Part shown: in pieces, positions 1 through 64,000 of the stretch
How positions within the stretch are numbered: the stretch's first letter is position 1
How the letters are laid out: each line of letters opens with the position of its first letter
From: Luteitalea pratensis
Lineage (GTDB): Bacteria > Acidobacteriota > Vicinamibacteria > Vicinamibacterales > Vicinamibacteraceae
DNA: 64,000 nt
Reading direction: 5' to 3'
Assembly: GCF_001618865.1 (NCBI RefSeq)
Contig: NZ_CP015136.1
Coordinates: 4,809,001-4,873,000 of the forward strand
Notes under the pieces: generated by a model
What the model was told of the DNA's origin: nothing
What the model saw: the letters and a program-made list of their open reading frames with translations, nothing else
Database searches by the model: none
Made by a program: the position numbers and the translations under genes

Positions 1-1
1 C

Positions 2-1294
2 CCAGTCGGACGACTGCACTGCGTGCCCACCCTGGTAAAAGATCAAATCGACACGATGGAGCTGCCGACAACGCACGGGTTCGTTGGCTTCAAGGACTTC
101 CTGCCACAGAGTGACGCGACGGTGGTTGCGCGACTCAAGGCGGCGGGCGCGCTGATCATCGGCAAGGCGACCATGGGGGAATTCGCGTCCGGATACATCA
201 GCTCGGCGTCCGGACCCATTCGCAATGCCTATGACCCTCGGCGGAGTGCGAGTGGTTCGTCGGGAGGCACTGGATCCGGAGTCGCCGCAAGTTTTGCGAC
301 CATCGGGATCGGCGAGGATACCGGAGGTTCCGTCCGTGGGCCGGCAGCGGTACATGCGCTCGTCGGACTGCGACCGACACTTCCCCTTGTAAGCCGGCAT
401 GGAATGAGTCCCTCGAGGCCGAGCACTGACACCATCGGTCCCATGACCCGAACCGTCAGAGACGCCGCGATTCTCTTCGATGTGATGGTTGGATACGACC
501 GAAACGATCCGGTCACTGCTCTCGGTGTACGGCAAATACCAGACACCTACACCTCGTCGCTTCGCACCGATGGTCTCCGCAAGGCGAGGGTCGGGGTCAT
601 TCGGGAGCCAATGAATGGCAACACCAACGCGAATGCTGATGACTATCGACTGGTTCGAGGCGTCGTCGATCGCGCAATTGCACGCATGCTTGAGCTCGGA
701 GCAGAAGTCGTAGACAACGTGACGATTCCCGACGTGATTGAGCGCCTCAAACGCACCTACGACGGCAACGTATTCGAGACCGAGCGCGCGATGGATGCAT
801 ATCTCCGGTCGCATTCGAATGCGCCGTACAAGTCACTGCGAGACATCCTGCTCTCGGGACTCGTGGCGCCGGCTCGGGCACGTACTCTGATGGAAACCAT
901 CGGGAAATCTCCCGACGATCTCGGATACGCCCAGGTGCTGCGCAACCAAGACGACCTGCGCCAATTGGTGTTCACGCTGATGGCTGATTTGCGCGTCGAC
1001 GTCTTGATGTATGCGACCTTCGATCACCTTCCCGGAATCATCGCCGACGACGCCATGACCCGAACCGTCCTTCCTGACACCGCGGGCCTTGGGAACAATC
1101 GGCGGCTGAGCCCCGTTCTTGGCTTCCCCGCGATTGCAGTCCCAGCCGGATTGATTGGTGATCTCCCGGTCGGCATCGAATTCATGGCGCGGCCGTTTGG
1201 GGAGTCGGACCTTTTCCGGATTGCGTATGCCTTCGAACAGGGAACACACCACCGCCGCAAGCCGCCGCTCACGCCGGCCCTCACGGGTCGATGA
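2..1294 (+). CDS. Amidase (amidase-signature family), 5' end outside the window
   Basis: Amidase-signature enzyme, which hydrolyses a C-N amide bond through a Ser-cisSer-Lys triad. The reading frame is open from base 2, and those first codons (PVGRLHCVPTLVKDQIDT) match the family segment around the catalytic Lys (the K of LVKDQ), so the GTG at 23 is not the start and roughly the first 60-80 residues lie upstream of the window. The glycine/serine-rich signature follows (SGSSGGTGSG, then GIGEDTGGSVRGPA), giving both catalytic serines. The C-terminus is complete (stop TGA at 1292), ending in the usual PVGIEFMARPFGE segment. The substrate cannot be told: glutamyl-tRNA amidotransferase, nicotinamidase-like and general amidases share these motifs, and no gatB or gatC is beside it, so a stand-alone amidase is more likely. 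Confidence 0.9.
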   Translation, partial: PVGRLHCVPTLVKDQIDTMELPTTHGFVGFKDFLPQSDATVVARLKAAGALIIGKATMGEFASGYISSASGPIRNAYDPRRSASGSSGGTGSGVAASFATIGIGEDTGGSVRGPAAVHALVGLRPTLPLVSRHGMSPSRPSTDTIGPMTRTVRDAAILFDVMVGYDRNDPVTALGVRQIPDTYTSSLRTDGLRKARVGVIREPMNGNTNANADDYRLVRGVVDRAIARMLELGAEVVDNVTIPDVIERLKRTYDGNVFETERAMDAYLRSHSNAPYKSLRDILLSGLVAPARARTLMETIGKSPDDLGYAQVLRNQDDLRQLVFTLMADLRVDVLMYATFDHLPGIIADDAMTRTVLPDTAGLGNNRRLSPVLGFPAIAVPAGLIGDLPVGIEFMARPFGESDLFRIAYAFEQGTHHRRKPPLTPALTGR

Positions 1295-1368
1295 CTCGGA
1301 AATGCACCAACGCCACGCCGAGATGGGACCGCCAATATGCGACGCGACGGACCGGCCAACCGCTCTCA

Positions 1369-1701
1369 TCAACCATTGCCGATATCCGCCGCTTCCAGTG
1401 GCATGGCTTCCACCACGCTTGGACCGACGGCGGTCGGGACCACGGAACACGTCGTGGAGCCTGCCCTGACCAGAAGGGACTGGTATTCATCAGCCGTCCT
1501 TTCGCGCGCTCCTGGTGCCATCACGAGCATGTGCAGATCGACCCATTTCCCGAGAAAGGGCTCGTTGCCGGGCGGCAACACGAATTCCACGAGCAGGAGT
1601 CGGGAAGTCGACGGCATGACGCGGCGACAGTTCTTCAGGATCGCCACACATCGCTCGTCGTCCCAATCGTGCAGGACCTGCTTCAGCAGGGGCGGCGCGC
1701 C
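1369..1701 (-). pseudogene. O-methyltransferase remnant, C-terminal ~110 residues only
   Basis: The frame encodes the end of an SAM-dependent O-methyltransferase of the dimerising (AcoMT-like) kind: LLKQVLHDWDDERC, then ILKNCRRVMPS, LLLVEFVLPPG, a RERTADEYQSLLVRAG helix and a final VVEAMP strand. The frame is closed by a TGA at 1702-1704 just upstream of the first recognisable residue, so the dimerisation domain and SAM-binding motif are missing. It sits 26 bases past the stop of the LuxR-type gene on the same strand. I read it as a truncation scar, not a gene; no start codon or ribosome site is suitable. Confidence 0.7.
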
Positions 1702-1727
1702 TCATGGAAAACTTGTAGGGGCTCTGT

Positions 1728-2816
1728 TCACCCGCCGGGAGAGTCGAGGCCGTGCCGGAGCGCGTACGCCGTCGCGTCGGCTCGCCCGCGCGCACCGATC
1801 TTGGCATAGAGATTGGAGAGGTGGCGCTCGATCGTGGGAACCGCGACCCCGAGCGTCGCCGCGATTTCCTTGTTTCGGAGCCCGGCCGAGAGTTGCTGGC
1901 GGACCTGCACCTCGCGATGCGTGAGTCCGTCCGGGACAGCACGCGCGTCGGGCGTCGGTCCGGCGTCGACCGACACGTACCCGTCAACGCGGCCAGCACG
2001 GAGAAATCGATCAATGACGGCCACATGTCCATCATGCGCAGTCCCGGCGATCGATCGCCCACCGACGATGACGAGGCGTGCGCCCGGAATGCCGGCCGCG
2101 ACCTGCCGGCATTGATCGAAGGACCCGAACGGAAACGCCGGTTCATGGATCACGAGCGTGGGCAGGCGCACATGCGGCAGCAGGCCTGCGAGCGCGATCT
2201 CCTTTGATGCCCGCTGATGGGCCTCGAGCCCGGACCAGGACGTGCCCTGCTGAATCGCCTCGGCGATCTGACGCCCGAGCCCCTGGTCGCCGAACGACGT
2301 GGACACGCTGCCCAGCACATTCGCGACGACGCTCCATTCGTGATCGTCGTTGACTCGAGCCGCTGTTGCGACGCGCAGTGCTGGCAGCTCGAACAGCTCC
2401 GCGCCCGACGCAAACGGACTGAGGAGCACGAGTTGAGAGACCATCCCGGGGTGTCGCGCCGCGTAGGCGATGGCGGTTGCCGCGCCTATGCTGGTCCCAA
2501 CCAGGGCGAAGCGCGGCAGGCCGGCCACCTGCACCACCGCTTCGAGGTCCCTCACTCGTCCATCCAGACGCAGGTCCTCGACGTCTCGGTCCGAGGAACC
2601 CATGCCCCTGTGGTCATGCCGCAGGACACGCCAGCCCAGGGCGCACAGCTTGTCTGTGATGCAACGGACGTGCGGCCACCCGAGGCCGTACAGGTGCGCG
2701 TCGCCGAAGATGTTCGACGCAAAGACGATCGGGCGCCCCTCGCCGCTGCTGAAGAAGGCGATGTTCACACCGTCGGTCGTCCTGGCGTACTGAAGCGGTA
2801 GAGCGTTCACGGACAT
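1728..2816 (-). CDS. Alpha/beta-hydrolase fused to a LuxR-type DNA-binding domain
   Basis: A 362-residue protein. The N-terminal ~240 residues are an alpha/beta-hydrolase: strand and oxyanion region near GEGRPIVFAS, HDHRGMGSSD, and a nucleophile elbow with Ser in VGTSIGAATA. A histidine-bearing segment (AGTAHDGHVAVIDRFL) fits the catalytic His. The last ~65 residues are a LuxR/GerE helix-turn-helix (LTHREVQVRQQLSAG, NKEIAATLGVAVPTIERHLS). The start at 2816 is chosen because AGGAG stands 8 bases before that ATG, whereas the in-frame ATG at 2834 has no such site. Such fusions are usually cytoplasmic regulators whose hydrolase fold may bind or turn over a small molecule; the ligand is unknown. 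The GNKEIA-like helix and the intact elbow suggest both halves function. Confidence 0.85.
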   Translation of the reverse strand: MSVNALPLQYARTTDGVNIAFFSSGEGRPIVFASNIFGDAHLYGLGWPHVRCITDKLCALGWRVLRHDHRGMGSSDRDVEDLRLDGRVRDLEAVVQVAGLPRFALVGTSIGAATAIAYAARHPGMVSQLVLLSPFASGAELFELPALRVATAARVNDDHEWSVVANVLGSVSTSFGDQGLGRQIAEAIQQGTSWSGLEAHQRASKEIALAGLLPHVRLPTLVIHEPAFPFGSFDQCRQVAAGIPGARLVIVGGRSIAGTAHDGHVAVIDRFLRAGRVDGYVSVDAGPTPDARAVPDGLTHREVQVRQQLSAGLRNKEIAATLGVAVPTIERHLSNLYAKIGARGRADATAYALRHGLDSPGG

Positions 2817-2905
2817 TTCTCGAGCTCCTACCATTCGCGTCAGTTCACCGCACGACCAACGCGACCCACATCGGTGAGAAGGTCGGGATGTATGGTGCCC
2901 CTGCT

Positions 2906-3625
2906 CTACTGCCCTCGCCGAGAAGCCCTGAATTCGATCTCCAGGTGGATCTTGTCATCCACGCTCACCAGCCTGGCCAGAGACGGCTTGGTGAGATTGA
3001 AGGCAGCGAAATCGACCGTAGTCTTCGCGCTCCCGCTCACGGCGTCACTGGCGAACGTCGCGATCGTGGTCCAGACGATCTCCTTGGTCACCCCGTGCAA
3101 CGTCATGTCCGTGACCAGCTGGAATCCCATTTGAGCGCCCATGCCGGACGGAAGCGGCATCTTGAGGCCATTGGCACGCTTGGGCACGATCGTGAGCGTC
3201 GGGAACTTCTCGACCTCGAGCGTGTTGCGCCGCACGTAGCCGTCCCGCATCGCCTGATCGGTGGACAGCGTCTTCAGGTCCACGTCGATCTTCGAAGTGG
3301 GGCCGAAGGAACCGTCCGGATTCAGAACGATCGCGCCAGTGATCGCGTCTGTAGTGCCGACCGCATCACTCGGGAAGCTGATGCCCGCGAGTTGCTCCGT
3401 GACGCGATATCGAGCGCGAGTGCCCGTCGTCACGGTCAAGACCTGGGGCTTGGTCTGGTCCGGCGCTGGTGGCGCGCTTGCAGGCCCCTGACCCGGCTGC
3501 CCGGCTGGCCCAGCCTGCGCTGACGCAGGAGGCTGATTCTTCGCCGTTGCGCCCACGCCGTGCAGGACCACTATTGCCGCAATCGCGACGACAGTGGTCG
3601 CGAGAGTTGTTCTTAGACGTTTCAT
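2906..3625 (-). CDS. YceI-family periplasmic lipid-binding protein
   Basis: A 239-residue exported protein. Residues 1-28 form a signal peptide (basic MKRLRTT, hydrophobic run VVAIAAIVVL, small residues at the cleavage zone), followed by a Pro/Ala/Gln-rich linker to about residue 60. The remainder is the YceI lipocalin-like beta-barrel: RYRVTEQLAGISFPSDAVG, SKIDVDLKTLSTD, RDGYVRRNTLEVEKFPT, MTLHGVTKEI and the terminal LVSVDDKIHLEIEF. The family binds isoprenoid-like lipids or amides in the periplasm. It stands alone between a LuxR-type regulator and a VWA protein on the same strand, with gaps of about 90 and 220 bases, so co-transcription is possible but not shown. Confidence 0.9.
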   Translation of the reverse strand: MKRLRTTLATTVVAIAAIVVLHGVGATAKNQPPASAQAGPAGQPGQGPASAPPAPDQTKPQVLTVTTGTRARYRVTEQLAGISFPSDAVGTTDAITGAIVLNPDGSFGPTSKIDVDLKTLSTDQAMRDGYVRRNTLEVEKFPTLTIVPKRANGLKMPLPSGMGAQMGFQLVTDMTLHGVTKEIVWTTIATFASDAVSGSAKTTVDFAAFNLTKPSLARLVSVDDKIHLEIEFRASRRGQ

Positions 3626-3843
3626 TCGCGCCTCCGCATGCGTCCCGCCTTCGAGACCGCAAACCGCCTGGTTGATGCCAACAGGTTAACGCCGGGCGTG
3701 TCGTGGGTGTTTCAGGCTTCGATCGAGGCGAGTGCTCCAGGTGCCGCGGCCGTTCCGGCGAAGCAGACGGAACTCCCTCCGTTCGCTGCGGCAAACGCGT
3801 GGACGTCAGCCAGCGAGGCGCTCGCCAGCAAAAAATGACGCGT

Positions 3844-5691
3844 CTACTGGGCGATGCGGAACGGCAGCATCGCCTGGGCACGATCCTCCCCGGATGCCGC
3901 GTCGATGGCCAGCAACCATTCCCCGGCCGCGATGTTGGAGAGCGGCAGGTCGATCTCGAAGCGGCCCTCACCGCGGGCGACGACGGGGATGGCCGCGCCA
4001 TCGACGCCGCGCCTGTTGACCAGGCGGGCCGTCGCCTGCGCCGCGGTCGCGGCCACGCCGAACGCGCCCACGCGGATGAGCAGGCGGTCGCCGCGTGCGA
4101 AGTCGCGCAGCGCCGTCGGTGTGGGCGCTGTCGCGCCGCGCAGCGAGCGCCACTCGAGCGGCCCTCGCGCGCGGAACACCGTCGGCGTCGTCAGACCGAT
4201 CGGCGTGCCGGCGGGATCCGGGATCGTCAGCGTCCGTATCTCGCGGTCGAGCGCTTCCCCGGCGCTGTTGCGGAACGCAATCGTCAACTGGAGCGACCCT
4301 GGCGTGACGCTGAAGCCGGAGCCCTCGAGCCGATCGACGGACCCCATAAACACCGGACCGTGCACCGTCCGGGCCTCCACGTGGACGTCTGCCACGGCGT
4401 CGGTCGGAGCAGTCCCCGGCCGTGGCGCCCAACTCACGTGGCCGGTGAACTGCCCGGCGGCCACCGACGTGCCGAACCAGACGTCCGCACCGCGGCGCGA
4501 GATCGCCGGCGTCAGGTCGGCAAAGCTCCGCTCGACGCTGGGCGGCACCGCGGCGTTGGCGGCGGCCGTCGCGGAGCGCTCCGTTTCCGACAGGCTCGGC
4601 GCCCAGTAGCCAGCCCGCGCCTTCACCTCCATGCCGCCGCGCTTCAGCCGCACCTTGATCTTGCGGTACTTGCCGTCGCGCGTGCCGTTGGACGGGGCGT
4701 AGCCGAGCAGGTAATAGGCGCGAGATGCCGCGACCACTTCCTGCATGGCGTCCTTCATGTCGTTGCGACGATACGTCCTCCCCCCCGTCTCGCTCGACAC
4801 CGAGTCCATCCACATGCTCCGCCCGCCGCCGACCATCAGCCCGCGCGGGTCCACGATGTGGATCGCGGCGTTACTGGCGTTCGCGGCGCGGATCAGGTCC
4901 AGCATCACGTCGTTCTCGCCGCGGAATCCTTGCGACACCACGATGATGTCCTTGCGGCTCTCGCGGATGGCGCCGAGGTGCACGGCGGCCGCCTTGATCG
5001 CGGAGACCGTCACCTCGTGCCGCAGGCGCTCGACGTCGCGCATGGCCGACAGGTGTGCCTCCTCGGCGCCGTTGCGCGGCGGCACGTAGATGCCGCGCCG
5101 ACCCTGCAGCTTCCGCGCCTGCTCGGCAAGCTGGCGCCGGTCGCGCGTGAATTCGATCGCATCGAGCGGCGTCATCGGCTCCATGAAGGCCACGAGGTCG
5201 GTTGGCCCGAACGCCGTCAGCACGAAGTTCGTCAGCGCCTCGCGCGATCGCAGCGCGCTCGCCATCTGGTCGATGTGGTACTCGTCCCAGAAGATCAGGA
5301 ACACCCGCACGTCGTCGCGCTCCGCCTCCTGGCGCGCGTGGCTGCGCGATCGGATCGGCAGCGACGTCCTGTCCACCTCCGCCGGCTCGCCGCTCGCCTC
5401 GACCAACTTGAACGACGTGATCGGCTGCGCCACGTCGTCCTCCTCGACGACGAAGTCCTCCATCGTCAGATCGGTGACCAGGCGTCCGCGGCGATCGAGC
5501 ACCGTGACGTCGACGCGCACGACCTCGGTGTCGACCCGGATCGTGGGCTGCCGCTGTTCCTGCTCGGGAGGCTGCTGTGTCGGTGGGGTCTGGTCACGGG
5601 TGCCGGCGCGCACCGTCGGCGAGCCGGCCTGGGCGGCCGCCAGGATCGCCATCACCCACGTCACCCACGCCAGCCGCGTCAGTTTCATCAT
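3844..5691 (-). CDS. Secreted VWFA-related domain protein
   Basis: A 615-residue protein with a signal peptide (MMKLTRLAWVTWVMAILAAAQ) and a Gln/Pro-rich linker. Residues ~45-100 hold the 'VWFA-related' N-terminal module (IRVDTEVVRVDVTVLDRRGR, LTMEDFVVEEDDVAQPI) that is abundant in Acidobacteriota. A von Willebrand A domain follows at about 125-340: VFLIFWDEYHID, LVAFMEPMTPLDA, IIVVSQGFRGEND and IHIVDPRG; the metal-ion adhesion site is degenerate (FWDEYH in place of DxSxS). The C-terminal 250 residues form beta-rich domains without a name I can give. It probably acts outside the inner membrane in protein-protein contact. A large opposite-strand frame over the same bases is only its codon shadow. 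The 218 bases between this gene and the YceI gene hold nothing recognisable. Confidence 0.88.
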   Translation of the reverse strand: MMKLTRLAWVTWVMAILAAAQAGSPTVRAGTRDQTPPTQQPPEQEQRQPTIRVDTEVVRVDVTVLDRRGRLVTDLTMEDFVVEEDDVAQPITSFKLVEASGEPAEVDRTSLPIRSRSHARQEAERDDVRVFLIFWDEYHIDQMASALRSREALTNFVLTAFGPTDLVAFMEPMTPLDAIEFTRDRRQLAEQARKLQGRRGIYVPPRNGAEEAHLSAMRDVERLRHEVTVSAIKAAAVHLGAIRESRKDIIVVSQGFRGENDVMLDLIRAANASNAAIHIVDPRGLMVGGGRSMWMDSVSSETGGRTYRRNDMKDAMQEVVAASRAYYLLGYAPSNGTRDGKYRKIKVRLKRGGMEVKARAGYWAPSLSETERSATAAANAAVPPSVERSFADLTPAISRRGADVWFGTSVAAGQFTGHVSWAPRPGTAPTDAVADVHVEARTVHGPVFMGSVDRLEGSGFSVTPGSLQLTIAFRNSAGEALDREIRTLTIPDPAGTPIGLTTPTVFRARGPLEWRSLRGATAPTPTALRDFARGDRLLIRVGAFGVAATAAQATARLVNRRGVDGAAIPVVARGEGRFEIDLPLSNIAAGEWLLAIDAASGEDRAQAMLPFRIAQ

Positions 5692-5759
5692 CGTTCACCG
5701 GCCGCGGTCAGAGGCTGACAGTCGACATCGAAGGGGCCGCTGGACGCCGCCCTCCCCAA

Positions 5760-6363
5760 TCAGAGCGCCGGCTTCATGCCAAGACGGTTGGCCGACCAGT
5801 TCTGCCCCGTCATGCTATCGCCTTCGACCCGGCCAGCGTAGACTCGTTCACCAACCGTGATGCTGATGTCGGTGCCATTGAGCTTCCCAGCCGTGATTGG
5901 CCTGCTTCAAGGGTTCCCGACAGCCTCTGATACGGGTGGGTAAACGCCAGGGTCTCGTTCCCGAGCCGCCACGTGCCCGCCGCCCTGCTGGCACCACCCA
6001 CGCAAGCGCATTGCAATACGTCTCGCAGTCGGAGGCCGTCGCGTTTGCATCCGGTTCCCAGTCACCCATGCCGAAGGTGTTGGATGCGATGCGCGTGCCT
6101 GGTTGCAGTTCGAGCAGCTTCGGCCGCAGCGTTTCGTTGATGCTTGGCAGCAGAAAAGAGCGTGATGACCGTTGCCCTGGACAGATCGGCCTCGAACAGG
6201 TCGCCCTGGACGAACGTCGTCCTGCCCGACACACCAGCGTCCAGCGCCAGGCGTCGGGCGAGCGCCACCATCTCCGGGTTGGAACTCCACACCGTCGCGG
6301 TGGCGCCCTTCTTCGCGGCGCTGATGACCGTAAGCGCCCCGAACCCGCACCGGTCGCTCGCTC
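5760..6363 (-). pseudogene. SAM-dependent methyltransferase, broken by at least two frameshifts
   Basis: Three consecutive frames together spell one class I methyltransferase. The first (about 6363-6150) gives CGFGALTVISAAKKGATATV, WSSNPEMVALARRLALDAG and VQGDLFEADLSRATVITLF. The second gives LLPSINETLRPKLLELQPG, SNTFGMGDWEPD and LAWVVPAG. The third gives TWRLGNETLAFTHPYQRLSG, and a further shift gives the true end (GKLNGTDISITVGERVYAG, GQNWSANRLGMKPAL, stop at 5760-5762). The family normally has a signal peptide and about 80 more N-terminal residues, which are absent; the break lies beside the repeat at 6408-6490. Known relatives are periplasmic methyltransferases with a C-terminal beta-domain. 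It is clearly non-functional as written, unless the shifts are sequencing errors. Confidence 0.75.
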
Positions 6364-6407
6364 CGGCGCCGGCTAATGTCTTTCAACTATTCACATGTAA
6401 CGACTTA

Positions 6408-6490
6408 TGGTGCGCCCTTGGGGACCAGAGCCCGAGGCGAGCGTTGGTGGAGCCGAGGCGGGCGGTACCGCCGGGCCCTGCGCGCTGTGG
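6408..6490. repeat. Dispersed repeat resembling a tRNA-Lys 3' end (copy B)
   Basis: This stretch aligns with 31570-31645 and 11995-12075. Shared blocks are a TGGTGCGCCC start, GGGAC..GAGCCCGA, GGCGAGC, GGAGCCGAGG and a closing CCGGGCC. The first part matches the T-arm and acceptor 3' strand of tRNA-Lys seen from the opposite strand. It separates the broken methyltransferase from the intact one at 6491. Confidence 0.55.
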
Positions 6491-7144
6491 TCACTCGCGG
6501 ACATACACGTCTGCTGACCACATCCACGTCTGGTGACGACTCACGAGCCTGAACCCGCCTCGGCCTATCGTCGCTTCAATGGCGGCGGCGGAGTGCACGA
6601 ACGTCCGGAACGCGTTGCGTGCCAGCCAGCGTCCTCCGTTCTCCAGTTGCATGGCAGCACGCACGTACCACACGTCCCGCGGATACGAGAGGGCGAGGCA
6701 TTGCTCTGCCCGGTCGAGTGCGGCATCCAACAACTGTTGACACGACGGATAACAGCACACGACACGATCCAACGTGACGACGCCGGCCGGCGCGAGCTGC
6801 GTGCCGGCCCTGACGAAGTCGATGTGCACGAATTCAATGGCATCGCTTCGGCCTTGTCGGGCCGCTTCCTGGCGCGCTGCCTCGACATACGCTGTCGACG
6901 CATCCACCGCCACTGCACGCGAGGCGCCACGTTCCAACAGCCCGAAGGTCAGCCCCCCGATACCGCAGCCTATGTCCAGCACAGTGCCGCTCAATGCTCC
7001 CGATCGGGCGATATCATCGATCAACAAGCGCGTGGTGGGGCGAGGGCCTTGCTCACGGTAGCGTTTCAGTTCGTGTGCGACTTTCTTTGCGTTGAACTGC
7101 TGGTCCGCCGCGGATTCAAATGGTGAGCCACAGCAGCTCTGCAT
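6491..7144 (-). CDS. Class I SAM-dependent methyltransferase
   Basis: A 217-residue cytoplasmic protein with a clear SAM pocket: motif I VLDIGCGIGGLTFGLLERGA (residues ~55-74), an acidic ribose-binding turn (AVDASTAYVEAARQ) and motif IV region VVTLDRVVCCYPSCQQLL. The N-terminus has two adjacent cysteines (MQSCCGSPFE) and a KKVAHELKRYREQGP helix, as in the magnesium-protoporphyrin/UbiE-like small methyltransferases. The substrate is unknown. It is complete, with its start at 7144 and its stop abutting the repeat at 6408-6490. Its neighbours on the same strand are gene fragments, so the context gives no pathway. Confidence 0.8.
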   Translation of the reverse strand: MQSCCGSPFESAADQQFNAKKVAHELKRYREQGPRPTTRLLIDDIARSGALSGTVLDIGCGIGGLTFGLLERGASRAVAVDASTAYVEAARQEAARQGRSDAIEFVHIDFVRAGTQLAPAGVVTLDRVVCCYPSCQQLLDAALDRAEQCLALSYPRDVWYVRAAMQLENGGRWLARNAFRTFVHSAAAIEATIGRGGFRLVSRHQTWMWSADVYVRE

Positions 7145-7189
7145 CGCTTGCTCCTGTTCCAGTGAGGCCAGGCGTCACGTTGCGAGATC

Positions 7190-7440
7190 TCAGGGTTCGC
7201 TCAGTCCTGGTGCAGCCTGGCCAGCAACGAATGCACGAGCCGCACGGGCGACTGCCGCGAGAACACTCATTCTGAACGTGTCGCCGCCCGTGTCGAAATC
7301 ACCCGAGGTCTTGTCGACGCTGTTGCTCACCAGCGCCACCATGGCCACCTGCGCCCGACGGGCATCGACGAACGCGAACAGCGACGCCGCCTGCATTTCA
7401 ACCGCAAGCATATCCCGCCCAGCCCAGAAGCGCTCGGCCC
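7190..7440 (-). pseudogene. Nucleoside phosphorylase remnant, C-terminal third
   Basis: The frame reads RPWWAERFWAGRDMLAVEMQ, then AASLFAF, ARRAQVAMVALVSNSVDKTS and FRMSVLAAVARAA before the stop at 7190. The VEMQAA segment holds the catalytic/ribose-binding Glu-Met of the PNP/uridine phosphorylase superfamily, and the rest matches its C-terminal helix. The first ~150 residues are missing; upstream bases carry no phosphorylase sequence. I call it a truncated gene. A short start at 7411 could still be translated but would lack the phosphate-binding site. Confidence 0.6.
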
Positions 7441-7620
7441 ACCACGGACGCGCGGCGCTGCTCCACTGCCCTCCCGAAGCGCCGCGCGGGGTTCTTACCG
7501 TTCAGGACGCGGAGGCGGCAGTAAGAACGCAGGAACGCCCAGAACGAAAAGCACCCCCGATCTCGGCCGAATGCCGCCAACACGGACAGCAGACTGGTTC
7601 GAAATGCGATTGTGATGATC

Positions 7621-7737
7621 TCACTGCCGACGTCCCGTGAGTTTGGCGACCAGTTCCGGGACGGCGGCGAAGGCGGCCATTCGCTCGCGATAGTCGCTCG
7701 GTGACAGCGTGCAGGCGATTGGAATTTCCGTGCTCAT
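7621..7737 (-). pseudogene. Short open frame (38 residues), probably a truncated gene
   Basis: An ATG at 7735-7737 opens a frame that begins MSTEIPIACTLSPSDYRERM, continues AAFAAVPELVAKLTGRRQ and stops at 7621. The opening resembles the start of small hypothetical proteins that begin 'ACTLSPxDYRxRxA', where roughly 100 residues normally follow. It lies immediately upstream of the phosphorylase remnant, in the same run of broken genes. No function can be given. Confidence 0.35.
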
Positions 7738-8052
7738 CGGGCCTCCTTCAGGAACGGGCACTTTGGCCGAGAGGCGCTGCCCGAGTCGTCAAACGGGTTC
7801 CTTGATGTATAGTCGGCTCGCTCGAATGTTCTCCCTCGCCACCGCCTGTCGCTGTCTCTGTTGCACCACGCGTGAGTGTGCGTGTACACAGCCGACATCT
7901 GCCAGGCGGATGAGAACATCCCGCCGCAATTGGTAGCTTCTACCAGCGGCCCAGCCCAGATCGTCGGCTCCCCTACACGAACAATCAACACTGCCGTGCG
8001 CGACTTAACCGCGCGGCCGGTGCCTACCGTCTTCGATCGCCAGGAGAGAAGC

Positions 8053-8175
8053 ATGTCTCGTGCTTCGTTGAATCTTCTATTCGCGTCTTTACTCTCGCTG
8101 CCCTCGGTCGCCATTGGTCAGACTGCAACGAGTTCTGTGACCGGGGTTATCACAGACCAGACTGGTGACGTCCTC
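8053..8175 (+). pseudogene. TonB-dependent receptor, N-terminal stub
   Basis: AGGAGA stands just upstream of ATG 8053, which opens MSRASLNLLFASLLSLPS, a signal peptide, followed by TATSSVTGVITDQTGDVLP. That is the first strand of the carboxypeptidase-regulatory-like domain that begins Oar-like TonB receptors of Acidobacteriota. The homology ends there; the frame runs on only to a stop at 8191. The next gene starts at 8181 without a ribosome site. A matching C-terminal piece of this receptor type lies on the same strand at 20000-20606. Confidence 0.65.
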
Positions 8176-8180
8176 CCACG

Positions 8181-9620
8181 ATGGCAACCGTGAAGCGGTG
8201 TGGTCTGTTGGCGACTCTTCTGTGGCTCACTGCCCTATCGGCTCATGGGCAGACGGCGTCGCAGAAGCCGGCTGCAGACCAAGACGGAGCACCGCCGGCC
8301 CCGCCGGCCGCTCCCCATTGGGAAATGATCCAGCGCAGCCGATATGCGAGCCTTCGGAATCAGTTCCGCCCTGGCCTCACTGGTGACGACCAGGCTTTGG
8401 CTCTCCGCACGACCCTCCGGGTGGACCTACCGCTAGGGAGGGTGAGGCTGGTCGGCGAGCTGCAGGACGCGCGGGCCTATTTGACGGACACACAGAGCAA
8501 CGTCTCGACGGCGCTCGTCGACGCGTTCGATCTGCTGCAGGCGCACGTTCGTCTTCCCGGCGGCGGCACAACCAAGCCGTTCTTTCCAGAGGTCCAGGCC
8601 GGCCGCTTCAGCATGGAACTCGGGAGTGGACGTCTCGTTGCACAAGAGGCGTACCGCGACGTGACTCGGACATTCACCGGCATCCGGCTGAATTGGCGGA
8701 ACGCCCGACAGGCCATTACGACTTTCGCCGTGATTCCTGTCCTCACGCTGCCCGATGATCGCCAATCGCTATTCGAGAATCGGCTTCGTGCTGACCGCGA
8801 GCATCTGGGGACGAGATTCTGGGGAGTGTTCTACGAGCGTCCTAGGCTAGTGCGGGAGGTGCGTGCAGAAGCCTATGGCTTTCGGCTTGATGAACATGAC
8901 GCCTCTGGAACGCAAGGGACTCGAGATCGGCACATCTGGACTGGGGGAGCACGCGCGTTTCGCGCCAGCAAGCCCCAGACGCTCGATCTTGATGTCGAAG
9001 CAGCGGGGCAAACGGGCGCCGCGCATGCTTCCAATATGCCCTCCGATCGGCGCCCACTCGACGTCTCGGCGTGGTTCCTCCATTCAAGCAGCGGCTACAC
9101 ATTTGGCCGCGCATGGTCGCCACGGATTGGCGTCGAGTACGACTTCGGCAGTGGGGACGAGAATCCAGGTGACGCCAGGTGGAATCGCTTCGATGCACTC
9201 TTTGGAAATCGGCGGGTCGATCTTGCTCCCACCAGCATCTACGGTGCGCTGGGCCGCGAGAATATCCGTACGGCAGGGGTACGGCTTTCGGTGGCCCCAG
9301 CACCGCGACTCGACGGATTCGCTGTGTATCGATGGGTAGGGCTGGCTGCGGCGGCCGACGCATTCGCGAGCACGGGTGTCCGTGACCCAAGCGGCCACTC
9401 AGGCCGCGATGGCGGACGCCAGGTGGACGTTCGCATCCGCGCTTGGATTGTGCCTCAGATGTTACGCATGGAAACGGGTTTGACACACCTCATTCCCGGA
9501 CGGTTTCTGCGCGACGCACCAAATGCGACGCAGGGCGGTAGGACGACCTTCTTCTACGCCGATGTGACCTATTCAGTCAGCGGCACATGGAAGCGCGGGT
9601 TTCACCGACGCGCCAACTAG
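8181..9620 (+). CDS. Alginate-export-family outer-membrane porin
   Basis: A 479-residue beta-barrel protein. Signal peptide MATVKRCGLLATLLWLTALS ends near AHGQ. The rest alternates short amphipathic strands ending at the terminus in YADVTYSVSGTWKRGF, as outer-membrane proteins do. Family landmarks are LRTTLRVDLPLGRVRLVGEL, ALVDAFDLLQAHVR, QAGRFSMELGSGRL, GVEYDFGSGDENPGD, RFDALFGNRR and GALGRENIRTAGVRL, which match the alginate export (AlgE-like) family. Relatives often serve as specific porins for metabolites, not only alginate, and no alginate genes are nearby. The start at 8181 lies on the junction with the truncated receptor and lacks a ribosome site, so expression may depend on the broken upstream leader. 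Confidence 0.75.
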   Translation: MATVKRCGLLATLLWLTALSAHGQTASQKPAADQDGAPPAPPAAPHWEMIQRSRYASLRNQFRPGLTGDDQALALRTTLRVDLPLGRVRLVGELQDARAYLTDTQSNVSTALVDAFDLLQAHVRLPGGGTTKPFFPEVQAGRFSMELGSGRLVAQEAYRDVTRTFTGIRLNWRNARQAITTFAVIPVLTLPDDRQSLFENRLRADREHLGTRFWGVFYERPRLVREVRAEAYGFRLDEHDASGTQGTRDRHIWTGGARAFRASKPQTLDLDVEAAGQTGAAHASNMPSDRRPLDVSAWFLHSSSGYTFGRAWSPRIGVEYDFGSGDENPGDARWNRFDALFGNRRVDLAPTSIYGALGRENIRTAGVRLSVAPAPRLDGFAVYRWVGLAAAADAFASTGVRDPSGHSGRDGGRQVDVRIRAWIVPQMLRMETGLTHLIPGRFLRDAPNATQGGRTTFFYADVTYSVSGTWKRGFHRRAN

Positions 9621-9708
9621 TGCTCGAGTCGCCCGCGCTCGGCGAGTTCGCCCTCTTCGCTTACACGTTTGAAGTCATGTGCACATCTCGGTGCGTCACC
9701 GTTTGCTT

Positions 9709-10803
9709 CTAGGCCTTGAGTGACGCCATGTCGATGACGAACCGGTAGCGCACGTCGCCGCGCAGCATCCGCTCGTACGCGTCATTGATCTCGTCGATGC
9801 GAATCATTTCGATGTCGCTGACGATGCCGTGCTCGGCGCAGAAGTCGAGCATCTCCTGCGTTTCCTTGATGCCCCCGATGCCTGAGCCGGCGAAGCGACG
9901 GCGTCCCGTCAGCAAGCTAAAGGCACTGACCGGCAGCGGACGCTCTGGTGCACCGACGAGGGTCAACGTGCCATCGAGTTTGAGCAGCGCCAGGTATGCG
10001 TTGATGTCGTGATCGGCTGACACCGCGTCGAGGATGAAATCGAACGACGACGTGTGCTTGTTCATGGCATCGTCGTCCTTCGAGACCACGACTTCGTGCG
10101 CGCCCAGCCGCAGTCCGTCCTCCACCTTGGCCGCGGACGTCGTAAACAGGACGACATGTGCGCCGAACGCCCGGGCGAACTTGACGCCCATGTGGCCGAG
10201 CCCGCCGAGACCGACGATGCCCACCTTCTTGCCGGGTCCGGCATTCCAGTGCCGGAGCGGCGAGTACGTGGTGATGCCGGCGCACAGCAGCGGAGCCGTG
10301 GCGGCGAGGTCGAGTCGATCCGACACCTTCAGCGTGAACGACTCCTTCACCGTGATGCTCTCGGAGTAGCCGCCCAACGTCGGGCCGCCCAGGACCGGGT
10401 CCGGTCCGTTGTAGGTGAGCGTGCTGCCGTTGGTGCAGTACTGCTCGAGGCCTGCGGCACACGGCGCGCAGCGCTGGCACGAGGCTACCATGCAGCCGAC
10501 GGCGGCGAGGTCACCCTCACGGAACTTCGTCACGTGAGTGCCCACGCGCGTCACGCGACCGACGATCTCGTGGCCGGGCACGATCGGGTACATCGACGAA
10601 TGCCATTCATCGCGCACCTGGTGCAGGTCCGAATGGCAGACCCCGCAATAGAGGATCTCGATCACCACATCGTCGGGCAGGGGCTCGCGGCGATCAATGG
10701 AGAAGGGCGCGAGGGGCGACGTCGCGCTCTGTGCCGCCCAGGCGCGCGCGGCGCGGACGGAGGGACGGGCCGACTGAGACAACGGCGCGGATGCAGTGGA
10801 CAT
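9709..10803 (-). CDS. NAD(P)-dependent zinc alcohol dehydrogenase (YahK/cinnamyl type)
   Basis: A 364-residue medium-chain dehydrogenase that interconverts alcohols and aldehydes. The catalytic zinc ligands are in CGVCHSDLHQ and PGHEIVGRV; the structural zinc site is the four-cysteine loop CQRCAPCAAGLEQYC. The nucleotide-binding fold has VGIVGLGGLGHMGVKFARAF. Order and spacing match the YahK/AdhC/cinnamyl-alcohol-dehydrogenase group, normally ~350 residues; this one has ~25 extra N-terminal residues, so a later start is possible. It lies 24 bases downstream of an AraC-type regulator on the same strand, the usual layout for an aldehyde-inducible pair. Confidence 0.92.
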   Translation of the reverse strand: MSTASAPLSQSARPSVRAARAWAAQSATSPLAPFSIDRREPLPDDVVIEILYCGVCHSDLHQVRDEWHSSMYPIVPGHEIVGRVTRVGTHVTKFREGDLAAVGCMVASCQRCAPCAAGLEQYCTNGSTLTYNGPDPVLGGPTLGGYSESITVKESFTLKVSDRLDLAATAPLLCAGITTYSPLRHWNAGPGKKVGIVGLGGLGHMGVKFARAFGAHVVLFTTSAAKVEDGLRLGAHEVVVSKDDDAMNKHTSSFDFILDAVSADHDINAYLALLKLDGTLTLVGAPERPLPVSAFSLLTGRRRFAGSGIGGIKETQEMLDFCAEHGIVSDIEMIRIDEINDAYERMLRGDVRYRFVIDMASLKA

Positions 10804-10827
10804 GATTGCTCCGAAAGAAATGAGGAT

Positions 10828-11769
10828 TTAGCTGACGGCGCGGGCGTCGGCCGCCGCCGGTTCGGCGATGATCGCGTGCACGCGTTTGGCCTCGTCGGCC
10901 GGGCTCGCACCAAAGAAGCGTTTGAATTCGCGACTGAACTGCGACGCGCTTTCGTATCCGACGGTGGTAGCGGCCGTCGCGGCGCCCGAGCCCTCGTTGA
11001 CGATCAGGGCCCGGGCTTTGTGAAGGCGGACCGACTTCAGGTATTGCACGGGCGAAGTTGCCGTGAGTGCCTTGAACTGATGATGAAATGCCGACACGCT
11101 CATGCCGACGTCGCGGGCCATGCGCCCGACGCTGAAGGGCTCGGCGTACCGGTTGTGGATCCACTGCAGCGCGGCGTTGATCTGCGATGCCTGGCCGTGG
11201 CGACCAAGCATCGCCAGTAGCAGGTGTCCCTGTGGACCGCCAAGCGCACGATAGACCAGCTCGCGCACAATGGACGGCCCGAGAATCTGCGCGTCGATTG
11301 GCGTGCGCAGACATTCGAGCAGTCGAACCGCCGCGTCGCTCATCGCGACATCGAGTGGCGTGGCCTCGACGCAGCCGAGACGATCCGTGTTGCCGGCACG
11401 CAGCCGGGCCGGCATGTGCACGGCCAGTTCGCTGACCACGCTGGGTACGATGCGCACCGAGACCCCGAGCATCGGGCCCTCGTCGTCGGCTTCGGTCTGA
11501 CACTCGAACGGCAGCGGTGCCGCAAGCACCAGGTAGTTGTTGCGGTCGTAAACGAAGCGACGATCGCCGATGAAGCCGATCTTGCGGCCGCTCGCAACGA
11601 TGTAGAGGCTGGATTCGTACAGCACCGGTGCACGCCCGTAACACCGATCGGCCCGTCCCAGCTTCACGTCCTCCAGGAGGGAGCACCGCAGTCCTTCCCC
11701 GGTCGTTAGTTCGGCGAGGAGGGCAGCCATGCGCCGCCGATTGGCCTCGACCCGTGCGACAGAATCCAT
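10828..11769 (-). CDS. AraC-family transcriptional regulator (cupin N-terminus)
   Basis: A 313-residue regulator. The N-terminal ~190 residues match the AraC_N domain (KLGRADRCYGRAPVLYESSL, IGDRRFVYDRNNYLVLAAPL, GVSVRIVPSVVSELAVHM). The C-terminal ~100 residues are the paired helix-turn-helix: INAALQWIHNRYAEPFSVGR, MSVSAFHHQFKALTATSPVQ, SVRLHKARALIVNEGSGAAT and GYESASQFSREFKRFFGASP. It is transcribed just before the zinc alcohol dehydrogenase and probably controls it. The inducer cannot be read from sequence. Confidence 0.9.
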   Translation of the reverse strand: MDSVARVEANRRRMAALLAELTTGEGLRCSLLEDVKLGRADRCYGRAPVLYESSLYIVASGRKIGFIGDRRFVYDRNNYLVLAAPLPFECQTEADDEGPMLGVSVRIVPSVVSELAVHMPARLRAGNTDRLGCVEATPLDVAMSDAAVRLLECLRTPIDAQILGPSIVRELVYRALGGPQGHLLLAMLGRHGQASQINAALQWIHNRYAEPFSVGRMARDVGMSVSAFHHQFKALTATSPVQYLKSVRLHKARALIVNEGSGAATAATTVGYESASQFSREFKRFFGASPADEAKRVHAIIAEPAAADARAVS

Positions 11770-12780
11770 CTGCTACATCAGACTACTGCTGTGGCGAGCA
11801 ATCCAGTACCAAAGCTGTCCAATGCTTGCCTGATCCTGCTGCGAATAGTTCAGGCAGCCGCGACCGGCTGATCCGTGGAAGCCGACGCTGTGCTCCCGCG
11901 GCGAGCGTGGTGATGGCCAGTCTCGCTCGGACAGAACTCAAACGCGGAAGATGCTCCATCCGCCCTCGAATTCGGGGTTGCTCCAATCGCGCGAGGATCG
12001 TGCCAAGTGGACTCGAGCCCGAGGCGAGCTGGCGCGGAGCCGAGGGCCGGAGGCAGTCGTCAGTGCGGCCCGCCAGCGGAGCTATCTGCACGGACATTCT
12101 GGAGTCTGCGCGCAAGTTCTCGCCATTGAAGGCGGCTATCCACGCATCACGTCTTGCTACCGCTCCCCCGCCTTGGCCGTGGTGCGCTCTAGTCCCGCCG
12201 AACGATGGGCGGGACGCTACGTCAAGCATCGCGCGGCTACGGCACTGCAGGCCGGTCGACTGCGTGGAGTTCCACAGCGTCGAGCGGGACGGGCACTGGT
12301 GGCGGGCTCAGGGTTTCGGCGCTGCGCGTCAGCCACGGCACCGACCGTTGGGACCGGTCCCGCGTCCCTCCCCTATTTCTCCACGGAAGTGGCGAAATCA
12401 GGCGGCGCGCACCAACCCGACTCGCGCTATTCCGTGCAATTTATGCTCGGGCTAGGCCGGACGCGGGCGCGGGTCCGCCGCCTCCACTGGCGAGTGTTGC
12501 TCTGAGGCGCCATGGTGGGAGCCACCGCCAGAGCGTCCATCGCGACGCGTTAGCACGTGCAGCCGATGTGGGGCGCCGGCAAGTGGCAGGACCGACTTGA
12601 ACGGAGACACGATGAGCGCTAGACGCGTCAAATCGGATTGTCGGCTCAGCGGCTTTTGCTGCGAACCAAGAGGTGCCGGGCCGTACTGGCAACCCTCGAT
12701 GGTGCAGAGTGCGCGAGCTGCTCCTTCTACACACTGGGCGCGATTGACGAGGACGGCACGCTGTCACAGTCGCAATCTTC
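11770..12780. other. ~1 kb without a supportable gene
   Basis: Every frame here lacks family resemblance and has proline/arginine-heavy composition typical of read-through. The one structured item is the dispersed repeat at 11995-12075. The interval separates the AraC regulator from the efflux operon that ends at 12781. Confidence 0.6.
11995..12075. repeat. Dispersed repeat resembling a tRNA 3' end (copy C)
   Basis: The bases GGACTCGAGCCCGA, GGCGAGCT, GCGGAGCCGAGGGCC and CGGCCCGCC align in order with the copies at 31570-31645 and 6408-6490. This copy keeps the inner part best and has lost the acceptor-end block. It lies in a gene-free interval. Confidence 0.5.
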
Positions 12781-14370
12781 CTACTGGACCAGCACGGTGC
12801 CACGCAGCATGTCCATGCCGCAGGCAAACGCGATCTCCTGATTGTGGGTCGTGAACTCGACAGCCACTGGCGTATCGAGAGGTAACGGGCGCCGGATCTT
12901 CAATGTTGGGACGACGACCTCCTTCGCACATGTGGCATCGGTCGTACGCGTGAACGTCAGCCGGACGGCCTGGCTCCTCCGCACGCGGATCGTGGCCGGC
13001 TCGAAACCTCGCTCAGTCACCTGAACAGCGATGTCCTGAACCTTGCCCCCAGCCGACACGGGGGAAACGGGTACCGCGGGATGCACCGGCGAGGCGTGCG
13101 GCGCCGGCCCGCCCAGGCCCAGGCGCTCGCGCTCTGCCCGGATGAAGAAGCTGCCCTTGGTGGCGACGACGTCTCCAGGGGAGAGTCCTTCTGACACCAC
13201 GATCGTTGTGCCATCGGCACGCCCCACGGTGACTGTCTGCTCGATGAACTCGCCTGCGTTGGCAGGGTTGACCTTGTAGACGACCGTGCGTTGCGCGATG
13301 GTCTGGACCGCTTCGCGCGGCACCACCGTCACCACGGCCGGCGCCGCGCCGGCGAGTTCCACGTCGACGTACATCCCGAGGCGGAGCTGCTCGCCCGCGG
13401 TGTTCGGCACCTCGACGCGGACCCGAGCCGTCCTCGTCTCCGGGTTCACCTGCGGGTCGATGTAGCTGATGCGCCCGTCGATCGACAACGCGGGGTACGC
13501 GGCCACCCGTACCACCGCCGGTGCGCCAACCCGCAACACGCCGAAGTCCTTTTCATAGACACTCGCCACCACCCAGACATGAGAGAGATCGACGACCCTG
13601 AACAGCATCATCGCGGGATCGACGTTCAGTCCGACGTTGGCGGCACGCTCCGTGACGACGCCGGCAATCGGCGCCGGGACATGGCTGGTGGTCTCGAGAG
13701 GACGTTCCTCGGACCCGCCTTCGAGTGCCGCCCCTGGCACCCCCAGCAGGGTGAGGCGCGACCGTGCACTCTGGACCTCGGCGGTCTGGGCTGCGTGCTC
13801 GGCATGGGCGCCGTCGAGCTCCTGTTGGCTGGCGGCGCCGATCCGCACCAGTTGCTGTGTGCGCCGCAACTCCTGATCGTGGGCGCGTAATCGCGCTTGT
13901 GCCGACGTGTACTTCGTGTGGGCCTCGGCGAGTTCGGGGCTGTAGATCTCGGCCAGGGTCTGCCCGCGGCTGACACGCTGACCGAGTTCTCCTGCCACGC
14001 GCGTGACACGGCCACTCACCTGGGCGGTCACGGCAACGCTGCGGTATGCGTTCGGCTCGATGACGGCCGGCACGCGCAATGTCGTCGCGCCAGTGGTCGT
14101 ACCCACGGTCGCCACGAGAATGCCGGCACGCTCCGCCGCTTCCCTGGAGACAGGCACCACGATCGGCCGCGACGCCTGTGCCGGCGACTCGCCAGCCAAG
14201 GAGGAGTGTGCTGGCCCGCGTTGCGCCGCCGCTGCGTCGGCTGAGGTTCGCACGACCGACGATGCCGGCCGCAGGACGAGGTACGTGACACTCACACTCG
14301 CCGCGATGAGTACGAGAGCCGCGAACAGCGCGAGCCGACCACTGATCGTGAAGCGTGACGTTCCCGTCAT
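12781..14370 (-). CDS. cusB: CusB-like RND periplasmic adaptor with a C-terminal cupredoxin-like domain
   Basis: A 529-residue membrane-fusion protein linking an inner-membrane RND pump to an outer-membrane channel. One N-terminal membrane segment (LALFAALVLIAASVSVTYLV) precedes the barrel-sandwich and hairpin (RVTRVAGELGQRVSRGQTLA, ELAEAHTKYTSAQARL) and the beta-barrel/membrane-proximal domains (VVDLSHVWVVASVYEKDFGV, VNPETRTARVRVEVPN). Residues ~440-529 are extra: RGFEPATIRVRRSQAVRLTF, CAKEVVVPTLKIRRPLPLD and FACGMDMLRGTVLV, a cupredoxin-like fold with Cys, Cys and Met residues placed to bind Cu or Ag. It overlaps the TolC-like gene by 4 bases (ATGA). The domain may hand metal to CusA. Confidence 0.88.
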   Translation of the reverse strand: MTGTSRFTISGRLALFAALVLIAASVSVTYLVLRPASSVVRTSADAAAAQRGPAHSSLAGESPAQASRPIVVPVSREAAERAGILVATVGTTTGATTLRVPAVIEPNAYRSVAVTAQVSGRVTRVAGELGQRVSRGQTLAEIYSPELAEAHTKYTSAQARLRAHDQELRRTQQLVRIGAASQQELDGAHAEHAAQTAEVQSARSRLTLLGVPGAALEGGSEERPLETTSHVPAPIAGVVTERAANVGLNVDPAMMLFRVVDLSHVWVVASVYEKDFGVLRVGAPAVVRVAAYPALSIDGRISYIDPQVNPETRTARVRVEVPNTAGEQLRLGMYVDVELAGAAPAVVTVVPREAVQTIAQRTVVYKVNPANAGEFIEQTVTVGRADGTTIVVSEGLSPGDVVATKGSFFIRAERERLGLGGPAPHASPVHPAVPVSPVSAGGKVQDIAVQVTERGFEPATIRVRRSQAVRLTFTRTTDATCAKEVVVPTLKIRRPLPLDTPVAVEFTTHNQEIAFACGMDMLRGTVLVQ

Positions 14371-15692
14371 CGGACGTCTCCCGTCGCGAGGCGTAACGCG
14401 GTGCGTGCTTCGTAGGCCAGGCGAAGGGCCTCGGTGTACTCGCGCTCCAACTCCAGGAAGCGTCGCTGCTCCACGAGGACGTCGGAGATTCGGAGTCTCC
14501 CGAGGTCGTACGCCTGCTGAATCACCGCCAGATTCTCCGCGGCCTGCACCCTGGCCTCTCGAACGTGAATGCGCGCCGATTGCGCCGCGGCATCACCTGC
14601 GCGAGCTGCGGCGAGTTCCGTCTGCGCCTCCAGGCGCACCGCGTCTCGTTTTGCCTCTTCCGCAGTGTGTTGTGCCTCCGCTGCCTCGAGGGCCCCCTGG
14701 TTCCGATTGAACAGCGGGAGCGAGACACGGAGGCCGGCAGACACGTAATGGAACACCCCCTGCACGCGCTCCAACGTCGCGCCCGGGCCAATGCCCTGCT
14801 GCGGAAAGCCGGAGTTCATGCGCATGTAACTCCCGAACACGCCGGCGTCGACACGGCCTTCGTGTTGCGCCTGTTCCACCCGCGCCGCCGAGGCCGCGAC
14901 GCGCGTCTCGGCCGCGCGCAGGTCGGGTCGCCGGTCGACGACCCCGGCTTCGGGCAGCGCCGTTGGCACCACGGCAGTGTCTTGCAGGACGAGCGACTCG
15001 ATCGTGTGCCGGAGGCGGAGGGGTGCCTCCGGTGCGAGTCCAATCAACCGTTTCAGTCGCATCATCAAGACAACGGCGCGCCCCGCCTGCAACATGCGAT
15101 CGGCTTCCAGCCGGCGGACGTCCACCGCGAGCACGTTGCGATCCAGCGGTGGTGAGGCACCCTGGGTGACCCTGGCGCTCAACACCTCCAGTTGCCGAGT
15201 ACCAGCCGCGATGAGCTCGTCGAGCACGACGATCTCCCGCACCGCCGCGGCGGCCGCGCCGTAGGCGTCCCGGACCTCGCCGAGGAGCCGCCGGATCCGG
15301 TCGTCGTAGGTGCGCGCCGCGGTATCCGCGTCCAGGGTCGCCACACTGACGCGCGCATCTCGCCGAAAGAGGTCAAGCGGCCAATCGACGGCAAACGCCG
15401 TGAGGTTGTCGGTCCCTGACGGTTCCTCGCGGCGTTCGACCGAAATCGACGGATTCGGCCGGAGCTCGGCCTGCTTCGTCACCGCGCGCGAGACCTCCAC
15501 CTCATATCTGGCCGCACGCAGTTCGGGTTCGCCTTCGACGGCGCGGGTCATGGCATCTGCGAGCGCAAGCCCCTCGGATTCGTCCAGGAGGTCGGACGCC
15601 TTGATCGGTATGGTTCCGGTCGACTGGGCCAGTGCCGGTACCCACGCTGGCGTCAGGACGACGAGCACGGTCAATGCGATCACCCGAATCAC
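14367..15692 (-). CDS. TolC-family outer-membrane efflux channel (CusC-like)
   Basis: A 441-residue outer-membrane efflux protein. The start is the GTG at 15690-15692, overlapping the cusA stop as GTGA; a longer in-frame opening on the same strand runs through cusA and is not coding. A signal peptide ([20 protein letters not shown]) leads into two OEP repeats: [40 protein letters not shown], then [20 protein letters not shown] and [20 protein letters not shown]. Long helical stretches rich in Ala, Glu and Arg form the periplasmic tunnel. It completes the tripartite exporter with the genes on either side, translationally coupled to both. Confidence 0.9.
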
Positions 15693-18600
15693 TGCACCAC
15701 TCCTTCGAAATTGGCCGACCCGCGTCCCGCGGGCCCTGACCAGTCGAGGCTCATGCGCCAGGCGCCGGCCATGTCGAACTGCGCGGTCGCGCGATAGCGA
15801 CCTGGTACATCCGTCGGCTCGACCGTCAGCCCCGCCGACATCACCATCCCGGGCATCGACATGGCGGCCGTCGCATGGACGTCGCGCACAGCCACCAGTC
15901 GCTCGGTGCCTCTCTGTCGGAACTCGATGGTGAACGCGTTGCGCCCCAGCCGCAGGGCGCCCGACGACGCGAGCACCACGATGTCGAGTTCGCCTGCGGT
16001 AATCGTCTTCGCGACCCGTTCGGCGAGCCGTTGCGGCTGGGAAACAACCGCGCGTGACCGGCTCCACCAGACGGCGCCCGTCACAACAGCCACGGCGAAG
16101 AGCGCCGTCGCGACGGCGCGGCGTGAAGGCCGAGAGCCTCTCTGCTGCGCTGCTACCGCCTCGCTCCCGAGCCCGAGTTGCCGCTCGCGAATCCAGAAGA
16201 ACAGTACGGGTGTGATCACGAGTACGTGCAGCAGCGACGACACCATGCCGCCGAGGACCGGCGTCGCCAACGGCTTCATCACTTCGGCACCGACACTCGT
16301 GCTCCACATGATCGGGAGCAGGCTGGCCACCACCGTGGACACCGTCATCACCTTGGGCCGCAGCCGCAGGAGCGCGCCCTCGATCACGGCATCGTGCAGG
16401 CCCGTGCGCGTGAGCGTCCCGCCGAGTGCCTGCCGCTTTCGTTCGACCGCCTCCTCGAGGTAGATGACCATCACCATGCCGGTCTGCACGGCGGTGCCGA
16501 ACAAGGCGATGAACCCCACCCACACCGCGACGGAGAAGTTGTAGCCGAGCAGCCAGAGCAGGTAGACCCCGCCGGTCAGCGCGAAAGGCACCGCCAGGAG
16601 GACGTGCGCGGCTTCGAGCGCGGAGTGGTACGTGAAGTACAGCAGGACGAAGATGACGATCAGGACCCCCGGCACCACGACCTGCAGCCGCTCTCTGGCA
16701 CGCACCTGGTTCTCCCAGCGTCCGCTCCACCCGACGAAGTAGCCGGCCGGCAGGCGAACCTCGCGAGCCACGGCTGCCTGGGCAGCGGCCACGAATCCTC
16801 CCGGATCGCGTCCCTGCACATTCATGAGCACGGTGGCCAGCAGGAGCCCGTTCTCGGACGAGATCATGGCGGGGCCGCGCGCGTGCTCGATGCGGGCCAG
16901 TTGGGCGAGCGGCACCTGCGCGCCCGAGGGTGCCGCAACCAGCACGTTGCCGAGGGCTGCGGGATCGGTGCGGTAGGCCGGCGCGTAGCGGACCCGCACC
17001 GGAAAGCGGCGACGCCCCTCAATCGTCGTCGTGAGCGTCGTCTCGCCAATCGCGGTCTCGATGACCTGCGACACGTCGCCGACCCGGATGCCGTAGCGCG
17101 CCGCCGCCGTCCGGTCGATCTCGATGTTCAGGTACTGTCCGCTCGTGACGCGCTCCGGGTAGACGTTGGCCGCCCCCGGCACTCGTCGCAGTGTGTCGGC
17201 CACACGCGCGGCGAGGTCTTCGAGGACCTCGAGATCGCTGCCATACACTTTGACACCCACCTCGGAACGCACGCCCGTCGTGAGCATGTCGATCCGGTTG
17301 ATGATCGGCATCGTCCAGATACTGGAGACGCCAGGCAGTTGCACCGCGCGACTCATCTCCGCACGCAAGTGCTCGAGGGTCATCCCAGGCCGCCACGCCT
17401 CTGGCGGCTTCAACTGGACGATGGTCTCCGTCATGTTCAGGGGCGCCGGATCCGTGGATGTCTCCGCGCGTCCGACCTTGGCCACCACGTGCGCGACTTC
17501 AGGAAACGCGAGCAACGCCGCGTTCTGTCGCGCGGCAATCTTCGTGTTCTCCTCGAGAGAGATGCTCGGATCGGCGATCGGCATGAACAGCAGGTCGCCC
17601 TCGTTCAACGGCGGCATGAACTCACTGCCAATGCCGCGCGCCAGCACGAGCGCGCCGACAAACAGGACGGACGCCGCTCCAAGCGCCCACGCCCGAGCCG
17701 TCAGTGCCCATTCGAGCACCGGTCGGTAGAGGCGCCGCAACCCTCGCATCACCGGGTTCGCCTCCTCGGGATGCAGCGTGCCGCGCAGCAGGTACGTGCA
17801 GAGTACGGGCACCAGCGTGATGGCGATGACCGTTGCGGCGAGGACCGCGATGGTCTTGGTGAGTGCCAGAGGGTGGAACAGCTTCCCTTCCTGGCCGGTG
17901 AGCGCGAAGACGGGCACGAACGCGAGCAGGACAATGGCCATCGAGAAGAACACCGGCCGCGCGACCACATGGGTTGCCGCGACCACGGTGTGCCACACGC
18001 GGGGCCGATCGGCCGTGTCGATGCGGCCCTGCTCGAGCGAGCGGAACGCGTTCTCGGTGACGACAATGCCCGCGTCCACGAGGACGCCGATGGCGATGGC
18101 GATGCCGGCCAGGCTCATGATGTTCGAGGACACCCCGGCGTAGTACATCCCGAGGAACGCCGTCAACACCGCGAGCGGCAGGGGCAGCGTCACGATCAGG
18201 ATCGAGCGCAGATGCATCAGGAACACGACGTGCGCCAACGTGACGAGGACGATCTCCTCGATCAACGCCCGCCGCAATGTCCCCGCCGCCTGCTCGATCA
18301 GGCGCGAGCGGTCGTAGAACGGGACGATCGAGACGCCCGGGGGCAAGCCTGGCGAGATTTCCGCGATGCGTGCCTTGACGCGATCGATCAGGTCCTTGGT
18401 GTTGACGCCCGTGCGAGCGACCACGACGCCGCCAACGGCCTCCGTCGTGCCCTTGACCAGGGACGCGACACGAAACGCGTCCCCGACGTGGACCTCGGCC
18501 ACCTGCGACACGTAGACCGGGACACCACCGGACGCCCCGACGACGATCTGCTCGACGTCGTGCACCGAGGTGATCAAGCCGACGCCGCGCACGATGAGCC

Positions 18601-19276
18601 AGGCGCCGCTCGACTCGATCACGTTGCCGCCGACATTGACGTTGCTCTCGCGGACGGCGGAGACCACCGCACTGAGCGGCAGGCCATATGTCCGCAGCCG
18701 ATCGGGATTGACATCGATCTGGTACTGCTGCACCAGCCCGCCGACCGACGCGACTTCCGCGACGCCAGGAACGGCGGTCAGTTGGTAGCGGATGAACCAG
18801 TCCTGCAGGCTGCGCAGGTCGCGCAACGAGTGCGTGCGGCTCTCCACCGTGTACCAGAAGACATGGCCCACGCCCGTCGCGTCTGGGCCGAGCGTGGCCG
18901 TCGCGCCGGAAGGCAATGTGCGCGTGACGAGACTCATGCGCTCGAGCACGCGCGAGCGGGCGAAGTACAGGTCGACGTTATCCTCGAAGAGCACCGAGAT
19001 CATCGAGAACCCGAACGCGGACTGCGAACGCACCGCCCGCACTCCAGCCAGCCCCTGCAGCGTGGTGGTCAGCGGGTAGGTGACCTGGTCCTCGACTTCG
19101 CGGGGGCTGTGTCCCGGCCAGTCCGTGAAGACGATGACCTGGTTGTCCGACAGGTCAGGGATGGCATCGATGGGCGTATGGCGTAGCGCCCACCAGCCCC
19201 AACCAGCCAGGCACACGTACAGCAGGAGGACGATGAGTCGGTTCTTGACCGACAGTTCGACGAGCGAATTGATCAC
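15689..19276 (-). CDS. cusA: CusA-like heavy-metal RND efflux pump with a C-terminal YtkA/FixH-like domain
   Basis: An inner-membrane proton-driven exporter of Cu(I)/Ag(I)-type metals. Residues 1-1045 match the HME-RND family: [20 protein letters not shown], the [20 protein letters not shown] loop, the TM4 proton-relay region [34 protein letters not shown] and the C-terminal half [20 protein letters not shown]. About 150 residues follow that the family lacks: one more membrane segment ([19 protein letters not shown]) and a beta-domain ([60 protein letters not shown]) like YtkA/FixH. The Met-rich MSMPGMVM suits metal binding. It starts the operon proper; a small Cys-rich gene lies 94 bases upstream. 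Confidence 0.92.
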
Positions 19277-19370
19277 GAATCACCACGGCCGTTCATGCCT
19301 GCACGCAGGCGTGGAGACGACTGCCCCACGCACGAGGGCGCGCCGGGCAGCGACACGACGGGGGTGGCGA

Positions 19371-19760
19371 CTAGATCAGGAAGGTAACCAGGAGAACGTG
19401 TCGGGGCACACGCTCCACGGCAGCAGCCGGTAGGTCCAGTGCCGCAGGGGACAGCAGGGTGACCGGTGGCGTCTCGGGCGCGACGAGTGGTTCGACGGCG
19501 GCGGGGGCGGGCATTGACGCGACGACGGCGTGGCTTGCCTGCTCCACTGGTCGCTGCTCGCTGCTGGCGCAACAGCTATCGGCCGATGCCTGGCTCGTCA
19601 CGTGCGAACGGCTGGCGGCGCCGGCGCACGACTCGTGGTGTGCGCAGCAGGCCATGCGGCCCTCGGGAGTCGCCTCCCACCCGCCACACGCGCCCACACT
19701 GCTGACCGGCAGGACCAGCAGGAGTAGCGAGACGAGCACGCGGCGGAACAGTCCACTCAC
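19371..19760 (-). CDS. Small exported Cys-rich protein upstream of cusA
   Basis: A 129-residue protein from a GTG at 19758-19760, chosen because it begins directly before a signal-like segment (VSGLFRRVLVSLLLLVLPVS); the longer in-frame ATG adds a shadow-like basic leader. The mature part has cysteines in ACGGWE, ACCAHHESCAG and DSCCASSEQ with histidines between, then a Pro/Ala-rich half ending RHVLLVTFLI. I do not recognise a named family. Cys/His pairs ahead of a Cu/Ag efflux operon suggest periplasmic metal binding, which is inference. It is on the same strand as cusA and probably heads the transcript. Confidence 0.55.
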   Translation of the reverse strand: MSGLFRRVLVSLLLLVLPVSSVGACGGWEATPEGRMACCAHHESCAGAASRSHVTSQASADSCCASSEQRPVEQASHAVVASMPAPAAVEPLVAPETPPVTLLSPAALDLPAAAVERVPRHVLLVTFLI

Positions 19761-19999
19761 GCCTCTACGATGCGCGCACACTGCGAGGCTGTCAATGCTC
19801 GACCGCGGCCGTCGATGACGGGCAGTCCACCCTTCGCATCGTCGCAGACCGTCATGCCGCAGTCGATGGATTGCCGACTGAAGTGTCGTCTCCCGACCGC
19901 GCTGCCAGGGGTTCGCGGCTAGTCCTTCGAGCCCGAGTTGTCGAACTCGAAGGAGCTGACCTGATGCCGCACGCAAGTTCCTAGGGGAGGCTCACTCTG

Positions 20000-20606
20000 G
20001 TTTCAGATCGACCCGGTGGCCGACGCTCGGCACACCGGTCAGCGGCAGCTTCGTCTACGAGGTGCCGAGAAGCGGCCTCCTGGACGGCTTCCGACTCTCT
20101 GGCTTCGTGCAATTACAGTCCGGCAGGCCCTATTCAATCTTCGCCGCGGGGCAGAACGCCACGACGCGGCGAATTACAACGACCTGAAGCTGGGTTCGGG
20201 TGGGCTCTATCGCCTGGCCTTTGGTCGGCCGAGCCTGTGCGGTTCGCTCGATGACCTGCGCCAAGCTGGTTCGGACCCGACGCTCGAAGCCTTCAACAAG
20301 GGCGTGTTGTGCTCACCCCTCTCGGCCGCCGGCGGGTATCCCGAGAACGAGGGCTTCGGCGATCTCGGTCGGAACGTGCTCCGCGGACTCTGGCAGCGCC
20401 GGATCGACCTGAGTCTGGCGAAGGTCTTCGGGGTTGGCGCCCGCTCCAGCGTCGAATTGCGGTGGGATGTGTTCAACCTGTTAAACAACGTGAACTTCGG
20501 CTTGCCGAACAACGTCATCGGGGATGCCTCCACCGACTTCGGCATGATCGCCGATACCGTCGGCGGGCCTCGGGTGATGCAGTTTGGTGCCAAGCTGCGA
20601 TTCTGA
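20000..20606 (+). pseudogene. TonB-dependent receptor, C-terminal fragment with a frameshift
   Basis: One frame gives LGTPVSGSFVYEVPRSGLLD and GFRLSGFVQLQSGRPYSIFA, then fails in a stop near 20180; another takes over at AANYNDLKLGSGGLYRLAFG and continues through FGDLGRNVLRGLWQRRIDLS, SSVELRWDVFNLLNNVNFGL to a C-terminal VMQFGAKLRF. That order is the last ~200 residues of an Oar-like receptor barrel, ending in the aromatic terminal residue needed for outer-membrane insertion. No N-terminal plug is present here. Together with the stub at 8053 it may be the far half of one disrupted gene. Confidence 0.7.
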
Positions 20607-20626
20607 TCCCGTCAAGCGAACGTACG

Positions 20627-20655
20627 AGGGCGCAACCGTGCGTGGGTTGCGCCCT
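20627..20655 (+). terminator. Intrinsic-terminator-like hairpin after the receptor fragment
   Basis: Arms AGGGCGCAACC (20627-20637) and GGTTGCGCCCT (20645-20655) are perfect complements around a 7-base loop, followed by TGGTTCTT. It lies 21 bases past the receptor stop and 10 bases before the end of the convergent arsN1 remnant, so it can serve both directions. Confidence 0.6.
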
Positions 20656-20664
20656 TGGTTCTTG

Positions 20665-21190
20665 TCAGTTCTCACAACGAATGGGGCTCTGCAGATTCTC
20701 TGGGATAAGCCGCTCGACGATGACGACATCGAGCCAGCGTCCGTCGAGCGGGGCGTGCTTCTCGTAGATGCCGACTTCGCGGAACCCGCAGGCCGCGCAG
20801 AGGGCACGACTGGCCGTGTTGAACGGGAAGATGCGCGACACGAGCTTCCAGAAACCTCGCTCACGAGCCGCGTCGATCAGTGCCATCAGTAGCACACGTC
20901 CCGTACCGCGGCCCCGCGCTGCTCTGTCCAGATAGATCGAGAACTCCGCGATGCCGGCGTAGCAGTCTCGTGGTCGGTAGCTGCTGAGGCTGGCGCACCC
21001 GAGCACGCGGCCATCCGACGCGGCCACCAGCATCGGATAGCGCTCGATCTCGCCGATCCTCATCTCGATGTCGGGCAGTCGTACGAGGCACGGTGTCGAA
21101 TGTCGCGGTCCGTTCGGCAATGCCCTGGTTGTAGATGTCCGTGATGGACGGAGCGTCATCGACGGTGGCAAGGCGGATGCTGCACGACAT
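20665..21190 (-). pseudogene. arsN1: ArsN1/PAT-like GNAT acetyltransferase with one frameshift
   Basis: ATG 21190 opens MSCSIRLATVDDAPSITDIY, NQGIAERTATFDTVPRT; after that the homology moves by one base into a second frame: PDIEMRIGEIERYPMLVAAS, ASLSSYRPRDCYAGIAEFSI, RAARGRGTGRVLLMALIDAA, LVSRIFPFNTASRALCAACG, ending at 20665. The joined product is a typical ~170-residue N-acetyltransferase of the phosphinothricin/ArsN1 group, which acetylates arsinothricin or phosphinothricin. The acetyl-CoA loop RGRGTG is intact. A single indel near 21085 breaks it; a sequencing error is possible because everything else is conserved. It is the last gene of the leftward arsenic block. Confidence 0.75.
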
Positions 21191-21199
21191 GGGCCGATC

Positions 21200-22375
21200 T
21201 CACAAAGGACGAATTGGGGACGCTGAAGCCGACCGCGACGGCGACGCCAATGCAAGGGCCGCGAAGGTCGCGCCGAGCACCACAAGCACGAAGCGATACC
21301 CGGCTAATGACGCGAAAGCTCCCGCGACAACCGGGCCAGCGGCTCGAGCCAGTTGCTGGGCGCGGGCAATCCGGCCATTCAACTGCCCGGCCTGTTCGGC
21401 GCCAAACTCGTTCTGCACCAGGTAAGGGCGGACGAGCGTGGACAGCCCGGCGCCCACGGCGAACACCGCCAGCCCGAGGACCACCGCGGTGTCGGACGGC
21501 ACCACCGCCCAGGCGAGCAGCCCGACGGCCTGCAGGCAGAGGCTCACGCCGAGCAGCACAGACGGTGACGTGTGGTCGTCCGCCTGCAGGAGCAGCACAC
21601 GCCCGGGCAATTGCATGACACCGAAGAGGCCGCCCAAGGTCGCCGCCGTTCCCGCCGTGAACCCTCGCTCGCTCAGCGCGGCAACGAGGTTGGACATCAC
21701 GGCGGTGCCGGCGAGGCTGACGAACGCGAAGGTGACCAGCATTGGCTGAAGGCCTACAGCGGGCTTGCGTGATGCGGCTCGCTGAACTGCTTGCGCCAGA
21801 GGTTCCGTGCGTGCTGCCGCATCCCGGCACGCCACGCACCATGTGATGAGCGTGGACGCGCCGATGCAGGCAGCGAGGGCCACCACAGCGCGCCGCCACC
21901 CGACCTCGCCAATCAGCCAGCCCGTGAGCGGCAGGAAGACCGTGCTCGCAAGCCCACCGAAGATCGTCACGAACGCCAGCGCGCGAAGGCGTCCGGCGGC
22001 ATTGCTGTGCCGCCGTCCGACGATCGCGAACGCCGGCTCGTACAGTGTGGCGGCCATGCAGAAGCCGAGCGCTGCCCAGATCACGTACAGGTGGAAGACG
22101 TGTGACGCGAAGGCCGAGGCGGCGAGCAACACGGTCGCCGCGACGCCGCCGATCTGCATGATGCGCGGCGCCTCGCCACGGTCACTCCACTGCCCCACCA
22201 CCGGCGCGGCCAGGGCCGCAACGAGCAAGGCCGATGAGAATGCGCCCGTGACCACCCAGGGAGTGGCTCGGAGGTCGGTCGCCATCGGCAGCAGCAGCCC
22301 GGCGAAGGCGTAGTACAGGACGCCCCAGTTGATGCACTGGCCCAGCCCCAAGCCGACGAGCGCACGGCGTGGCAT
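21200..22375 (-). CDS. MFS transporter, probable arsenical exporter (ArsK-like)
   Basis: A 391-residue major-facilitator protein with 12 predicted membrane segments. The ATG at 22375 is chosen because it gives the family start MPRRALVGLGLGQCINWGVL; longer forms only read into the arsO 3' end. Visible landmarks are the loop between helices 2 and 3 (VVGQWSDRGEAPRIMQIGG), AAPVVGQWSDR and the paired second half beginning VTFAFVSLAGTAVMSNLVAA. It lies 16 bases after arsO and 9 bases before arsN1. MFS carriers of arsenical type (ArsK, ArsJ) occur in this context; the assignment to arsenic rests on neighbours, not on residues I can point to. Confidence 0.75.
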   Translation of the reverse strand: MPRRALVGLGLGQCINWGVLYYAFAGLLLPMATDLRATPWVVTGAFSSALLVAALAAPVVGQWSDRGEAPRIMQIGGVAATVLLAASAFASHVFHLYVIWAALGFCMAATLYEPAFAIVGRRHSNAAGRLRALAFVTIFGGLASTVFLPLTGWLIGEVGWRRAVVALAACIGASTLITWCVACRDAAARTEPLAQAVQRAASRKPAVGLQPMLVTFAFVSLAGTAVMSNLVAALSERGFTAGTAATLGGLFGVMQLPGRVLLLQADDHTSPSVLLGVSLCLQAVGLLAWAVVPSDTAVVLGLAVFAVGAGLSTLVRPYLVQNEFGAEQAGQLNGRIARAQQLARAAGPVVAGAFASLAGYRFVLVVLGATFAALALASPSRSASASPIRPL

Positions 22376-22391
22376 CGTCGGCGCGACTTCT

Positions 22392-23738
22392 TCAGCCACA
22401 GCACCCGGCGCCCACGCGAACGGCCACAGGGGTTGCCGTGAGGACCTCGAGGGGCGCGGGCGCGCTACCGCAGCAGGCGACGGTCGGTGCTTCGTCGCGA
22501 TCGAGCGAGCACGCGCCAGTCTCCGGCAGGACGAGTTCCACCCGACGCGCCGCGTCCCAATCGCCTGCGATCGCACTCACGACCGACCTGGCCTGCTCGT
22601 ATCCCGTCAAGAGGAGGAACGTCGGGGCACGGCCGTAGCTCTTCATGCCAATCGCAAACAGGTTCGCATCCGGATGCTTGAGTTCCTCGGCGCCGTGCGG
22701 ACGCACGGTTCCACAACTGTGCACGTTCGGATCGATCAGGGGCGCGAGCGCACGCGGGCTCTCGACGGCAGGATCGAGATCGAGACGCACTTCACCAAGA
22801 ATCGACCAGTCGGGGCGGAAGCCCGTCGCGGCAATGATCTCGTCGACGGGAGGCAGATCCTGCGCACCGTCGCTCACCACGAGCCCCGCTACCGTGGACG
22901 TGATTCGCGCAATGCGAAAGGCCCTCACGAGTTGCAGACGATTCGTGTCCAGAAGCGTGCGTACTCGGGCGCCGAGGCGCCCACGCTCGGCGAGCTGATC
23001 GTTCCTGGCGCCGCCGAGGGTCTGCGCCAACGCCGGTCGCCTGATCGCCCAGATGATGTGCGTCCTGCCGTCCGTCTCGACGAGCTGCGCGAGATCGAGC
23101 AACGCATTGAGCGCCGAGTGTCCGCTGCCCACCACGAGTACGCGGCGGCCCTGGTAGCGCGAACGCTGCGAGCCGAGAACGTCGGGAATGCCGTAAGCGA
23201 TACGGCCTGCCGCGCTCCGCTCGCCGATGGCCGGCAGGCCCGACCCGCCGAGGACGCCTGGGCGTTCCGTGGTGCCCGAGGCATCAATCACGGCCTGGGC
23301 CAGCACGTCCTGCTCGCCGGCGGCGCCATCGACGCGGACGAGAAATGGCGCGGTCTCGCGCGTGGCGTCCTTCATCAGGTCGTGTTCGTGCCGCGCGACC
23401 GATGTCACTCGCGAGTCGTAGCGGATGTGCGGCGCCAGTTCCCGTGTGCTGGCCAGCGGCTCCAGGTACTGTTCCACGAGCTCACGGCCCGTCGGAAAGG
23501 TCTCGCCGTCCGGACGCACCCAGCCGTGGCGCTCCAGGATCGCCGCCCCCTCTGCGTCGACGTCGTACTTCCAGGGCGAGAACATGCGGACATGGCCCCA
23601 GCGTCGCATCGCGGCGCCAGCGGACGGGCCCGCTTCGAAGACGAGGGGCGTGAGGCCACGCGAGAGTACTTGCGCTGCGGCGGCAAGGCCCACCGGGCCT
23701 GCACCGATGATGGCAATTGGAAGAGAGGTGAGCTCCAT
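22392..23738 (-). CDS. arsO: ArsO-like flavin monooxygenase of arsenic clusters
   Basis: A 448-residue FAD/NADPH oxidoreductase. GGGAGA lies 7 bases before ATG 23738, ahead of MELTSLPIAIIGAGPVGLAA, the FAD-binding GxGxxG. A second dinucleotide motif follows at RRVLVVGSGHSALNALLDLA, and the late ATG-like motif is EIIAATGFRPDW. The C-terminal ~45 residues bear isolated cysteines (TGACSLD, ACCGSAP, GAGCCG), a tail common to ArsO proteins and suited to As(III). ArsO is thought to act on arsenic or organoarsenic species; the reaction is not well defined. A 15-base inverted repeat at 23760-23774 overlies its promoter zone, pointing to control by the adjacent MarR protein. Confidence 0.82.
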   Translation of the reverse strand: MELTSLPIAIIGAGPVGLAAAAQVLSRGLTPLVFEAGPSAGAAMRRWGHVRMFSPWKYDVDAEGAAILERHGWVRPDGETFPTGRELVEQYLEPLASTRELAPHIRYDSRVTSVARHEHDLMKDATRETAPFLVRVDGAAGEQDVLAQAVIDASGTTERPGVLGGSGLPAIGERSAAGRIAYGIPDVLGSQRSRYQGRRVLVVGSGHSALNALLDLAQLVETDGRTHIIWAIRRPALAQTLGGARNDQLAERGRLGARVRTLLDTNRLQLVRAFRIARITSTVAGLVVSDGAQDLPPVDEIIAATGFRPDWSILGEVRLDLDPAVESPRALAPLIDPNVHSCGTVRPHGAEELKHPDANLFAIGMKSYGRAPTFLLLTGYEQARSVVSAIAGDWDAARRVELVLPETGACSLDRDEAPTVACCGSAPAPLEVLTATPVAVRVGAGCCG

Positions 23739-23759
23739 ACAAGGTCTCCCGTCTGTTTT

Positions 23760-23774
23760 GTTGTCACTGACAAC
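23760..23774. promoter_or_regulatory. Putative MarR operator upstream of arsO
   Basis: The bases GTTGTCACTGACAAC form a perfect inverted repeat (7 + 1 + 7), 21 bases before the arsO start and 19 bases past the marR stop. The same motif with two changes recurs at 24333-24347 just upstream of the MarR gene, which supports a shared regulator site. Confidence 0.65.
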
Positions 23775-23792
23775 CAAATGGCCAGGAACGGA

Positions 23793-24329
23793 CTAAGGAC
23801 AGGCCGACGAGGTCGCTCCAGGCGCGCAGCAACTCTCGGCCGGGACGGATTGGCCCGCACGAAATCGCGCATCCGCCGCACGGGCCAGCCGTCGAATCGT
23901 GTCGACCACCCCGGCTCGTACCGTAGGGTCGAGGTCTTCAATCAGCTCGCGCTGCTGGGCGACGAGACCGTCCTGGATCCGCTGGTACAACTGGCGTCCT
24001 CGCTTCGTCGCACTGAGCGCCGTCGCCCGAGCGTCCACCGGATCCGGATGCTGCTCGACATAGCCCTTCTTCACGAGCGCCGACACCACACGACTGCTGG
24101 TGCTCTTGTCGAGGTAGAGGCGCTCCGCGAGATTCATCAGCCGCATGGGACCAGCTGCGACAAGTGCCTCGAGGGCATGGCACTGCGTCACCGAAATGTC
24201 GTGGCAGCAGATGCGGTCGCGGTCGCGGAACTGATACACACGAACAAGTTCCGACACAGCGGCGTGCAGGGCGACGGCATCCCGATCGACGGCCGTGCGA
24301 GACGATTTGATGGACGCAGGTTGCGGCAT
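23793..24329 (-). CDS. MarR-family regulator with a Cys-rich C-terminus
   Basis: A 178-residue winged-helix regulator. The dimerisation helix precedes RICCHDISVTQCHALEALVA, with a Cys pair and a third Cys in the helix before the DNA-binding domain. Recognition helix and wing read RLYLDKSTSSRVVSALVKKG and VEQHPDPVDARATALSATKR. The tail SCCAPGATSSACP adds three more cysteines. The CC-C cluster makes a thiol- or As(III)-responsive repressor plausible. Its start is 4 bases from one copy of the GTTGTCAC repeat and its stop is near the other, so autoregulation plus control of arsO is the simplest model. Confidence 0.82.
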   Translation of the reverse strand: MPQPASIKSSRTAVDRDAVALHAAVSELVRVYQFRDRDRICCHDISVTQCHALEALVAAGPMRLMNLAERLYLDKSTSSRVVSALVKKGYVEQHPDPVDARATALSATKRGRQLYQRIQDGLVAQQRELIEDLDPTVRAGVVDTIRRLARAADARFRAGQSVPAESCCAPGATSSACP

Positions 24330-24332
24330 ATC

Positions 24333-24347
24333 GTTGTCACTAGCAAC
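24333..24347. promoter_or_regulatory. Putative MarR operator upstream of its own gene
   Basis: The bases GTTGTCACTAGCAAC match 13 of 15 positions of the palindrome at 23760-23774. The site abuts the MarR start codon at 24329, where a bound repressor would block ribosome or polymerase access. Confidence 0.6.
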
Positions 24348-24425
24348 TATAGGTACAGGTCAGACGGATAGCAACCGGCAATTGTTCCCGCCAACCTTGC
24401 TTGACGCAGGCCCGCACCCTTGAGT

Positions 24426-25028
24426 TCAGTCACAGCTGTCGCAGCGCGTGCAGGAGTCCGGCGCCCGACGTTCGTACCCGACGAGCCCGCCGCGACTGTC
24501 GAGGTCGATCCGGCAGCAGGCGTCGAGCACGGCCTTCAACTGGCGACGCCCGCGCTGGACACGGCTCTTCATGCCCGACACCGACACGCCCAGGCGCTCG
24601 GCGCCTTCCGCCTGCGTGATCCCCTCGAGATCGGCCAGCATGACGGCCTCTCGATACGTGGGTGACAGCTGACGCAACATGGGCGCGAGGCACGTGGCCA
24701 GTTCGCGCAAGGCGATGGTCTCGTCATCGACCGGCAGTTCGGGACCACCAGCCATCTCGAGGTCGTCCGCCGCACCGCTCGTCACCTCGCGCTGGATACT
24801 CGACGACCGATAGTGATCGACGATCACGTTGCGGGCGGTCCGGTAGACCCAGGCATGGAGTCGTTCAGCATCGCGCAACGAGCCGACGCCCTTGACGATC
24901 TGCAGCAGCACACGCTGCACCAGATCGTCCACGTCGGCGTCATTGCGCACGCGCTTGCCGATGAAGGCGCGCAGGTTCCCGTGCAGTTCCTGCCAGGGCA
25001 GATCGACGCTGACGGCCATCGTGCTCAT
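24426..25028 (-). CDS. sigZ: SigZ-like ECF RNA polymerase sigma factor
   Basis: A 200-residue sigma-70-type factor. The ATG at 25028 is preferred over the in-frame ATG at 25094 because it begins the family start MSTMAVSVDLPWQELHGNLR, and the longer form would read into arsM. Region 2 is visible in NDADVDDLVQRVLLQIVKGV and RLHAWVYRTARNVIVDHYRS; region 4 in LSPTYREAVMLADLEGITQA and RLGVSVSGMKSRVQRGRRQL. The tail carries ACCRIDLD and SCTRCDSC, Cys pairs typical of SigZ in arsenic and thiol-stress clusters. It follows arsM by 4 bases and very likely shares its transcript. Confidence 0.88.
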   Translation of the reverse strand: MSTMAVSVDLPWQELHGNLRAFIGKRVRNDADVDDLVQRVLLQIVKGVGSLRDAERLHAWVYRTARNVIVDHYRSSSIQREVTSGAADDLEMAGGPELPVDDETIALRELATCLAPMLRQLSPTYREAVMLADLEGITQAEGAERLGVSVSGMKSRVQRGRRQLKAVLDACCRIDLDSRGGLVGYERRAPDSCTRCDSCD

Positions 25029-25032
25029 GATG

Positions 25033-25989
25033 CTACCGCTTCTGACCTGCGTTGGCGTGACACCCGCACGTCCTGGCCTGCGGCGATTGCCCACAACAGG
25101 CGGACTTGGCCTCTGGCGGACAACAGGTACTGAGCAGCACGGTCTCGCAGCAGGCGGCTGAGTGAATCGTTCCAGTGTTCGACGACGAGGGTGTGGCAGG
25201 CATCGGCTTGGCCGCCTCGATCAGGGCGGACGCGACGGCTGATGCTGCGCCGGTCCCGTGACTCCAGTTCTCGACAAGATCCCGGCTGTGCGCCTGAACT
25301 GTGACGCGCACTCGCTCGAACCGGGAGGCGGCGAGCATGCGTTCGATCTCCGCGACGGGCGCCGCACCGGCAAGGCATCCCGTGTAGGCCGCGGGGTCGG
25401 CCGCGACAGCTGCCGGCAGGTCCCCGATCGCGACCATGTCGGAGATCGCCAGCCGTCCGCCTGGTGCCAGCACGCGGAAGGCCTCACGGAACACGGTCGA
25501 CTTGTCGGGCGCGAGGTTGATGACGCAGTTGGACATGATGACGTCCACCGACGCGTCGTCGACCGGCAGCTGCTCGATGTCCCCGAGGCGGAAGTCGACG
25601 GTCGTGAGACCGACCTTTGTGGCGTTGGCGCGAGCGAGGCCGATCATCTCGGGCGTCATGTCCACGCCGATGACGCTTCCGGTAGGACCGACCTGGCGCG
25701 CGGCAAGGAAGGCATCGAAGCCTCCCCCGCTCCCCAGGTCCAGCACCCGTTCTCCGGGCGCAAGGCCCGCGATCGCCTGCGGATTGCCGCAGCCCAGGCC
25801 CAGGTCGGCCCCGTCGGGCACGGCAGCGAGATCGGCGTCGGAGTAGCCGAGCCGCGTCGAGGACGATCCTGTCGGCCCGCAACAGGAAGTCCCTCCCCCG
25901 CAGCAACCGGCCTTCGGCTTTTCGGTGGCGACCATGCCGTACACCTGGCGGACGGTCGCGCGAATCTGATCGGGTGTGGAAGTCTGCAT
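25033..25989 (-). CDS. arsM: Arsenite S-adenosylmethionine methyltransferase
   Basis: A 318-residue enzyme that methylates As(III) to mono-, di- and trimethylarsenicals. SAM motif I is [20 protein letters not shown]; the acidic loop [18 protein letters not shown] follows. Three sets of As-binding cysteines are visible: the N-terminal [22 protein letters not shown] and YTGCLAGA. The C-terminal 60 residues add [20 protein letters not shown] and ACCGQ, more thiols than most ArsM proteins have. Length is normal for the family plus this tail. It is the first gene of the leftward transcript, diverging from arsR across 147 bases that contain an ArsR-type inverted repeat. Confidence 0.95.
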
Positions 25990-26108
25990 CGTTGTCTTTC
26001 CGGTAGACGCTCTCTGCTCCTACAGACGGGGACGATGCGAAAAGGACGCAAACGACAATGAACCGGGCCAATCGTCTCGATTTGCGGCAGGGTCGGCTCC
26101 GGGCGTGA

Positions 26109-26126
26109 TATCGTCAATCGACGATA
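26109..26126. promoter_or_regulatory. Putative ArsR operator in the arsM-arsR divergent region
   Basis: TATCGTC (26109-26115) and GACGATA (26120-26126) form a 7-base inverted repeat with a 4-base spacer, 10 bases before the arsR start. Placement between divergent arsM and arsR suits repression of arsR-acr3-arsD-arsA and possibly arsM. Confidence 0.6.
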
Positions 26127-26136
26127 GACGATTGCC

Positions 26137-26511
26137 ATGCCCTCCAAACAGAAGCGTTCAGGCCCCTCCCCTGGTCCCGCGGCCTGTTGCCCCCCTGAGA
26201 CGCCAGACGCGCTGGACCGGCTGGCGGCTGCGGTCGAAGACCCAGCGGCCGACGAAGAGCTCGCGACCTTCGCGAAAGCCCTCGGCCACCCGGTCCGCGT
26301 GCGGATCCTGCGGATGCTCGCCAGCAAGGACGCGCGGATGTGTTGCCATATCGTCGACGAACTGCCGCTCGCGCAGTCGACGGTGTCCGAGCACCTGCGG
26401 ATCCTCCGCACCGCCGGCCTGGTGCAGGTGAACGAGACGGGGCTGCGCGCGGCCTACTGCATCGTCCCGTCCGCCTTGAAGCGGCTCAAGGCCCTCCTGG
26501 GGGCGATGTGA
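26137..26511 (+). CDS. arsR: ArsR-family As(III)-responsive repressor
   Basis: A 124-residue winged-helix repressor. The helix-turn-helix reads ATFAKALGHPVRVRILRMLA, then ARMCCHIVDELPLAQSTVSE and HLRILRTAGLVQVNETGLRA. The adjacent cysteines in RMCCHIVDEL sit where many ArsR proteins bind As(III); another pair is near the N-terminus (AACCPPE). Its stop codon overlaps the acr3 start by one base (TGATG), so regulator and exporter are translationally coupled. Dissociation on As(III) would induce the rightward operon. Confidence 0.93.
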   Translation: MPSKQKRSGPSPGPAACCPPETPDALDRLAAAVEDPAADEELATFAKALGHPVRVRILRMLASKDARMCCHIVDELPLAQSTVSEHLRILRTAGLVQVNETGLRAAYCIVPSALKRLKALLGAM

Positions 26512-27581
26512 TGGCGACGAAACGACTGAACCCGTTCGAACGCTACCTGAGTCTCTGGGTGGGCCTGTGCATGATCGCCGGCGTGGCGCTCGGCATGCTG
26601 GCCCCGGCGCTCATGGACGGGCTGCGGGGGCTCGAGTTCGGCGACGGCAGCCAGATCAACATCCCGATCGCCGTCCTCATCTGGCTGATGATCACCCCGA
26701 TGATGATGAAGGTCGACTTCGGCGCGATCCGCAACGTGGGTCGCCGGCCGCGCGGCCTGCTCGTCACGCTGTTCGTGAACTGGCTCGTCAAGCCGTTCTC
26801 GATGGCGCTCATCGCGTGGGTCTTTTTCGGCGTCCTGTTCAGCCCCTGGATCTCGACGGCCGATGCCGACCAGTACATCGCGGGCTGCATCATCCTGGCG
26901 GCGGCGCCGTGCACCGCCATGGTGTTCGTGTGGAGCTATCTGTCCGATGGTGACCCGGCGTACACGCTGGTGCAGGTCTCGGTGAACGACCTGCTGATGC
27001 TGATCCTGTTTGCGCCGATCGTGCGGTATCTCGTGAGCGGGGCCTCCTCACTCGAGGTGCCGTTCATGGTCCTCCTGTACTCGGTGCTCGTCTTCATCGT
27101 CGTCCCGCTCGTCGCGGGTGTACTGCTGCGCCACTGGTTCGTGGGGAGCAGGGGCACCGCGTGGTTCGAGTCGGAACTGCTCCCGCGGTTCGCGCCCATC
27201 AGCATGCTGGCGCTGCTGGCCACGCTCGTGCTGATCTTCGCGTTCCAGGCCAACAACATCCTGGGCAAGCCGCTGCACGTCGCGCTGATCGCCGTGCCGA
27301 TCCTGATCCAGGTCTACTTCAACTCCTCGTTGACCTACGGCCTGATGCGCCTGTTCCGTGTCGAGTACGCGATTGCAGCGCCCGGCGCACTCATCGGGGC
27401 GAGCAACTTCTTCGAGTTGGCCGTCGCCACGGCGATTGCCTTGTTCGGTCCCGAATCCGGCGCCGCCCTGGCCACCGTCGTGGGCGTCCTCATCGAGGTG
27501 CCCGTCATGCTCTCGGTCTGCGCCGTGTGCACCCGCACGCGTCACTGGTTCCCCGAGCCACAGCCAGGCATCGCTTCCTAG
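26511..27581 (+). CDS. acr3: ACR3-family arsenite efflux permease
   Basis: A 356-residue inner-membrane carrier of the bile/arsenite/riboflavin transporter superfamily with ten predicted helices. The start at 26511 gives the family opening MATKRLNPFERYLSLWVGLC. The conserved helix-4 cysteine lies in GCIILAAAPCTAMVFVWSYL, and the paired discontinuous helix in APGALIGASNFFELAVATAI. PMMMKVDFGAIRNVGRRP is the usual cytoplasmic loop. It exports As(III), here probably with ArsA as the ATP-driven partner, since arsA follows and no arsB is present. Confidence 0.95.
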   Translation: MATKRLNPFERYLSLWVGLCMIAGVALGMLAPALMDGLRGLEFGDGSQINIPIAVLIWLMITPMMMKVDFGAIRNVGRRPRGLLVTLFVNWLVKPFSMALIAWVFFGVLFSPWISTADADQYIAGCIILAAAPCTAMVFVWSYLSDGDPAYTLVQVSVNDLLMLILFAPIVRYLVSGASSLEVPFMVLLYSVLVFIVVPLVAGVLLRHWFVGSRGTAWFESELLPRFAPISMLALLATLVLIFAFQANNILGKPLHVALIAVPILIQVYFNSSLTYGLMRLFRVEYAIAAPGALIGASNFFELAVATAIALFGPESGAALATVVGVLIEVPVMLSVCAVCTRTRHWFPEPQPGIAS

Positions 27582-27595
27582 AAAAAACGTCTCCC

Positions 27596-27955
27596 ATGTC
27601 GCACATTCACGTCTTCGACCCTGCCCTGTGCTGCAGCACCGGCGTCTGTGGCACTGATATCGATCAAGCGCTCGTCACCTTCGCCGCCGACGTGGAGTGG
27701 GCGCGCCAGCAAGGCGCAGCGATCGAGCGCTTCAACCTCGCACAGCAGCCGACCGCCTTTGCCGCCCGGCCCGTGATCGTGCGCTTGCTGGAACGCTCCG
27801 GGCCGGCTGCGTTGCCCGTGGTGCTCGTGGACGGCGAGGTGGCGATGGCCGGCCGCTACCCGCAGCGCGCAGAACTCGCGCAATGGTCTGGCCTGGAAGT
27901 GTCCAGAACCATCCCGGTCGCGACCAGTTGCTGCTCGGGTCCGGACTGCTGTTGA
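27596..27955 (+). CDS. arsD: ArsD arsenic metallochaperone
   Basis: A 119-residue thioredoxin-fold protein. The essential As(III) site is near the N-terminus in FDPALCCSTGVCG (Cys 12, 13 and 18 by family numbering), and a second pair closes the protein (SCCSGPDCC). The core reads IERFNLAQQPTAFAARPVIV and LPVVLVDGEVAMAGRYPQRA. ArsD passes As(III) to ArsA and weakly represses ars operons. It lies 14 bases after acr3 and 15 bases before arsA. Confidence 0.94.
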   Translation: MSHIHVFDPALCCSTGVCGTDIDQALVTFAADVEWARQQGAAIERFNLAQQPTAFAARPVIVRLLERSGPAALPVVLVDGEVAMAGRYPQRAELAQWSGLEVSRTIPVATSCCSGPDCC

Positions 27956-27970
27956 GACGGGAGCACGACC

Positions 27971-29740
27971 ATGCAGTTCCTCGACGATCTCCCGCGCTAC
28001 CTGTTCTTCACCGGCAAGGGCGGCGTGGGCAAGACCTCGATTGCGTGCGCCACCGCGGTGCATCTGGCTGATGCCGGCGCGCGCGTGCTGCTCGTGAGCA
28101 CGGACTCGGCCTCAAACGTCGGCCAGGTGTTTGGCCTGCCCATCGGCAACCGCGTGACACCCATTCCGGAAGTGCCCTGCCTGTCCGCGCTCGAACTCGA
28201 TCCCGAGGAAGCTGCGCAGGCCTATCGCGATCGCATCGTCGGGCCGGTCCGGGGCGTCCTTCCGGAAGGCGTGGTGAAGAGCATCGAAGAGCAGTTGTCG
28301 GGGGCCTGCACGACGGAGATTGCGGCGTTCGACGAGTTCACCGCCCTGCTTACCGATACAGGCATCGCAAGGGACTACGACCATGTCGTGTTCGACACCG
28401 CGCCGACCGGGCACACCATCCGCCTCCTGCAGTTGCCGGGCGCGTGGAGCGGCTTCCTGGAGTCCGGCAAGGGCGACGCCTCGTGTCTCGGACCACTGGC
28501 GGGCCTCGAGAAGCAGCGGGCGCAGTACAAGGGCGCGGTGGATGCGCTGGCCGACGCGCAACGGACCCGCATGGTGCTGGTGACACGCGCGCAGCACTCC
28601 TCGCTCGCCGAGGTCGCACGGACACACGAGGAGCTGACCGCAATCGGCATCACTCGCCACCACCTTGTCGTGAATGGCGTGTTGCCCACGGCCGCGGTCG
28701 ACGGCGACCCCCTCGCCGACAGCATCAGGCGCCGTGAGCAGGCCGCGTTGCAGGCCATGCCCGACGCGCTGCGGACATTGCCGCGAGACGAGGTGACGCT
28801 CAAGCCCTTCAATCTCGTGGGCGTGCGGACGTTGCGGTGCCTCTTCGCGGACGACGCCGCCAGCCTCCCGGTCGCCTCGGCACAGCCAGACCCGATCAGC
28901 ACGGGAAGCCTCAAGGAACTCGTTGACGCGATTGCCGCCGATGGGCATGGCCTCGTCATGCTGATGGGCAAGGGTGGCGTGGGCAAGACGACCATTGCCG
29001 CCGCGGTGGCCGCGGCCCTCGCGCGACGGGGACTACCGGTCCACCTCACGACGTCCGATCCGGCGGCCCACCTCTCGCAGACGCTGGCAGATGAGGTCGA
29101 ACACCTGCGGGTCAGTCGCATTGACCCGCACGTCGAGACCGAGCGCTACCGCCAGCGCGTGCTGCAGACGAAGGGGCGCGCCCTCGACGCCGACGGCCGC
29201 GCGATGCTGGAAGAAGATCTCCGTTCGCCCTGTACCGAGGAGATCGCCGTCTTCCAGGCCTTCTCGCGCATCATCCGCGAGGCGCGCCAGTCCTTCGTCG
29301 TGATGGATACGGCGCCAACGGGGCACACGCTGCTGCTGCTCGACGCCACGGGGGCCTATCACCGCGAGGTGACACGTCAGATGAGCCGCAGTGGCATGCA
29401 CATGACCACGCCACTGATGCAGCTGCAGGATCCGCAGCAGACAAAGGTGCTCATCGTCACGCTCGCGGAAACCACGCCGGTCCTCGAGGCCGCAGCTCTG
29501 CAGGCCGATCTCCGGCGTGCGGGCATCGAACCCTGGGCGTGGGTCGTCAACCAGAGCCTGGCGGTCGCACGCACGACGTCTCCGCTGCTGCAGCAGCGCG
29601 CCGCCAGTGAGCGTTCGCGTATCGAGGACGTCGCGACGCAGCACGCTCGCCGCTACGCGGTGGTCGGACTGCAGGCCGTCGAGCCGGTCGGCGCGGAACG
29701 CCTGGCCGCGCTGACCCAGGCCAGCGGCGTCACGGTGTGA
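27971..29740 (+). CDS. arsA: ArsA arsenite-stimulated ATPase
   Basis: A 589-residue pseudodimer with two homologous ATPase halves. P-loops are FFTGKGGVGKTSIAC (near residue 14) and MLMGKGGVGKTTIAA (near residue 335); each half has the signature VVFDTAPTGHT or VVMDTAPTGHT. The As(III)-binding cysteines fall in SGACTTEIAAF and RSPCTEEIAVF. Length is the family norm, and both nucleotide sites look intact. With ArsD delivering As(III), it would energise the ACR3 permease. The spacing to arsD is 15 bases, inside one transcript. Confidence 0.95.
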   Translation: MQFLDDLPRYLFFTGKGGVGKTSIACATAVHLADAGARVLLVSTDSASNVGQVFGLPIGNRVTPIPEVPCLSALELDPEEAAQAYRDRIVGPVRGVLPEGVVKSIEEQLSGACTTEIAAFDEFTALLTDTGIARDYDHVVFDTAPTGHTIRLLQLPGAWSGFLESGKGDASCLGPLAGLEKQRAQYKGAVDALADAQRTRMVLVTRAQHSSLAEVARTHEELTAIGITRHHLVVNGVLPTAAVDGDPLADSIRRREQAALQAMPDALRTLPRDEVTLKPFNLVGVRTLRCLFADDAASLPVASAQPDPISTGSLKELVDAIAADGHGLVMLMGKGGVGKTTIAAAVAAALARRGLPVHLTTSDPAAHLSQTLADEVEHLRVSRIDPHVETERYRQRVLQTKGRALDADGRAMLEEDLRSPCTEEIAVFQAFSRIIREARQSFVVMDTAPTGHTLLLLDATGAYHREVTRQMSRSGMHMTTPLMQLQDPQQTKVLIVTLAETTPVLEAAALQADLRRAGIEPWAWVVNQSLAVARTTSPLLQQRAASERSRIEDVATQHARRYAVVGLQAVEPVGAERLAALTQASGVTV

Positions 29741-29786
29741 GCGTGTTCACGGATGGGTCACGACCCAGTTCTTTCAGGAGGCCATC

Positions 29787-30263
29787 ATGGTGTCACTCAG
29801 AGTCGTCCGTCACGTTCCACCACCGCTCGTCGGTGTCATTGGCGCAGTGCCTGACCGCAGGTCAACGGCGTTCGAAGATGCGCTGGATTGGCTGGAAGCG
29901 GCCGGTGTCTTGGTAGAGCGCGTCGACACAGACGCCTACGCGCAATCGACGGTGGACATCGCCGTCCCCACGGCGATGGCGTTGCCGGCGGTGTTCATGA
30001 ACGGAGACGTCGTATCCGAAGGACGGTTTCTGACACGGCACGAGCTGGCGCACCTCGTCGCCGAAGCGACCGCGAAGCCACCAGCGGCACTCGTGCGCGC
30101 CGTGGCGGCAGTCGGTGCGGCGGCCGCCGTGGGCGCCGCCGACGCCATCGCGACGGCCGTGCGTGACGCGAAAGCAAACGGACTGGCCGAGGGGCTGATC
30201 GACATCGCCCTGCGAACCGGAACTGACGTACGCAGGGCTCACCGCTCAGCACCCGCTGCGTGA
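29787..30263 (+). CDS. ArsD-like thioredoxin-fold protein without cysteines
   Basis: A 158-residue protein behind a strong AGGAGG site. Its middle resembles ArsD in order: DALDWLEAAGVLVERVDTDA, then LPAVFMNGDVVSEGRFLTRH and ELAHLV, matching ArsD's helix, the VLVDGEV strand and the RYPxRxELAxW helix. No cysteine occurs anywhere in the chain, so it cannot bind As(III) as ArsD does. The C-terminal ~50 residues are Ala-rich and unlike ArsD. It follows arsA by 46 bases and precedes the phosphoesterase by 43. A structural partner of ArsA or of ArsD is one possibility; nothing proves it. Confidence 0.6.
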   Translation: MVSLRVVRHVPPPLVGVIGAVPDRRSTAFEDALDWLEAAGVLVERVDTDAYAQSTVDIAVPTAMALPAVFMNGDVVSEGRFLTRHELAHLVAEATAKPPAALVRAVAAVGAAAAVGAADAIATAVRDAKANGLAEGLIDIALRTGTDVRRAHRSAPAA

Positions 30264-30306
30264 ACCAGCCAATAGCTCACTAATCGCTAAGGGCGACGGA
30301 CCCAGC

Positions 30307-31044
30307 ATGCGCATCGCGATCATCAGCGACATCCACGGCAATCTGCAGGCGCTCGACGCGGTACTGGCCGATCTGCGGACACGGCCAGTGGATGCGGTGT
30401 ACTGCCTTGGCGATCTGGTGGGCTACGCCGCTCACCCGAATGAAGTCACCGAGCGGGTTCGAGCCGAAGGCATCCCCACGATCATGGGCAACTACGACGA
30501 TGGCGTGGGTTTCGAGCGAGACGAGTGCGGGTGCGCGTACACGAACCCCGTCGACAAGGCGCTCGGCGATCGGTCGCTCGCGTGGACGAAGGCGACAGTC
30601 ACGTCAGAGAACAAGGCGTTCTTGCGCACCCTGGTGAGCGAGATCCGGTTCGACGCGGACGGCAGGCGCGTGCTCCTCGTCCACGGGAGTCCGCGGCGGG
30701 TCAACGAGTACCTGTTCGAAGACCGGCCGATCTCGAGCTTCCAGCGGCTGGCCGCGTCCTCGCAGGCGGACATCATCGTGTTCGGCCATACACACAAGCC
30801 GTACACGAAGCTCGTCGACGATGTGCTCTTCGTGAATGCGGGATCGGTCGGCAAGCCGAAGGACGGCGACTGGCGCGCGTGCTACAGCATCCTGGACGGA
30901 GCGGACACCACGAATCCTGTGGCGTTCATCCGCGTTCCGTATGACGTGGCGAGCGAGGCGGCCGCGATCCGGGCCAGTGACCTGCCCGACAAGTTCGCGG
31001 TGGACATCGAAACTGGCGGCGCTTCGATTGTTACGCCTGCATGA
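30307..31044 (+). CDS. Calcineurin-like metallophosphoesterase (YfcE/MJ0936 type)
   Basis: A 245-residue enzyme with the two-metal phosphoesterase motifs: IAIISDIHGNLQALDAVLAD (D-x-H), VDAVYCLGDLVGYAAHPNE (G-D), IPTIMGNYDDGVG (G-N-Y-D in place of G-N-H-D/E), LLVHGSPR (H) and IIVFGHTHKPYTKLVDDV (G-H-T-H). Such proteins commonly hydrolyse phosphodiesters or phosphomonoesters. Members are found at the end of ars operons, where their job is not established. A small Cys-rich insertion (DECGCAYTNP) is unusual. It closes the rightward arsenic transcript. Confidence 0.88.
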   Translation: MRIAIISDIHGNLQALDAVLADLRTRPVDAVYCLGDLVGYAAHPNEVTERVRAEGIPTIMGNYDDGVGFERDECGCAYTNPVDKALGDRSLAWTKATVTSENKAFLRTLVSEIRFDADGRRVLLVHGSPRRVNEYLFEDRPISSFQRLAASSQADIIVFGHTHKPYTKLVDDVLFVNAGSVGKPKDGDWRACYSILDGADTTNPVAFIRVPYDVASEAAAIRASDLPDKFAVDIETGGASIVTPA

Positions 31045-31141
31045 TCGGTAGCGCCGAACGACAGCTCGACGTCGGAACTTCCTCAAAAGCCACGTGAGGC
31101 CCACGGTCGGGCCCAGCGCTACGTGACGTGCGCCTTGCGCG

Positions 31142-31447
31142 GTGCTGGACCGTCGGGAGTTGCGGAGATTTGCGGTGAGGATGAGGCCGGTACTGTCGAA
31201 CAGGCCGGCGTCCGTGCTCGATGCTGGTGCGCCTGGACTAGATCTCTCACGTCGCTTCGCCCTGAGTGAAGCCGAAGCGGCGCAGTACCTGGGTATGAGT
31301 CGCGCGTGGCTCAAGAAGGCGCGCACGGCGCGGTTCAGAGCAGCGATTGATGCGCCGCCATTCGTGCAGGCTGGCGCCAGGCGGGTCGTGTATCGCCGCC
31401 GCGATCTCGAGGACTGGGTGCAAGCGCACGTCAGCAAGCAATGCTGA
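31142..31447 (+). CDS. Excisionase-like helix-turn-helix protein
   Basis: Up to 101 residues; the GTG at 31142 or the ATG at 31181 could be the start. The core LSEAEAAQYLGMSRAWLKKA, then ARRVVYRRRDLEDWVQAHVS is the MerR/excisionase-type domain (HTH_17) used by Xis and by small DNA-binding proteins of integrative elements. It lies 122 bases from a duplicated tRNA-Lys 3' end. No integrase remains beside it. It probably is a leftover of the element that used the tRNA-Lys site. Confidence 0.65.
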   Translation: MLDRRELRRFAVRMRPVLSNRPASVLDAGAPGLDLSRRFALSEAEAAQYLGMSRAWLKKARTARFRAAIDAPPFVQAGARRVVYRRRDLEDWVQAHVSKQC

Positions 31448-31569
31448 ACGGCAGGTTTGGCAGACGTGCGGTCGCCAACCCGCACCCCTAATGCACCTCC
31501 AAAGCGCTGGAAGGCTATTCTGGCGGGTCGAGATAAATCATCTAAGTTGTTTATTTAAAGATACTTACT

Positions 31570-31640
31570 TGGTGCGCCCGGTGGGACTCGAGCCCGATGG
31601 CGAGCCGAAGGCGGAGCCGTGGGCCTGAAGCCAGCCGGGC
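31570..31640. repeat. Duplicate of the tRNA-Lys 3' end plus dispersed repeat (copy A)
   Basis: Bases 31570-31595 repeat, with one mismatch, the tRNA-Lys T-arm and acceptor end at 31664-31689, in the same orientation and 94 bases apart. The following bases to 31640 (GGCGAGCCGAAGGCGGAGCC and CCAGCCGGGCC) match the copies at 6408 and 11995. Duplication of a tRNA 3' end is the usual footprint of an integrative element. Confidence 0.65.
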
Positions 31641-31642
31641 CG

Positions 31643-31666
31643 CCACACGCGCGAATGCGCGTGTGG
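31643..31666 (-). terminator. Hairpin at the 3' end of tRNA-Lys
   Basis: CCACACGCGC and GCGCGTGTGG form a 10-base perfect stem around GAAT. On the tRNA strand it begins at the encoded CCA. No T-tract follows, so it may serve processing or Rho-aided termination instead of intrinsic termination. Confidence 0.4.
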
Positions 31667-31739
31667 TGCGCCCGGTGGGACTCGAACCCACGACCAACGG
31701 CTTAAAAGGCCGCTGCTCTACCGACTGAGCTACAGGCGC
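31664..31739 (-). tRNA. tRNA-Lys (anticodon TTT)
   Basis: The 76 bases fold as a full cloverleaf: acceptor GCGCCTG with CGGGCGC, D-arm AGCTCAGTCGGTAGAGC, anticodon arm GCGGC-CTTTTAA-GCCGT with anticodon TTT, T-arm GTGGG-TTCGAGT-CCCAC, discriminator A and encoded CCA. Its 3' end is duplicated at 31570-31595. Confidence 0.96.
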
Positions 31740-31757
31740 ACTCAGAGAAAGTCTAGC

Positions 31758-32270
31758 CTACCGCGTGAACGGTTCGTCCGCACTGCCGCCGTACATCGCC
31801 GGCACCTTCGAGCCCAGCCCGCGCAGGTAGGCCGTGAGCTGGCCACGGTGGTGGATGCCGTGATTGTTGGCCAGGCCGAGGAACTTCACCGCCGGCCACT
31901 GGACGACGCCGAAGAAGTCCACGGTGCGCAGCAGGTCTTCGGGCGACATCGCGCGGACCCGCTCGAGACAGGCCGGCACCTCGCGCTCGTAGAATCGCAC
32001 GACATCCGCGATCGACCCGAACCCGGCCCGTTGCGACTCGGCTGCATCGCCGTCGCTGCCGAAACGGCCGTTGATCACACCGTTGAGGAACCAGACGTCG
32101 CTCTGCGCCACGTGGGTCGCGAGCTCCCACGCCGTCCGCGACTTCTCGTCGGGACGATACGAGCGGCCGTCTTCGGTCACCGCCCCCAGCACCTTCAGCG
32201 TTGTCTTCACCTCGCCGCTCATCAGCGAGACGTAGTGATCGGCAAGGAATACAGCCTGTTCGTTGGTCAT
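31758..32270 (-). CDS. DinB-family protein
   Basis: A 170-residue four-helix-bundle protein. The start at 32270 (MTNEQAVFLADHYVSLMSGE) is the natural first Met; in-frame ATG 32366 would read over the ABC gene's end. Metal-ligand histidines are seen in ELATHVAQSDVWFLNG and LANNHGIHHRGQLTAYLRGL, the classic DinB/YfiT pattern. The family includes damage-inducible and thiol-transferase enzymes using bacillithiol or mycothiol; the role here is unknown. It stands on the same strand as the ABC exporter downstream of it. Confidence 0.85.
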   Translation of the reverse strand: MTNEQAVFLADHYVSLMSGEVKTTLKVLGAVTEDGRSYRPDEKSRTAWELATHVAQSDVWFLNGVINGRFGSDGDAAESQRAGFGSIADVVRFYEREVPACLERVRAMSPEDLLRTVDFFGVVQWPAVKFLGLANNHGIHHRGQLTAYLRGLGSKVPAMYGGSADEPFTR

Positions 32271-32314
32271 GACCCCTGTTTCTCCTGTCCACGGCGCACC
32301 GGGCGCGCGGACGA

Positions 32315-33355
32315 TCAGCGCCAGCGGAAGAGCCGGAGCGCCGCCGTGAAACTCACGAGCGTCCATCCGACGAGAATCGTCACCTGGGGCGTGAGCGTCG
32401 GCAGCCCGCTCCCGTCAATCATCACCCCGCGCAGCGCCTGGTTCAGCGCCGTGAGCGGCAGCAGCGAGATGAACGGCTGCATCGCCTCCGGAAAATTCTC
32501 GGAGGCGAAGAACACGCCGGAAAAGACCCACATGGGCACCATCACCAGGTTCATCAGGCCCGACACGCCCTCGACCGTCTGCGCCCGGCTCGCCACGAGC
32601 AGTCCGAGCCCCGAGAACGCCAGCGCGCCGAGCACGCAGAGCGCGCCCAATAACAGCCAGGACCCGTTGACCGGGATGCCGAAGACCGGCACCGCGAACC
32701 CCAGGAGCAGCCCCACTTCCAGCACCAGGAAGATGAGACGCGAGGCCATGTGCGACAGCAGGTAGTCGCGCCGGCGCATCGGCGTGGCGATGAGCCGCTT
32801 GAGCAGCTTGCGCACCCGCGAGTTGACCACCGAGAAGGCGACGCTCCACATGCCCGTGCCCATGATGTTCATGCCCAGCAACCCGGGCACCACCCAGTCG
32901 ATGTAGCGAGAGCCCGGCACCGTCACGAGCCGGTCCGCGACAGGCACTGCCGCCCGGCGACCCGCGGCCCCCTGCAGGACGTCGTCCACGACGAATCGGC
33001 TGACACGACTTTCCGGACGGCTCGGATCGAGTTCGTAGGTGACTGGCACGCCAGGCACCACGAGGAGGTGAATCGCGCCGTTGCGCAAGGCGACGTCGGC
33101 TTCGCCCCGATCGACGACGCGCACGCGCACGCCCTTGACGTGCTCGAGCGTCGAGACGATCGCCGCGTGCGGCACTGCCCCGCCTCGGAGCACGCCGACG
33201 AGCACGTCGGGCGCGCCCTGGTTGCGGAACGCCAGGCCGAGCGCGCACGCCAGCAGGACCGGGAACGCGAAGACCCAGAACACGGCTTCGGGCTCCCGGA
33301 GGAACTCCTTGAATCGCGAGAGGGTCAGCTCGATGAGCGGATGACGGGGACGCAT
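32315..33355 (-). CDS. ABC-2 type exporter permease
   Basis: A 346-residue membrane protein. ATG 33355 begins MRPRHPLIELTLSRFKEFLR with an early membrane helix (AVFWVFAFPVLLACALGLAF), then an extracytoplasmic domain and five more helices from YIDWVVPGLLGMNIMGTGMW, VVNSRVRKLLKRLIATPMRR onward. This is the ABC2_membrane fold used for drug or lipid export. The ATPase gene precedes it on the same strand with 111 bases between, so the two form one transporter. The substrate is unknown. Confidence 0.88.
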   Translation of the reverse strand: MRPRHPLIELTLSRFKEFLREPEAVFWVFAFPVLLACALGLAFRNQGAPDVLVGVLRGGAVPHAAIVSTLEHVKGVRVRVVDRGEADVALRNGAIHLLVVPGVPVTYELDPSRPESRVSRFVVDDVLQGAAGRRAAVPVADRLVTVPGSRYIDWVVPGLLGMNIMGTGMWSVAFSVVNSRVRKLLKRLIATPMRRRDYLLSHMASRLIFLVLEVGLLLGFAVPVFGIPVNGSWLLLGALCVLGALAFSGLGLLVASRAQTVEGVSGLMNLVMVPMWVFSGVFFASENFPEAMQPFISLLPLTALNQALRGVMIDGSGLPTLTPQVTILVGWTLVSFTAALRLFRWR

Positions 33356-33466
33356 CAGTGGCAGGAGAACAGGAACACAGGGACGCAGGAAATCAGGAAG
33401 GCCCCGCGAGCTTCGAAGGCCGATGGCCGACTGGCCGTGGAGCACCGCAGAAGGCGGCCGCCCTCG

Positions 33467-34450
33467 TCACGTGTCCCTCAATTGGCGGCCCGTGAGCGCG
33501 ACGAACACGTCCTCCAGCGTCGCACTGTGCGTCGTCAACAAGGTGAACGCGTCCGCGTCGGCCACCGACGCGAGCAGGGCGGGCAACGCCTCGTGCAGGT
33601 GGGAGACGATCAGCGTGCCTCGGTTGTCCTGCACCGAGGCGCGGCGCACGCCCGGCAGACGCGTGAGCGCATCGACCGCTGGCAACGTCCTTCCCTCGGC
33701 GAGTGCGAAATCCACGACATGCTCGGCGCCGAGCGAGGCGATGAGTTCCACGGGAGTGCCGAGCGCGATGACCTTGCCTTGATCCACGATCGCCACGCGG
33801 TCACACAGGACCTGCGCTTCGTCCATGTAGTGCGTGGTGATCATGACGGTGCGCCCGCGTTGCTTGTACTGCGCGAGCAGGTCCCACAATTGGCGCCGCG
33901 ATTGTGGATCGAGCCCTGTGGTCGGCTCGTCGAGGAACAGCAGGTCAGGATCGCCTGCCAGTGCGCAGGCGAGCGCCAGGCGCTGCTTCTGGCCGCCCGA
34001 GAGCTTGCCGTACCAGGCGTCCCGCTTCGACTCGAGCCCGACGCTCGCGATCAACTCCCCCACCGTCGGCCCTTGCCCGTAGAACGAACGGAAGAGCCGC
34101 AGGAGTTCAGCCACGGTGAGCTTCTCGTTGAGCTGTGTCTCCTGCAGCTGGATCCCGAGTCGCTGCCGAAGATGATCGGCGTCAGTCGCCCAGCGACGGC
34201 CGAGCACCTCCACCTCGCCGGCGTCCGGCGTGTTGAGGCCTTCCAGAATCTCGATGGTGGTGGTCTTGCCCGCACCGTTCGGACCGAGCAGCCCGAAGCA
34301 TTCGCCGGTGTGAACCTCGAGATCGAGGCCGTCGACGGCGATCACGTCACCGTAGCGCTTGACCAGCCCGACGCACCTGAGTGCGATCGGCACGTCTGCG
34401 GCCGCCCGCGCTGCGACCCGAACCGAGCCAGAGGCGGGAGTCGCGATCAT
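33467..34450 (-). CDS. ABC transporter ATP-binding protein
   Basis: A 327-residue ATPase. Walker A is GLLGPNGAGKTTTIEILEGL, the Q-loop LQETQLNEKLT, the signature KLSGGQKQRLALACALAGDP, Walker B LLFLDEPTTGLD and the switch His in MITTHYMDEA. The C-terminal ~80 residues are the regulatory extension of drug-type ABC-2 ATPases. The start at 34450 is chosen because a longer frame would enter purA. It pairs with the permease at 32315-33355. Confidence 0.92.
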   Translation of the reverse strand: MIATPASGSVRVAARAAADVPIALRCVGLVKRYGDVIAVDGLDLEVHTGECFGLLGPNGAGKTTTIEILEGLNTPDAGEVEVLGRRWATDADHLRQRLGIQLQETQLNEKLTVAELLRLFRSFYGQGPTVGELIASVGLESKRDAWYGKLSGGQKQRLALACALAGDPDLLFLDEPTTGLDPQSRRQLWDLLAQYKQRGRTVMITTHYMDEAQVLCDRVAIVDQGKVIALGTPVELIASLGAEHVVDFALAEGRTLPAVDALTRLPGVRRASVQDNRGTLIVSHLHEALPALLASVADADAFTLLTTHSATLEDVFVALTGRQLRDT

Positions 34451-34451
34451 G

Positions 34452-35759
34452 TCAGTCGGGCAGCGTGAACCAGCGGGCGGCGATGGAGTCGCCGCGCAGG
34501 ATGGTCTCGTGGCGATCGGAGCCGGTGGAGATGAGCGCGACAGGCACGCCGCAGACATCCTCGAGCGTCGCGATGTAGGCGCGCGCTTCTGCCGGCAGAT
34601 CCTCGAAGCGCCTCACGCCCGCGGTCGGCGCCGTCCAGCCTGGCACTTCGCGGTACACGGGCTCGCAGCGCGCGAGCTGCCCGATCTCCGACGGGAAATG
34701 CTCGAGCGTTTCGCCGTCAACGGTATAGCCCGTGCAGATCTTCAGCGTCGGAAAGCCGTCGAGGACGTCCATCTTGGTGATGGCCAACGCATCGAGGCCA
34801 TTCACGCGCACGGCGTAGCGCACCGCGACCGCGTCGAACCAGCCGCAGCGGCGCGGCCGCCCCGTCACCGATCCGTATTCGCTGCCGCCGTCACGCAGCT
34901 TCTGGCCCATGTCGTCGAGCAGTTCGCTCGGGAATGGCCCCTCGCCCACGCGCGTGGTGTACGCCTTGGCGACGCCCATCACGCCGGTGATGTGCTTGGG
35001 ACCGATCCCGAGGCCGGTGCAGATGCCGCCAGTCGTGGCGTTGGACGAGGTCACGTAGGGATAGGTACCGTGGTCGATGTCGAGCAGCGTGCCCTGGGCT
35101 CCCTCGAACATCACTCGCTTGCCGGCGCGAATCGCCTCGTCCAGCAGTACGGACACGTCGGTGACGAACGGCGCGAGCCGGATCCAGATCGTGTCCAGTC
35201 CCGCGAGCACTTCGCGCCAGTCCATGCGCGCGTCCGGGATCAGGTTGTTGCGCGCTTCCACGTTATGGCGCACGGCATCCTCGAGCATCTGTCGCGACGC
35301 GCCACCAGACAGGTCACCGACGCGGATGCCGCGGCGGCCGATCTTGTCCTCGTAGGCAGGCCCGATGCCGCGCGAGGTCGTCCCGATCTTGCGCTCACCA
35401 CGCTTGGCCTCGGAGAGGACGTCGAGTTCCTTGTGATACGGCAGGATCAGGTGCGCCTTGCTGCTCACGAACAGCCGGCCGGTGACGTCGATGCCCGCCG
35501 CCGTGATCTCGTCGATCTCGGAAAACAGCGCGACGGGATCGACCACCAGGCCGTTGCCGATGACGCACGACACGGTCGAGTGCAGGATCCCCGACGGCAA
35601 CAGCCGCAGGATGAACTTGCGACCGTTGACGTACACGGTGTGGCCCGCGTTGTGCCCCCCCTGGTAACGCGTCACGAACGAGAAATTCGGCGTGAGCAGA
35701 TCGACGATCTTGCCCTTGCCCTCATCGCCCCACTGGGCACCCAACACGGCAATGTTCAT
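34452..35759 (-). CDS. purA: Adenylosuccinate synthase
   Basis: A 435-residue purine-biosynthesis enzyme that condenses IMP and aspartate with GTP. The start MNIAVLGAQWGDEGKGKIVD carries the P-loop and catalytic Asp; GHNAGHTVYVNGRKF holds the catalytic His. Others are GIGPAYEDKIGRRGIRVGDL, FEGAQGTLLDIDHGTYPYVT, GEGPFPSEL, GRPRRCGWFDAVAVRYAVRV and the GTP-binding ALISTGSDRHETI. Length fits the family. It ends one base before the ABC ATPase start, so the three genes may share a transcript without a functional tie. Confidence 0.97.
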   Translation of the reverse strand: MNIAVLGAQWGDEGKGKIVDLLTPNFSFVTRYQGGHNAGHTVYVNGRKFILRLLPSGILHSTVSCVIGNGLVVDPVALFSEIDEITAAGIDVTGRLFVSSKAHLILPYHKELDVLSEAKRGERKIGTTSRGIGPAYEDKIGRRGIRVGDLSGGASRQMLEDAVRHNVEARNNLIPDARMDWREVLAGLDTIWIRLAPFVTDVSVLLDEAIRAGKRVMFEGAQGTLLDIDHGTYPYVTSSNATTGGICTGLGIGPKHITGVMGVAKAYTTRVGEGPFPSELLDDMGQKLRDGGSEYGSVTGRPRRCGWFDAVAVRYAVRVNGLDALAITKMDVLDGFPTLKICTGYTVDGETLEHFPSEIGQLARCEPVYREVPGWTAPTAGVRRFEDLPAEARAYIATLEDVCGVPVALISTGSDRHETILRGDSIAARWFTLPD

Positions 35760-35902
35760 GACGGAGATACTCGGCACGGAGACTGTCGCACGCCCTCGCG
35801 CGACCACGGAACACGCCATCCTAGCAAACGGCACTCGCAGGCGCCACCCATGCTTGCATCCTTGACATGGTTGACACTGCCACCGGGCCTCCGTAGGCTC
35901 TA

Positions 35903-37030
35903 GTGCTTCCGCTCATGCCATTGATCGAACTCGTGCTGACCGTGCTGGCCTCGCCGACGCCAGGGATCCCGCTGCTGATCGGCGGCTGCAGCGCGGGGCG
36001 CACGCACGCGCTGCACGCAGTGATGACTCGCCTTGGCGCCGACACGATGCCGGTGTACCTCGACGTCGAGCGCCTGGCCACCACGCCGGAGCAGTGCTAT
36101 CGATCGCTGTTACGCCACGTACGCGTCGCCGAGGACGCTCCCGCGCTGCCGGCGCCGGCCGCGCTTTCGTCGCCACGCGAGGCGTTTGCCGCCATGCTCG
36201 CGCTCCTGACCAGCGCGCGCGCCGCATCGGGTCGTCGGTTCACGTTCCTGCTCGACGAGGTCCTCGACCTCCGGACGTTCGAAAGCTTCCCTGGCCTGAA
36301 GGCGTTGATGAGCGAGACAGGCCAGGCGCTCGGCGTCTCCGACAACCGGTTCGTCCTCGCCACCAGGTTCCGCCAGCGCGGCGCTCGCCTCGCCGCGAGC
36401 TGGCCGCGCATCTCCTCGGTGATGCTCGACGATGCGACGATGACCGGCGACGGGCGGACGGCAGAGGCACTTGCTGGACTCGATCCGCTGGAACAACAGC
36501 AGGTGCTCGCGCTCACCGGGGGACGCCTCGGGTACGCCGTCCTCGTCAGCGACGCGCTGCGCCAGGCGCGCCGCCACGGCATCGCCGATCCGGTCGGCGC
36601 ACTCACCGAACAGTTGCTGTGTGGCAGCGCGCTCGAGCGTCGCCTGCGGCTCTCTTACGAAGTGCGCCTGCAGCGAGCCCGCGGCTACGGCGCGTTGCGC
36701 GCCATTCTCGACGTGCTGGCGGAGCAACAACCGCTCACGCTCACGCACATCGCGCAACGGTTGCATCGCACGCCCGGCTCGACGAAGGACTACCTGTCGT
36801 GGATGCTCGACGTGGACCTGCTCACGGTCGACCGCAAACGGTACACGGTGACCGATCCACTGCTGCGCCTCTGGGTGCGCCTGAACAACGGCGCCGACGT
36901 GCCCACCGATGCGCAGGTCGCCCGCGAGACGCAGCGCTACGCGAGCGAGCGCCTGGCAGCACTGCCCGACGTCCCCGTCAGCGTTGGCCGGCCGTCGTCA
37001 TCGACCGGCGGCATCATCGAGATCGATTGA
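35903..37030 (+). CDS. AAA-type ATPase with a winged-helix C-terminus
   Basis: A 375-residue protein (start 35903 TTG/ATG region or ATG 35915). A weak P-loop lies at LLIGGCSAGRTHALHAVMTR, lacking the usual Lys-Ser/Thr; the acidic strand FTFLLDEVLDLRTFESFPG fits Walker B. The C-terminal ~120 residues resemble the winged helix of archaeal-type ATPases (LTLTHIAQRLHRTPGSTKDY, LLTVDRKRYTVTDPLLRLWV). I recognise the architecture but not a specific function. The missing Lys suggests poor ATP use. Its last 33 bases overlap the 3' end of the convergent RNase III gene. Confidence 0.7.
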   Translation: MLPLMPLIELVLTVLASPTPGIPLLIGGCSAGRTHALHAVMTRLGADTMPVYLDVERLATTPEQCYRSLLRHVRVAEDAPALPAPAALSSPREAFAAMLALLTSARAASGRRFTFLLDEVLDLRTFESFPGLKALMSETGQALGVSDNRFVLATRFRQRGARLAASWPRISSVMLDDATMTGDGRTAEALAGLDPLEQQQVLALTGGRLGYAVLVSDALRQARRHGIADPVGALTEQLLCGSALERRLRLSYEVRLQRARGYGALRAILDVLAEQQPLTLTHIAQRLHRTPGSTKDYLSWMLDVDLLTVDRKRYTVTDPLLRLWVRLNNGADVPTDAQVARETQRYASERLAALPDVPVSVGRPSSSTGGIIEID

Positions 37031-37981
37031 GCCCTGCTGGAGCGCATCCAGCGCCGCACGCGCCGCCTGCTGCTCGGCCTCCTTGCGACTGCGTCCCTCG
37101 GCCTCGCCAAGCACGCGGCCGACCGCCTGTACGTCGACCGTGAACGTCTTGTCGTGATCGGGCCCTGCCTGATCGACGATGCGGTAGACCGGTGGCGGCA
37201 ACCGCCGCGCCTGCAGGTACTCCTGCAGCGACGACTTGAAGTCGCCGGCGCCCGCGGTCGCCGCCCCGCCCGACCTGACCTCCTCGAGCAATGGCATCAG
37301 CAGGCGCAGCACCAGGCCGCGCGACGCACCGAGGCCACCGTCGATGTAGACCGCGGCGATGACCGCCTCGCAGGCGTCAGCCAGGAGCACCGGCTTGTGC
37401 CGTCCCCCCGTCTTCTCCTCACCCCGTCCAAGCCGCAGGTGCGCACCGAGTTCGATGCTCTCGGCTGCCCGCGCCAGCGCCGTGAACGACACGAGCGACG
37501 ACTTCATCTTGCTCTTCTGGCCCTCGTCGGACTCCGGGAACTCCTGGTAGACGAGATCGGCGATGACGAAACCCAGCACGGCATCACCGAGGAACTCCAG
37601 CGACTCGTTGGTGGCGTCCTGCCCGAGGCCGTCCTCGTGGGCACGCGACCGGTGCGTGAGCGCGAGTTCGAGCAGGCCGCGATCGCGGAAGCGATAGCCG
37701 AGGCGATGTTCGAGCGGCGCAAGATCGTCGCGCAGCGGCACGACCTTCGGACCCGCATCGGCGGGCTTGTCGAAACGGCGGAGCAGGCGGCTGGCTTCGT
37801 CAGCCTCCTCGTCGGGCACGGTGACGCGCAACTGGCCGAAGAAGGCAATCGGGACCGGGAATACGCTGCGGAGCGGCGATCGCTCGATGGCTGGCGAGAA
37901 GCCTTCGGCCTCGAGCAGCCCGGCGACCAACGCCGCCTCGGGCTCGGACGTCGTGGTGCACACCACTGTCCGTCCGGTCAT
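36998..37981 (-). CDS. rnc: Ribonuclease III with an N-terminal DUF2007 domain
   Basis: A 327-residue protein. Residues 1-75 (VVCTTTSEPEAALVAGLLEA, FFGQLRVTVPDEEADEASRL) are a DUF2007-type small domain. The RNase III core follows: LEHRLGYRFRDRGLLELALT, signature NESLEFLGDAVLGF, KSSLVSFTALARAAESIELG, and LLADACEAVIAAVYIDGGLG with the second acidic pair. The last ~75 residues are the double-stranded RNA-binding domain (FKSSLQEYLQARRLPPPVYR, RSRKEAEQQAARAALDAL). It processes rRNA and other duplex RNA. Usual length is ~230, so the extra N-terminal domain is notable. It overlaps the SpoIIE-type gene by 4 bases. Confidence 0.93.
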   Translation of the reverse strand: MTGRTVVCTTTSEPEAALVAGLLEAEGFSPAIERSPLRSVFPVPIAFFGQLRVTVPDEEADEASRLLRRFDKPADAGPKVVPLRDDLAPLEHRLGYRFRDRGLLELALTHRSRAHEDGLGQDATNESLEFLGDAVLGFVIADLVYQEFPESDEGQKSKMKSSLVSFTALARAAESIELGAHLRLGRGEEKTGGRHKPVLLADACEAVIAAVYIDGGLGASRGLVLRLLMPLLEEVRSGGAATAGAGDFKSSLQEYLQARRLPPPVYRIVDQAGPDHDKTFTVDVQAVGRVLGEAEGRSRKEAEQQAARAALDALQQGSIDLDDAAGR

Positions 37982-40119
37982 CCGTGGACCTCGCCGACGT
38001 GGCTGGCGCTCGCCGCGGCGCTGTTGCCCACCTTCAGCACGATCATCGTCATGTCGTCATGCTGCTCGGCGCCATCGGCGAATTCCCGCACGCTCTCGAA
38101 GATCTCGTCGCACAGGGCGTCGGGCTCGAGGTGGGCGTGGTCCTCGACGCAGAGGCACAGGCGATCCTCGCCGTACAGGTCGCGCACCTCGTTCATCGCC
38201 TCGCTGATCCCGTCGGTGAACAGCACGACGGCGTCGCCAGGGGCGAGCGTCAGCGTGTGCTCCTTGAGCAGGCCCTCGAAGCGCGAGCGAATCGACGCCA
38301 TGCGCACGCCGAGGACGAGCCCTTCGGGCGCCACCAGGCGCGTGCGCGGAAACACGTCGCCCGAGCGGAAGTGAATGAGTGGCGTGTGCCCGGCGCGGGC
38401 ATGCGTCAGCGTCCGCTGGCGCACATCGAGCACGGCGTACGTCATCGTCACGAAGCTGGTGCGGCCGAGGTTGTCCGAGAGGACGCGATTGACCTCGCCG
38501 AGCAGCGCTCGCGGCGACTGGTGGGTCCTGGACAAGGCAAGCATCAGCCCCTTGAGTTCCGCCATGTACAGGGCCGCCGATGCCCCCTTGCCGGAGACGT
38601 CGGCGACGAGCAGGCCGATGCGGTCGTCGTCGAGCGGGAAGAAGTCGCAGTAGTCGCCGCCGATCTCGCGGGCCGGACGGCATGCCGCAGCGATGGTGAA
38701 TTCACCGCAGCGCAGTGTCTCCGAAGGCAGCAGCGAGGTCTGGATGTCTCGGGCCAGCTGCAGTTCCTGCTGGAGGCGCTCCTTGACGACCTTCTGCTCG
38801 AGCAATTCCTCGATGGTCTCCACCATCGAGTTGAACGACGAGGCAAGCGCGCCGAACTGGTCGCGGGTACGTACCCGGATGCGGTGCGAGAGATCCTCGG
38901 CCTGCACGCGCCGCGTGCCCTCGAACAGTTCGTGAATCGAGCCGGTAATCGATCGGGCGAGACTGACGCCCATCACGAACGCGACGATCTGGATCACGAG
39001 GAACAGGCTGCCGATGATCAGCAGCATGATCACGAGCATCTGCCCGAACGACAAGCCGCCGCCGATGGCCTGGGCCTCGGTGATACGGCGGTACAAGTGC
39101 ACGAGGCTCGGCTGGATGAGGAAACCGAGCTTGCAGCTGGCGCCGGACTCCCAGTTGGTGGCGTCGAGGAAATTGACCCACGACAGCGAGTACGGCGATG
39201 GGTCGATGCGCATCTCGCCGCCCTCAGGCACGGGGCACGGACCGGTGATGGATGGACCCATGCGAACGAGGCCACCCAGCCGGATGCCCGTTTCCTCGCG
39301 AAGCACCGCAGACGCCGCGTCATCGAGCGGAAGATCCACGACCACTGCCCGTGACGCCGTCTCCGCGGTGCCAATCCACGACACGCTACGGACGATCAGG
39401 CGTGCGCCGGCTGCGGCGGCCGCCTCGTCGCTCACCGGCACGACGACGACCGACGGGCCCTGGCGCAGCAACCACTCCGGAATGGACGAAGGTGGGGTGC
39501 CATGATCCCAGGCACCGACGGTGAGCATGCCCGTGCGTGTGTCGCCGTTCATCGGCAGCAGCGCGATGGACAGCCCGGGGTAGGTGCGTGCGCCGGCGCT
39601 TGCCTTGCGCGTCAGCAGGTCGCGCACTTCTCCGGGGGTGCGGGTCTGCTGTAGTTCGACGGCCGTCATGTCGGCATACACCCGGCCTTGCGCCTGCAGA
39701 TCCCCCAGCTTCTCCTTCACCAGGTAGGAACTGAAACTCAACAGCGTGAGCGCACTGACGATCAGGAAGAACAGGAAGATGAGCGCCGCGGGTACGACGC
39801 CGATGAAGAAATAGGACAGGATGAGCTTTCGCCGCACCCGCCACAGCAGTCGCTGTCGCAGCACCCGGCTCAGTCGCCACACCACGACGGAGCCACCGAC
39901 GATGACCGCGATGGTGGCGAGCCGGCGCAGCGTGTCGAGGGGGGCCGAGGGTCCGATGGCAAGACCGATCAGCGACAGCAGCACCCGCGACAGCAGGCCG
40001 GCTACCAGCAGCAGGCCGGCCCAGTGCTCGAGGAACAGGGCGCGCGGCGAGGGCAGCGGAAGCAGGGCGTGCGCCGGAGGCGCTTCGAGGCGCACCGGGC
40101 CGGGCGAGTCAGGCGGCAT
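37978..40119 (-). CDS. Membrane sensor with HAMP and SpoIIE-type PP2C phosphatase domain
   Basis: A 713-residue signalling protein. Membrane segments are seen at LLLVAGLLSRVLLSLIGLAI, TIAVIVGGSVVVW and ILSYFFIGVVPAALIFLFFL; a ~230-residue extracytoplasmic sensor follows, then MLLIIGSLFLVIQIVAFVMG. A HAMP linker (GTRRVQAEDLSHRIRVRTRD) leads through a coiled coil (MVETIEELLEQKVVKERLQQ) to a PP2C/SpoIIE phosphatase (IGGDYCDFFPLDDDRIGLLV, DVSGKGASAALYMAELKGLM, DAVVLFTDGISEAMNEV). Such proteins dephosphorylate anti-anti-sigma factors in partner-switching. No anti-sigma partner is adjacent. It is the first gene of a pair with rnc. Confidence 0.93.
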   Translation of the reverse strand: MPPDSPGPVRLEAPPAHALLPLPSPRALFLEHWAGLLLVAGLLSRVLLSLIGLAIGPSAPLDTLRRLATIAVIVGGSVVVWRLSRVLRQRLLWRVRRKLILSYFFIGVVPAALIFLFFLIVSALTLLSFSSYLVKEKLGDLQAQGRVYADMTAVELQQTRTPGEVRDLLTRKASAGARTYPGLSIALLPMNGDTRTGMLTVGAWDHGTPPSSIPEWLLRQGPSVVVVPVSDEAAAAAGARLIVRSVSWIGTAETASRAVVVDLPLDDAASAVLREETGIRLGGLVRMGPSITGPCPVPEGGEMRIDPSPYSLSWVNFLDATNWESGASCKLGFLIQPSLVHLYRRITEAQAIGGGLSFGQMLVIMLLIIGSLFLVIQIVAFVMGVSLARSITGSIHELFEGTRRVQAEDLSHRIRVRTRDQFGALASSFNSMVETIEELLEQKVVKERLQQELQLARDIQTSLLPSETLRCGEFTIAAACRPAREIGGDYCDFFPLDDDRIGLLVADVSGKGASAALYMAELKGLMLALSRTHQSPRALLGEVNRVLSDNLGRTSFVTMTYAVLDVRQRTLTHARAGHTPLIHFRSGDVFPRTRLVAPEGLVLGVRMASIRSRFEGLLKEHTLTLAPGDAVVLFTDGISEAMNEVRDLYGEDRLCLCVEDHAHLEPDALCDEIFESVREFADGAEQHDDMTMIVLKVGNSAAASASHVGEVHG

Positions 40120-40217
40120 GCGGTCTCGGCCCCGGGGAGCGCACGACGGCGTGCGCGTCAGGCCAGCAGTGGCCGAATGATACCATCGCGTTTTTGTTCG
40201 CCCTCGAGAGGACTGTC

Positions 40218-41378
40218 GTGAACGTCGACCCCACTGCGCGCTTCTCCACGCTCTGCATCCATGCCGGGCAGGAACCCGACGAGGCGACTGGCGCCATCAT
40301 CACGCCGCTGTATCAGACCTCGACGTACGTCCAGGAAGGCCTCGGCCGACACAAGGGCCACGAGTACGCCCGCACGAGCAACCCGACGCGAAGCGCCGTC
40401 GAGGCAAACATCGCTGCCCTCGAGGGCGGCACGACCGGCTTCGGCTGGGCCTCCGGCATGGCTGCCATCAACGCCGTGCTGACGCTGCTCGAGCCCGGCG
40501 ATCACGTCGTGGTCACTGACAATACGTACGGCGGCACGTACCGATTGTTCGAGCGCGTGCTGCGAAAGGGAGGGTTGGACTTCACGTACGTGGACACGTC
40601 TGACGTCGAGGCCACCGTGGCCGCGTTCACGGACCGGACACGGATGCTGTTTCTCGAGACCCCGACCAACCCGGTGCTCCGCCTGGCCGACATCGCCGCC
40701 CTCTCGGCGGCGGCGCACGCGCGCGGCGACATCACGGTCGTCGTCGACAACACGTTTGCGAGTCCCGCCGTCCAGCAGCCGATCCTGCTCGGCGCCGACA
40801 TCGTGCTCCACAGCACGACCAAGTACCTGAACGGGCACTCGGACAGTGTCGGCGGGATGGTGGTCGTCACGCACGCGGCCCACGCCGAGTGGCTGAAGTT
40901 CTACCAGAACGCGGCTGGCGCGATCCTGAGCGCGTTCGACTCCTGGCTGATCCTGCGCGGCACCAAGACCCTGGCCGTGCGCATGGAGGCCCACAACCGC
41001 AACGGGCAGGCGATCGCCGAGTACCTCGCCCAGCATCCGAAGATCGATCGCGTGCACTACCCCGGTTTGCCGGCGCATCCGCAGCACGCCCTCGCGCAGC
41101 AGCAGATGCGGGGGTACACGGGGATGGTGTCGTTCGACGTGGGCACCCTGGAGCGGGCCCGTGGCGTCCTCGAACGGGTCCGCCTGTTTGCGCTGGCCGA
41201 GAGCCTCGGCGGCGTGGAGAGCCTCATTTCGCACCCCGCCTCGATGACCCACGCCTCGGTGCCGGCCGAGCGTCGCGCCGCCCTGGGCGTGACCGACAGC
41301 CTCATTCGCGTCTCGGTGGGCATCGAGGACGTCGACGACCTGCGGGCCGATCTGGAGCAGGCGCTCAGCGTTCTCTGA
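40218..41378 (+). CDS. PLP-dependent transsulfuration enzyme (cystathionine gamma-synthase/lyase)
   Basis: A 386-residue enzyme of methionine/cysteine metabolism. GAGAGG stands 6 bases before GTG 40218, so this start is preferred to 40194. Family landmarks are the N-terminal FSTLCIHAGQEPDEATGAII, PLYQTSTYVQ, EYARTSNPTRSAVEANIAAL, the PLP lysine in HSTTKYLNGHSDSVGGMVVV and SLGGVESLISHPASMTHASV near the end. The active-site Tyr and Arg (YARTSNPTR) are present. Gamma-synthase and beta/gamma-lyase cannot be separated by eye; metB- or metC-type activity is likely. It stands alone, divergent from the phosphatase gene. Confidence 0.93.
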   Translation: MNVDPTARFSTLCIHAGQEPDEATGAIITPLYQTSTYVQEGLGRHKGHEYARTSNPTRSAVEANIAALEGGTTGFGWASGMAAINAVLTLLEPGDHVVVTDNTYGGTYRLFERVLRKGGLDFTYVDTSDVEATVAAFTDRTRMLFLETPTNPVLRLADIAALSAAAHARGDITVVVDNTFASPAVQQPILLGADIVLHSTTKYLNGHSDSVGGMVVVTHAAHAEWLKFYQNAAGAILSAFDSWLILRGTKTLAVRMEAHNRNGQAIAEYLAQHPKIDRVHYPGLPAHPQHALAQQQMRGYTGMVSFDVGTLERARGVLERVRLFALAESLGGVESLISHPASMTHASVPAERRAALGVTDSLIRVSVGIEDVDDLRADLEQALSVL

Positions 41379-41379
41379 C

Positions 41380-41441
41380 GGCCTTCGTCATTCGGCCTTC
41401 GTCGTCATTCGGCCTTCGTCATTCGGCCTTCGGCCTTCATT
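41380..41441. repeat. Short tandem repeat rich in TTCGGCCTTCGTCA
   Basis: About four imperfect copies of ATTCGGCCTTCGTC run from just after the transsulfuration stop. Nothing codes here. They may be slippage products. Confidence 0.6.
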
Positions 41442-41522
41442 GCTCCGAAGGCCCCAAGGCCGATGGCGATATCCGACGTTTTGGCCGTGGACACAAGGGT
41501 CGGGTTTAGCGTTCGACGTCAA

Positions 41523-41570
41523 GCGTTCGGCGTTCGGCGTTCGGCGTTAGGCGTTAGGCGTTAGGCGTTG
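41523..41570. repeat. Heptamer tandem array running into the cutA stop codon
   Basis: Three copies of GCGTTCG are followed by three of GCGTTAG and a partial seventh. The array covers the cutA stop codon at 41554-41556 and its last codons. Confidence 0.75.
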
Positions 41571-41943
41571 TTCCTGTGCTTGCCCTTACCCACCCCAGGT
41601 ACGCCTCGCTGCCGCCCGTAACCGTAATCACCAGCCACTCGGGGGTCTCGTACGGGTGTGCGGCACGCACCGCATCCCACAGCGCGTCGAGCGCGCGGGC
41701 GGTGGTCTTGATCACCCACTGCCGCTCTTCGGCCTCCTCCACCGCTCCTTGCCATCGATAGACGACGGCATGGCGAGGCAGGCGTGTGACGCACGCGGCA
41801 TGACGCGCCTCGACGAGTTGGCGCGCGACAGCGGCGGCGCGGTCGTCGTCAGGCCACGTCGTGAGCACGATCACGACGGGATCTGGCCGATCCGCACCGG
41901 CTTCGGCGTTGTGCGGGGCTGGTGATTCCTGTATCGTCCTCAT
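41554..41943 (-). CDS. cutA: CutA1 divalent-cation tolerance protein
   Basis: A 129-residue trimeric signalling-type protein. The core VVIVLTTWPDDDRAAAVARQ, LVEARHAACVTRLPRHAVVY, RWQGAVEEAEERQWVIKTTA and HPYETPEWLVITVTGGSEAY is the whole CutA1 fold; the Cys at AACV and the YETPE segment are conserved. The ~20 N-terminal residues are extra. CutA is linked to copper tolerance in Escherichia coli, though its mechanism is unsettled. It diverges from the FtsB-like gene with 8 bases between the starts. Confidence 0.93.
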   Translation of the reverse strand: MRTIQESPAPHNAEAGADRPDPVVIVLTTWPDDDRAAAVARQLVEARHAACVTRLPRHAVVYRWQGAVEEAEERQWVIKTTARALDALWDAVRAAHPYETPEWLVITVTGGSEAYLGWVRASTGTTPNA

Positions 41944-41951
41944 GGCTCCGT

Positions 41952-42353
41952 ATGTCTGCTCCTGAACCGATGCGCCAGTCTAGTCCTGCCAAGCCGCGAC
42001 GTGCGGCCGGCAGCGACGCCGTATCGGCCGTGCGCCGCCGGATGATGCGCACCGGGCTCGTGCTGGTCCTCGTGTTCGCCATCGTCGACGGCGTGTTCGG
42101 TGAGCGCGGTCTGCTGGCCAACATGGACGTGCGGCATCGCATCGCCGTGCAGCAGGTCGCGATCGACGAGATGACCGCGCGCAACAATGGTCTCACCGAG
42201 GACATCCGCCGGCTGCGCGAGGACCCCTCGGCTGTCGAAGAACTCGCGCGCGAGGAGCTCGGGCTCATGAAGGACGGCGAACTGCTGATCATCCTCCGGG
42301 ACATGCCGTCCTCGGCAGCCCAGCCGTCCAAGGGAGGGGCCCCGTCACGTTGA
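41952..42353 (+). CDS. Septum formation initiator (FtsB/DivIC-like)
   Basis: A 133-residue single-pass membrane protein. After a basic N-terminus comes the helix MMRTGLVLVLVFAIVDGVFG, then a coiled coil (DVRHRIAVQQVAIDEMTARN, NGLTEDIRRLREDPSAVEEL) and the DivIC motif AREELGLMKDGELLIIL. It would join FtsL and FtsQ in the divisome. The start at 41952 (MSAPEPMRQS) is chosen over 41922, which falls inside the divergent cutA leader. Confidence 0.88.
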   Translation: MSAPEPMRQSSPAKPRRAAGSDAVSAVRRRMMRTGLVLVLVFAIVDGVFGERGLLANMDVRHRIAVQQVAIDEMTARNNGLTEDIRRLREDPSAVEELAREELGLMKDGELLIILRDMPSSAAQPSKGGAPSR

Positions 42354-42422
42354 CCGGGTGCGGGGGCCGTGATAGGATTTACGAGTTGTTCGGGGAGCGC
42401 ATGTCGCTCCAGTTCAGCGTGA

Positions 42423-42745
<323 letters not shown>

Positions 42746-43017
42746 CCGCTCGAACCATTCGCGTGCGGCCTGGCGAGCAAGAATGCGTACGACGACGCGC
42801 AGCGGCTCGTCGCGGCGATCGTGCGCCGCGCTCCGCGGTGTTTTGCGTCGAGTCCGTCGATGGCGCTCACAGCGAATTCGCACACCGCAAACAACATCGC
42901 GGGATAAACGCACCTCGCAACCACGTTGACCAGGCCACGCGCCTGGCAACGAGCAGCTCGCCAGGGAGGGGGAACACTGCTCCCGCGTCTGTGTTCCCCC
43001 TCTTGCGCGAGACATTC

Positions 43018-43034
43018 ATACGCAAGTTGCGTAT
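43018..43034. promoter_or_regulatory. Operator-like palindrome before higBA
   Basis: ATACGCAA-G-TTGCGTAT is a perfect 8+1+8 palindrome ending 10 bases before the toxin start. Antitoxins of this class repress their own operon from such sites. Confidence 0.65.
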
Positions 43035-43044
43035 ACTAGATCGC

Positions 43045-43401
43045 GTGGAGTCCATCGAGGCTCCCACGTTTACAGCGATGGTCGCGGGCTACCTGGAGGA
43101 CGATGAATATCGAGCGTTGCAGCTGTTCCTGGCGGGGGATCCGGAGGCGGGCGATGTCATGCCGGGCACCGGCGGCTTTCGTAAGCTGCGATGGGCCGAT
43201 CGGCGCCGAGGCAAGGGCAAGCGTGGTGGCCTCAGGGTGATCTACTACCACCTTTCGGCAGATGCTCAGATCTGGCTGATGACGCTCTACGACAAGGACG
43301 AAATGGCCGACCTGAGCGCCGCTGAGAAACGGGCTTTGAAGGCGGCTCTCGAGGCCGAACTTGCGCGGCGTGCCGCGCGCCGCCGGCTACGAAGGAAGTG
43401 A
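43045..43401 (+). CDS. higB: RelE/HigB-type toxin
   Basis: A 118-residue toxin of the RelE superfamily. GTG 43045 gives the expected opening VESIEAPTFTAMVAGYLEDD; the core continues ALQLFLAGDPEAGDVMPGTG, GFRKLRWADRRRGKGKRGGL, RVIYYHLSADAQIWLMTLYD and KDEMADLSAAEKRALK. Conserved basic residues (RKLRW, GKRGG) and the Tyr pair are those used by ribosome-dependent mRNA cleavage in the family. The antitoxin starts 3 bases after the stop, and the palindrome at 43018-43034 lies over the promoter. It is the first intact gene inside the tRNA-fMet island. Confidence 0.88.
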   Translation: MESIEAPTFTAMVAGYLEDDEYRALQLFLAGDPEAGDVMPGTGGFRKLRWADRRRGKGKRGGLRVIYYHLSADAQIWLMTLYDKDEMADLSAAEKRALKAALEAELARRAARRRLRRK

Positions 43402-43404
43402 ACT

Positions 43405-43758
43405 ATGGCAGCGAAGAAGCGACCCGTGGCACGAAATAAGCGCAGCCTCTTCCGAGAACTCATGTCGGGTGTGGAGGCTATGCGGGATCACCGCGAAGGG
43501 CGGCTCACCTTAAGGACACGAGAGATGCAGCCGATCACGGTTCCGCCAATCAACGCGGACGTTGTCCGCGAGACGCGCGAGGCGCTCAAGATGTCGCGTC
43601 ACGTGTTTGCATTCAAGATTGGTGTGAACCCCCGCACGCTCGAGCGATGGGAACAGGGACGGAGCAAACCGAACGAGCAGGCTGCCGCCTTGATTTGGCT
43701 GGTGCGGAAATATCCCGACACGCTCAAGCGGTTAGAGTCGCTCGCAGCCTCAGCTTGA
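43405..43758 (+). CDS. higA: HigA-type antitoxin with HTH domain
   Basis: A 117-residue protein. The N-terminal half binds toxin (MSGVEAMRDHREGRLTLRTR); residues ~55-110 are a Cro/C1 helix-turn-helix (VRETREALKMSRHVFAFKIG, VNPRTLERWEQGRSKPNEQA). The order toxin then antitoxin is the HigBA arrangement. It would neutralise HigB and repress at the 43018 palindrome. Confidence 0.88.
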   Translation: MAAKKRPVARNKRSLFRELMSGVEAMRDHREGRLTLRTREMQPITVPPINADVVRETREALKMSRHVFAFKIGVNPRTLERWEQGRSKPNEQAAALIWLVRKYPDTLKRLESLAASA

Positions 43759-43955
43759 GTCTCGGGTTGAGCCTCGGCTGAGGATCGGTGTACGTCGGCT
43801 TGCCGCGCAGCCTCACCGCGATCCTGGACAGGCCTCGCCTGCCATCCTCAGCGACACACGCAGCGACCTGACTTTGGAGTGACCGCGACGAGGTCTTGGT
43901 GCCCCGCATACCCACGCCGCCGCGGCCACGACTCCAGCATCGACGCTCTGCGCCC

Positions 43956-44873
43956 TCAGTGCTTTGGGATCATTTGTGCGATGATTCTTCGCACCCACTC
44001 GCGGGCCGCGTGCGTGTCGACGCGGGCGCGATCGTCCCGCGAGAAACATACGTCGCCGCCGTCGCTCGCCACCGCAACGTTCTCGTTGCCGAGCCGATTC
44101 CGTGACGGGTCGTAAAGGAAGGTAGGCGAACCCGAGTCTCCAAAACAGACGACGCCAGGCAGTGACCAGCTCGCCCACTCATTGTCAACGACACGGCGAA
44201 GTTTCGAGATCTTGATTCGACGCCAGCCATCCCATTCGGAAACAGGCTGAGGCCCGCCGCCCGGCGCGGAGTCCAGGTCGCCATATCCCGGGAGAATCAT
44301 CAACGCATCGTCGGCTCGATCGCCTTTCAGCGCATTGGGCCGGGCGAGCGTCGCAGGCGTGATGCGCCGGACGGGTTCGCTGAGGAAGATCAGGCCGATG
44401 TCCAGAATCCCTGGATCGAGCCCCCGAAACGTGCAGAGATCCGGCGGAGGACAGGGAGGCAGGGAGGGGTGTGCTACGTGGCTGGCGACGGGGCGCCAGC
44501 TGGATCGCTCGCGAGCATTCGGGTTGAAGGTCACGAAGAACTTGATGGATGGAGGGAGTGTGACCTCCTTGATCCAGGCGACACAGTGACCGGCTGTCAG
44601 GAACACACGCTCGTCGATGAGCGTGCCGGTGCAGCGCGTCAAGAGTCCCTCAGGAGCGCCGAAGTCGTTGGGCTCTCCCCACACGACGAACGCGCCGACA
44701 TTCGGGAACAGGTTGAAGAAGTCGACCACTCTCAGCGAATGGAGCTCAGGTGTCTCGTTCTGGTTCGCGCTGGATCGCTCCACCTGAGCGCGCAGCGTCT
44801 CTCGTCCAAGCAGTGACACCAGGGTCAGCGCCAGCACGAGCATCGTCTTTCCGTTCCACGTCCGCTTATCCAT
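43956..44873 (-). CDS. Secreted trypsin-like serine protease
   Basis: A 305-residue exported protease. GGAGG lies 6 bases before ATG 44873, which opens MDKRTWNGKTMLVLALTLVS, a signal peptide. The S1 triad is complete: His in FLTAGHCVAW, Asp in DPGILDIGLIFLSEPV, and Ser in VCFGDSGSPTFLYD. Cysteines flanking these are placed for disulfides. The Gly-Asp-Ser-Gly-Ser variation is common in bacterial trypsins. It lies between the toxin-antitoxin pair and a truncated regulator, divergent from the latter. Its substrate is unknown. Confidence 0.88.
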   Translation of the reverse strand: MDKRTWNGKTMLVLALTLVSLLGRETLRAQVERSSANQNETPELHSLRVVDFFNLFPNVGAFVVWGEPNDFGAPEGLLTRCTGTLIDERVFLTAGHCVAWIKEVTLPPSIKFFVTFNPNARERSSWRPVASHVAHPSLPPCPPPDLCTFRGLDPGILDIGLIFLSEPVRRITPATLARPNALKGDRADDALMILPGYGDLDSAPGGGPQPVSEWDGWRRIKISKLRRVVDNEWASWSLPGVVCFGDSGSPTFLYDPSRNRLGNENVAVASDGGDVCFSRDDRARVDTHAAREWVRRIIAQMIPKH

Positions 44874-45119
44874 AGCGATCCTCCGTTCTGGAATGCCCGC
44901 CGGCAGAAAGTGCCGCATTCAAGTGGCCCCCGACCCTCGGCTGCCGCTTGCGACTGAGCTAGAATTGCCGTCCGGGACGAGGCCGCAGGCATGCGGCCCG
45001 GCGGTGCTCCTCGCGTTGCCGACAATGCAGCGGAGGGGTCGTCAAAGTCCTCACGCCAGTCTCAACGCCGCTTCATGGTTCGCTCAATTCCCGCCGAAGC
45101 CTGACGTCAGGGGGTGCGC

Positions 45120-46506
45120 GTGGCGGTTTTCGAGTTCGGCCCGTTCCTCCTCGATCCCTCGACACGCTTACTGCACCGCGACGGAGTTCCGCAAACTCTG
45201 GCGCCGAAGACGTTCGACGTATTGCTGTTGCTCATCGAGCAACGGGCGCGGGTCGTCTCGAAGGACGAACTCCTGCAGACGGTGTGGCCGGGAACCTTCG
45301 TCGAGGAAGGCAACCTCAGTCAGCAAATCTTCCTGCTGCGCAAGATCCTGGGTGCAGACGACCAACCCGAGTACATCTCGACCGTCCCCAGGCGTGGTTA
45401 CCGCTTCGTTGCCGAAGTGAGAGAACGATCCGAAGAGCCACGGGCTCTTCCTCGGGCGACACGGCTGAGCCATACGCTCTCCCGCCGCCTGGCAACGCCG
45501 CTGATTTCCGGCGTGCTGATCGCGGGAGTTGCGTCATTGGCCTACATACGCTGGGGCGGGTCGGCGGCGGAGACTGCCGACCCGCGCATTATTTCTGTGA
45601 CGTCGCTTCCCGGTCTGGAGTCCTCCCCCAGCATTTCACCCGACGGGAACTTTGTAGTGTTCTCGTGGACCGGGCCGAATCCTGAAGGCATCCCCGATTT
45701 ATGGGTCAGCGCAGTCGATCGCGATTCCCGTCAGCGCTTGACACAGACGCCAACCGCGGCAGAGACCTCACCCGCCTGGTCGCCGAACGGGCGTGATATC
45801 GCATTCATCCGGGTCGGCGAGGGTGTGTTCGTCGTGCCGGCACTGGGAGGGCCCGAACAGAAAGTGGGCGATTCCGGTTCGATGGTTGCCTGGATGCCGG
45901 ACGGCCGGTCGCTGCTTGTCAGGGATGGCGAGCCTGAAGCCGGCACTCCCTATGGGATCTTCCAGATCGACCGCGAGACGTCCAAGCGTACCCAGATCAC
46001 GCACGCGCCCAGTGGAATCGGCGGCTCGGCGTTCGACGTCTCTCCAGACGGACGGTCGCTGGCATTCATCCGATACGAGCGGCCGGGTGTCGGCGATGTC
46101 TATGTCGCTCCCATTGCCGGTGGTGAAGCTCACCGCCGCACGAACTGGAATACCGAAATCAGCGGCGTCTCGTGGACGCCCGACGGACGCGACATCGTGT
46201 ACGCCGTCCTCGAAGAGCCTGGCCTCGACCAGACGCTGTTTCGGACTCCAGCCATCGGAAATCGACTCGATCGGGGCGTCAGGGCGCTCCACGTGAGTGC
46301 AGAGAGCCCATCGATGTCCAGGCCGCCACCCGGTGAGTCCGGCAGGTTGGCATTCACGACCGCACGTATTGATGTCGCGCTTCGCCTCATCGATCTTCAG
46401 GGACCGCTCTCCGACGGCGTGTTCCAGAGTGTTGGCCGATTCGCGGACTCGACGCGTCTGGACGTGCCGGGGCCGTTCTCGAAAGACGGCGAGCGCGTCG
46501 CATTCC
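45120..46506 (+). pseudogene. Winged-helix/PD40 regulator cut off by an IS5 fragment
   Basis: The first ~100 residues are an OmpR-type winged helix of the CadC kind (FEFGPFLLDPSTRLLHRDGV, RVVSKDELLQTVWPGTFVEE, YISTVPRRGYRFVAEV). A membrane segment follows (LISGVLIAGVASLAYIRW), then PD40/TolB-like blades (SSPSISPDGNFVVFSWTGPN, TSPAWSPNGRDIAFIRVGEG, FDVSPDGRSLAFIRYERPGV). At GERVAF near 46506 the protein sequence turns into antisense transposase. About 150-200 C-terminal residues are lost. AGGGG before GTG 45120 supports that start, with GTG 45114 as the alternative. The gene type is common in Acidobacteriota. Confidence 0.75.
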
Positions 46507-46892
46507 GTGCTGTCGACGATCAGGTGCAGCGGTCCTGTCGCCGGGATGTTGTGCACCGCTACATGCAGCGATTGACTCCGGCGAGAGAGCGTCGTGTGGT
46601 CAGGGGCGTCAAGACTGGCGCGCATCACGGTCAGGATCGACCGGACGAAGCCCTCCGTCTGGCGCAAGGGCAAGTGGAAGACGAGTCGGAGCGTCAGGGC
46701 GGTCTCGATGGCCAGATCCGAGAACCACTGCTGCCCGCCAGGTCGGCCCGACGGCGGCACTCCCCACCCAGCCTTGGCGTCTGGCGAGAGCCAGAGCGTC
46801 ACGTCGCCCCGACTGACGAGGCCGCGCTCGTACGCCCGCCAGTTCCCCACCCGATAGTGCGCCTTGTACGTGGGATGCACCCGCGACTTCAT
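46507..46892 (-). mobile_element. IS5-family transposase fragment (N-terminal part)
   Basis: ATG 46892 opens MKSRVHPTYKAHYRVGNWRA, then WLSPDAKAGWGVPPSGRPGG, FSDLAIETALTLRLVFHLPL, LRQTEGFVRSILTVMRASLD and HLIVDST, the IS5 transposase up to its first catalytic Asp region. The remaining ~200 residues are replaced by the antisense of the WD40-type regulator. The upstream terminal inverted repeat was not identified. A deletion joined the two. Confidence 0.75.
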
Positions 46893-47248
46893 CCCACGAT
46901 CATGCCGCGGGGCCGCCGGTAACCCAACAGGAGACCCAGCAGCCGTGCACCAACGCCGTGCGCGACTATCCATGTTGGCCAGGAGGGACACGCCCTCCGC
47001 ACACAGGCCGGATATACGACCGCAGCCGACTCGACGGACCAGAGGTCATCGCTCATTCGCTTGCACACCGGGAGGAGTCCATACGGGCTTCTAGCCCCGG
47101 CCAAAACGACAAAAGCCACGATTTCCTAAGGCAAGAACCGGTCCTTATCGACGTTCCCCGCAAGTACGCCGCCGCGGAATGATCGTCGACCTCGCGCACC
47201 GTTGCCACAGTCGGAACCTGGGCGAGGTGCATGGCGACGCGTGTCGTT

Positions 47249-48184
47249 CTACTCCTGCGCGCGCGCGATGACGGCGATATTCGCGCGATAGATTCTGACG
47301 CCTGCCTGGTCGCCGTCATCCGTGCAATGTTTCAAGGCGAGCTCCGTGTAGCGTGCGGCGTCCGCCATTCTCCGCAGGCGGAATGAGTTCAGCCCAAGCA
47401 GGCCATACAGCTTGCCGCGGAACGAAGCCTGGCTTCCGGCCGGGAGTGCCTCCATCTCACGGAGCACTGCCTCGAGCACATCGTTGCTTTCGTCGTACCT
47501 GGCCTCGTCACTCAGGTCCTGCGCCAGGGCAATTTCCTTGCGAAATCGGAAGACTGGTGGCGTTGCGACTTCCCGGTCCCCGTCCTCCGTCCCGGAGTTG
47601 AACAGGAACATGTTTTCCGTGTATGTCCTGCTGCCCTCGTCATCCGCTGTTCGCCTGCATTCCTCCAATGCCAACGCGGTGTACTTGCGCGCATTGGGGA
47701 GGTCTCGCAACGAGAAGTAATTGGTCCCCAACAGCCCGTACACCCTACTTCGGTACTGATCGATCGCGTTGCCCTCATGGCTCTCCATCTCGGAAAGCAC
47801 TCCGAGCAGCAGGTCCTTGCTCTGTGAATAATCGCCTGCCACGGCTCGGGCATGCGCCTCGCTCATTGTCTCGCGCCAGCGATCGGCGGGAGTGTCGTCA
47901 CGGTTTCCGATGAGGTGTGCCAGAAGGGCAGGTTCGCCGATGGACATGAAGTACTGGGCGATCTTCAGCAGGCGGGTCACATATACGGTCACCTCCTGGG
48001 GGCGATCCAGGATCGCTGCGGGCACCTTCTGCCACAGTTCAAAGGAGTCCACCACAAGACGGCGGTTGTCGCTGCACAGACGCATGAACTCCTTCTCGTC
48101 ATCTCGTTCCATCGCGGAGAACAGAGCGTCGCGCAACGTCTCCGGATCAGTGATGGTGGCGTGTCGTCGGAAAAGGCGGAACAT
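47249..48184 (-). CDS. TPR-type protein paired with the SHRW-domain gene
   Basis: A 311-residue soluble protein of helical repeats. Two near-identical units are clear: VYGLLGTNYFSLRDLPNARK (near residue 148) and LYGLLGLNSFRLRRMADAAR (near 265), each preceded by an LGVLSEMES or LEAVLREMEA helix. No signal peptide, membrane helix or catalytic motif is visible. Its start lies 2 bases after the stop of the large SHRW protein, so the two are one transcript. A sensor or scaffold role beside a TIR-like effector is inference. Confidence 0.7.
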   Translation of the reverse strand: MFRLFRRHATITDPETLRDALFSAMERDDEKEFMRLCSDNRRLVVDSFELWQKVPAAILDRPQEVTVYVTRLLKIAQYFMSIGEPALLAHLIGNRDDTPADRWRETMSEAHARAVAGDYSQSKDLLLGVLSEMESHEGNAIDQYRSRVYGLLGTNYFSLRDLPNARKYTALALEECRRTADDEGSRTYTENMFLFNSGTEDGDREVATPPVFRFRKEIALAQDLSDEARYDESNDVLEAVLREMEALPAGSQASFRGKLYGLLGLNSFRLRRMADAARYTELALKHCTDDGDQAGVRIYRANIAVIARAQE

Positions 48185-48186
48185 GA

Positions 48187-50391
48187 TTACCCCGTGGCCG
48201 GGGCATCGGGCGAATCGGCGTCCTGCCCGGCGGGACGCTCCGCCACCAGGTACTCGACGAGGCTGGACCTCAACAGGCCGCCGGCATGTCTTGGGAACGT
48301 GACCCCGAACAGTTCGATGTCGCCGCCGTCCGAGGGCTGGCCCGTACCGGCCAGTTCCAGCTCGGCGACGTTGTCTTCATGAGCGTCGATGGCAAAGGCG
48401 AAGCAACGCGCTTTCGCTCGGCAGAGAAGCGCCAGGATGATGGCCGTCACATTGCAACTGATGAAGCGCGCCTCGGAAGCAACGACAATCCACTGGGGGC
48501 AGTCAACAGCCACGGCCTGAAGCGTTCCCTGGACGAAGTGCCCGACAGGCGCGACATCCGTGGCCAGCCACGACAGGCTCTGCAGCACACTGCCGAGCAG
48601 TTCTTCGAGTTCACCGCGCTTCGCACGCACCCAGTTGCTCAAGAGGACCGCTTCGCCCTCGCAGGCCGCAATGACCACGACGTGGCACCGCGGACGACGA
48701 TCCTGCGCAGGAACAGCGCCATGAAGCGGCAGGAAAGGCGTGATACTCATCGCGTCATCGTCAGGCCCCCAGCACGATTCGAGTTCGAGCGCTCCGGTCC
48801 AGTTCAGTGACCATCGCGCTTTCCCCGTCATCTTTACGGAGTCTCGAGATACGCGAGGTACGAGAACCCGCCGATGCTCGGTCACAGGAAGCGGGACAAC
48901 GCCGGTAACGACTTCCATCGCGTCGGAGTGGATCTTGCGCGGCGCGCTCAGCCTGCGCAGGCTCTCGTAGATCAACGCAATATCGGTGGGATCGGTCGCG
49001 CTCAGGTTCAGGCGGGCCATGCACTGTTCGGGCCGCTGCACTCTGAACACCTCGGTATCGAGCACAGCGCGCCATTGTATGTGCGGACGGTCCAAGAGCA
49101 GATTCTCGAAATGGAGCTCAACAGACCCGCTGCGCAGATTGGTTCGCTTCGAGCCGACAAGAAGATCGGTCGTGTCGCCGGGATCCGCGACGACAGCCTC
49201 CAACGCACACCATGCACGCGAGAGGTAGTCTTCCGCATCATCGAGCAGAATGGCGGTTCGGCCGAGCAGCTGAATCGAAGGCAGGTGCGGCAAGGCCCGG
49301 CGAAAGAACCGCTCGTCGTCGGCGCTTCGAGGCGGCTGTGGCAGGCAACTGTAGTCGTACCAGAGAAAGACCCGTTCGCACAGTGAGCGCAACGCTGGGC
49401 GCTTGCGGAGCAGGTTCGACAACTTCGTCAGACCCACGTCCTGATCCGCGGTCGCCGTGGCATAGGCGGCGATCAGGTGCTCCTCGACCAGCGCTTCGTG
49501 CCAGGCCTGCTCGATGAGGCCATCGCGGCCGGCCGGACGCAGCACATTCACGAGCAGTGCCTCCGCAAGACTGGATCCAGAGGGCCCGACCGGTGTTGAC
49601 ATCTGGGCAATGAACTTGCGCGGCGACTGCAGCCCCCGGATTCTCGCAACGCGCACGGCCTCGCACAGGTGCGCGAACATCTGCCATGCGAGAAACGCGG
49701 CTTGTCGGCCTTCGGGATCAGGCTCTGTCACTGCTAGCCAACGGTGCGAAACAAAGCAATAGAAACAGCCGGGCGCGGTGACGTCGACCAGACGACCGCG
49801 CCATTGCTGCATACGCTTGAAATAACCGGCTTCGAGCAGTTCGAGGAAGGGCAGCCAATGCACGCCTGGCACGTTCGCCCTGCCACGCTGCGTCGGCAGG
49901 CGCGGAGAGTCACTAACGTCCGCTCCTGCCATCAACCCGCTCGGCAGCGCGGAAACAGGGAATCTCCAGACTTCACCCCGACGGACGGCTTCGCCGTCCT
50001 CATTCGCAATGAAATCGATGAGCTTTCCTCGCCGCTGCCACGTAAATCCGGCGTTCGGAGGAAGGTCGAGCGGACGGTGCCCCAGCCGTTCCTGCTCTGC
50101 AGCGTGTAGATCGTACAGGTCGCACGACTGACGTGCGGCTTCAGTGTGCCGCAGTCGCGCGGAGTCGATCGTCTGCAATGGGACCTCGCCTCGCACAGGA
50201 ACGGCGGCCGTCCAGCGGAAACCGATCTCGTCGTACAGCAACGATGCCGTTGCGCGTGAATACTTGAAAGCGCGAGCGGCGGCATGTCTATCCACATGTT
50301 CGCGGCGCTTCTCGAGGAGCTCTTCGGGCTGTACGTCCGCCCAATCCGTGATGTCGACGTCGTCGAACCAGGCTGGTACCGCGATTGGCAT
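48187..50391 (-). CDS. Large protein with an 'SHRW' TIR-like domain, candidate immune effector
   Basis: A 734-residue cytoplasmic protein; ATG 50391 gives MPIAVPAWFDDVDITDWADV, and the longer in-frame ATG has no support. Residues ~205-410 hold a TIR-like set of motifs: GCFYCFVSHRWLAVTEPDPE (213-218), ERVFLWYDYSCLPQ (343-352) and DYLSRAWCALEAVV (389-401). The last matches the WCxxE motif whose Glu is the NADase residue of TIR domains. Residues ~120-200 and ~420-734 are unfamiliar; the C-terminus (HVVVIAACEGEAVLLSNWVR) may sense a ligand. It is co-transcribed with a TPR protein inside a mobile island. Function unproven. Confidence 0.65.
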   Translation of the reverse strand: MPIAVPAWFDDVDITDWADVQPEELLEKRREHVDRHAAARAFKYSRATASLLYDEIGFRWTAAVPVRGEVPLQTIDSARLRHTEAARQSCDLYDLHAAEQERLGHRPLDLPPNAGFTWQRRGKLIDFIANEDGEAVRRGEVWRFPVSALPSGLMAGADVSDSPRLPTQRGRANVPGVHWLPFLELLEAGYFKRMQQWRGRLVDVTAPGCFYCFVSHRWLAVTEPDPEGRQAAFLAWQMFAHLCEAVRVARIRGLQSPRKFIAQMSTPVGPSGSSLAEALLVNVLRPAGRDGLIEQAWHEALVEEHLIAAYATATADQDVGLTKLSNLLRKRPALRSLCERVFLWYDYSCLPQPPRSADDERFFRRALPHLPSIQLLGRTAILLDDAEDYLSRAWCALEAVVADPGDTTDLLVGSKRTNLRSGSVELHFENLLLDRPHIQWRAVLDTEVFRVQRPEQCMARLNLSATDPTDIALIYESLRRLSAPRKIHSDAMEVVTGVVPLPVTEHRRVLVPRVSRDSVKMTGKARWSLNWTGALELESCWGPDDDAMSITPFLPLHGAVPAQDRRPRCHVVVIAACEGEAVLLSNWVRAKRGELEELLGSVLQSLSWLATDVAPVGHFVQGTLQAVAVDCPQWIVVASEARFISCNVTAIILALLCRAKARCFAFAIDAHEDNVAELELAGTGQPSDGGDIELFGVTFPRHAGGLLRSSLVEYLVAERPAGQDADSPDAPATG

Positions 50392-51363
50392 GGTTGATGC
50401 CCCAGAACTTTGCGTTTGATTGTAGCTGATCGACGTCGGCCGACCAGAAGGCCACGACGTTTGCCGTTGCCCGGAATCGCCTTGAGGGAGGGAGCCAGCC
50501 GCGCCTCCGCGGAGCGCACGCGTTTTGAACTTGCACGGTTTCGAGCAGAGGCCCGCCAGAGACAAGGGCGGTGCCGATTTCCCCGGGCAGCTTTGGCTTC
50601 GGCGCTCTCGGCCGGGTTCAGCTCGATGAACCCGCCGACTACGGCACCAACGGCATCACCTCATTTCGCAGGAGAGCCCCTTGGTTGGCCTCGATAGACT
50701 CGAGGTCACCGGGGAACATTCTTCGGCTTCCGCGGCGTGAACGCGTCGTCGTCCTCGAGCCCTTGCGTCAGGCGAGGGGATTCAGCCTTGTTGCGCGCGG
50801 CGACCGGCCAGCGAGAACAGAATTCTGCGCGCGCCGGTACAATCGGCCGCGATGGACGGTGAAGACTCCTCGCCGACCGATACGTAGTGTCGGTTGACGT
50901 TCCCCCGGCGCTGCATAGCGGCTCGGTTTTGTGTGCGGGGGGTCGCCGGCGCCGGTTCGGCGTTAGGAGAATGGCGCGCCGATTCCCGGTAGGGATTCGC
51001 CCTCGTTTGGCGTTCATCCAAGTAGGCCGCAAGCTTGACGATCCTTGCCGCTGAGCGCAGGCCAAGCGTTCGTGGCGCGACGTCGGCCTCGGTGTTTGGT
51101 GCTCACGCTGTAAGGTTTCGCCGGCGAATTGCGTTCATCCAGGTAGGCGAGAAATAGGCATGGTGCCGTGACGCTGGAGGTGTGTATGGCGGAGAGGGTG
51201 GGATTCGAACCCTCGTGCCTTTCCTCGCCGAGATAGGAGTGTCGGCCAACGGACGACGGATGCCCGCACCGACAGCTCATCTGAACGACGAGGATACGGT
51301 GGCGTGGCGCACAGCACAGCAGTCGGTCGCTTGGCAGCGCGTGTCGTTGTCGACTCGGAGGCG
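50392..51363. other. ~970 bp without a supportable gene
   Basis: No frame shows family resemblance. A direct repeat of about 17 bases, GCGTTCATCCARGTAGGC, occurs near 51011 and 51131. The tRNA-like remnant at 51184-51215 is the only other structured item. Confidence 0.6.
51184..51215 (-). other. tRNA 3'-end remnant (Ser-like)
   Basis: Read on the minus strand the bases end GGGTTCGAATCCC, ACCCTCTCCGCCA, a T-loop, acceptor strand and CCA like those of tRNA-Ser. The 5' acceptor partner is absent, the T-stem has a mismatch, and the stretch upstream folds poorly. It is a fragment, not a working tRNA. Confidence 0.5.
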
Positions 51364-51669
51364 TCAAGAGACCGCGAGCAGTTCGGCCACCGTCAACGGA
51401 AGCTCCAAATCCAGTGGGCTGCGCGCCCCCGCAACCCACTGAATTTGGACTAAGAGGTCGCCCGTATCTGGCGACCTCTTGGTGTCTCTGGCGGCACTCA
51501 GCATGCCTGCCAACTCCCCTACCAACGTGATTTTCAGCCGTCCACCGTCCGGTTCGAGGTGGATGCTCTTGATCAGCCCTCGAATGGCGTCCGGGCTGCG
51601 TGCACGGAGATCCTGCACTTTCCTGCGCGAGTTCTCGTCGTCCATGCCCGAGAACAGGCGACGAGGCAT
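51364..51669 (-). pseudogene. Large serine recombinase scar 2, C-terminus
   Basis: One open frame reads MPRRLFSGMDDENSRRKVQD, LRARSPDAIRGLIKSIHLEP, GGRLKITLVGELAGMLSAAR, KRSPDTGDLLVQIQWVAGAR, ending SPLDLELPLTVAELLAVS. It matches scar 1 at 42456-42745 through GDLLVQI(K/Q)(L/W)VAGA, then departs where scar 1 enters the tRNA. The GCGCCCCCGCAACC at 51421-51434 copies the tRNA-fMet 3' end. N-terminal domains are missing. Confidence 0.72.
51450..51478. other. Hairpin next to recombinase scar 2 (copy 2)
   Basis: AAGAGGTCGCC and GGCGACCTCTT repeat the stem at 42514-42542 with loop CGTATCT. It sits 16 bases from the copy of the tRNA-fMet 3' end. Confidence 0.7.
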
Positions 51670-51782
51670 TTGACGGAATCTGGGACATGGTGCTGCGTCC
51701 ATGTGCGCGGCCGACGAGTCCGGCGGGCGGTGCCGCGTGAACGGCGAGCCCTGAGGTGGGTGGCCTGCCCCGTGTCTGGCGT

Positions 51783-53075
51783 TTACACCGTCGCATTCAG
51801 TACCGGGCACGTTTCGCAGGTCATCGCTCGGTTCTCCTTCAGACGTGCTCGGCGTGCGGCGTCCGCGCGTGATGCGAGTTCCGCCGAGATCGCGTCCCCC
51901 GTCCCGAAGTACATCTCGTCCGGCGTCTGGCCGCGGAATGCCGAGTGTGGCAGCACCCGATTGTGCTCGTCGACGTAGAACGCCACCAGCCGGCGAACCG
52001 TGGCTACGCTGTCGAGCGCGTACAAGAACAGCCAGTGATGCTTTAGGGAGCGCCACCAGGCTTCGATCATGGAGTTCGAGAATTTCAGCTCCGTCATGGC
52101 CAGTAGACGCCGAAGCACGCCCGTGGCGAGCAGTGCATCGATCTGCGCGTTGACGTTTCTCCACGCCCGCGTCGGCCAGCACGACGGGGACAGGTTCTCA
52201 CGGCGAAGCGCGCTCACTGGCGGCGAGGAGTACGGCCACGCTGTTGCCCGGTGCGAACGCACCGGCCACGTGCCATCCCAGAATTCTTCGTGAGAAGTTG
52301 TCGATGACGGCGTGCACGTAGGCTCGCGTGCCGTCGAGGCGACGAATCACGCTGGTATCGATGTGCCACATCTCGTTCGGACGCGTCGTGCGCAGGCCCA
52401 CGTGCGGCTTCTGAGGATGGACGCGGAGCCGTGGGCGTCGCCATGCGTGCGTCCGCACGAGGCGGTACCAGGTCGAGGGCGACGCGCAGACGGTGCCGAG
52501 CCGCTGCGCGAGCACCGCGAGCGTCCGGGTCGGCACGTGACGGTAAGCCGGCGACGTCACCATGCCTTCGATCGCGCGGACCTCCCGCGCGTCAGTCGAT
52601 TCGGTGACGTGCGAGGACACGATCGGTGATCGTCGAGCGCACATGTGTGCTGCCTTCGGCGCCAGGCGTGAAACCGGCTCGGCGACAGATGCAGGAACCG
52701 CAGGATCCCTCGCAGCGAGATGCACGTGCGAGCGCGATCCACCGCACGCAGGATTCGCGCTTTGGCCGGTCCGTCCGGCAGACGCTCCCCGCTGAGCCTA
52801 CGCTCGTCGCGTGGTCGCACGGCGAGCGCCAGCCGGAGCAGGGCCGCGAGCTTCTGGACGCGTCGCTGTAGCGCCAGGATTTCATGGCGAAGTTCCGGCT
52901 CCGTCACTTCTGCTGTATGCAGACTCACCAAGATATTCGGCGCGGCGGCGAGCCATCCACGCGCCGTCGATCGCGGGACGCCGTGATCCGTGGCGAGGCG
53001 GAGCTCGCCTGTGCGTTGGACGAGCTCCCGTAGCCGATGGTCATAGCGTTGCTGCCGGCGGAGTGTGATGCTCAT
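51783..53075 (-). mobile_element. IS3-type transposase with integrase core, broken by frameshifts
   Basis: Three successive frames make one transposase. The first (from 53075) gives MSITLRRQQRYDHRLRELVQ and GVPRSTARGWLAAAPNIL, a DNA-binding orfA-like part, then RFLHLSPSRFHAWRRRQ. The second (to 52198) gives PNEMWHIDTSVIRRLDGTRA and YVHAVIDNFSRRILGWHVAG, the first catalytic Asp pair. The third (to 51783) gives MTELKFSNSMIEAWWRSLKH and YVDEHNRVLPHSAFRGQTPD, with the last catalytic Glu. Terminal inverted repeats were not identified. It is inactive as written and separates the two candidate defence operons. Confidence 0.75.
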
Positions 53076-53429
53076 GCCGTCATCATCGCTACCAGGTCAA
53101 TGCCCAAGGCACACGCCGCCTCTGGCAGCTGGCGACAACTCGCGCTGCGGCGTGCGGAATGCGAACCCATCAGGCTTTTGCCGCACGTCATGGCGCCGGC
53201 TCAGCCGCCGCCCGACGCGCGGGTCGCCGTAGGGAGAAACGCGCCGGCTGGCACTCAGCTCAGCCAAGCCGAGGTGCCGCTCAGCGCTTGACTTCGAAGT
53301 CGTGCGCCTTCGCGATGAAAGCTGCTCGCAACGGCGACCGGCAGTTGCAGGACGTGTTCGTGATCGCCAGCCGAGGCAGGGTGCCTTGCCGGCATACCCC
53401 GCCGCGCCAGGGCCGCAGTGCAAAACGGC

Positions 53430-56400
53430 TTACGGAAGAGCAGGGCAGGCCTTCCGGTACGGACCATCCACTTTGAACTCCTTCCATTCGTCGGGTGTGA
53501 GATTGCGCGGCAAGAGCCTGCACGCCTGCTCCAGGATTGCTTGCGAACGTAGCGGCCACAGTCGGACGGTGCCGTCACGGGCCGACGTCGCAAGCCACTG
53601 TCCTCGGGCGCTGAACACCGCGTCGACGATGTCGCTGCCATGCTCCAGGCGCGCGATGGTCCGCTTCGACGTTGCTTCGGTCAGGTCCAGCGTCGATCCG
53701 TCGGGAGACGCCTGCAGGGTGTGATCCGGACTAATCGCGCGATCGCTGCGGACGCGGCCGATCGGCCGACCAGTAATCGAGCTGTCGGCAGCACTGGGCC
53801 ATGTTGCAGACGCGACGACCAGCCGTTGATCGCCGCTCGCTTTTGCCGGTTGGTCGAACGGCCCGACGACTTTCTCCAGGGAGGCCACCTGGATGCCTGT
53901 GGCCGCGCTCCACACCGTTGTGGAGTCCAGGGATCCTTGATGTTGCAGATTGCGCTCGCTGAAAGCGGCCAGGAACCGACCGTCCGGACTGAACCTGATC
54001 GTCTCGAAGTGGCCGGCGAGGGAGGGCCTCGCCGAGTGCCACGTGGTCGTCTCGAAACAGCGGATGCCTTGCGGGCCCACCGTGACCAGCAGGCGACTGT
54101 CCGGACTGAACGTGGCGGCGGTGATCTCGCCGGGCAATCCGTTCGGCGACAGCTTTTTCCAGCCGCTCGTGTCGAACACCTCGGCGCCCGCGTGTGCGGG
54201 TGTCAGGAGGAAGCGACCATCAGGGCTGAACACTGGACGGCCGAGTTCCGACCCGATTCGGATCGCATGCAGCGTCCGGCTTGCGTTGGCATGTGAGATG
54301 TCGACGACCCGAACGGTCTCGTCATTTCCTGCGGTGACGAGCCAGCGTTCGTCGGGACTGAAGACGAGTGCGGACGGCAGCCCGTCGATGTGCACGTGGA
54401 TCGCCTCGGTCCCTTTCGTCATTGGCCACAAGGCGATCGACCCGTCCCTCAGCCCGGCCGCGAGCGTCTGTCCGTCCGGCCGGAAGGCCACAGCAATCGC
54501 CGGCCCGCTCATCCGGCGAATTTCCTGCTCGTTCTGCTTCCCGAATACGTGAATGACCCCGCCACTCACGGCCGCCACGTAGTGCCCGTCGGGACTGAGA
54601 GAAAGGCCGTCCGACACCTCGGAGCTGCCCGCGTCCTTACGCGAGGCGTCTGAGGTCCGGAAGCCCTCCTCTTCCCGGTTCGCGACCAACAGTCCTCCGC
54701 TACAGAGTGCGGCCAGCGTCTTCGCGTCAGCGCTGAGGGCAAGTGCCCCGCACTTGCCCTCGTTCCACGTCGGATTGCCCGCACGAACGAATGCCTCCGA
54801 CCCCGTGTCCAGATTCCAGAACCAGACGCCGTGCTGGTGGGGGCTCCCATGCGTCCCCGCGATCGCCAGCAAGCCGTTGGCGACGAAGGTCACGCTGTTC
54901 GCTTGGTACACGGTCGTTGCCGCCACCGAGCCGGGGAGCTCGTGCCAGTCGTCACCGGTTCGTTCGAACACCCTGACCAGGCCCGAGCCCAGGGTCGCCG
55001 TGGCCATGTGCTGTCCATCGGGGCTGAAGGCAACAGACCTGATCAGGTTGTCGTGTTCGATGGGCGGCTCCGTGGGGACTGCAGTGGCCGTGTTCCAGAT
55101 CCACAGCGATCCCATGCCACCAGCCGCGAGCCATCGACCGTCCGGGGCGAGCGCAAGTCCGAACCCCGACGGGGCGGAAGGAAATCTCCCTTGCAAGACT
55201 GTCTTCCGCATGGCGTTCGACACATCCCAGAGCACGGCGCTGCCGTCCTGCGCGGCGGAGGCCATCAAGCGCCCGTCGACGGTAAATGTCAGGGCCTGAA
55301 CCGGCGCCTGGTGAGCGTTCGGGAACCTGGCCGGTGCGGCAGGAATGAGCCGGACAACCTGCGCCAGTGCTTTCCACCCTTCCGTGCTCGGCGCGACGGC
55401 CATCGCGAGTGCCGCCAGCGCACCGCTGAGTTCAAGTCCCTCTTGCGAAGCATCGAACCGGTACAGCGCCTCCGTGGCGAGTCTCCGCCCCTCGGCGTTC
55501 GCCGCCTGGCGCTCCGCGTCCTGACGGGCCGCGTCGGCCCTGATGTACAGCCGGCCGAACAGCGCGACCAGTGACACCAGCAGCACGACGGCAGCGGCGA
55601 ACAGAGCCATGCGCCGACGCTGACGACGACTTCTGACCCTCTCGCGCTGCGTGCTGCGGTGGGCTCGCACGACCCCCGTGAGCAGATCGTGCGTGAGTTC
55701 CACGCGTTCCGTGCCCCGTTGCGGCTCGATGCGCAACAGCCTCCTGTCGACGAGCAGCCGCAGCTCGCGATCGGTCACGCCGTGGATGCTGCGCGCATCA
55801 TCCACGTCACAGGCCTTGCGAAAGCCCCGCTCGGTGATGAGCTCGTTTTCGATGAACCGCTGAGTGCGATCCGGTAAATCGCCGACCGCCCTGTCGTAGT
55901 AGTCAGCGATCACTGCTTGGCCGGTCCCACTGAGCAGGGCCGCGTCGAACCGGCCCTTGCCCTGCGCCTTGCGCTTCTCGTTCAATCCGTGGCACACCAG
56001 GCTCAAGAGCGCCGGTTCCACCCCCAAGTCGCTCAGGCTCTCCGGATTCTGGCGGCCGGAGCCGTCCTGCGCAGCCGCCACGAACCGGACGATGTCCCGG
56101 GCGAGCGGCTCGTCCACGAGCCTGGCAGCCGTGGTGTAAACAGCCTCGAAGGCCTGCTCACCAGACATCGGCAGCAGCCTGAGACGATTGCGCAGGAGTG
56201 ATGGCACCTCCCGCCTCCAACCCTCGATGGCGGGAAGGAAGTCCTCGCGAAAGCTCAAAATTACCTTGTAGCGTTGACTGTCCAGGGACAATTCGTCTTC
56301 CGCGACTTCGCCTTGCGCCAGCCGCCGGGCCCACTCTGCGGGCATGCGGTTTTCGATGAGATCGGCGAGGTCGACACGGAGTCGCCCGATGCCAGTGGGG

Positions 56401-56873
56401 TTCTCCGCTCCGAGCGTGAAGACCTCCTCGAACTGGTCGAGAACCAACACCGGCGAGAGGAGCTGGTTCTGTTCGCTCCATAACTCGAGGCCCGGCCGGT
56501 GGAGATATGTCCACAACGACTCGTCGGGGGCGATGCCAGGGGCGTCGATCCGCCGCTGGCGGAACTGGGCCAACAACGCCAGCTTGACCTGCTCTATGAG
56601 CGGCGCGCTCTCGTCACGCACGTCGAGCCGGATGTAGATGGGAAGGTAATGCTCCTTGCGAAGCGCCGGGAACAGGCCGGCGTGCAGCAGCGACGTCTTG
56701 CCCAGACCCGACGCACCGAACAACACCGTCAGCGGCGCACCCAGAACCAGACGGCGCAACTCCGCAGATTCGATCTGACGACCATTGAAGAACCGCTCGG
56801 CTGCCTCGTCGAAGGACCCGAGTCCCGGCCACGGGTTGTCCTCATCGATCGCAGCGCTGGCCCTGGCAGTCAC
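53430..56873 (-). CDS. nSTAND1 NTPase with membrane helix and C-terminal WD40 blades
   Basis: A 1147-residue protein. The nSTAND1 opening is EDNPWPGLGSFDEAAERFFN (residues 11-30); Walker A is FGASGLGKTSLLHAG (52-66), Walker B VLVLDQFEEVF (143-152), and the sensor arginine region ILSFREDFLP (205-214). A winged-helix-like part precedes one membrane segment, MALFAAAVVLLVSLVALFGR (422-441), and a coiled coil (ADAARQDAERQAANAEGRR). Residues ~510-1120 are WD40/PD40 blades (LTFTVDGRLMASAAQDGSAV, VAFSPDGQHMATATLGSGLV, AVFSARGQWLATSARDGTVR). Its start overlaps the SIR2-TIR stop by 4 bases. By analogy with Avs-type STANDs the blades would sense, and ATP-driven assembly would switch on the partner. Confidence 0.85.
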   Translation of the reverse strand: MTARASAAIDEDNPWPGLGSFDEAAERFFNGRQIESAELRRLVLGAPLTVLFGASGLGKTSLLHAGLFPALRKEHYLPIYIRLDVRDESAPLIEQVKLALLAQFRQRRIDAPGIAPDESLWTYLHRPGLELWSEQNQLLSPVLVLDQFEEVFTLGAENPTGIGRLRVDLADLIENRMPAEWARRLAQGEVAEDELSLDSQRYKVILSFREDFLPAIEGWRREVPSLLRNRLRLLPMSGEQAFEAVYTTAARLVDEPLARDIVRFVAAAQDGSGRQNPESLSDLGVEPALLSLVCHGLNEKRKAQGKGRFDAALLSGTGQAVIADYYDRAVGDLPDRTQRFIENELITERGFRKACDVDDARSIHGVTDRELRLLVDRRLLRIEPQRGTERVELTHDLLTGVVRAHRSTQRERVRSRRQRRRMALFAAAVVLLVSLVALFGRLYIRADAARQDAERQAANAEGRRLATEALYRFDASQEGLELSGALAALAMAVAPSTEGWKALAQVVRLIPAAPARFPNAHQAPVQALTFTVDGRLMASAAQDGSAVLWDVSNAMRKTVLQGRFPSAPSGFGLALAPDGRWLAAGGMGSLWIWNTATAVPTEPPIEHDNLIRSVAFSPDGQHMATATLGSGLVRVFERTGDDWHELPGSVAATTVYQANSVTFVANGLLAIAGTHGSPHQHGVWFWNLDTGSEAFVRAGNPTWNEGKCGALALSADAKTLAALCSGGLLVANREEEGFRTSDASRKDAGSSEVSDGLSLSPDGHYVAAVSGGVIHVFGKQNEQEIRRMSGPAIAVAFRPDGQTLAAGLRDGSIALWPMTKGTEAIHVHIDGLPSALVFSPDERWLVTAGNDETVRVVDISHANASRTLHAIRIGSELGRPVFSPDGRFLLTPAHAGAEVFDTSGWKKLSPNGLPGEITAATFSPDSRLLVTVGPQGIRCFETTTWHSARPSLAGHFETIRFSPDGRFLAAFSERNLQHQGSLDSTTVWSAATGIQVASLEKVVGPFDQPAKASGDQRLVVASATWPSAADSSITGRPIGRVRSDRAISPDHTLQASPDGSTLDLTEATSKRTIARLEHGSDIVDAVFSARGQWLATSARDGTVRLWPLRSQAILEQACRLLPRNLTPDEWKEFKVDGPYRKACPALP

Positions 56874-58294
56874 TGCGCCTTGCCCCGCCTCAGGCTGCGA
56901 AGCTGGTCGCGGAGCTCCGACTTGAGGGCGTCCGAGAGCCGTCCCGCCGGTGCGTGCGCAAACTGGAACGCCTTGAATGCTTCGGGAACCAGGCCATACG
57001 CCTGCATCGCGCCGGCATAGTCCGGATCGATCACGGTGGGAAAGATGAACTTGCGTCCCTGGATCTTACGGGCGCGGTCGGCCGCTTCGCTCCACTCCAG
57101 TCGAAAGTACCCTTCGGTGCGCCGCTCGGTATTGCCCGAGAGCAAGGGCAGGAACAGACTGCACCGCTGCACGGCGCTCTTGAGGCGCTCGTCCCATCTG
57201 TCTCCCGGCTTGAGTGCGCTCTTGTCGAACCAGGCGACGTCCCCGCCAATCTCTTCGAGCTCGGCAACGAGCTGCTTCGCGGCGCCGAGGTCCTCGCTCG
57301 AGTAACTGACGAAGATCGTGCCGCTGGAGGAGGTCGCGGCGGACTCGCCAGGCTGCGCTGCAGCCGGCGCAGGCGCCGCCTCGTCCGGATTGCGCATCAC
57401 CCACCGGCGATGCAGCTCCGCGACGAATGCGCGGGCGTCCATGTCGTACGAGCGCGAGTCCTGGCTGAAGCGCTCCAGGAAGACCGTGAAGTTGACATCA
57501 GCCATCCCGCGATCCCCGGCGAAGAACTCCTTCTTCGTCCGCTGGTCGGAGAAAAGCCGTTCCGAGTTCGACAGGCGGAGGAAGAAGCGACTGAGCCAGT
57601 CTGAAAACCCGCAGCCCAAAAAGAGCAGGTTGCGGCTGCGCAGCTCCGAGAACATGTGCTCCGGCGCATTGCCGGCCTGCATCGTATACGCGAACTCGAG
57701 AACGTCTTCGTCGTGAATGGCGTAGAACGGAGAGACATCGGCCTTTCCGAACAGGTAGAACACGGCCGTGTATTTGGACGACGGCATTTCGGGCATGTCG
57801 CGGCGCCGGTCGGTCGGCAGCTTTGGCGCGTACTCGATCTCGTCGGTCTGCCGCATGCCACCGAAGCGGACCGCGTCGAGTGTCTGCACCAGCAGGTGGT
57901 CCGGGGTAGTAGACGCAAACAGGTCGAAATGCCGGATCGAGGCGAGCTCGCGCAGCGGCGTGAGGACGGCCTGTTCCTCGGCGATGAGCTTCTGGAGGAT
58001 GTCGTTGATCGGCCGGTACAGGTCCCTGATTCGACGTCCCGCGGCTGCCAGCACGCACACGGCGTCGTTCAGCTCGTGACTGTCACGAAGAACCGCGCCG
58101 TCCGGCAAACTTGCCGCGGACATGCCGTACTTGTTCAGGAGCCGCTCGGCGACGACGCGGTAAAGGAACGTCTGCGTGCCGCCGGATTCAACGGTGAGCA
58201 GCTCGGGGCCCACAACCGGCAGAACCCGGCCGTCCTCGATGAACGCCAGCAGGTCCTCCCAGAATTCCTCGGGGTCGAATGGTGCCGAGGTCAT
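56870..58294 (-). CDS. SIR2-TIR fusion, predicted NAD-consuming effector
   Basis: A 474-residue protein; ATG 58294 begins MTSAPFDPEEFWEDLLAFIE. Residues ~10-300 are a SIR2-like domain (DGRVLPVVGPELLTVE, FDLFASTTPDHLLVQTLDAV, HDEDVLEFAYTMQAGNAPEH, SRNLLFLGCGFSDWLSRFFL). After a Pro/Ala linker (303-322), residues ~325-460 form a TIR domain: GTIFVSYSSEDLGAAKQLVA, DVAWFDKSALKPGDRWDERL, CSLFLPLLSGNTERR and GYFRLEWSEAADRA, with Glu 400 in the place of the TIR catalytic Glu. Both domains can hydrolyse NAD in known defence proteins. It heads the operon with the nSTAND1-WD40 gene. Confidence 0.85.
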   Translation of the reverse strand: MTSAPFDPEEFWEDLLAFIEDGRVLPVVGPELLTVESGGTQTFLYRVVAERLLNKYGMSAASLPDGAVLRDSHELNDAVCVLAAAGRRIRDLYRPINDILQKLIAEEQAVLTPLRELASIRHFDLFASTTPDHLLVQTLDAVRFGGMRQTDEIEYAPKLPTDRRRDMPEMPSSKYTAVFYLFGKADVSPFYAIHDEDVLEFAYTMQAGNAPEHMFSELRSRNLLFLGCGFSDWLSRFFLRLSNSERLFSDQRTKKEFFAGDRGMADVNFTVFLERFSQDSRSYDMDARAFVAELHRRWVMRNPDEAAPAPAAAQPGESAATSSSGTIFVSYSSEDLGAAKQLVAELEEIGGDVAWFDKSALKPGDRWDERLKSAVQRCSLFLPLLSGNTERRTEGYFRLEWSEAADRARKIQGRKFIFPTVIDPDYAGAMQAYGLVPEAFKAFQFAHAPAGRLSDALKSELRDQLRSLRRGKAQ

Positions 58295-58494
58295 CCTACC
58301 CTCCAGGACCGAAACATGGCGAGCTGTTCTGGGACCTCCAGGATCGGAAGTCAACCGTATCGTATGCCGGTTTCGGGAGCGCTCTCGATGACCGTTTCCC
58401 CGGGAGCGCCCATCATTCAGTCGAGGCGGTCGGTCAGCCCCATTTCGCGAACATCACCCACGCACAATGAACTTTGACCATCTTTACGCGTGAG

Positions 58495-58890
58495 CTACTG
58501 CGTGTCGGGACATCCACCCCTGCTCCAGCGCGTACCGGCAAATCCACTGCCGGTGGCACGAATACGTTCCATGAAATCAGTCCCTCTGACCCGCAAGGTC
58601 AGCGTTCCCGATCCATGATTGCGCCCGCCCACATCGGCCCACTCGCCGGTGATGACGCCGCCCTTCAGGGTACCTTTGAAGACATTTGTCCATGACTTGC
58701 CGTTATCAGCGCTCTTTCCAGTCCAGAAGACGTTAGTGCCTGTAATGCGAACCTCATAGCTTCCGCCGTCGTTCGCGTGCCATTGACCGTTCAGGTTTGG
58801 CGGGGCCTCACATTGCGCTTGAACATTCGCCGATGTGAGAGCCCAGCTCAGGCTTAGAATTGCGATGCTTCGTGCGAGAGTCTTCAACAT
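58495..58890 (-). CDS. Small secreted protein with a one-domain beta fold
   Basis: A 131-residue protein with a signal peptide (MLKTLARSIAILSLSWALTS) cut near NVQAQ. The mature part reads APPNLNGQWHANDGGSYEVR, TGKSADNGKSWTNVFKGTLK, GVITGEWADVGGRNHGSGTL, a pattern seen in uncharacterised secreted proteins of many bacteria ('NDGGxYxVR ... FxGxxxxxxIxGxWxDVPxG'). Two cysteines (QCEAPP, GGCPDT) could pair. No function is known. It stands alone 200 bases from the SIR2-TIR start. Confidence 0.75.
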   Translation of the reverse strand: MLKTLARSIAILSLSWALTSANVQAQCEAPPNLNGQWHANDGGSYEVRITGTNVFWTGKSADNGKSWTNVFKGTLKGGVITGEWADVGGRNHGSGTLTLRVRGTDFMERIRATGSGFAGTRWSRGGCPDTQ

Positions 58891-59578
58891 TGATGTCTCC
58901 CCTTGCGATTACTTGTGCGCTTCCTACACACAAGACAACGCTGCGTCATGGTGATTCGCACGGTGTGGGCAGCTCTTTGAAGGATCTCGAACCACGCAGC
59001 CGGGGTAGGAACCGCGATGGCGACTTCGGGCCATGGATGCCGCAAATAAGCGGAGCGCCGGGGCGCGCCGGGAGGAGCGCTCGCGCGTCCCGGCATCATC
59101 ACGAGCATCGCGGGCGGCTTCGATCGTCTCGCTGTCGCTTGTCTGGAAACTGATAAGATGCCCGGACTTGTCCAATATGTGAGTGCAGCGTCACGCGTCT
59201 GGGTGACGCCGGGCAGCGGGCTCGTTGTGAGGCCGCGGACCTCGATGTAAATCGATCGACGAAGGAGCCTGCAGTTGCCGACCTGCATGCAGATTCTACG
59301 ATGCGCTGGACGCGGCGTTCGTCACTCGAACACGTCACCGCAAAAAGCGGGCAACGACGTGGACGCGGTTCGACCGGACTTCACAATCGTCGTGTGGACG
59401 AAGCGGTCCGCCACCGCCGCGACGATGCCATCGACGCGATGTTCGCGTTGAGCGCCCGGCACTTGCGCGTTCAGACGCCGATCCCCGGGAGCCACAAGAC
59501 CCACCGCCGTGCTTTCGATTGAGACGGTAACCGTGAACGTGAACACCTAGCCGCGGCGACGCGGACGAGGACTGACAC
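58891..59578. other. ~690 bp without a supportable gene
   Basis: Open frames on both strands here are short and show no recognisable motif or ribosome site. Presumably it carries the promoters of the secreted-protein gene (leftward) and of the LodA-like gene (rightward), but no convincing -35/-10 pair stands out. Confidence 0.55.
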
Positions 59579-61123
59579 ATGCCCACGAGAATCGAGATTC
59601 ATCCCGCCATCGGCATCGCTCGCCTCGGACCGAGCGAGGAGTTCTTTGTGGCCCCGGAGCCAGGCCTGCCGCCGCCCGATCGCTATCGCGATGCGGGCGG
59701 GCGGCTCAAGCGGCAGGCCGCACGCTTTCGTCTGTTCGAGTGCGAGCGCGACGACGCTGGAATCCTCACGACCGCGCGAGAGCTTGGCCCCGAGACCGGC
59801 GAGATTACCTGGACGGTGCACCTGGTGAATCGAAAGGGGGCCGCCCCCAATTTCGCGAAGCCGAGTGGCGGCCGGCGTAACCAGGCCACTGGCAACGATG
59901 AGCAGGACGGCGCCCTGATCATCGATCCGGGGCCTCGATCCGTCTCAGGCCGCTCGGCGCCGCCGGCGCCCTTCGATACGGGGTCGTTCAAGGAGACGGT
60001 AGTACCGCTTGGGGACATCAGAACCGACAGCTTCGGCCGCCTGCTCGTGTGCGGCGGACACGGTGAGTCGGACTCGGTTCCGCCACAGCCGAATCCGGAG
60101 CGGCCGATCCAGGGATTCGCCGACAGCGACGGCTGGTTCGACGACACCGCGGACGGTCCAGTAGAGGCCACGATCCGGTTCGCGTCCGGCGACATGGTGA
60201 CCGCCGAGCCCGCGTGGGTGATCGTCGGTCCGGCGGACTTCGCGCCTGAGATCAAGAACCTGGTGACGTTGTACGACGTCGCCTTCGACGTCGCCGTGCG
60301 CGAGGGACAACGCTCAATGCCGGCAACGCCGTCGTTCGTGCGCGACATCCAGCCCATTCTGCAGCGCGCGGTCGACTACCAATGGGTCAACCGGTTCGCG
60401 AACGGCGGACACTCAGGGTCGCGTCCTGGGAACTTCGCCTCGGACTGGAGTGCATTGGCCAATCCGGCGAACCCTCCCGCCGAGGCGCAGTTCCTCCTCG
60501 ATCGGCTGCGCGACAGCACGCAGAGCCCGATCCCGCCGCCCGTCGAGTCCCACGCGCGGCGCTGGATGCCGCGGCTCCACGACGAGCACAACGATGCGCG
60601 GGTCCTTCCCGTGACCTCGGTCCAGTACACGATGTTGCTGCAGTGGGCGGCGGGAAACTTCACCGGTGATCTCCAGAATCCACCGCCGCCGCCCGATCTG
60701 TTGCCGGACGCGCTCGATCGCGCTGCATTGGAATCCTGCTCGGGCGGCGCTTTCTTCCCCGGCATCGAGGTCGGCCAAGTCATGAAGGATCCGGGGACCT
60801 ACGAAGAGCCGTTCCGCATCGCGCGGACCATGCGGCCAGGCCAGTTGACAGCCGGCAACGCCCTGCCCTGGCAGGCAGACTTCCACGCCTGCACGTGGGA
60901 GATGCAGGGATTCATCGGGTGGTGGCCGGCACAACGCCCGGATCACGTGCGTCCGGAGAACGCGGCGACGACGATGGTGGATTGGGCGCGCGGGATCTCC
61001 GGCGTCCAGGACGGCACCGATCGAGACATGGTCGACGGTTGGCACCGGCTCGGCATCGTGCGTTCGCGTGCAAACGCGTCTGGGACGATGTTGCTGGAGA
61101 CGGAGCGCGATCCGACGCTCTAG
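59579..61123 (+). CDS. lodA: LodA-like quinocofactor amino-acid oxidase
   Basis: A 514-residue protein of the LodA/GoxA family, whose members oxidise lysine, glycine or other amino acids to make ammonia and hydrogen peroxide. The N-terminus MPTRIEIHPAIGIARLGPSE is diagnostic, and later parts (FADSDGWFDDTADGPVEATI, PAWVIVGPADFAPEIKNLVT, YDVAFDVAV, WMPRLHDEHND) agree. The cysteine tryptophylquinone should form from Cys 387 in LESCSGGAFFPGIE and Trp 431 in LPWQADFHACTW; both are present. The substrate cannot be inferred. A flavoprotein of the type needed for cofactor maturation follows by 11 bases. Confidence 0.85.
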   Translation: MPTRIEIHPAIGIARLGPSEEFFVAPEPGLPPPDRYRDAGGRLKRQAARFRLFECERDDAGILTTARELGPETGEITWTVHLVNRKGAAPNFAKPSGGRRNQATGNDEQDGALIIDPGPRSVSGRSAPPAPFDTGSFKETVVPLGDIRTDSFGRLLVCGGHGESDSVPPQPNPERPIQGFADSDGWFDDTADGPVEATIRFASGDMVTAEPAWVIVGPADFAPEIKNLVTLYDVAFDVAVREGQRSMPATPSFVRDIQPILQRAVDYQWVNRFANGGHSGSRPGNFASDWSALANPANPPAEAQFLLDRLRDSTQSPIPPPVESHARRWMPRLHDEHNDARVLPVTSVQYTMLLQWAAGNFTGDLQNPPPPPDLLPDALDRAALESCSGGAFFPGIEVGQVMKDPGTYEEPFRIARTMRPGQLTAGNALPWQADFHACTWEMQGFIGWWPAQRPDHVRPENAATTMVDWARGISGVQDGTDRDMVDGWHRLGIVRSRANASGTMLLETERDPTL

Positions 61124-61134
61124 AAGCACGACCC

Positions 61135-62307
61135 GTGGGCAACTGCTCCTACGATGCGTTGATCGTCGGTGGTGGGCCGGCCGGCGCGACCGCCGCGCTC
61201 GGCCTCGCACAGTGCGGATGGCGCGTGTGCCTCCTGCACCGGGCGCAGCCGCGTGCCTCCGTGCACGCGCGCACAGGCGAGACGCTGCCATCCGCCTCGC
61301 GCGCGACGCTGCGCGCGCTCGGCCTCTGGTCCACTTTTCTCCAGGACGGTCACGTGCCGTCGCCCGGCACCGTGGCGTGGTGGGATGCCGAGAACCCGAT
61401 CGAACAGGACAGCGTCTTCGATCCGTGGGGGCCCGCGTGGCATATCGACCGGTGGCGCTTCGACCATCGGCTGCGTGAAGCGGCCGCCGTGGCTGGCGCC
61501 GAGGTGCTGGACGGCCTGCGCCTGGTGGACGCGCAGCGACTCACGGCGGCACGCGCCTCAGGAGCCGCGTGCTGGTCCGCCTCGCTGCGCGACGAAACCC
61601 GGACCGTCCCGGTCCGGGCGCGCGTCCTGATTGTCGCGACCGGACGCGGCCGACATCCCGTGGCGTGCGGCGGGCGGCGCGGCCGGCTCGATCGTCTCAT
61701 CGGGCTGGCGGCGCTCGTACCCGCCGGCGAGCCTCTCGCCTCCGTCGATCAGCGGATCTGGATCGAGGCGACCCCGGAGGGCTGGTGGTATTCGGCACCG
61801 ACACCCGGTGGTCCCTGGACGATCACGTTCTTCACGGATGCCGATCGCGTGCCTCGAGAAAAAGGCCGCGACGGCATCAGCCGCTACTGGCGCGAGCAGT
61901 TCCTCGGCTCGCAGCAGACCAAACAGCGGATCGCGCACCTAACGTCGTTTGCGCCGATGCTCGGCACCGTCACCATGCCAGGTGCCCTCCGGGTGTTCGC
62001 GGCCGACAGCTATCGCTCGGCGGCCTGTCACGGGCCCGGGTGGATGGCCGCCGGCGACGCCGTTTCCGCCTGGGATCCCTTGTCGGGGCAAGGCATCGAG
62101 AACGCGTTGCAGTCCGGATCGCGCGTGGCGCGCGCGGTCCATGCGATCCTACAGGGCGGCGACGCGGGCGCAATTTGCCGCGATTACGCTGACGAGGTCG
62201 AGGCGCGGGACGGGCAGTACCGCCGCGACCGGTCGGCCTATTACGGGCGCGTGCAGCGCTGGCCCGACGCGGTCTTCTGGCGGCGCCGCACGCGCCAGGA
62301 TCAATGA
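61135..62307 (+). CDS. lodB: LodB-like FAD-dependent cofactor-maturation protein
   Basis: A 390-residue flavoprotein of the tryptophan-halogenase/geranylgeranyl-reductase type. GTG 61135 opens VGNCSYDALIVGGGPAGATA with the FAD GxGxxG motif; DGLRLVDAQRL and RVLIVATGRGRHPVAC follow. GWMAAGDAVSAWDPLSGQGI holds the GD motif that binds FAD ribityl. In the lod operon, LodB hydroxylates or otherwise processes the Trp of LodA. The tight placement after lodA supports that pairing. No other start gives a better ribosome site. Confidence 0.85.
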   Translation: MGNCSYDALIVGGGPAGATAALGLAQCGWRVCLLHRAQPRASVHARTGETLPSASRATLRALGLWSTFLQDGHVPSPGTVAWWDAENPIEQDSVFDPWGPAWHIDRWRFDHRLREAAAVAGAEVLDGLRLVDAQRLTAARASGAACWSASLRDETRTVPVRARVLIVATGRGRHPVACGGRRGRLDRLIGLAALVPAGEPLASVDQRIWIEATPEGWWYSAPTPGGPWTITFFTDADRVPREKGRDGISRYWREQFLGSQQTKQRIAHLTSFAPMLGTVTMPGALRVFAADSYRSAACHGPGWMAAGDAVSAWDPLSGQGIENALQSGSRVARAVHAILQGGDAGAICRDYADEVEARDGQYRRDRSAYYGRVQRWPDAVFWRRRTRQDQ

Positions 62308-62879
62308 ATCAGGCAAGTCGCGAGCGCAAGAGTAGCGGCCTGCCAACGAGCCAGCGTTGACACATTGAACGTGCGCCATGAGTTCGAATTAGGTCACCAC
62401 CGCGGGGCGGGTGCATGGCTCGACACCAGACTCGCAGTATCCCAACGTGCGGCCGCGTCACCGACTAAGCGGCGACGACTGGGGCCTGCCCAGCGCAGTC
62501 ATCCGATCCCAGGACACGGCACAAGGCTCCCCTCCATGTCCCGGCCTCCTTTACTCCGTGCGCGAAGGCCCATCGCCATGACGGAGTTTAGCGGAAGACG
62601 GCGTTCTCCACCCGGGGCTGTCGATGGTAGCCCCAGGCCTTCTGCGATCGGCGTCGGCCGAGCGTTTGCACGTCGGTGATCACGCGATCGCGCGCCTCGA
62701 ACGCGGTCCGTGTCGAGACACTCTCGACGGTCAGCGACAAGATGGCCAAGGGCAATCCGTACGCATCGTCCTGAACCTGGACTTCGTGAACAACGACGGC
62801 CCGACGTTCGCCCCGGCATTGAGGGCCGAGATCGAACTCGATCGCCGGAGACCGACCGCAGAACAGGAGTCGCGCGGCC
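62308..62879. other. ~570 bp without a supportable gene
   Basis: A minus-strand frame from 63109 to 62588 has uneven composition and no recognisable domain; the plus-strand counterpart reads no better. The interval probably contains the lost 3' part of the phospholipase-like gene in unrecognisable form. Confidence 0.5.
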
Positions 62880-63986
62880 TCAAAGAGATCGTCGTCGGCA
62901 AGGGGGGCGGACGTCATCCGCGTATTCCCATGAGCCCTCACCGGAGCCGACGACCGGTTGCGAGTGCTCGATCGGGAGTGCGTCGCCGCGTGCCCCAACT
63001 TGAAGACATCGGGCGATCTCAGTCGATCGGGCCCGGACGTGGCACTGACCCTCGAAGGCCGAGCGCACGCCAGGTCGCCTGGCTGGCGCGCCGTTGTCCT
63101 TGCCGTCACAGATGATCCGCACGTCGACGCCCCGGTCGATCGCCTTCTTGAGCGCCTGCGCGACCGGCAGATACCGGAATTCGTAGAAGCAGCAGCGCAA
63201 CGCGTCGCCAGCCTGGGCGGAGCGGATGAACCTGAGAATCGCTTCGTCGAGCTCGCGCGTGAGCCACTGGATCGCCCGCTCCTGTTCCTCCCTGCTCAAG
63301 GTCGGGTCATCTGGCTTCTTGTTGCCGAACTGGCGGACGTACGCCTGGCTGCTCGCCACGCCGCGATTGAAGAAGATGTCGTGCTCCTTCGTGCTGAAGA
63401 GCGGCTCGGTGTGCACGGTGATGAGAACGGGCGTCGCGTTGCGGTCGATGTTCTTGGGCTTGCCCCGCAACGGATGAAACGTATACGTGTAGTCGCGATC
63501 TGGCTTCGCGGTGAAGTCGTCCCACACGAAACTCTGCACCGGGTGCTGGAACGTGGTGACCTCGTCAGGCTTGGGGACCAGCGACTTGAACACCTTGAAC
63601 CCGAACATGAAGAAGCGCTCGTCCTCGGTCGGATCCGCGCGCGCGACGGCAAAGCCGAGCAGGCCCTTTCGCGCCTGCGTGTCGGCGTCGATCGCGAACG
63701 AGATCGTGTTGACGCCGGTCACGGCAAAGAGACTTGAAACCCATCCAAGATCTCGGATTTGCTGCGCATAGGAGCCTCGGATCTGTGAGTGCGGTACTCG
63801 CCCTGTCACAGCTTTCAGCCGGTTGACGCTCGGAGCAAGGCCTTCCTCAGACGGCGCCTTGGCGTCGTCGCGCGATGCTTGCCTTGTATACGGCGAGCCG
63901 AAGACGATTGATGGCGCCGACGGGGCGGTGCGCCGGAAGTGCGTGCCACGGCGTCCGGAAGAGGGACTCACAGCGCGCGTCAGCAT
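62880..63986 (-). CDS. Phospholipase D-like protein, C-terminal half degenerate
   Basis: The frame opens at ATG 63986, but family sequence starts near residue 89 (VTGVNTISFAIDADTQARKG, LLGFAVARADPTEDERFFMF), so the true start may be GTG 63722. Sequence typical of these PLD-like proteins continues through FFNRGVASSQAYVRQFGNKK, RELDEAILRFIRSAQAGDAL and ALKKAIDRGVDVRIICDGKD near 63110. Beyond that point the HxKxxxxD motifs never appear and composition turns Arg/Pro-rich. I conclude that the gene lost its catalytic part by frameshift or truncation. Confidence 0.5.
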   Translation of the reverse strand: MLTRAVSPSSGRRGTHFRRTAPSAPSIVFGSPYTRQASRDDAKAPSEEGLAPSVNRLKAVTGRVPHSQIRGSYAQQIRDLGWVSSLFAVTGVNTISFAIDADTQARKGLLGFAVARADPTEDERFFMFGFKVFKSLVPKPDEVTTFQHPVQSFVWDDFTAKPDRDYTYTFHPLRGKPKNIDRNATPVLITVHTEPLFSTKEHDIFFNRGVASSQAYVRQFGNKKPDDPTLSREEQERAIQWLTRELDEAILRFIRSAQAGDALRCCFYEFRYLPVAQALKKAIDRGVDVRIICDGKDNGAPARRPGVRSAFEGQCHVRARSTEIARCLQVGARGDALPIEHSQPVVGSGEGSWEYADDVRPPCRRRSL

Positions 63987-64000
63987 CGGACCGTAGTTCC

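What the first reader, a model, noticed from the sequence alone, without database searches (positions are those of the whole stretch)
23760..24347. Shared 15-base operator pair around a Cys-rich MarR regulator in the arsenic cluster
GTTGTCACTGACAAC upstream of arsO and GTTGTCACTAGCAAC upstream of marR differ at two bases. The MarR protein has a CC...C cluster before its DNA-binding domain and a CC...C tail. This suggests a second As or organoarsenic sensor besides ArsR, controlling arsO, the MFS pump and arsN1.
Basis: partly seen in the sequence, partly recalled or inferred. Interest (0 to 1): 0.6.

Follow-up and report, generated by a model that had tools for sequence, protein, structure and literature searches.

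The report
Cysteine-rich MarR switch for organoarsenic defence
A soil bacterium carries a gene switch, related to antibiotic-resistance repressors but armed with metal-grabbing cysteines, that very probably turns on defences against arsenic-based toxins; the same switch and its DNA landing sites recur in many bacteria, yet I found no paper describing it.

Summary
GTTGTCACTGACAAC (23760-23774) and GTTGTCACTAGCAAC (24333-24347) are the only two places in the 7.48 Mb genome that fit GTTGNNANTNNCAAC, and they flank marR. GTTG-N7-CAAC lies just upstream of marR in 84 of 93 loci and in the gap behind it in 61 of 93; 0.003 are expected per 225 bp. In 22 of 33 cluster representatives a sigma70-type promoter accompanies the upstream site (0.9% of control positions), in 19 with its -10 box starting exactly 4 bp before the operator. 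The MarR belongs to a subfamily with a vicinal Cys pair before the wHTH and usually a Cys tail. Its partners include arsN1 (arsinothricin acetyltransferase), a flavoprotein, an MFS pump, arsM, arsQ/arsL (arsinothricin biosynthesis) and, in distant members, ArsP_1 permeases and hgcA (mercury methylation). Best reading: an auto-repressor released when a thiophilic arsenical, most likely trivalent and organic, binds the cysteines. Control of the operon is strongly supported; ligand binding is inferred. Corrections: the 'arsO' gene fails the ArsO model (47 of 425 bits), and this genome's arsN1 frame is broken near 21077. Ten searches of an open-access library showed me no description of such a regulator.

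The parts
24346..24374 (-). sigma70-type promoter-like site of marR, TTGCTA-17-TATAGT; its -10 box overlaps the first two bases of operator 1
   Evidence: 1 found, 0.1 expected in shuffles; same geometry in relatives
24333..24347 (-). operator 1 (GTTGCTAGTGACAAC on the coding strand), over the predicted transcription start of marR
   Evidence: core upstream of marR in 84 of 93 loci
23793..24329 (-). marR: 178 aa MarR-family protein with C41-C42, C50 and tail C167-C168, C177
   Evidence: MarR_2, MarR above gathering; AlphaFold2 pLDDT 88.6
24204..24209 (-). codons of vicinal C41-C42 between helices 1 and 2
   Evidence: C41 invariant, C42 at least 90% in the 50 aligned proteins
24180..24182 (-). 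codon of C50 in helix 2; replaced in a few relatives that keep tail cysteines
23826..23831 (-). codons of tail C167-C168
   Evidence: the column of C168 is at least 90% Cys
23760..23774 (-). operator 2 (GTTGTCAGTGACAAC), a perfect 7-1-7 palindrome in the gap between marR and the flavoprotein gene
   Evidence: core in the gap behind marR in 61 of 93 loci
22392..23738 (-).
   Evidence: relatives L020, L032 likewise
21200..22399 (-). MFS transporter related to ArsK (143 bits, below the 400-bit cutoff); start codon chosen by eye
20695..21190 (-). arsN1 family A acetyltransferase, frame broken near 21077
   Evidence: N-terminal part, 40 bits of 170; two pieces in frames -1 and -2

Best explanation
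The MarR protein is a thiol-based arsenical sensor and repressor. As a dimer it binds the palindrome GTTG-N7-CAAC. At operator 1 it covers the -10 box and start site of its own promoter (autoregulation). At operator 2 it holds down the genes that follow: flavoprotein, MFS pump and arsN1. When a trivalent arsenical enters the cell, it is captured by the C41-C42 pair plus C50 and/or the tail cysteines; the wHTH domains move, the repressor lets go, and the operon is induced. The likeliest ligand is a trivalent organoarsenical (methylarsenite from ArsM, or reduced arsinothricin), which needs only two thiols. Shown here: the operator pair, its uniqueness in the genome, its conservation, its promoter geometry, the recurrent partners and the recurrent Cys set. 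Inferred: dimer binding to DNA, ligand capture, ligand identity and derepression.
For: GTTGNNANTNNCAAC occurs only at these two sites in 7.48 Mb. The core is upstream of marR in 84 of 93 loci and behind it in 61 of 93 (both in 57), against 17 hits in 1.23 Mb elsewhere in the same loci; with one vote per 70% identity cluster, 35 of 39 upstream and 18 of 39 downstream. An earlier score test on 78 of 92 loci (14 dropped, no anchor found) gave 64 with at least 10 of 14 matches upstream, about 6 in shuffles. In 22 of 33 cluster representatives a promoter matches at least 9 of 12 (0.9% of control positions); 19 of these 22 have the -10 at exactly -4 from the operator. In many Pseudomonas loci a further copy stands at about -117, before a divergent MFS gene. 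In L033 another gene lies between marR and arsN1, yet an operator starts 26 bp before the arsN1 match. Partners in 84 loci: flavoprotein of the window's type 57, arsN1 50, MFS 46, arsQ 4, arsL 3. Of 30 profile hits from 297 acidobacterial genomes, 22 have the vicinal CC; all 22 neighbour arsM (15), an ArsP_1 permease (3) or hgcA (4). Eleven of the 15 arsM were tested with the NCBIfam model, 11 of 11 above cutoff. At least 3 Cys lie in residues 26-70 plus the last 40 in 92 of 93 proteins; the exception, L103, keeps the operator and has no ars gene in the stretch held.
Against: No binding or induction data. No sigma70-type promoter with at least 9 of 12 matches at operator 2 (0 of 18 representatives), so how it acts is unclear. 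The downstream core is missing in 32 of 93 loci, the upstream core in 9. Besides L103, four proteins lack tail Cys and six lack the full CC...C motif; the three ArsP_1-linked distant proteins have neither C50 nor a tail Cys, but a second CC further on. L105 has partly kept cysteines and cores but no ars gene nearby. Eleven of 84 loci show no recognised ars gene. In three of the four arsQ loci the only core is the far one, without the central A/T. arsQML of Burkholderia gladioli is As(III)-inducible and was ascribed to an ArsR (PMC8552651, passages), so inorganic As(III) remains possible. hgcA neighbours cannot be explained by arsenic alone.
Confidence: 0.74

Rival explanations
1. Same repressor and operators, but the ligand is inorganic As(III), bound by three cysteines as in ArsR; it duplicates ArsR input for genes that handle the products of ArsM.
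For: At least three Cys in the two regions in 92 of 93; arsC in 44 and arsB or acr3 in 33 of 84 loci; ArsM itself uses As(III), so an As(III) sensor before arsM would make sense.
Against: An ArsR with its own genes lies next door, so a second As(III) sensor would be redundant; C50 or the tail is dispensable in several relatives; many partners act on organic arsenicals.
Confidence: 0.3
2. The MarR is a redox or electrophile sensor (OhrR/MexR-like disulfide switch); arsenic stress acts through oxidation of the vicinal cysteines.
For: Some solved MarR proteins found here, such as MexR in its oxidised state and E. coli MarR with its C80S mutant, are thiol-switch proteins in my recollection. An ArsR of Paracoccus denitrificans lets go of DNA with arsenite and with diamide alike (PMC9137774, passages), so both inputs may act together.
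Against: The vicinal cysteines go with arsM, ArsP_1 or hgcA neighbours: 22 of 22 with CC have one, and of 8 without CC only a MarR-ArsN2 fusion has an ars gene. Peroxide-defence neighbours were not sought systematically.
Confidence: 0.12
3. The 15-mers are chance or structural repeats without regulatory role.
For: The window gives 5 loose matches against 1 expected, a weak excess.
Against: Conservation in records from at least four phyla, unique placement in the genome and fixed spacing to the -10 box.
Confidence: 0.01

Closest known systems
MarR family repressors (E. coli MarR, MexR, PcaV, Rv0880)
   Same: Fold, wHTH and a palindromic operator over its own promoter
   Different: Vicinal Cys pair between helices 1 and 2, Cys tail, arsenic or mercury-methylation partners; no NCBIfam cutoff is reached (best 41 of 220 bits)
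ArsR/SmtB arsenic repressors, including CgArsR (Cys15-Cys16 plus Cys55) and the methylarsenite-selective SpArsR
   Same: Would work alike: neighbouring cysteines as the presumed arsenical site, repression of ars genes; site types seen in PMC11868830 (passages)
   Different: Not an ArsR by sequence: no HTH_5 or HTH_20 hit at E 0.001 in Pfam
NemR, a trivalent-organoarsenical-selective repressor
   Same: Proposed class of ligand (PMC10080717, passage)
   Different: NemR is a TetR-family protein (recalled), not MarR
Arsinothricin resistance and biosynthesis (arsN1; arsQML)
   Same: arsN1 and, in 4 of 84 loci, arsQ sit beside this MarR and its cores; arsN1 function from PMC6465285 and arsQML from PMC8552651 (passages)
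   Different: A find for MarR gave 0 in both papers; arsQML in B. gladioli was ascribed to an ArsR
MarR metal sensors AdcR and ZitR (structures among the fold hits)
   Same: Metal-responsive MarR repressors (zinc; recalled)
   Different: Different metal and metal sites (recalled)

Membership tests
MarR family | MarR winged-helix domain above curated cutoff | tested here: met
   MarR_2 50.1 bits (cutoff 27), MarR 44.5 (24.6)
MarR family | MarR fold | tested here: met
   pLDDT 88.6; the 50 PDB chains listed have probability 1.00 and are MarR-type by title or recollection; TM-scores are only 0.43-0.58 by query length, with large rmsd
MarR family | Palindromic operator at its own promoter | tested here: met
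   (sequence anatomy only, no binding data)
MarR family | Homodimer that releases DNA on ligand binding | not testable with these tools
   needs protein
ArsR family | ArsR-type HTH domain | tested here: not met
   no HTH_5 or HTH_20 hit at E 0.001 for this protein, while the neighbouring ArsR has both
ArsO flavin monooxygenase (for the target gene) | NF040505 above cutoff | tested here: not met
   47 bits of 425, partial; relatives in L020 and L032 50-52 bits; the separate ArsO-like proteins of L019 and L022 reach 301 and 274, also below cutoff
ArsK arsenite MFS pump (for the target gene) | NF033733 above cutoff | tested here: not met
   143 bits of 400; nearly full-length but distant
ArsN1 family A (for the target gene) | NF040503 above cutoff over one intact frame | tested here: not met
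   N-terminal piece 40 bits of 170, frame broken; the relative in L020 scores 234
Trivalent arsenical sensor | Recurrent cysteine ligands, at least two or three | tested here: met
   at least 3 Cys in the two regions in 92 of 93 proteins; presence only, not binding
Trivalent arsenical sensor | Binding and derepression by arsenicals | not testable with these tools
   needs protein and reporter assays

The most novel reading that the evidence does not exclude
Vicinal-cysteine MarR proteins are a widespread, so far unnamed class of sensors for thiophilic organometal(loid)s. One branch is the missing regulator of arsinothricin resistance and, in some Pseudomonas, of its biosynthesis (arsQ, arsL); other branches control arsenite methylation (arsM), ArsP-type efflux and mercury methylation (hgcA and hgcB).
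Probability: 0.35. Interest if true: 0.85.

Novelty: new variant of a known kind. Interest (0 to 1): 0.63.

Why it matters
In what I read, sensing of trivalent organoarsenicals rests on an ArsR-type repressor (SpArsR) and NemR (passages). A MarR sensor with a simple palindromic operator, present in Acidobacteriota, Pseudomonadota, Gemmatimonadota and beyond, would be a third route, would link resistance to, and in some loci production of, an arsenic antibiotic in one circuit, and gives a ready biosensor part. The hgcA neighbours make the regulation of mercury methylation testable as well.

Tried and rejected
Chance repeat: rejected. Wider regulon in this genome: rejected for the strict consensus (only two sites); the looser window matches at 35870 and 40509 lack the full GTTG/CAAC core and fit chance. 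'ArsO' and 'ArsK' names: below curated cutoffs. Operator 2 as a second sigma70 promoter-operator: not supported (0 of 18 with at least 9 of 12). Inner operator positions: no excess of complementary pairs over independence (31 of 104 against 37.7, 34 against 32.7, 62 against 63.9), so only the outer GTTG/CAAC (fixed by the search pattern) and the preferred A7 and T9 are informative. A first count with a narrow Cys pattern and 1.5 kb flanks was not significant (12/5/5/8, p = 0.14). After changing the Cys rule to vicinal CC and widening the flanks it was 18/4/1/7, p = 0.001; L148 and L153 count there only through an ArsR-like hit; the 4 proved to be hgcA loci. Rule and partner list were widened after looking, so the contrast is descriptive; the added partners were sought in the non-CC loci too and not found. 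Flanks were unequal: L138 was judged on 1.5 kb, and L103, L113, L114, L156 and L157 lie near contig ends. Tree labels for L115 and L160 are wrong (both have CC), so its label-change counts are not used. One reference protein in the scripts, the window's Acr3, was read in a wrong frame; it matched only the window itself and enters no count for other loci. Start codons in the scripts are guesses; in several relatives the chosen ATG lies inside the operator. The search that gathered the loci used a pattern that includes C50, so C50 conservation is biased; C41 and C42 are in neither pattern. Literature: 10 searches, including MarR with arsinothricin, arsN, arsM, ars operon, arsenite plus cysteine, and methylarsenite. 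Fifteen papers were opened, passages only; none of the passages shown describes a MarR regulator of ars genes, and the other listed papers were not opened. Subscription journals are mostly not held, and MarR with hgcA was not searched (cap reached).

Full report
What is there. The window is part of a 7.48 Mb single-contig genome. On the minus strand lie arsM (25989-25033), a SigZ-like sigma factor (25025-24426), marR (24329-23793), a flavoprotein (23738-22392), an MFS transporter (about 22399-21200) and arsN1 (21190-20695, frame broken). On the plus strand arsR, acr3, arsD and arsA follow. GTTGTCACTGACAAC is a perfect 7-1-7 palindrome in the marR-flavoprotein gap; GTTGTCACTAGCAAC ends 3 bp before the marR ATG.

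More than chance. The perfect palindrome is unique in the genome, and the looser GTTGNNANTNNCAAC fits only these two places. Operator 1 touches a TTGCTA-17-TATAGT promoter-like site; one was found in 761 bp against 0.1 expected.

Relatives. A profile of the MarR brought 80 loci from named genomes (145 stretches matched a pattern, 120 qualified, the best 80 were kept). With 4 plasmid loci, 8 loci of unnamed acidobacterial genomes and the window, 93 were analysed. GTTG-N7-CAAC lies within 200 bp upstream of marR in 84 of 93, behind marR in 61 and in both places in 57; elsewhere in the same loci there are 17 hits in 1.23 Mb (0.003 per 225 bp), one of them the arsN1 site of L033. With one vote per 70% identity cluster the figures are 35 and 18 of 39; inside the core A is preferred at position 7 and T at position 9 (77%). 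A promoter with at least 9 of 12 matches accompanies the near upstream site in 22 of 33 representatives, against 0.9% of control positions; in 19 of these 22 the -10 hexamer begins exactly 4 bp before the operator, so TATAGT runs into GTTG (offsets -7, -7 and -19 in the others). That geometry is what a repressor of transcription initiation needs.

The second site seems to belong to the genes behind it rather than to marR. It precedes the flavoprotein in the window and arsN1 or a flavoprotein in most loci that have it. In L033 another gene lies between marR and arsN1, and an operator still starts 26 bp before the arsN1 match, while a near-core stands right behind marR. In many Pseudomonas loci a copy at about -117 faces a divergent MFS gene; in the four loci with arsQ (L021, L060, L087, L097) a copy at -116 to -119 faces arsQ, but there it lacks the central A/T pair, and only L060 also has a good near copy. 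So control of the biosynthesis genes is the weakest part of the regulon claim. No sigma70-type promoter sits at the downstream site (0 of 18 with at least 9 of 12), so whether it blocks a different promoter, acts as a roadblock or loops to operator 1 is open.

Partners. Among 84 loci (80 named-genome and 4 plasmid), 73 hold a recognised ars gene. A flavoprotein of the window's type is found in 57, arsN1 in 50, MFS in 46, an ArsO-like flavoprotein in 23, arsM in 7, arsN2 in 6, arsQ in 4 and arsL in 3 (tblastn at E 1e-8, not model cutoffs). Of the 11 without an ars gene, L025, L048, L070 and L095 have flavoprotein and MFS, L047 and L058 the flavoprotein, L023, L065, L081 and L093 have at most 2 kb behind marR, and L089 shows none of the partners. 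ArsN1 acetylates arsinothricin and confers resistance (PMC6465285, passages); arsQML makes it (PMC8552651, passages).

Is the cysteine set linked to arsenic? I took the 30 hits of the family profile in 297 acidobacterial genomes for which the tool gave loci (the best by score, except second hits in two genomes; 82 genomes had a hit), without regard to neighbours. Twenty-two have a vicinal CC between helices 1 and 2. Their neighbours are arsM in 15 (11 of these tested by NCBIfam, the window's and ten, all 11 above cutoff), an ArsP_1 permease in 3 and hgcA in 4. Of the 8 without CC, only one has an ars gene, and that is a MarR and ArsN2 match in one open frame (L151). The partner list and Cys rule were widened after a first, non-significant count, so the contrast is descriptive. 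Across the 93, at least 3 cysteines lie in residues 26-70 plus the last 40 in 92. Relatives without the full CC...C motif keep tail cysteines, and the four without a tail Cys keep CC...C; the exception in both is L103. The three distant ArsP_1-linked proteins break this rule: they have the CC but neither C50 nor a tail Cys, and a second CC further on. L103 lacks the set, keeps a good operator, and shows no ars gene in the 12.5 kb held, its marR lying near the contig end; by eye a catalase and a hydrolase are close. This single case suggests that the cysteines serve sensing, not DNA binding.

Structure. The AlphaFold2 model (pLDDT 88.6, monomer) is a MarR-type fold. C41 and C42 lie before helix 2, C50 is in helix 2 and the tail is of low confidence. 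The PDB matches are MarR proteins, with modest TM-scores. A type-3 ArsR site (two neighbouring Cys from one subunit, one from the other; PMC11868830, passages) is the nearest mechanistic parallel; methylarsenite needs only two thiols (same passages).

Origin. In a tree of 59 representatives the window MarR and one other acidobacterial sequence (L023) group with eight proteobacterial sequences, five of them Lysobacteraceae, with support 100/99; the deepest fork of that group is unresolved and the root is arbitrary. This hints at horizontal transfer of the module.

What it is called. MarR family: met. No NCBIfam model reaches its cutoff (best 41 of 220 bits). The flavoprotein is not ArsO and the pump not ArsK by cutoff. 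ArsV and ArsW, a methylarsenite oxidase and an efflux pump (PMC10080717, passages), could be relatives of these two, but I had no sequence to test.

Verdict. That it is an autoregulated local repressor of the organoarsenic genes I hold about 95% likely; that arsenicals act through the cysteines about 80%; that the physiological ligand is organic about 60%. These are judgements, not computed values. I found no paper describing it in ten searches of an open-access library (listed under Tried and rejected).

Noticed in passing
window 21190-20695 (-): arsN1 family A is split over frames -1 and -2 near 21077; real pseudogene or assembly error. Intact copies exist in relatives.
   Followed up: partly
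L149, L150, L154, L114: In unnamed Acidobacteria, distant vicinal-Cys MarR genes sit directly before hgcA (404-447 bits, cutoff 275). The ferredoxin behind it was tested in two: HgcB model 120 bits in L154 and 96 in L149, cutoff 99.
   Followed up: partly
L151 (G051): MarR and the acetyltransferase ArsN2 match in one 333-codon open frame.
   Followed up: no
L108:6570-8069 (-): ArsN2 and ArsM models both pass their cutoffs in one 500-codon open frame behind a vicinal-Cys MarR.
   Followed up: no
window 25025-24426 (-): SigZ-like ECF sigma factor with a Cys-rich tail between arsM and marR; a SigZ match also accompanies the module in L064.
   Followed up: no
L029, L031, L032, L034-L036, L039, L041, L046: The core contains an ATG about where transcription should start, hinting at leaderless marR mRNA.
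   Followed up: no
gap behind marR in several relatives, e.g. L024, L044, L059, L089: A run of T stands before the downstream operator; meaning unknown.
   Followed up: no
L146, L148, L153: MarR proteins before an ArsP_1 permease carry a second CC about 60 residues after the first.
   Followed up: no
window 29787-30263 (+): Second ArsD-like protein, just under the Pfam cutoff (26.6 of 27 bits).
   Followed up: no
window 26110-26132: ATCGTC/GACGAT repeats between arsM and arsR, plausibly the ArsR operator (read by eye).
   Followed up: no
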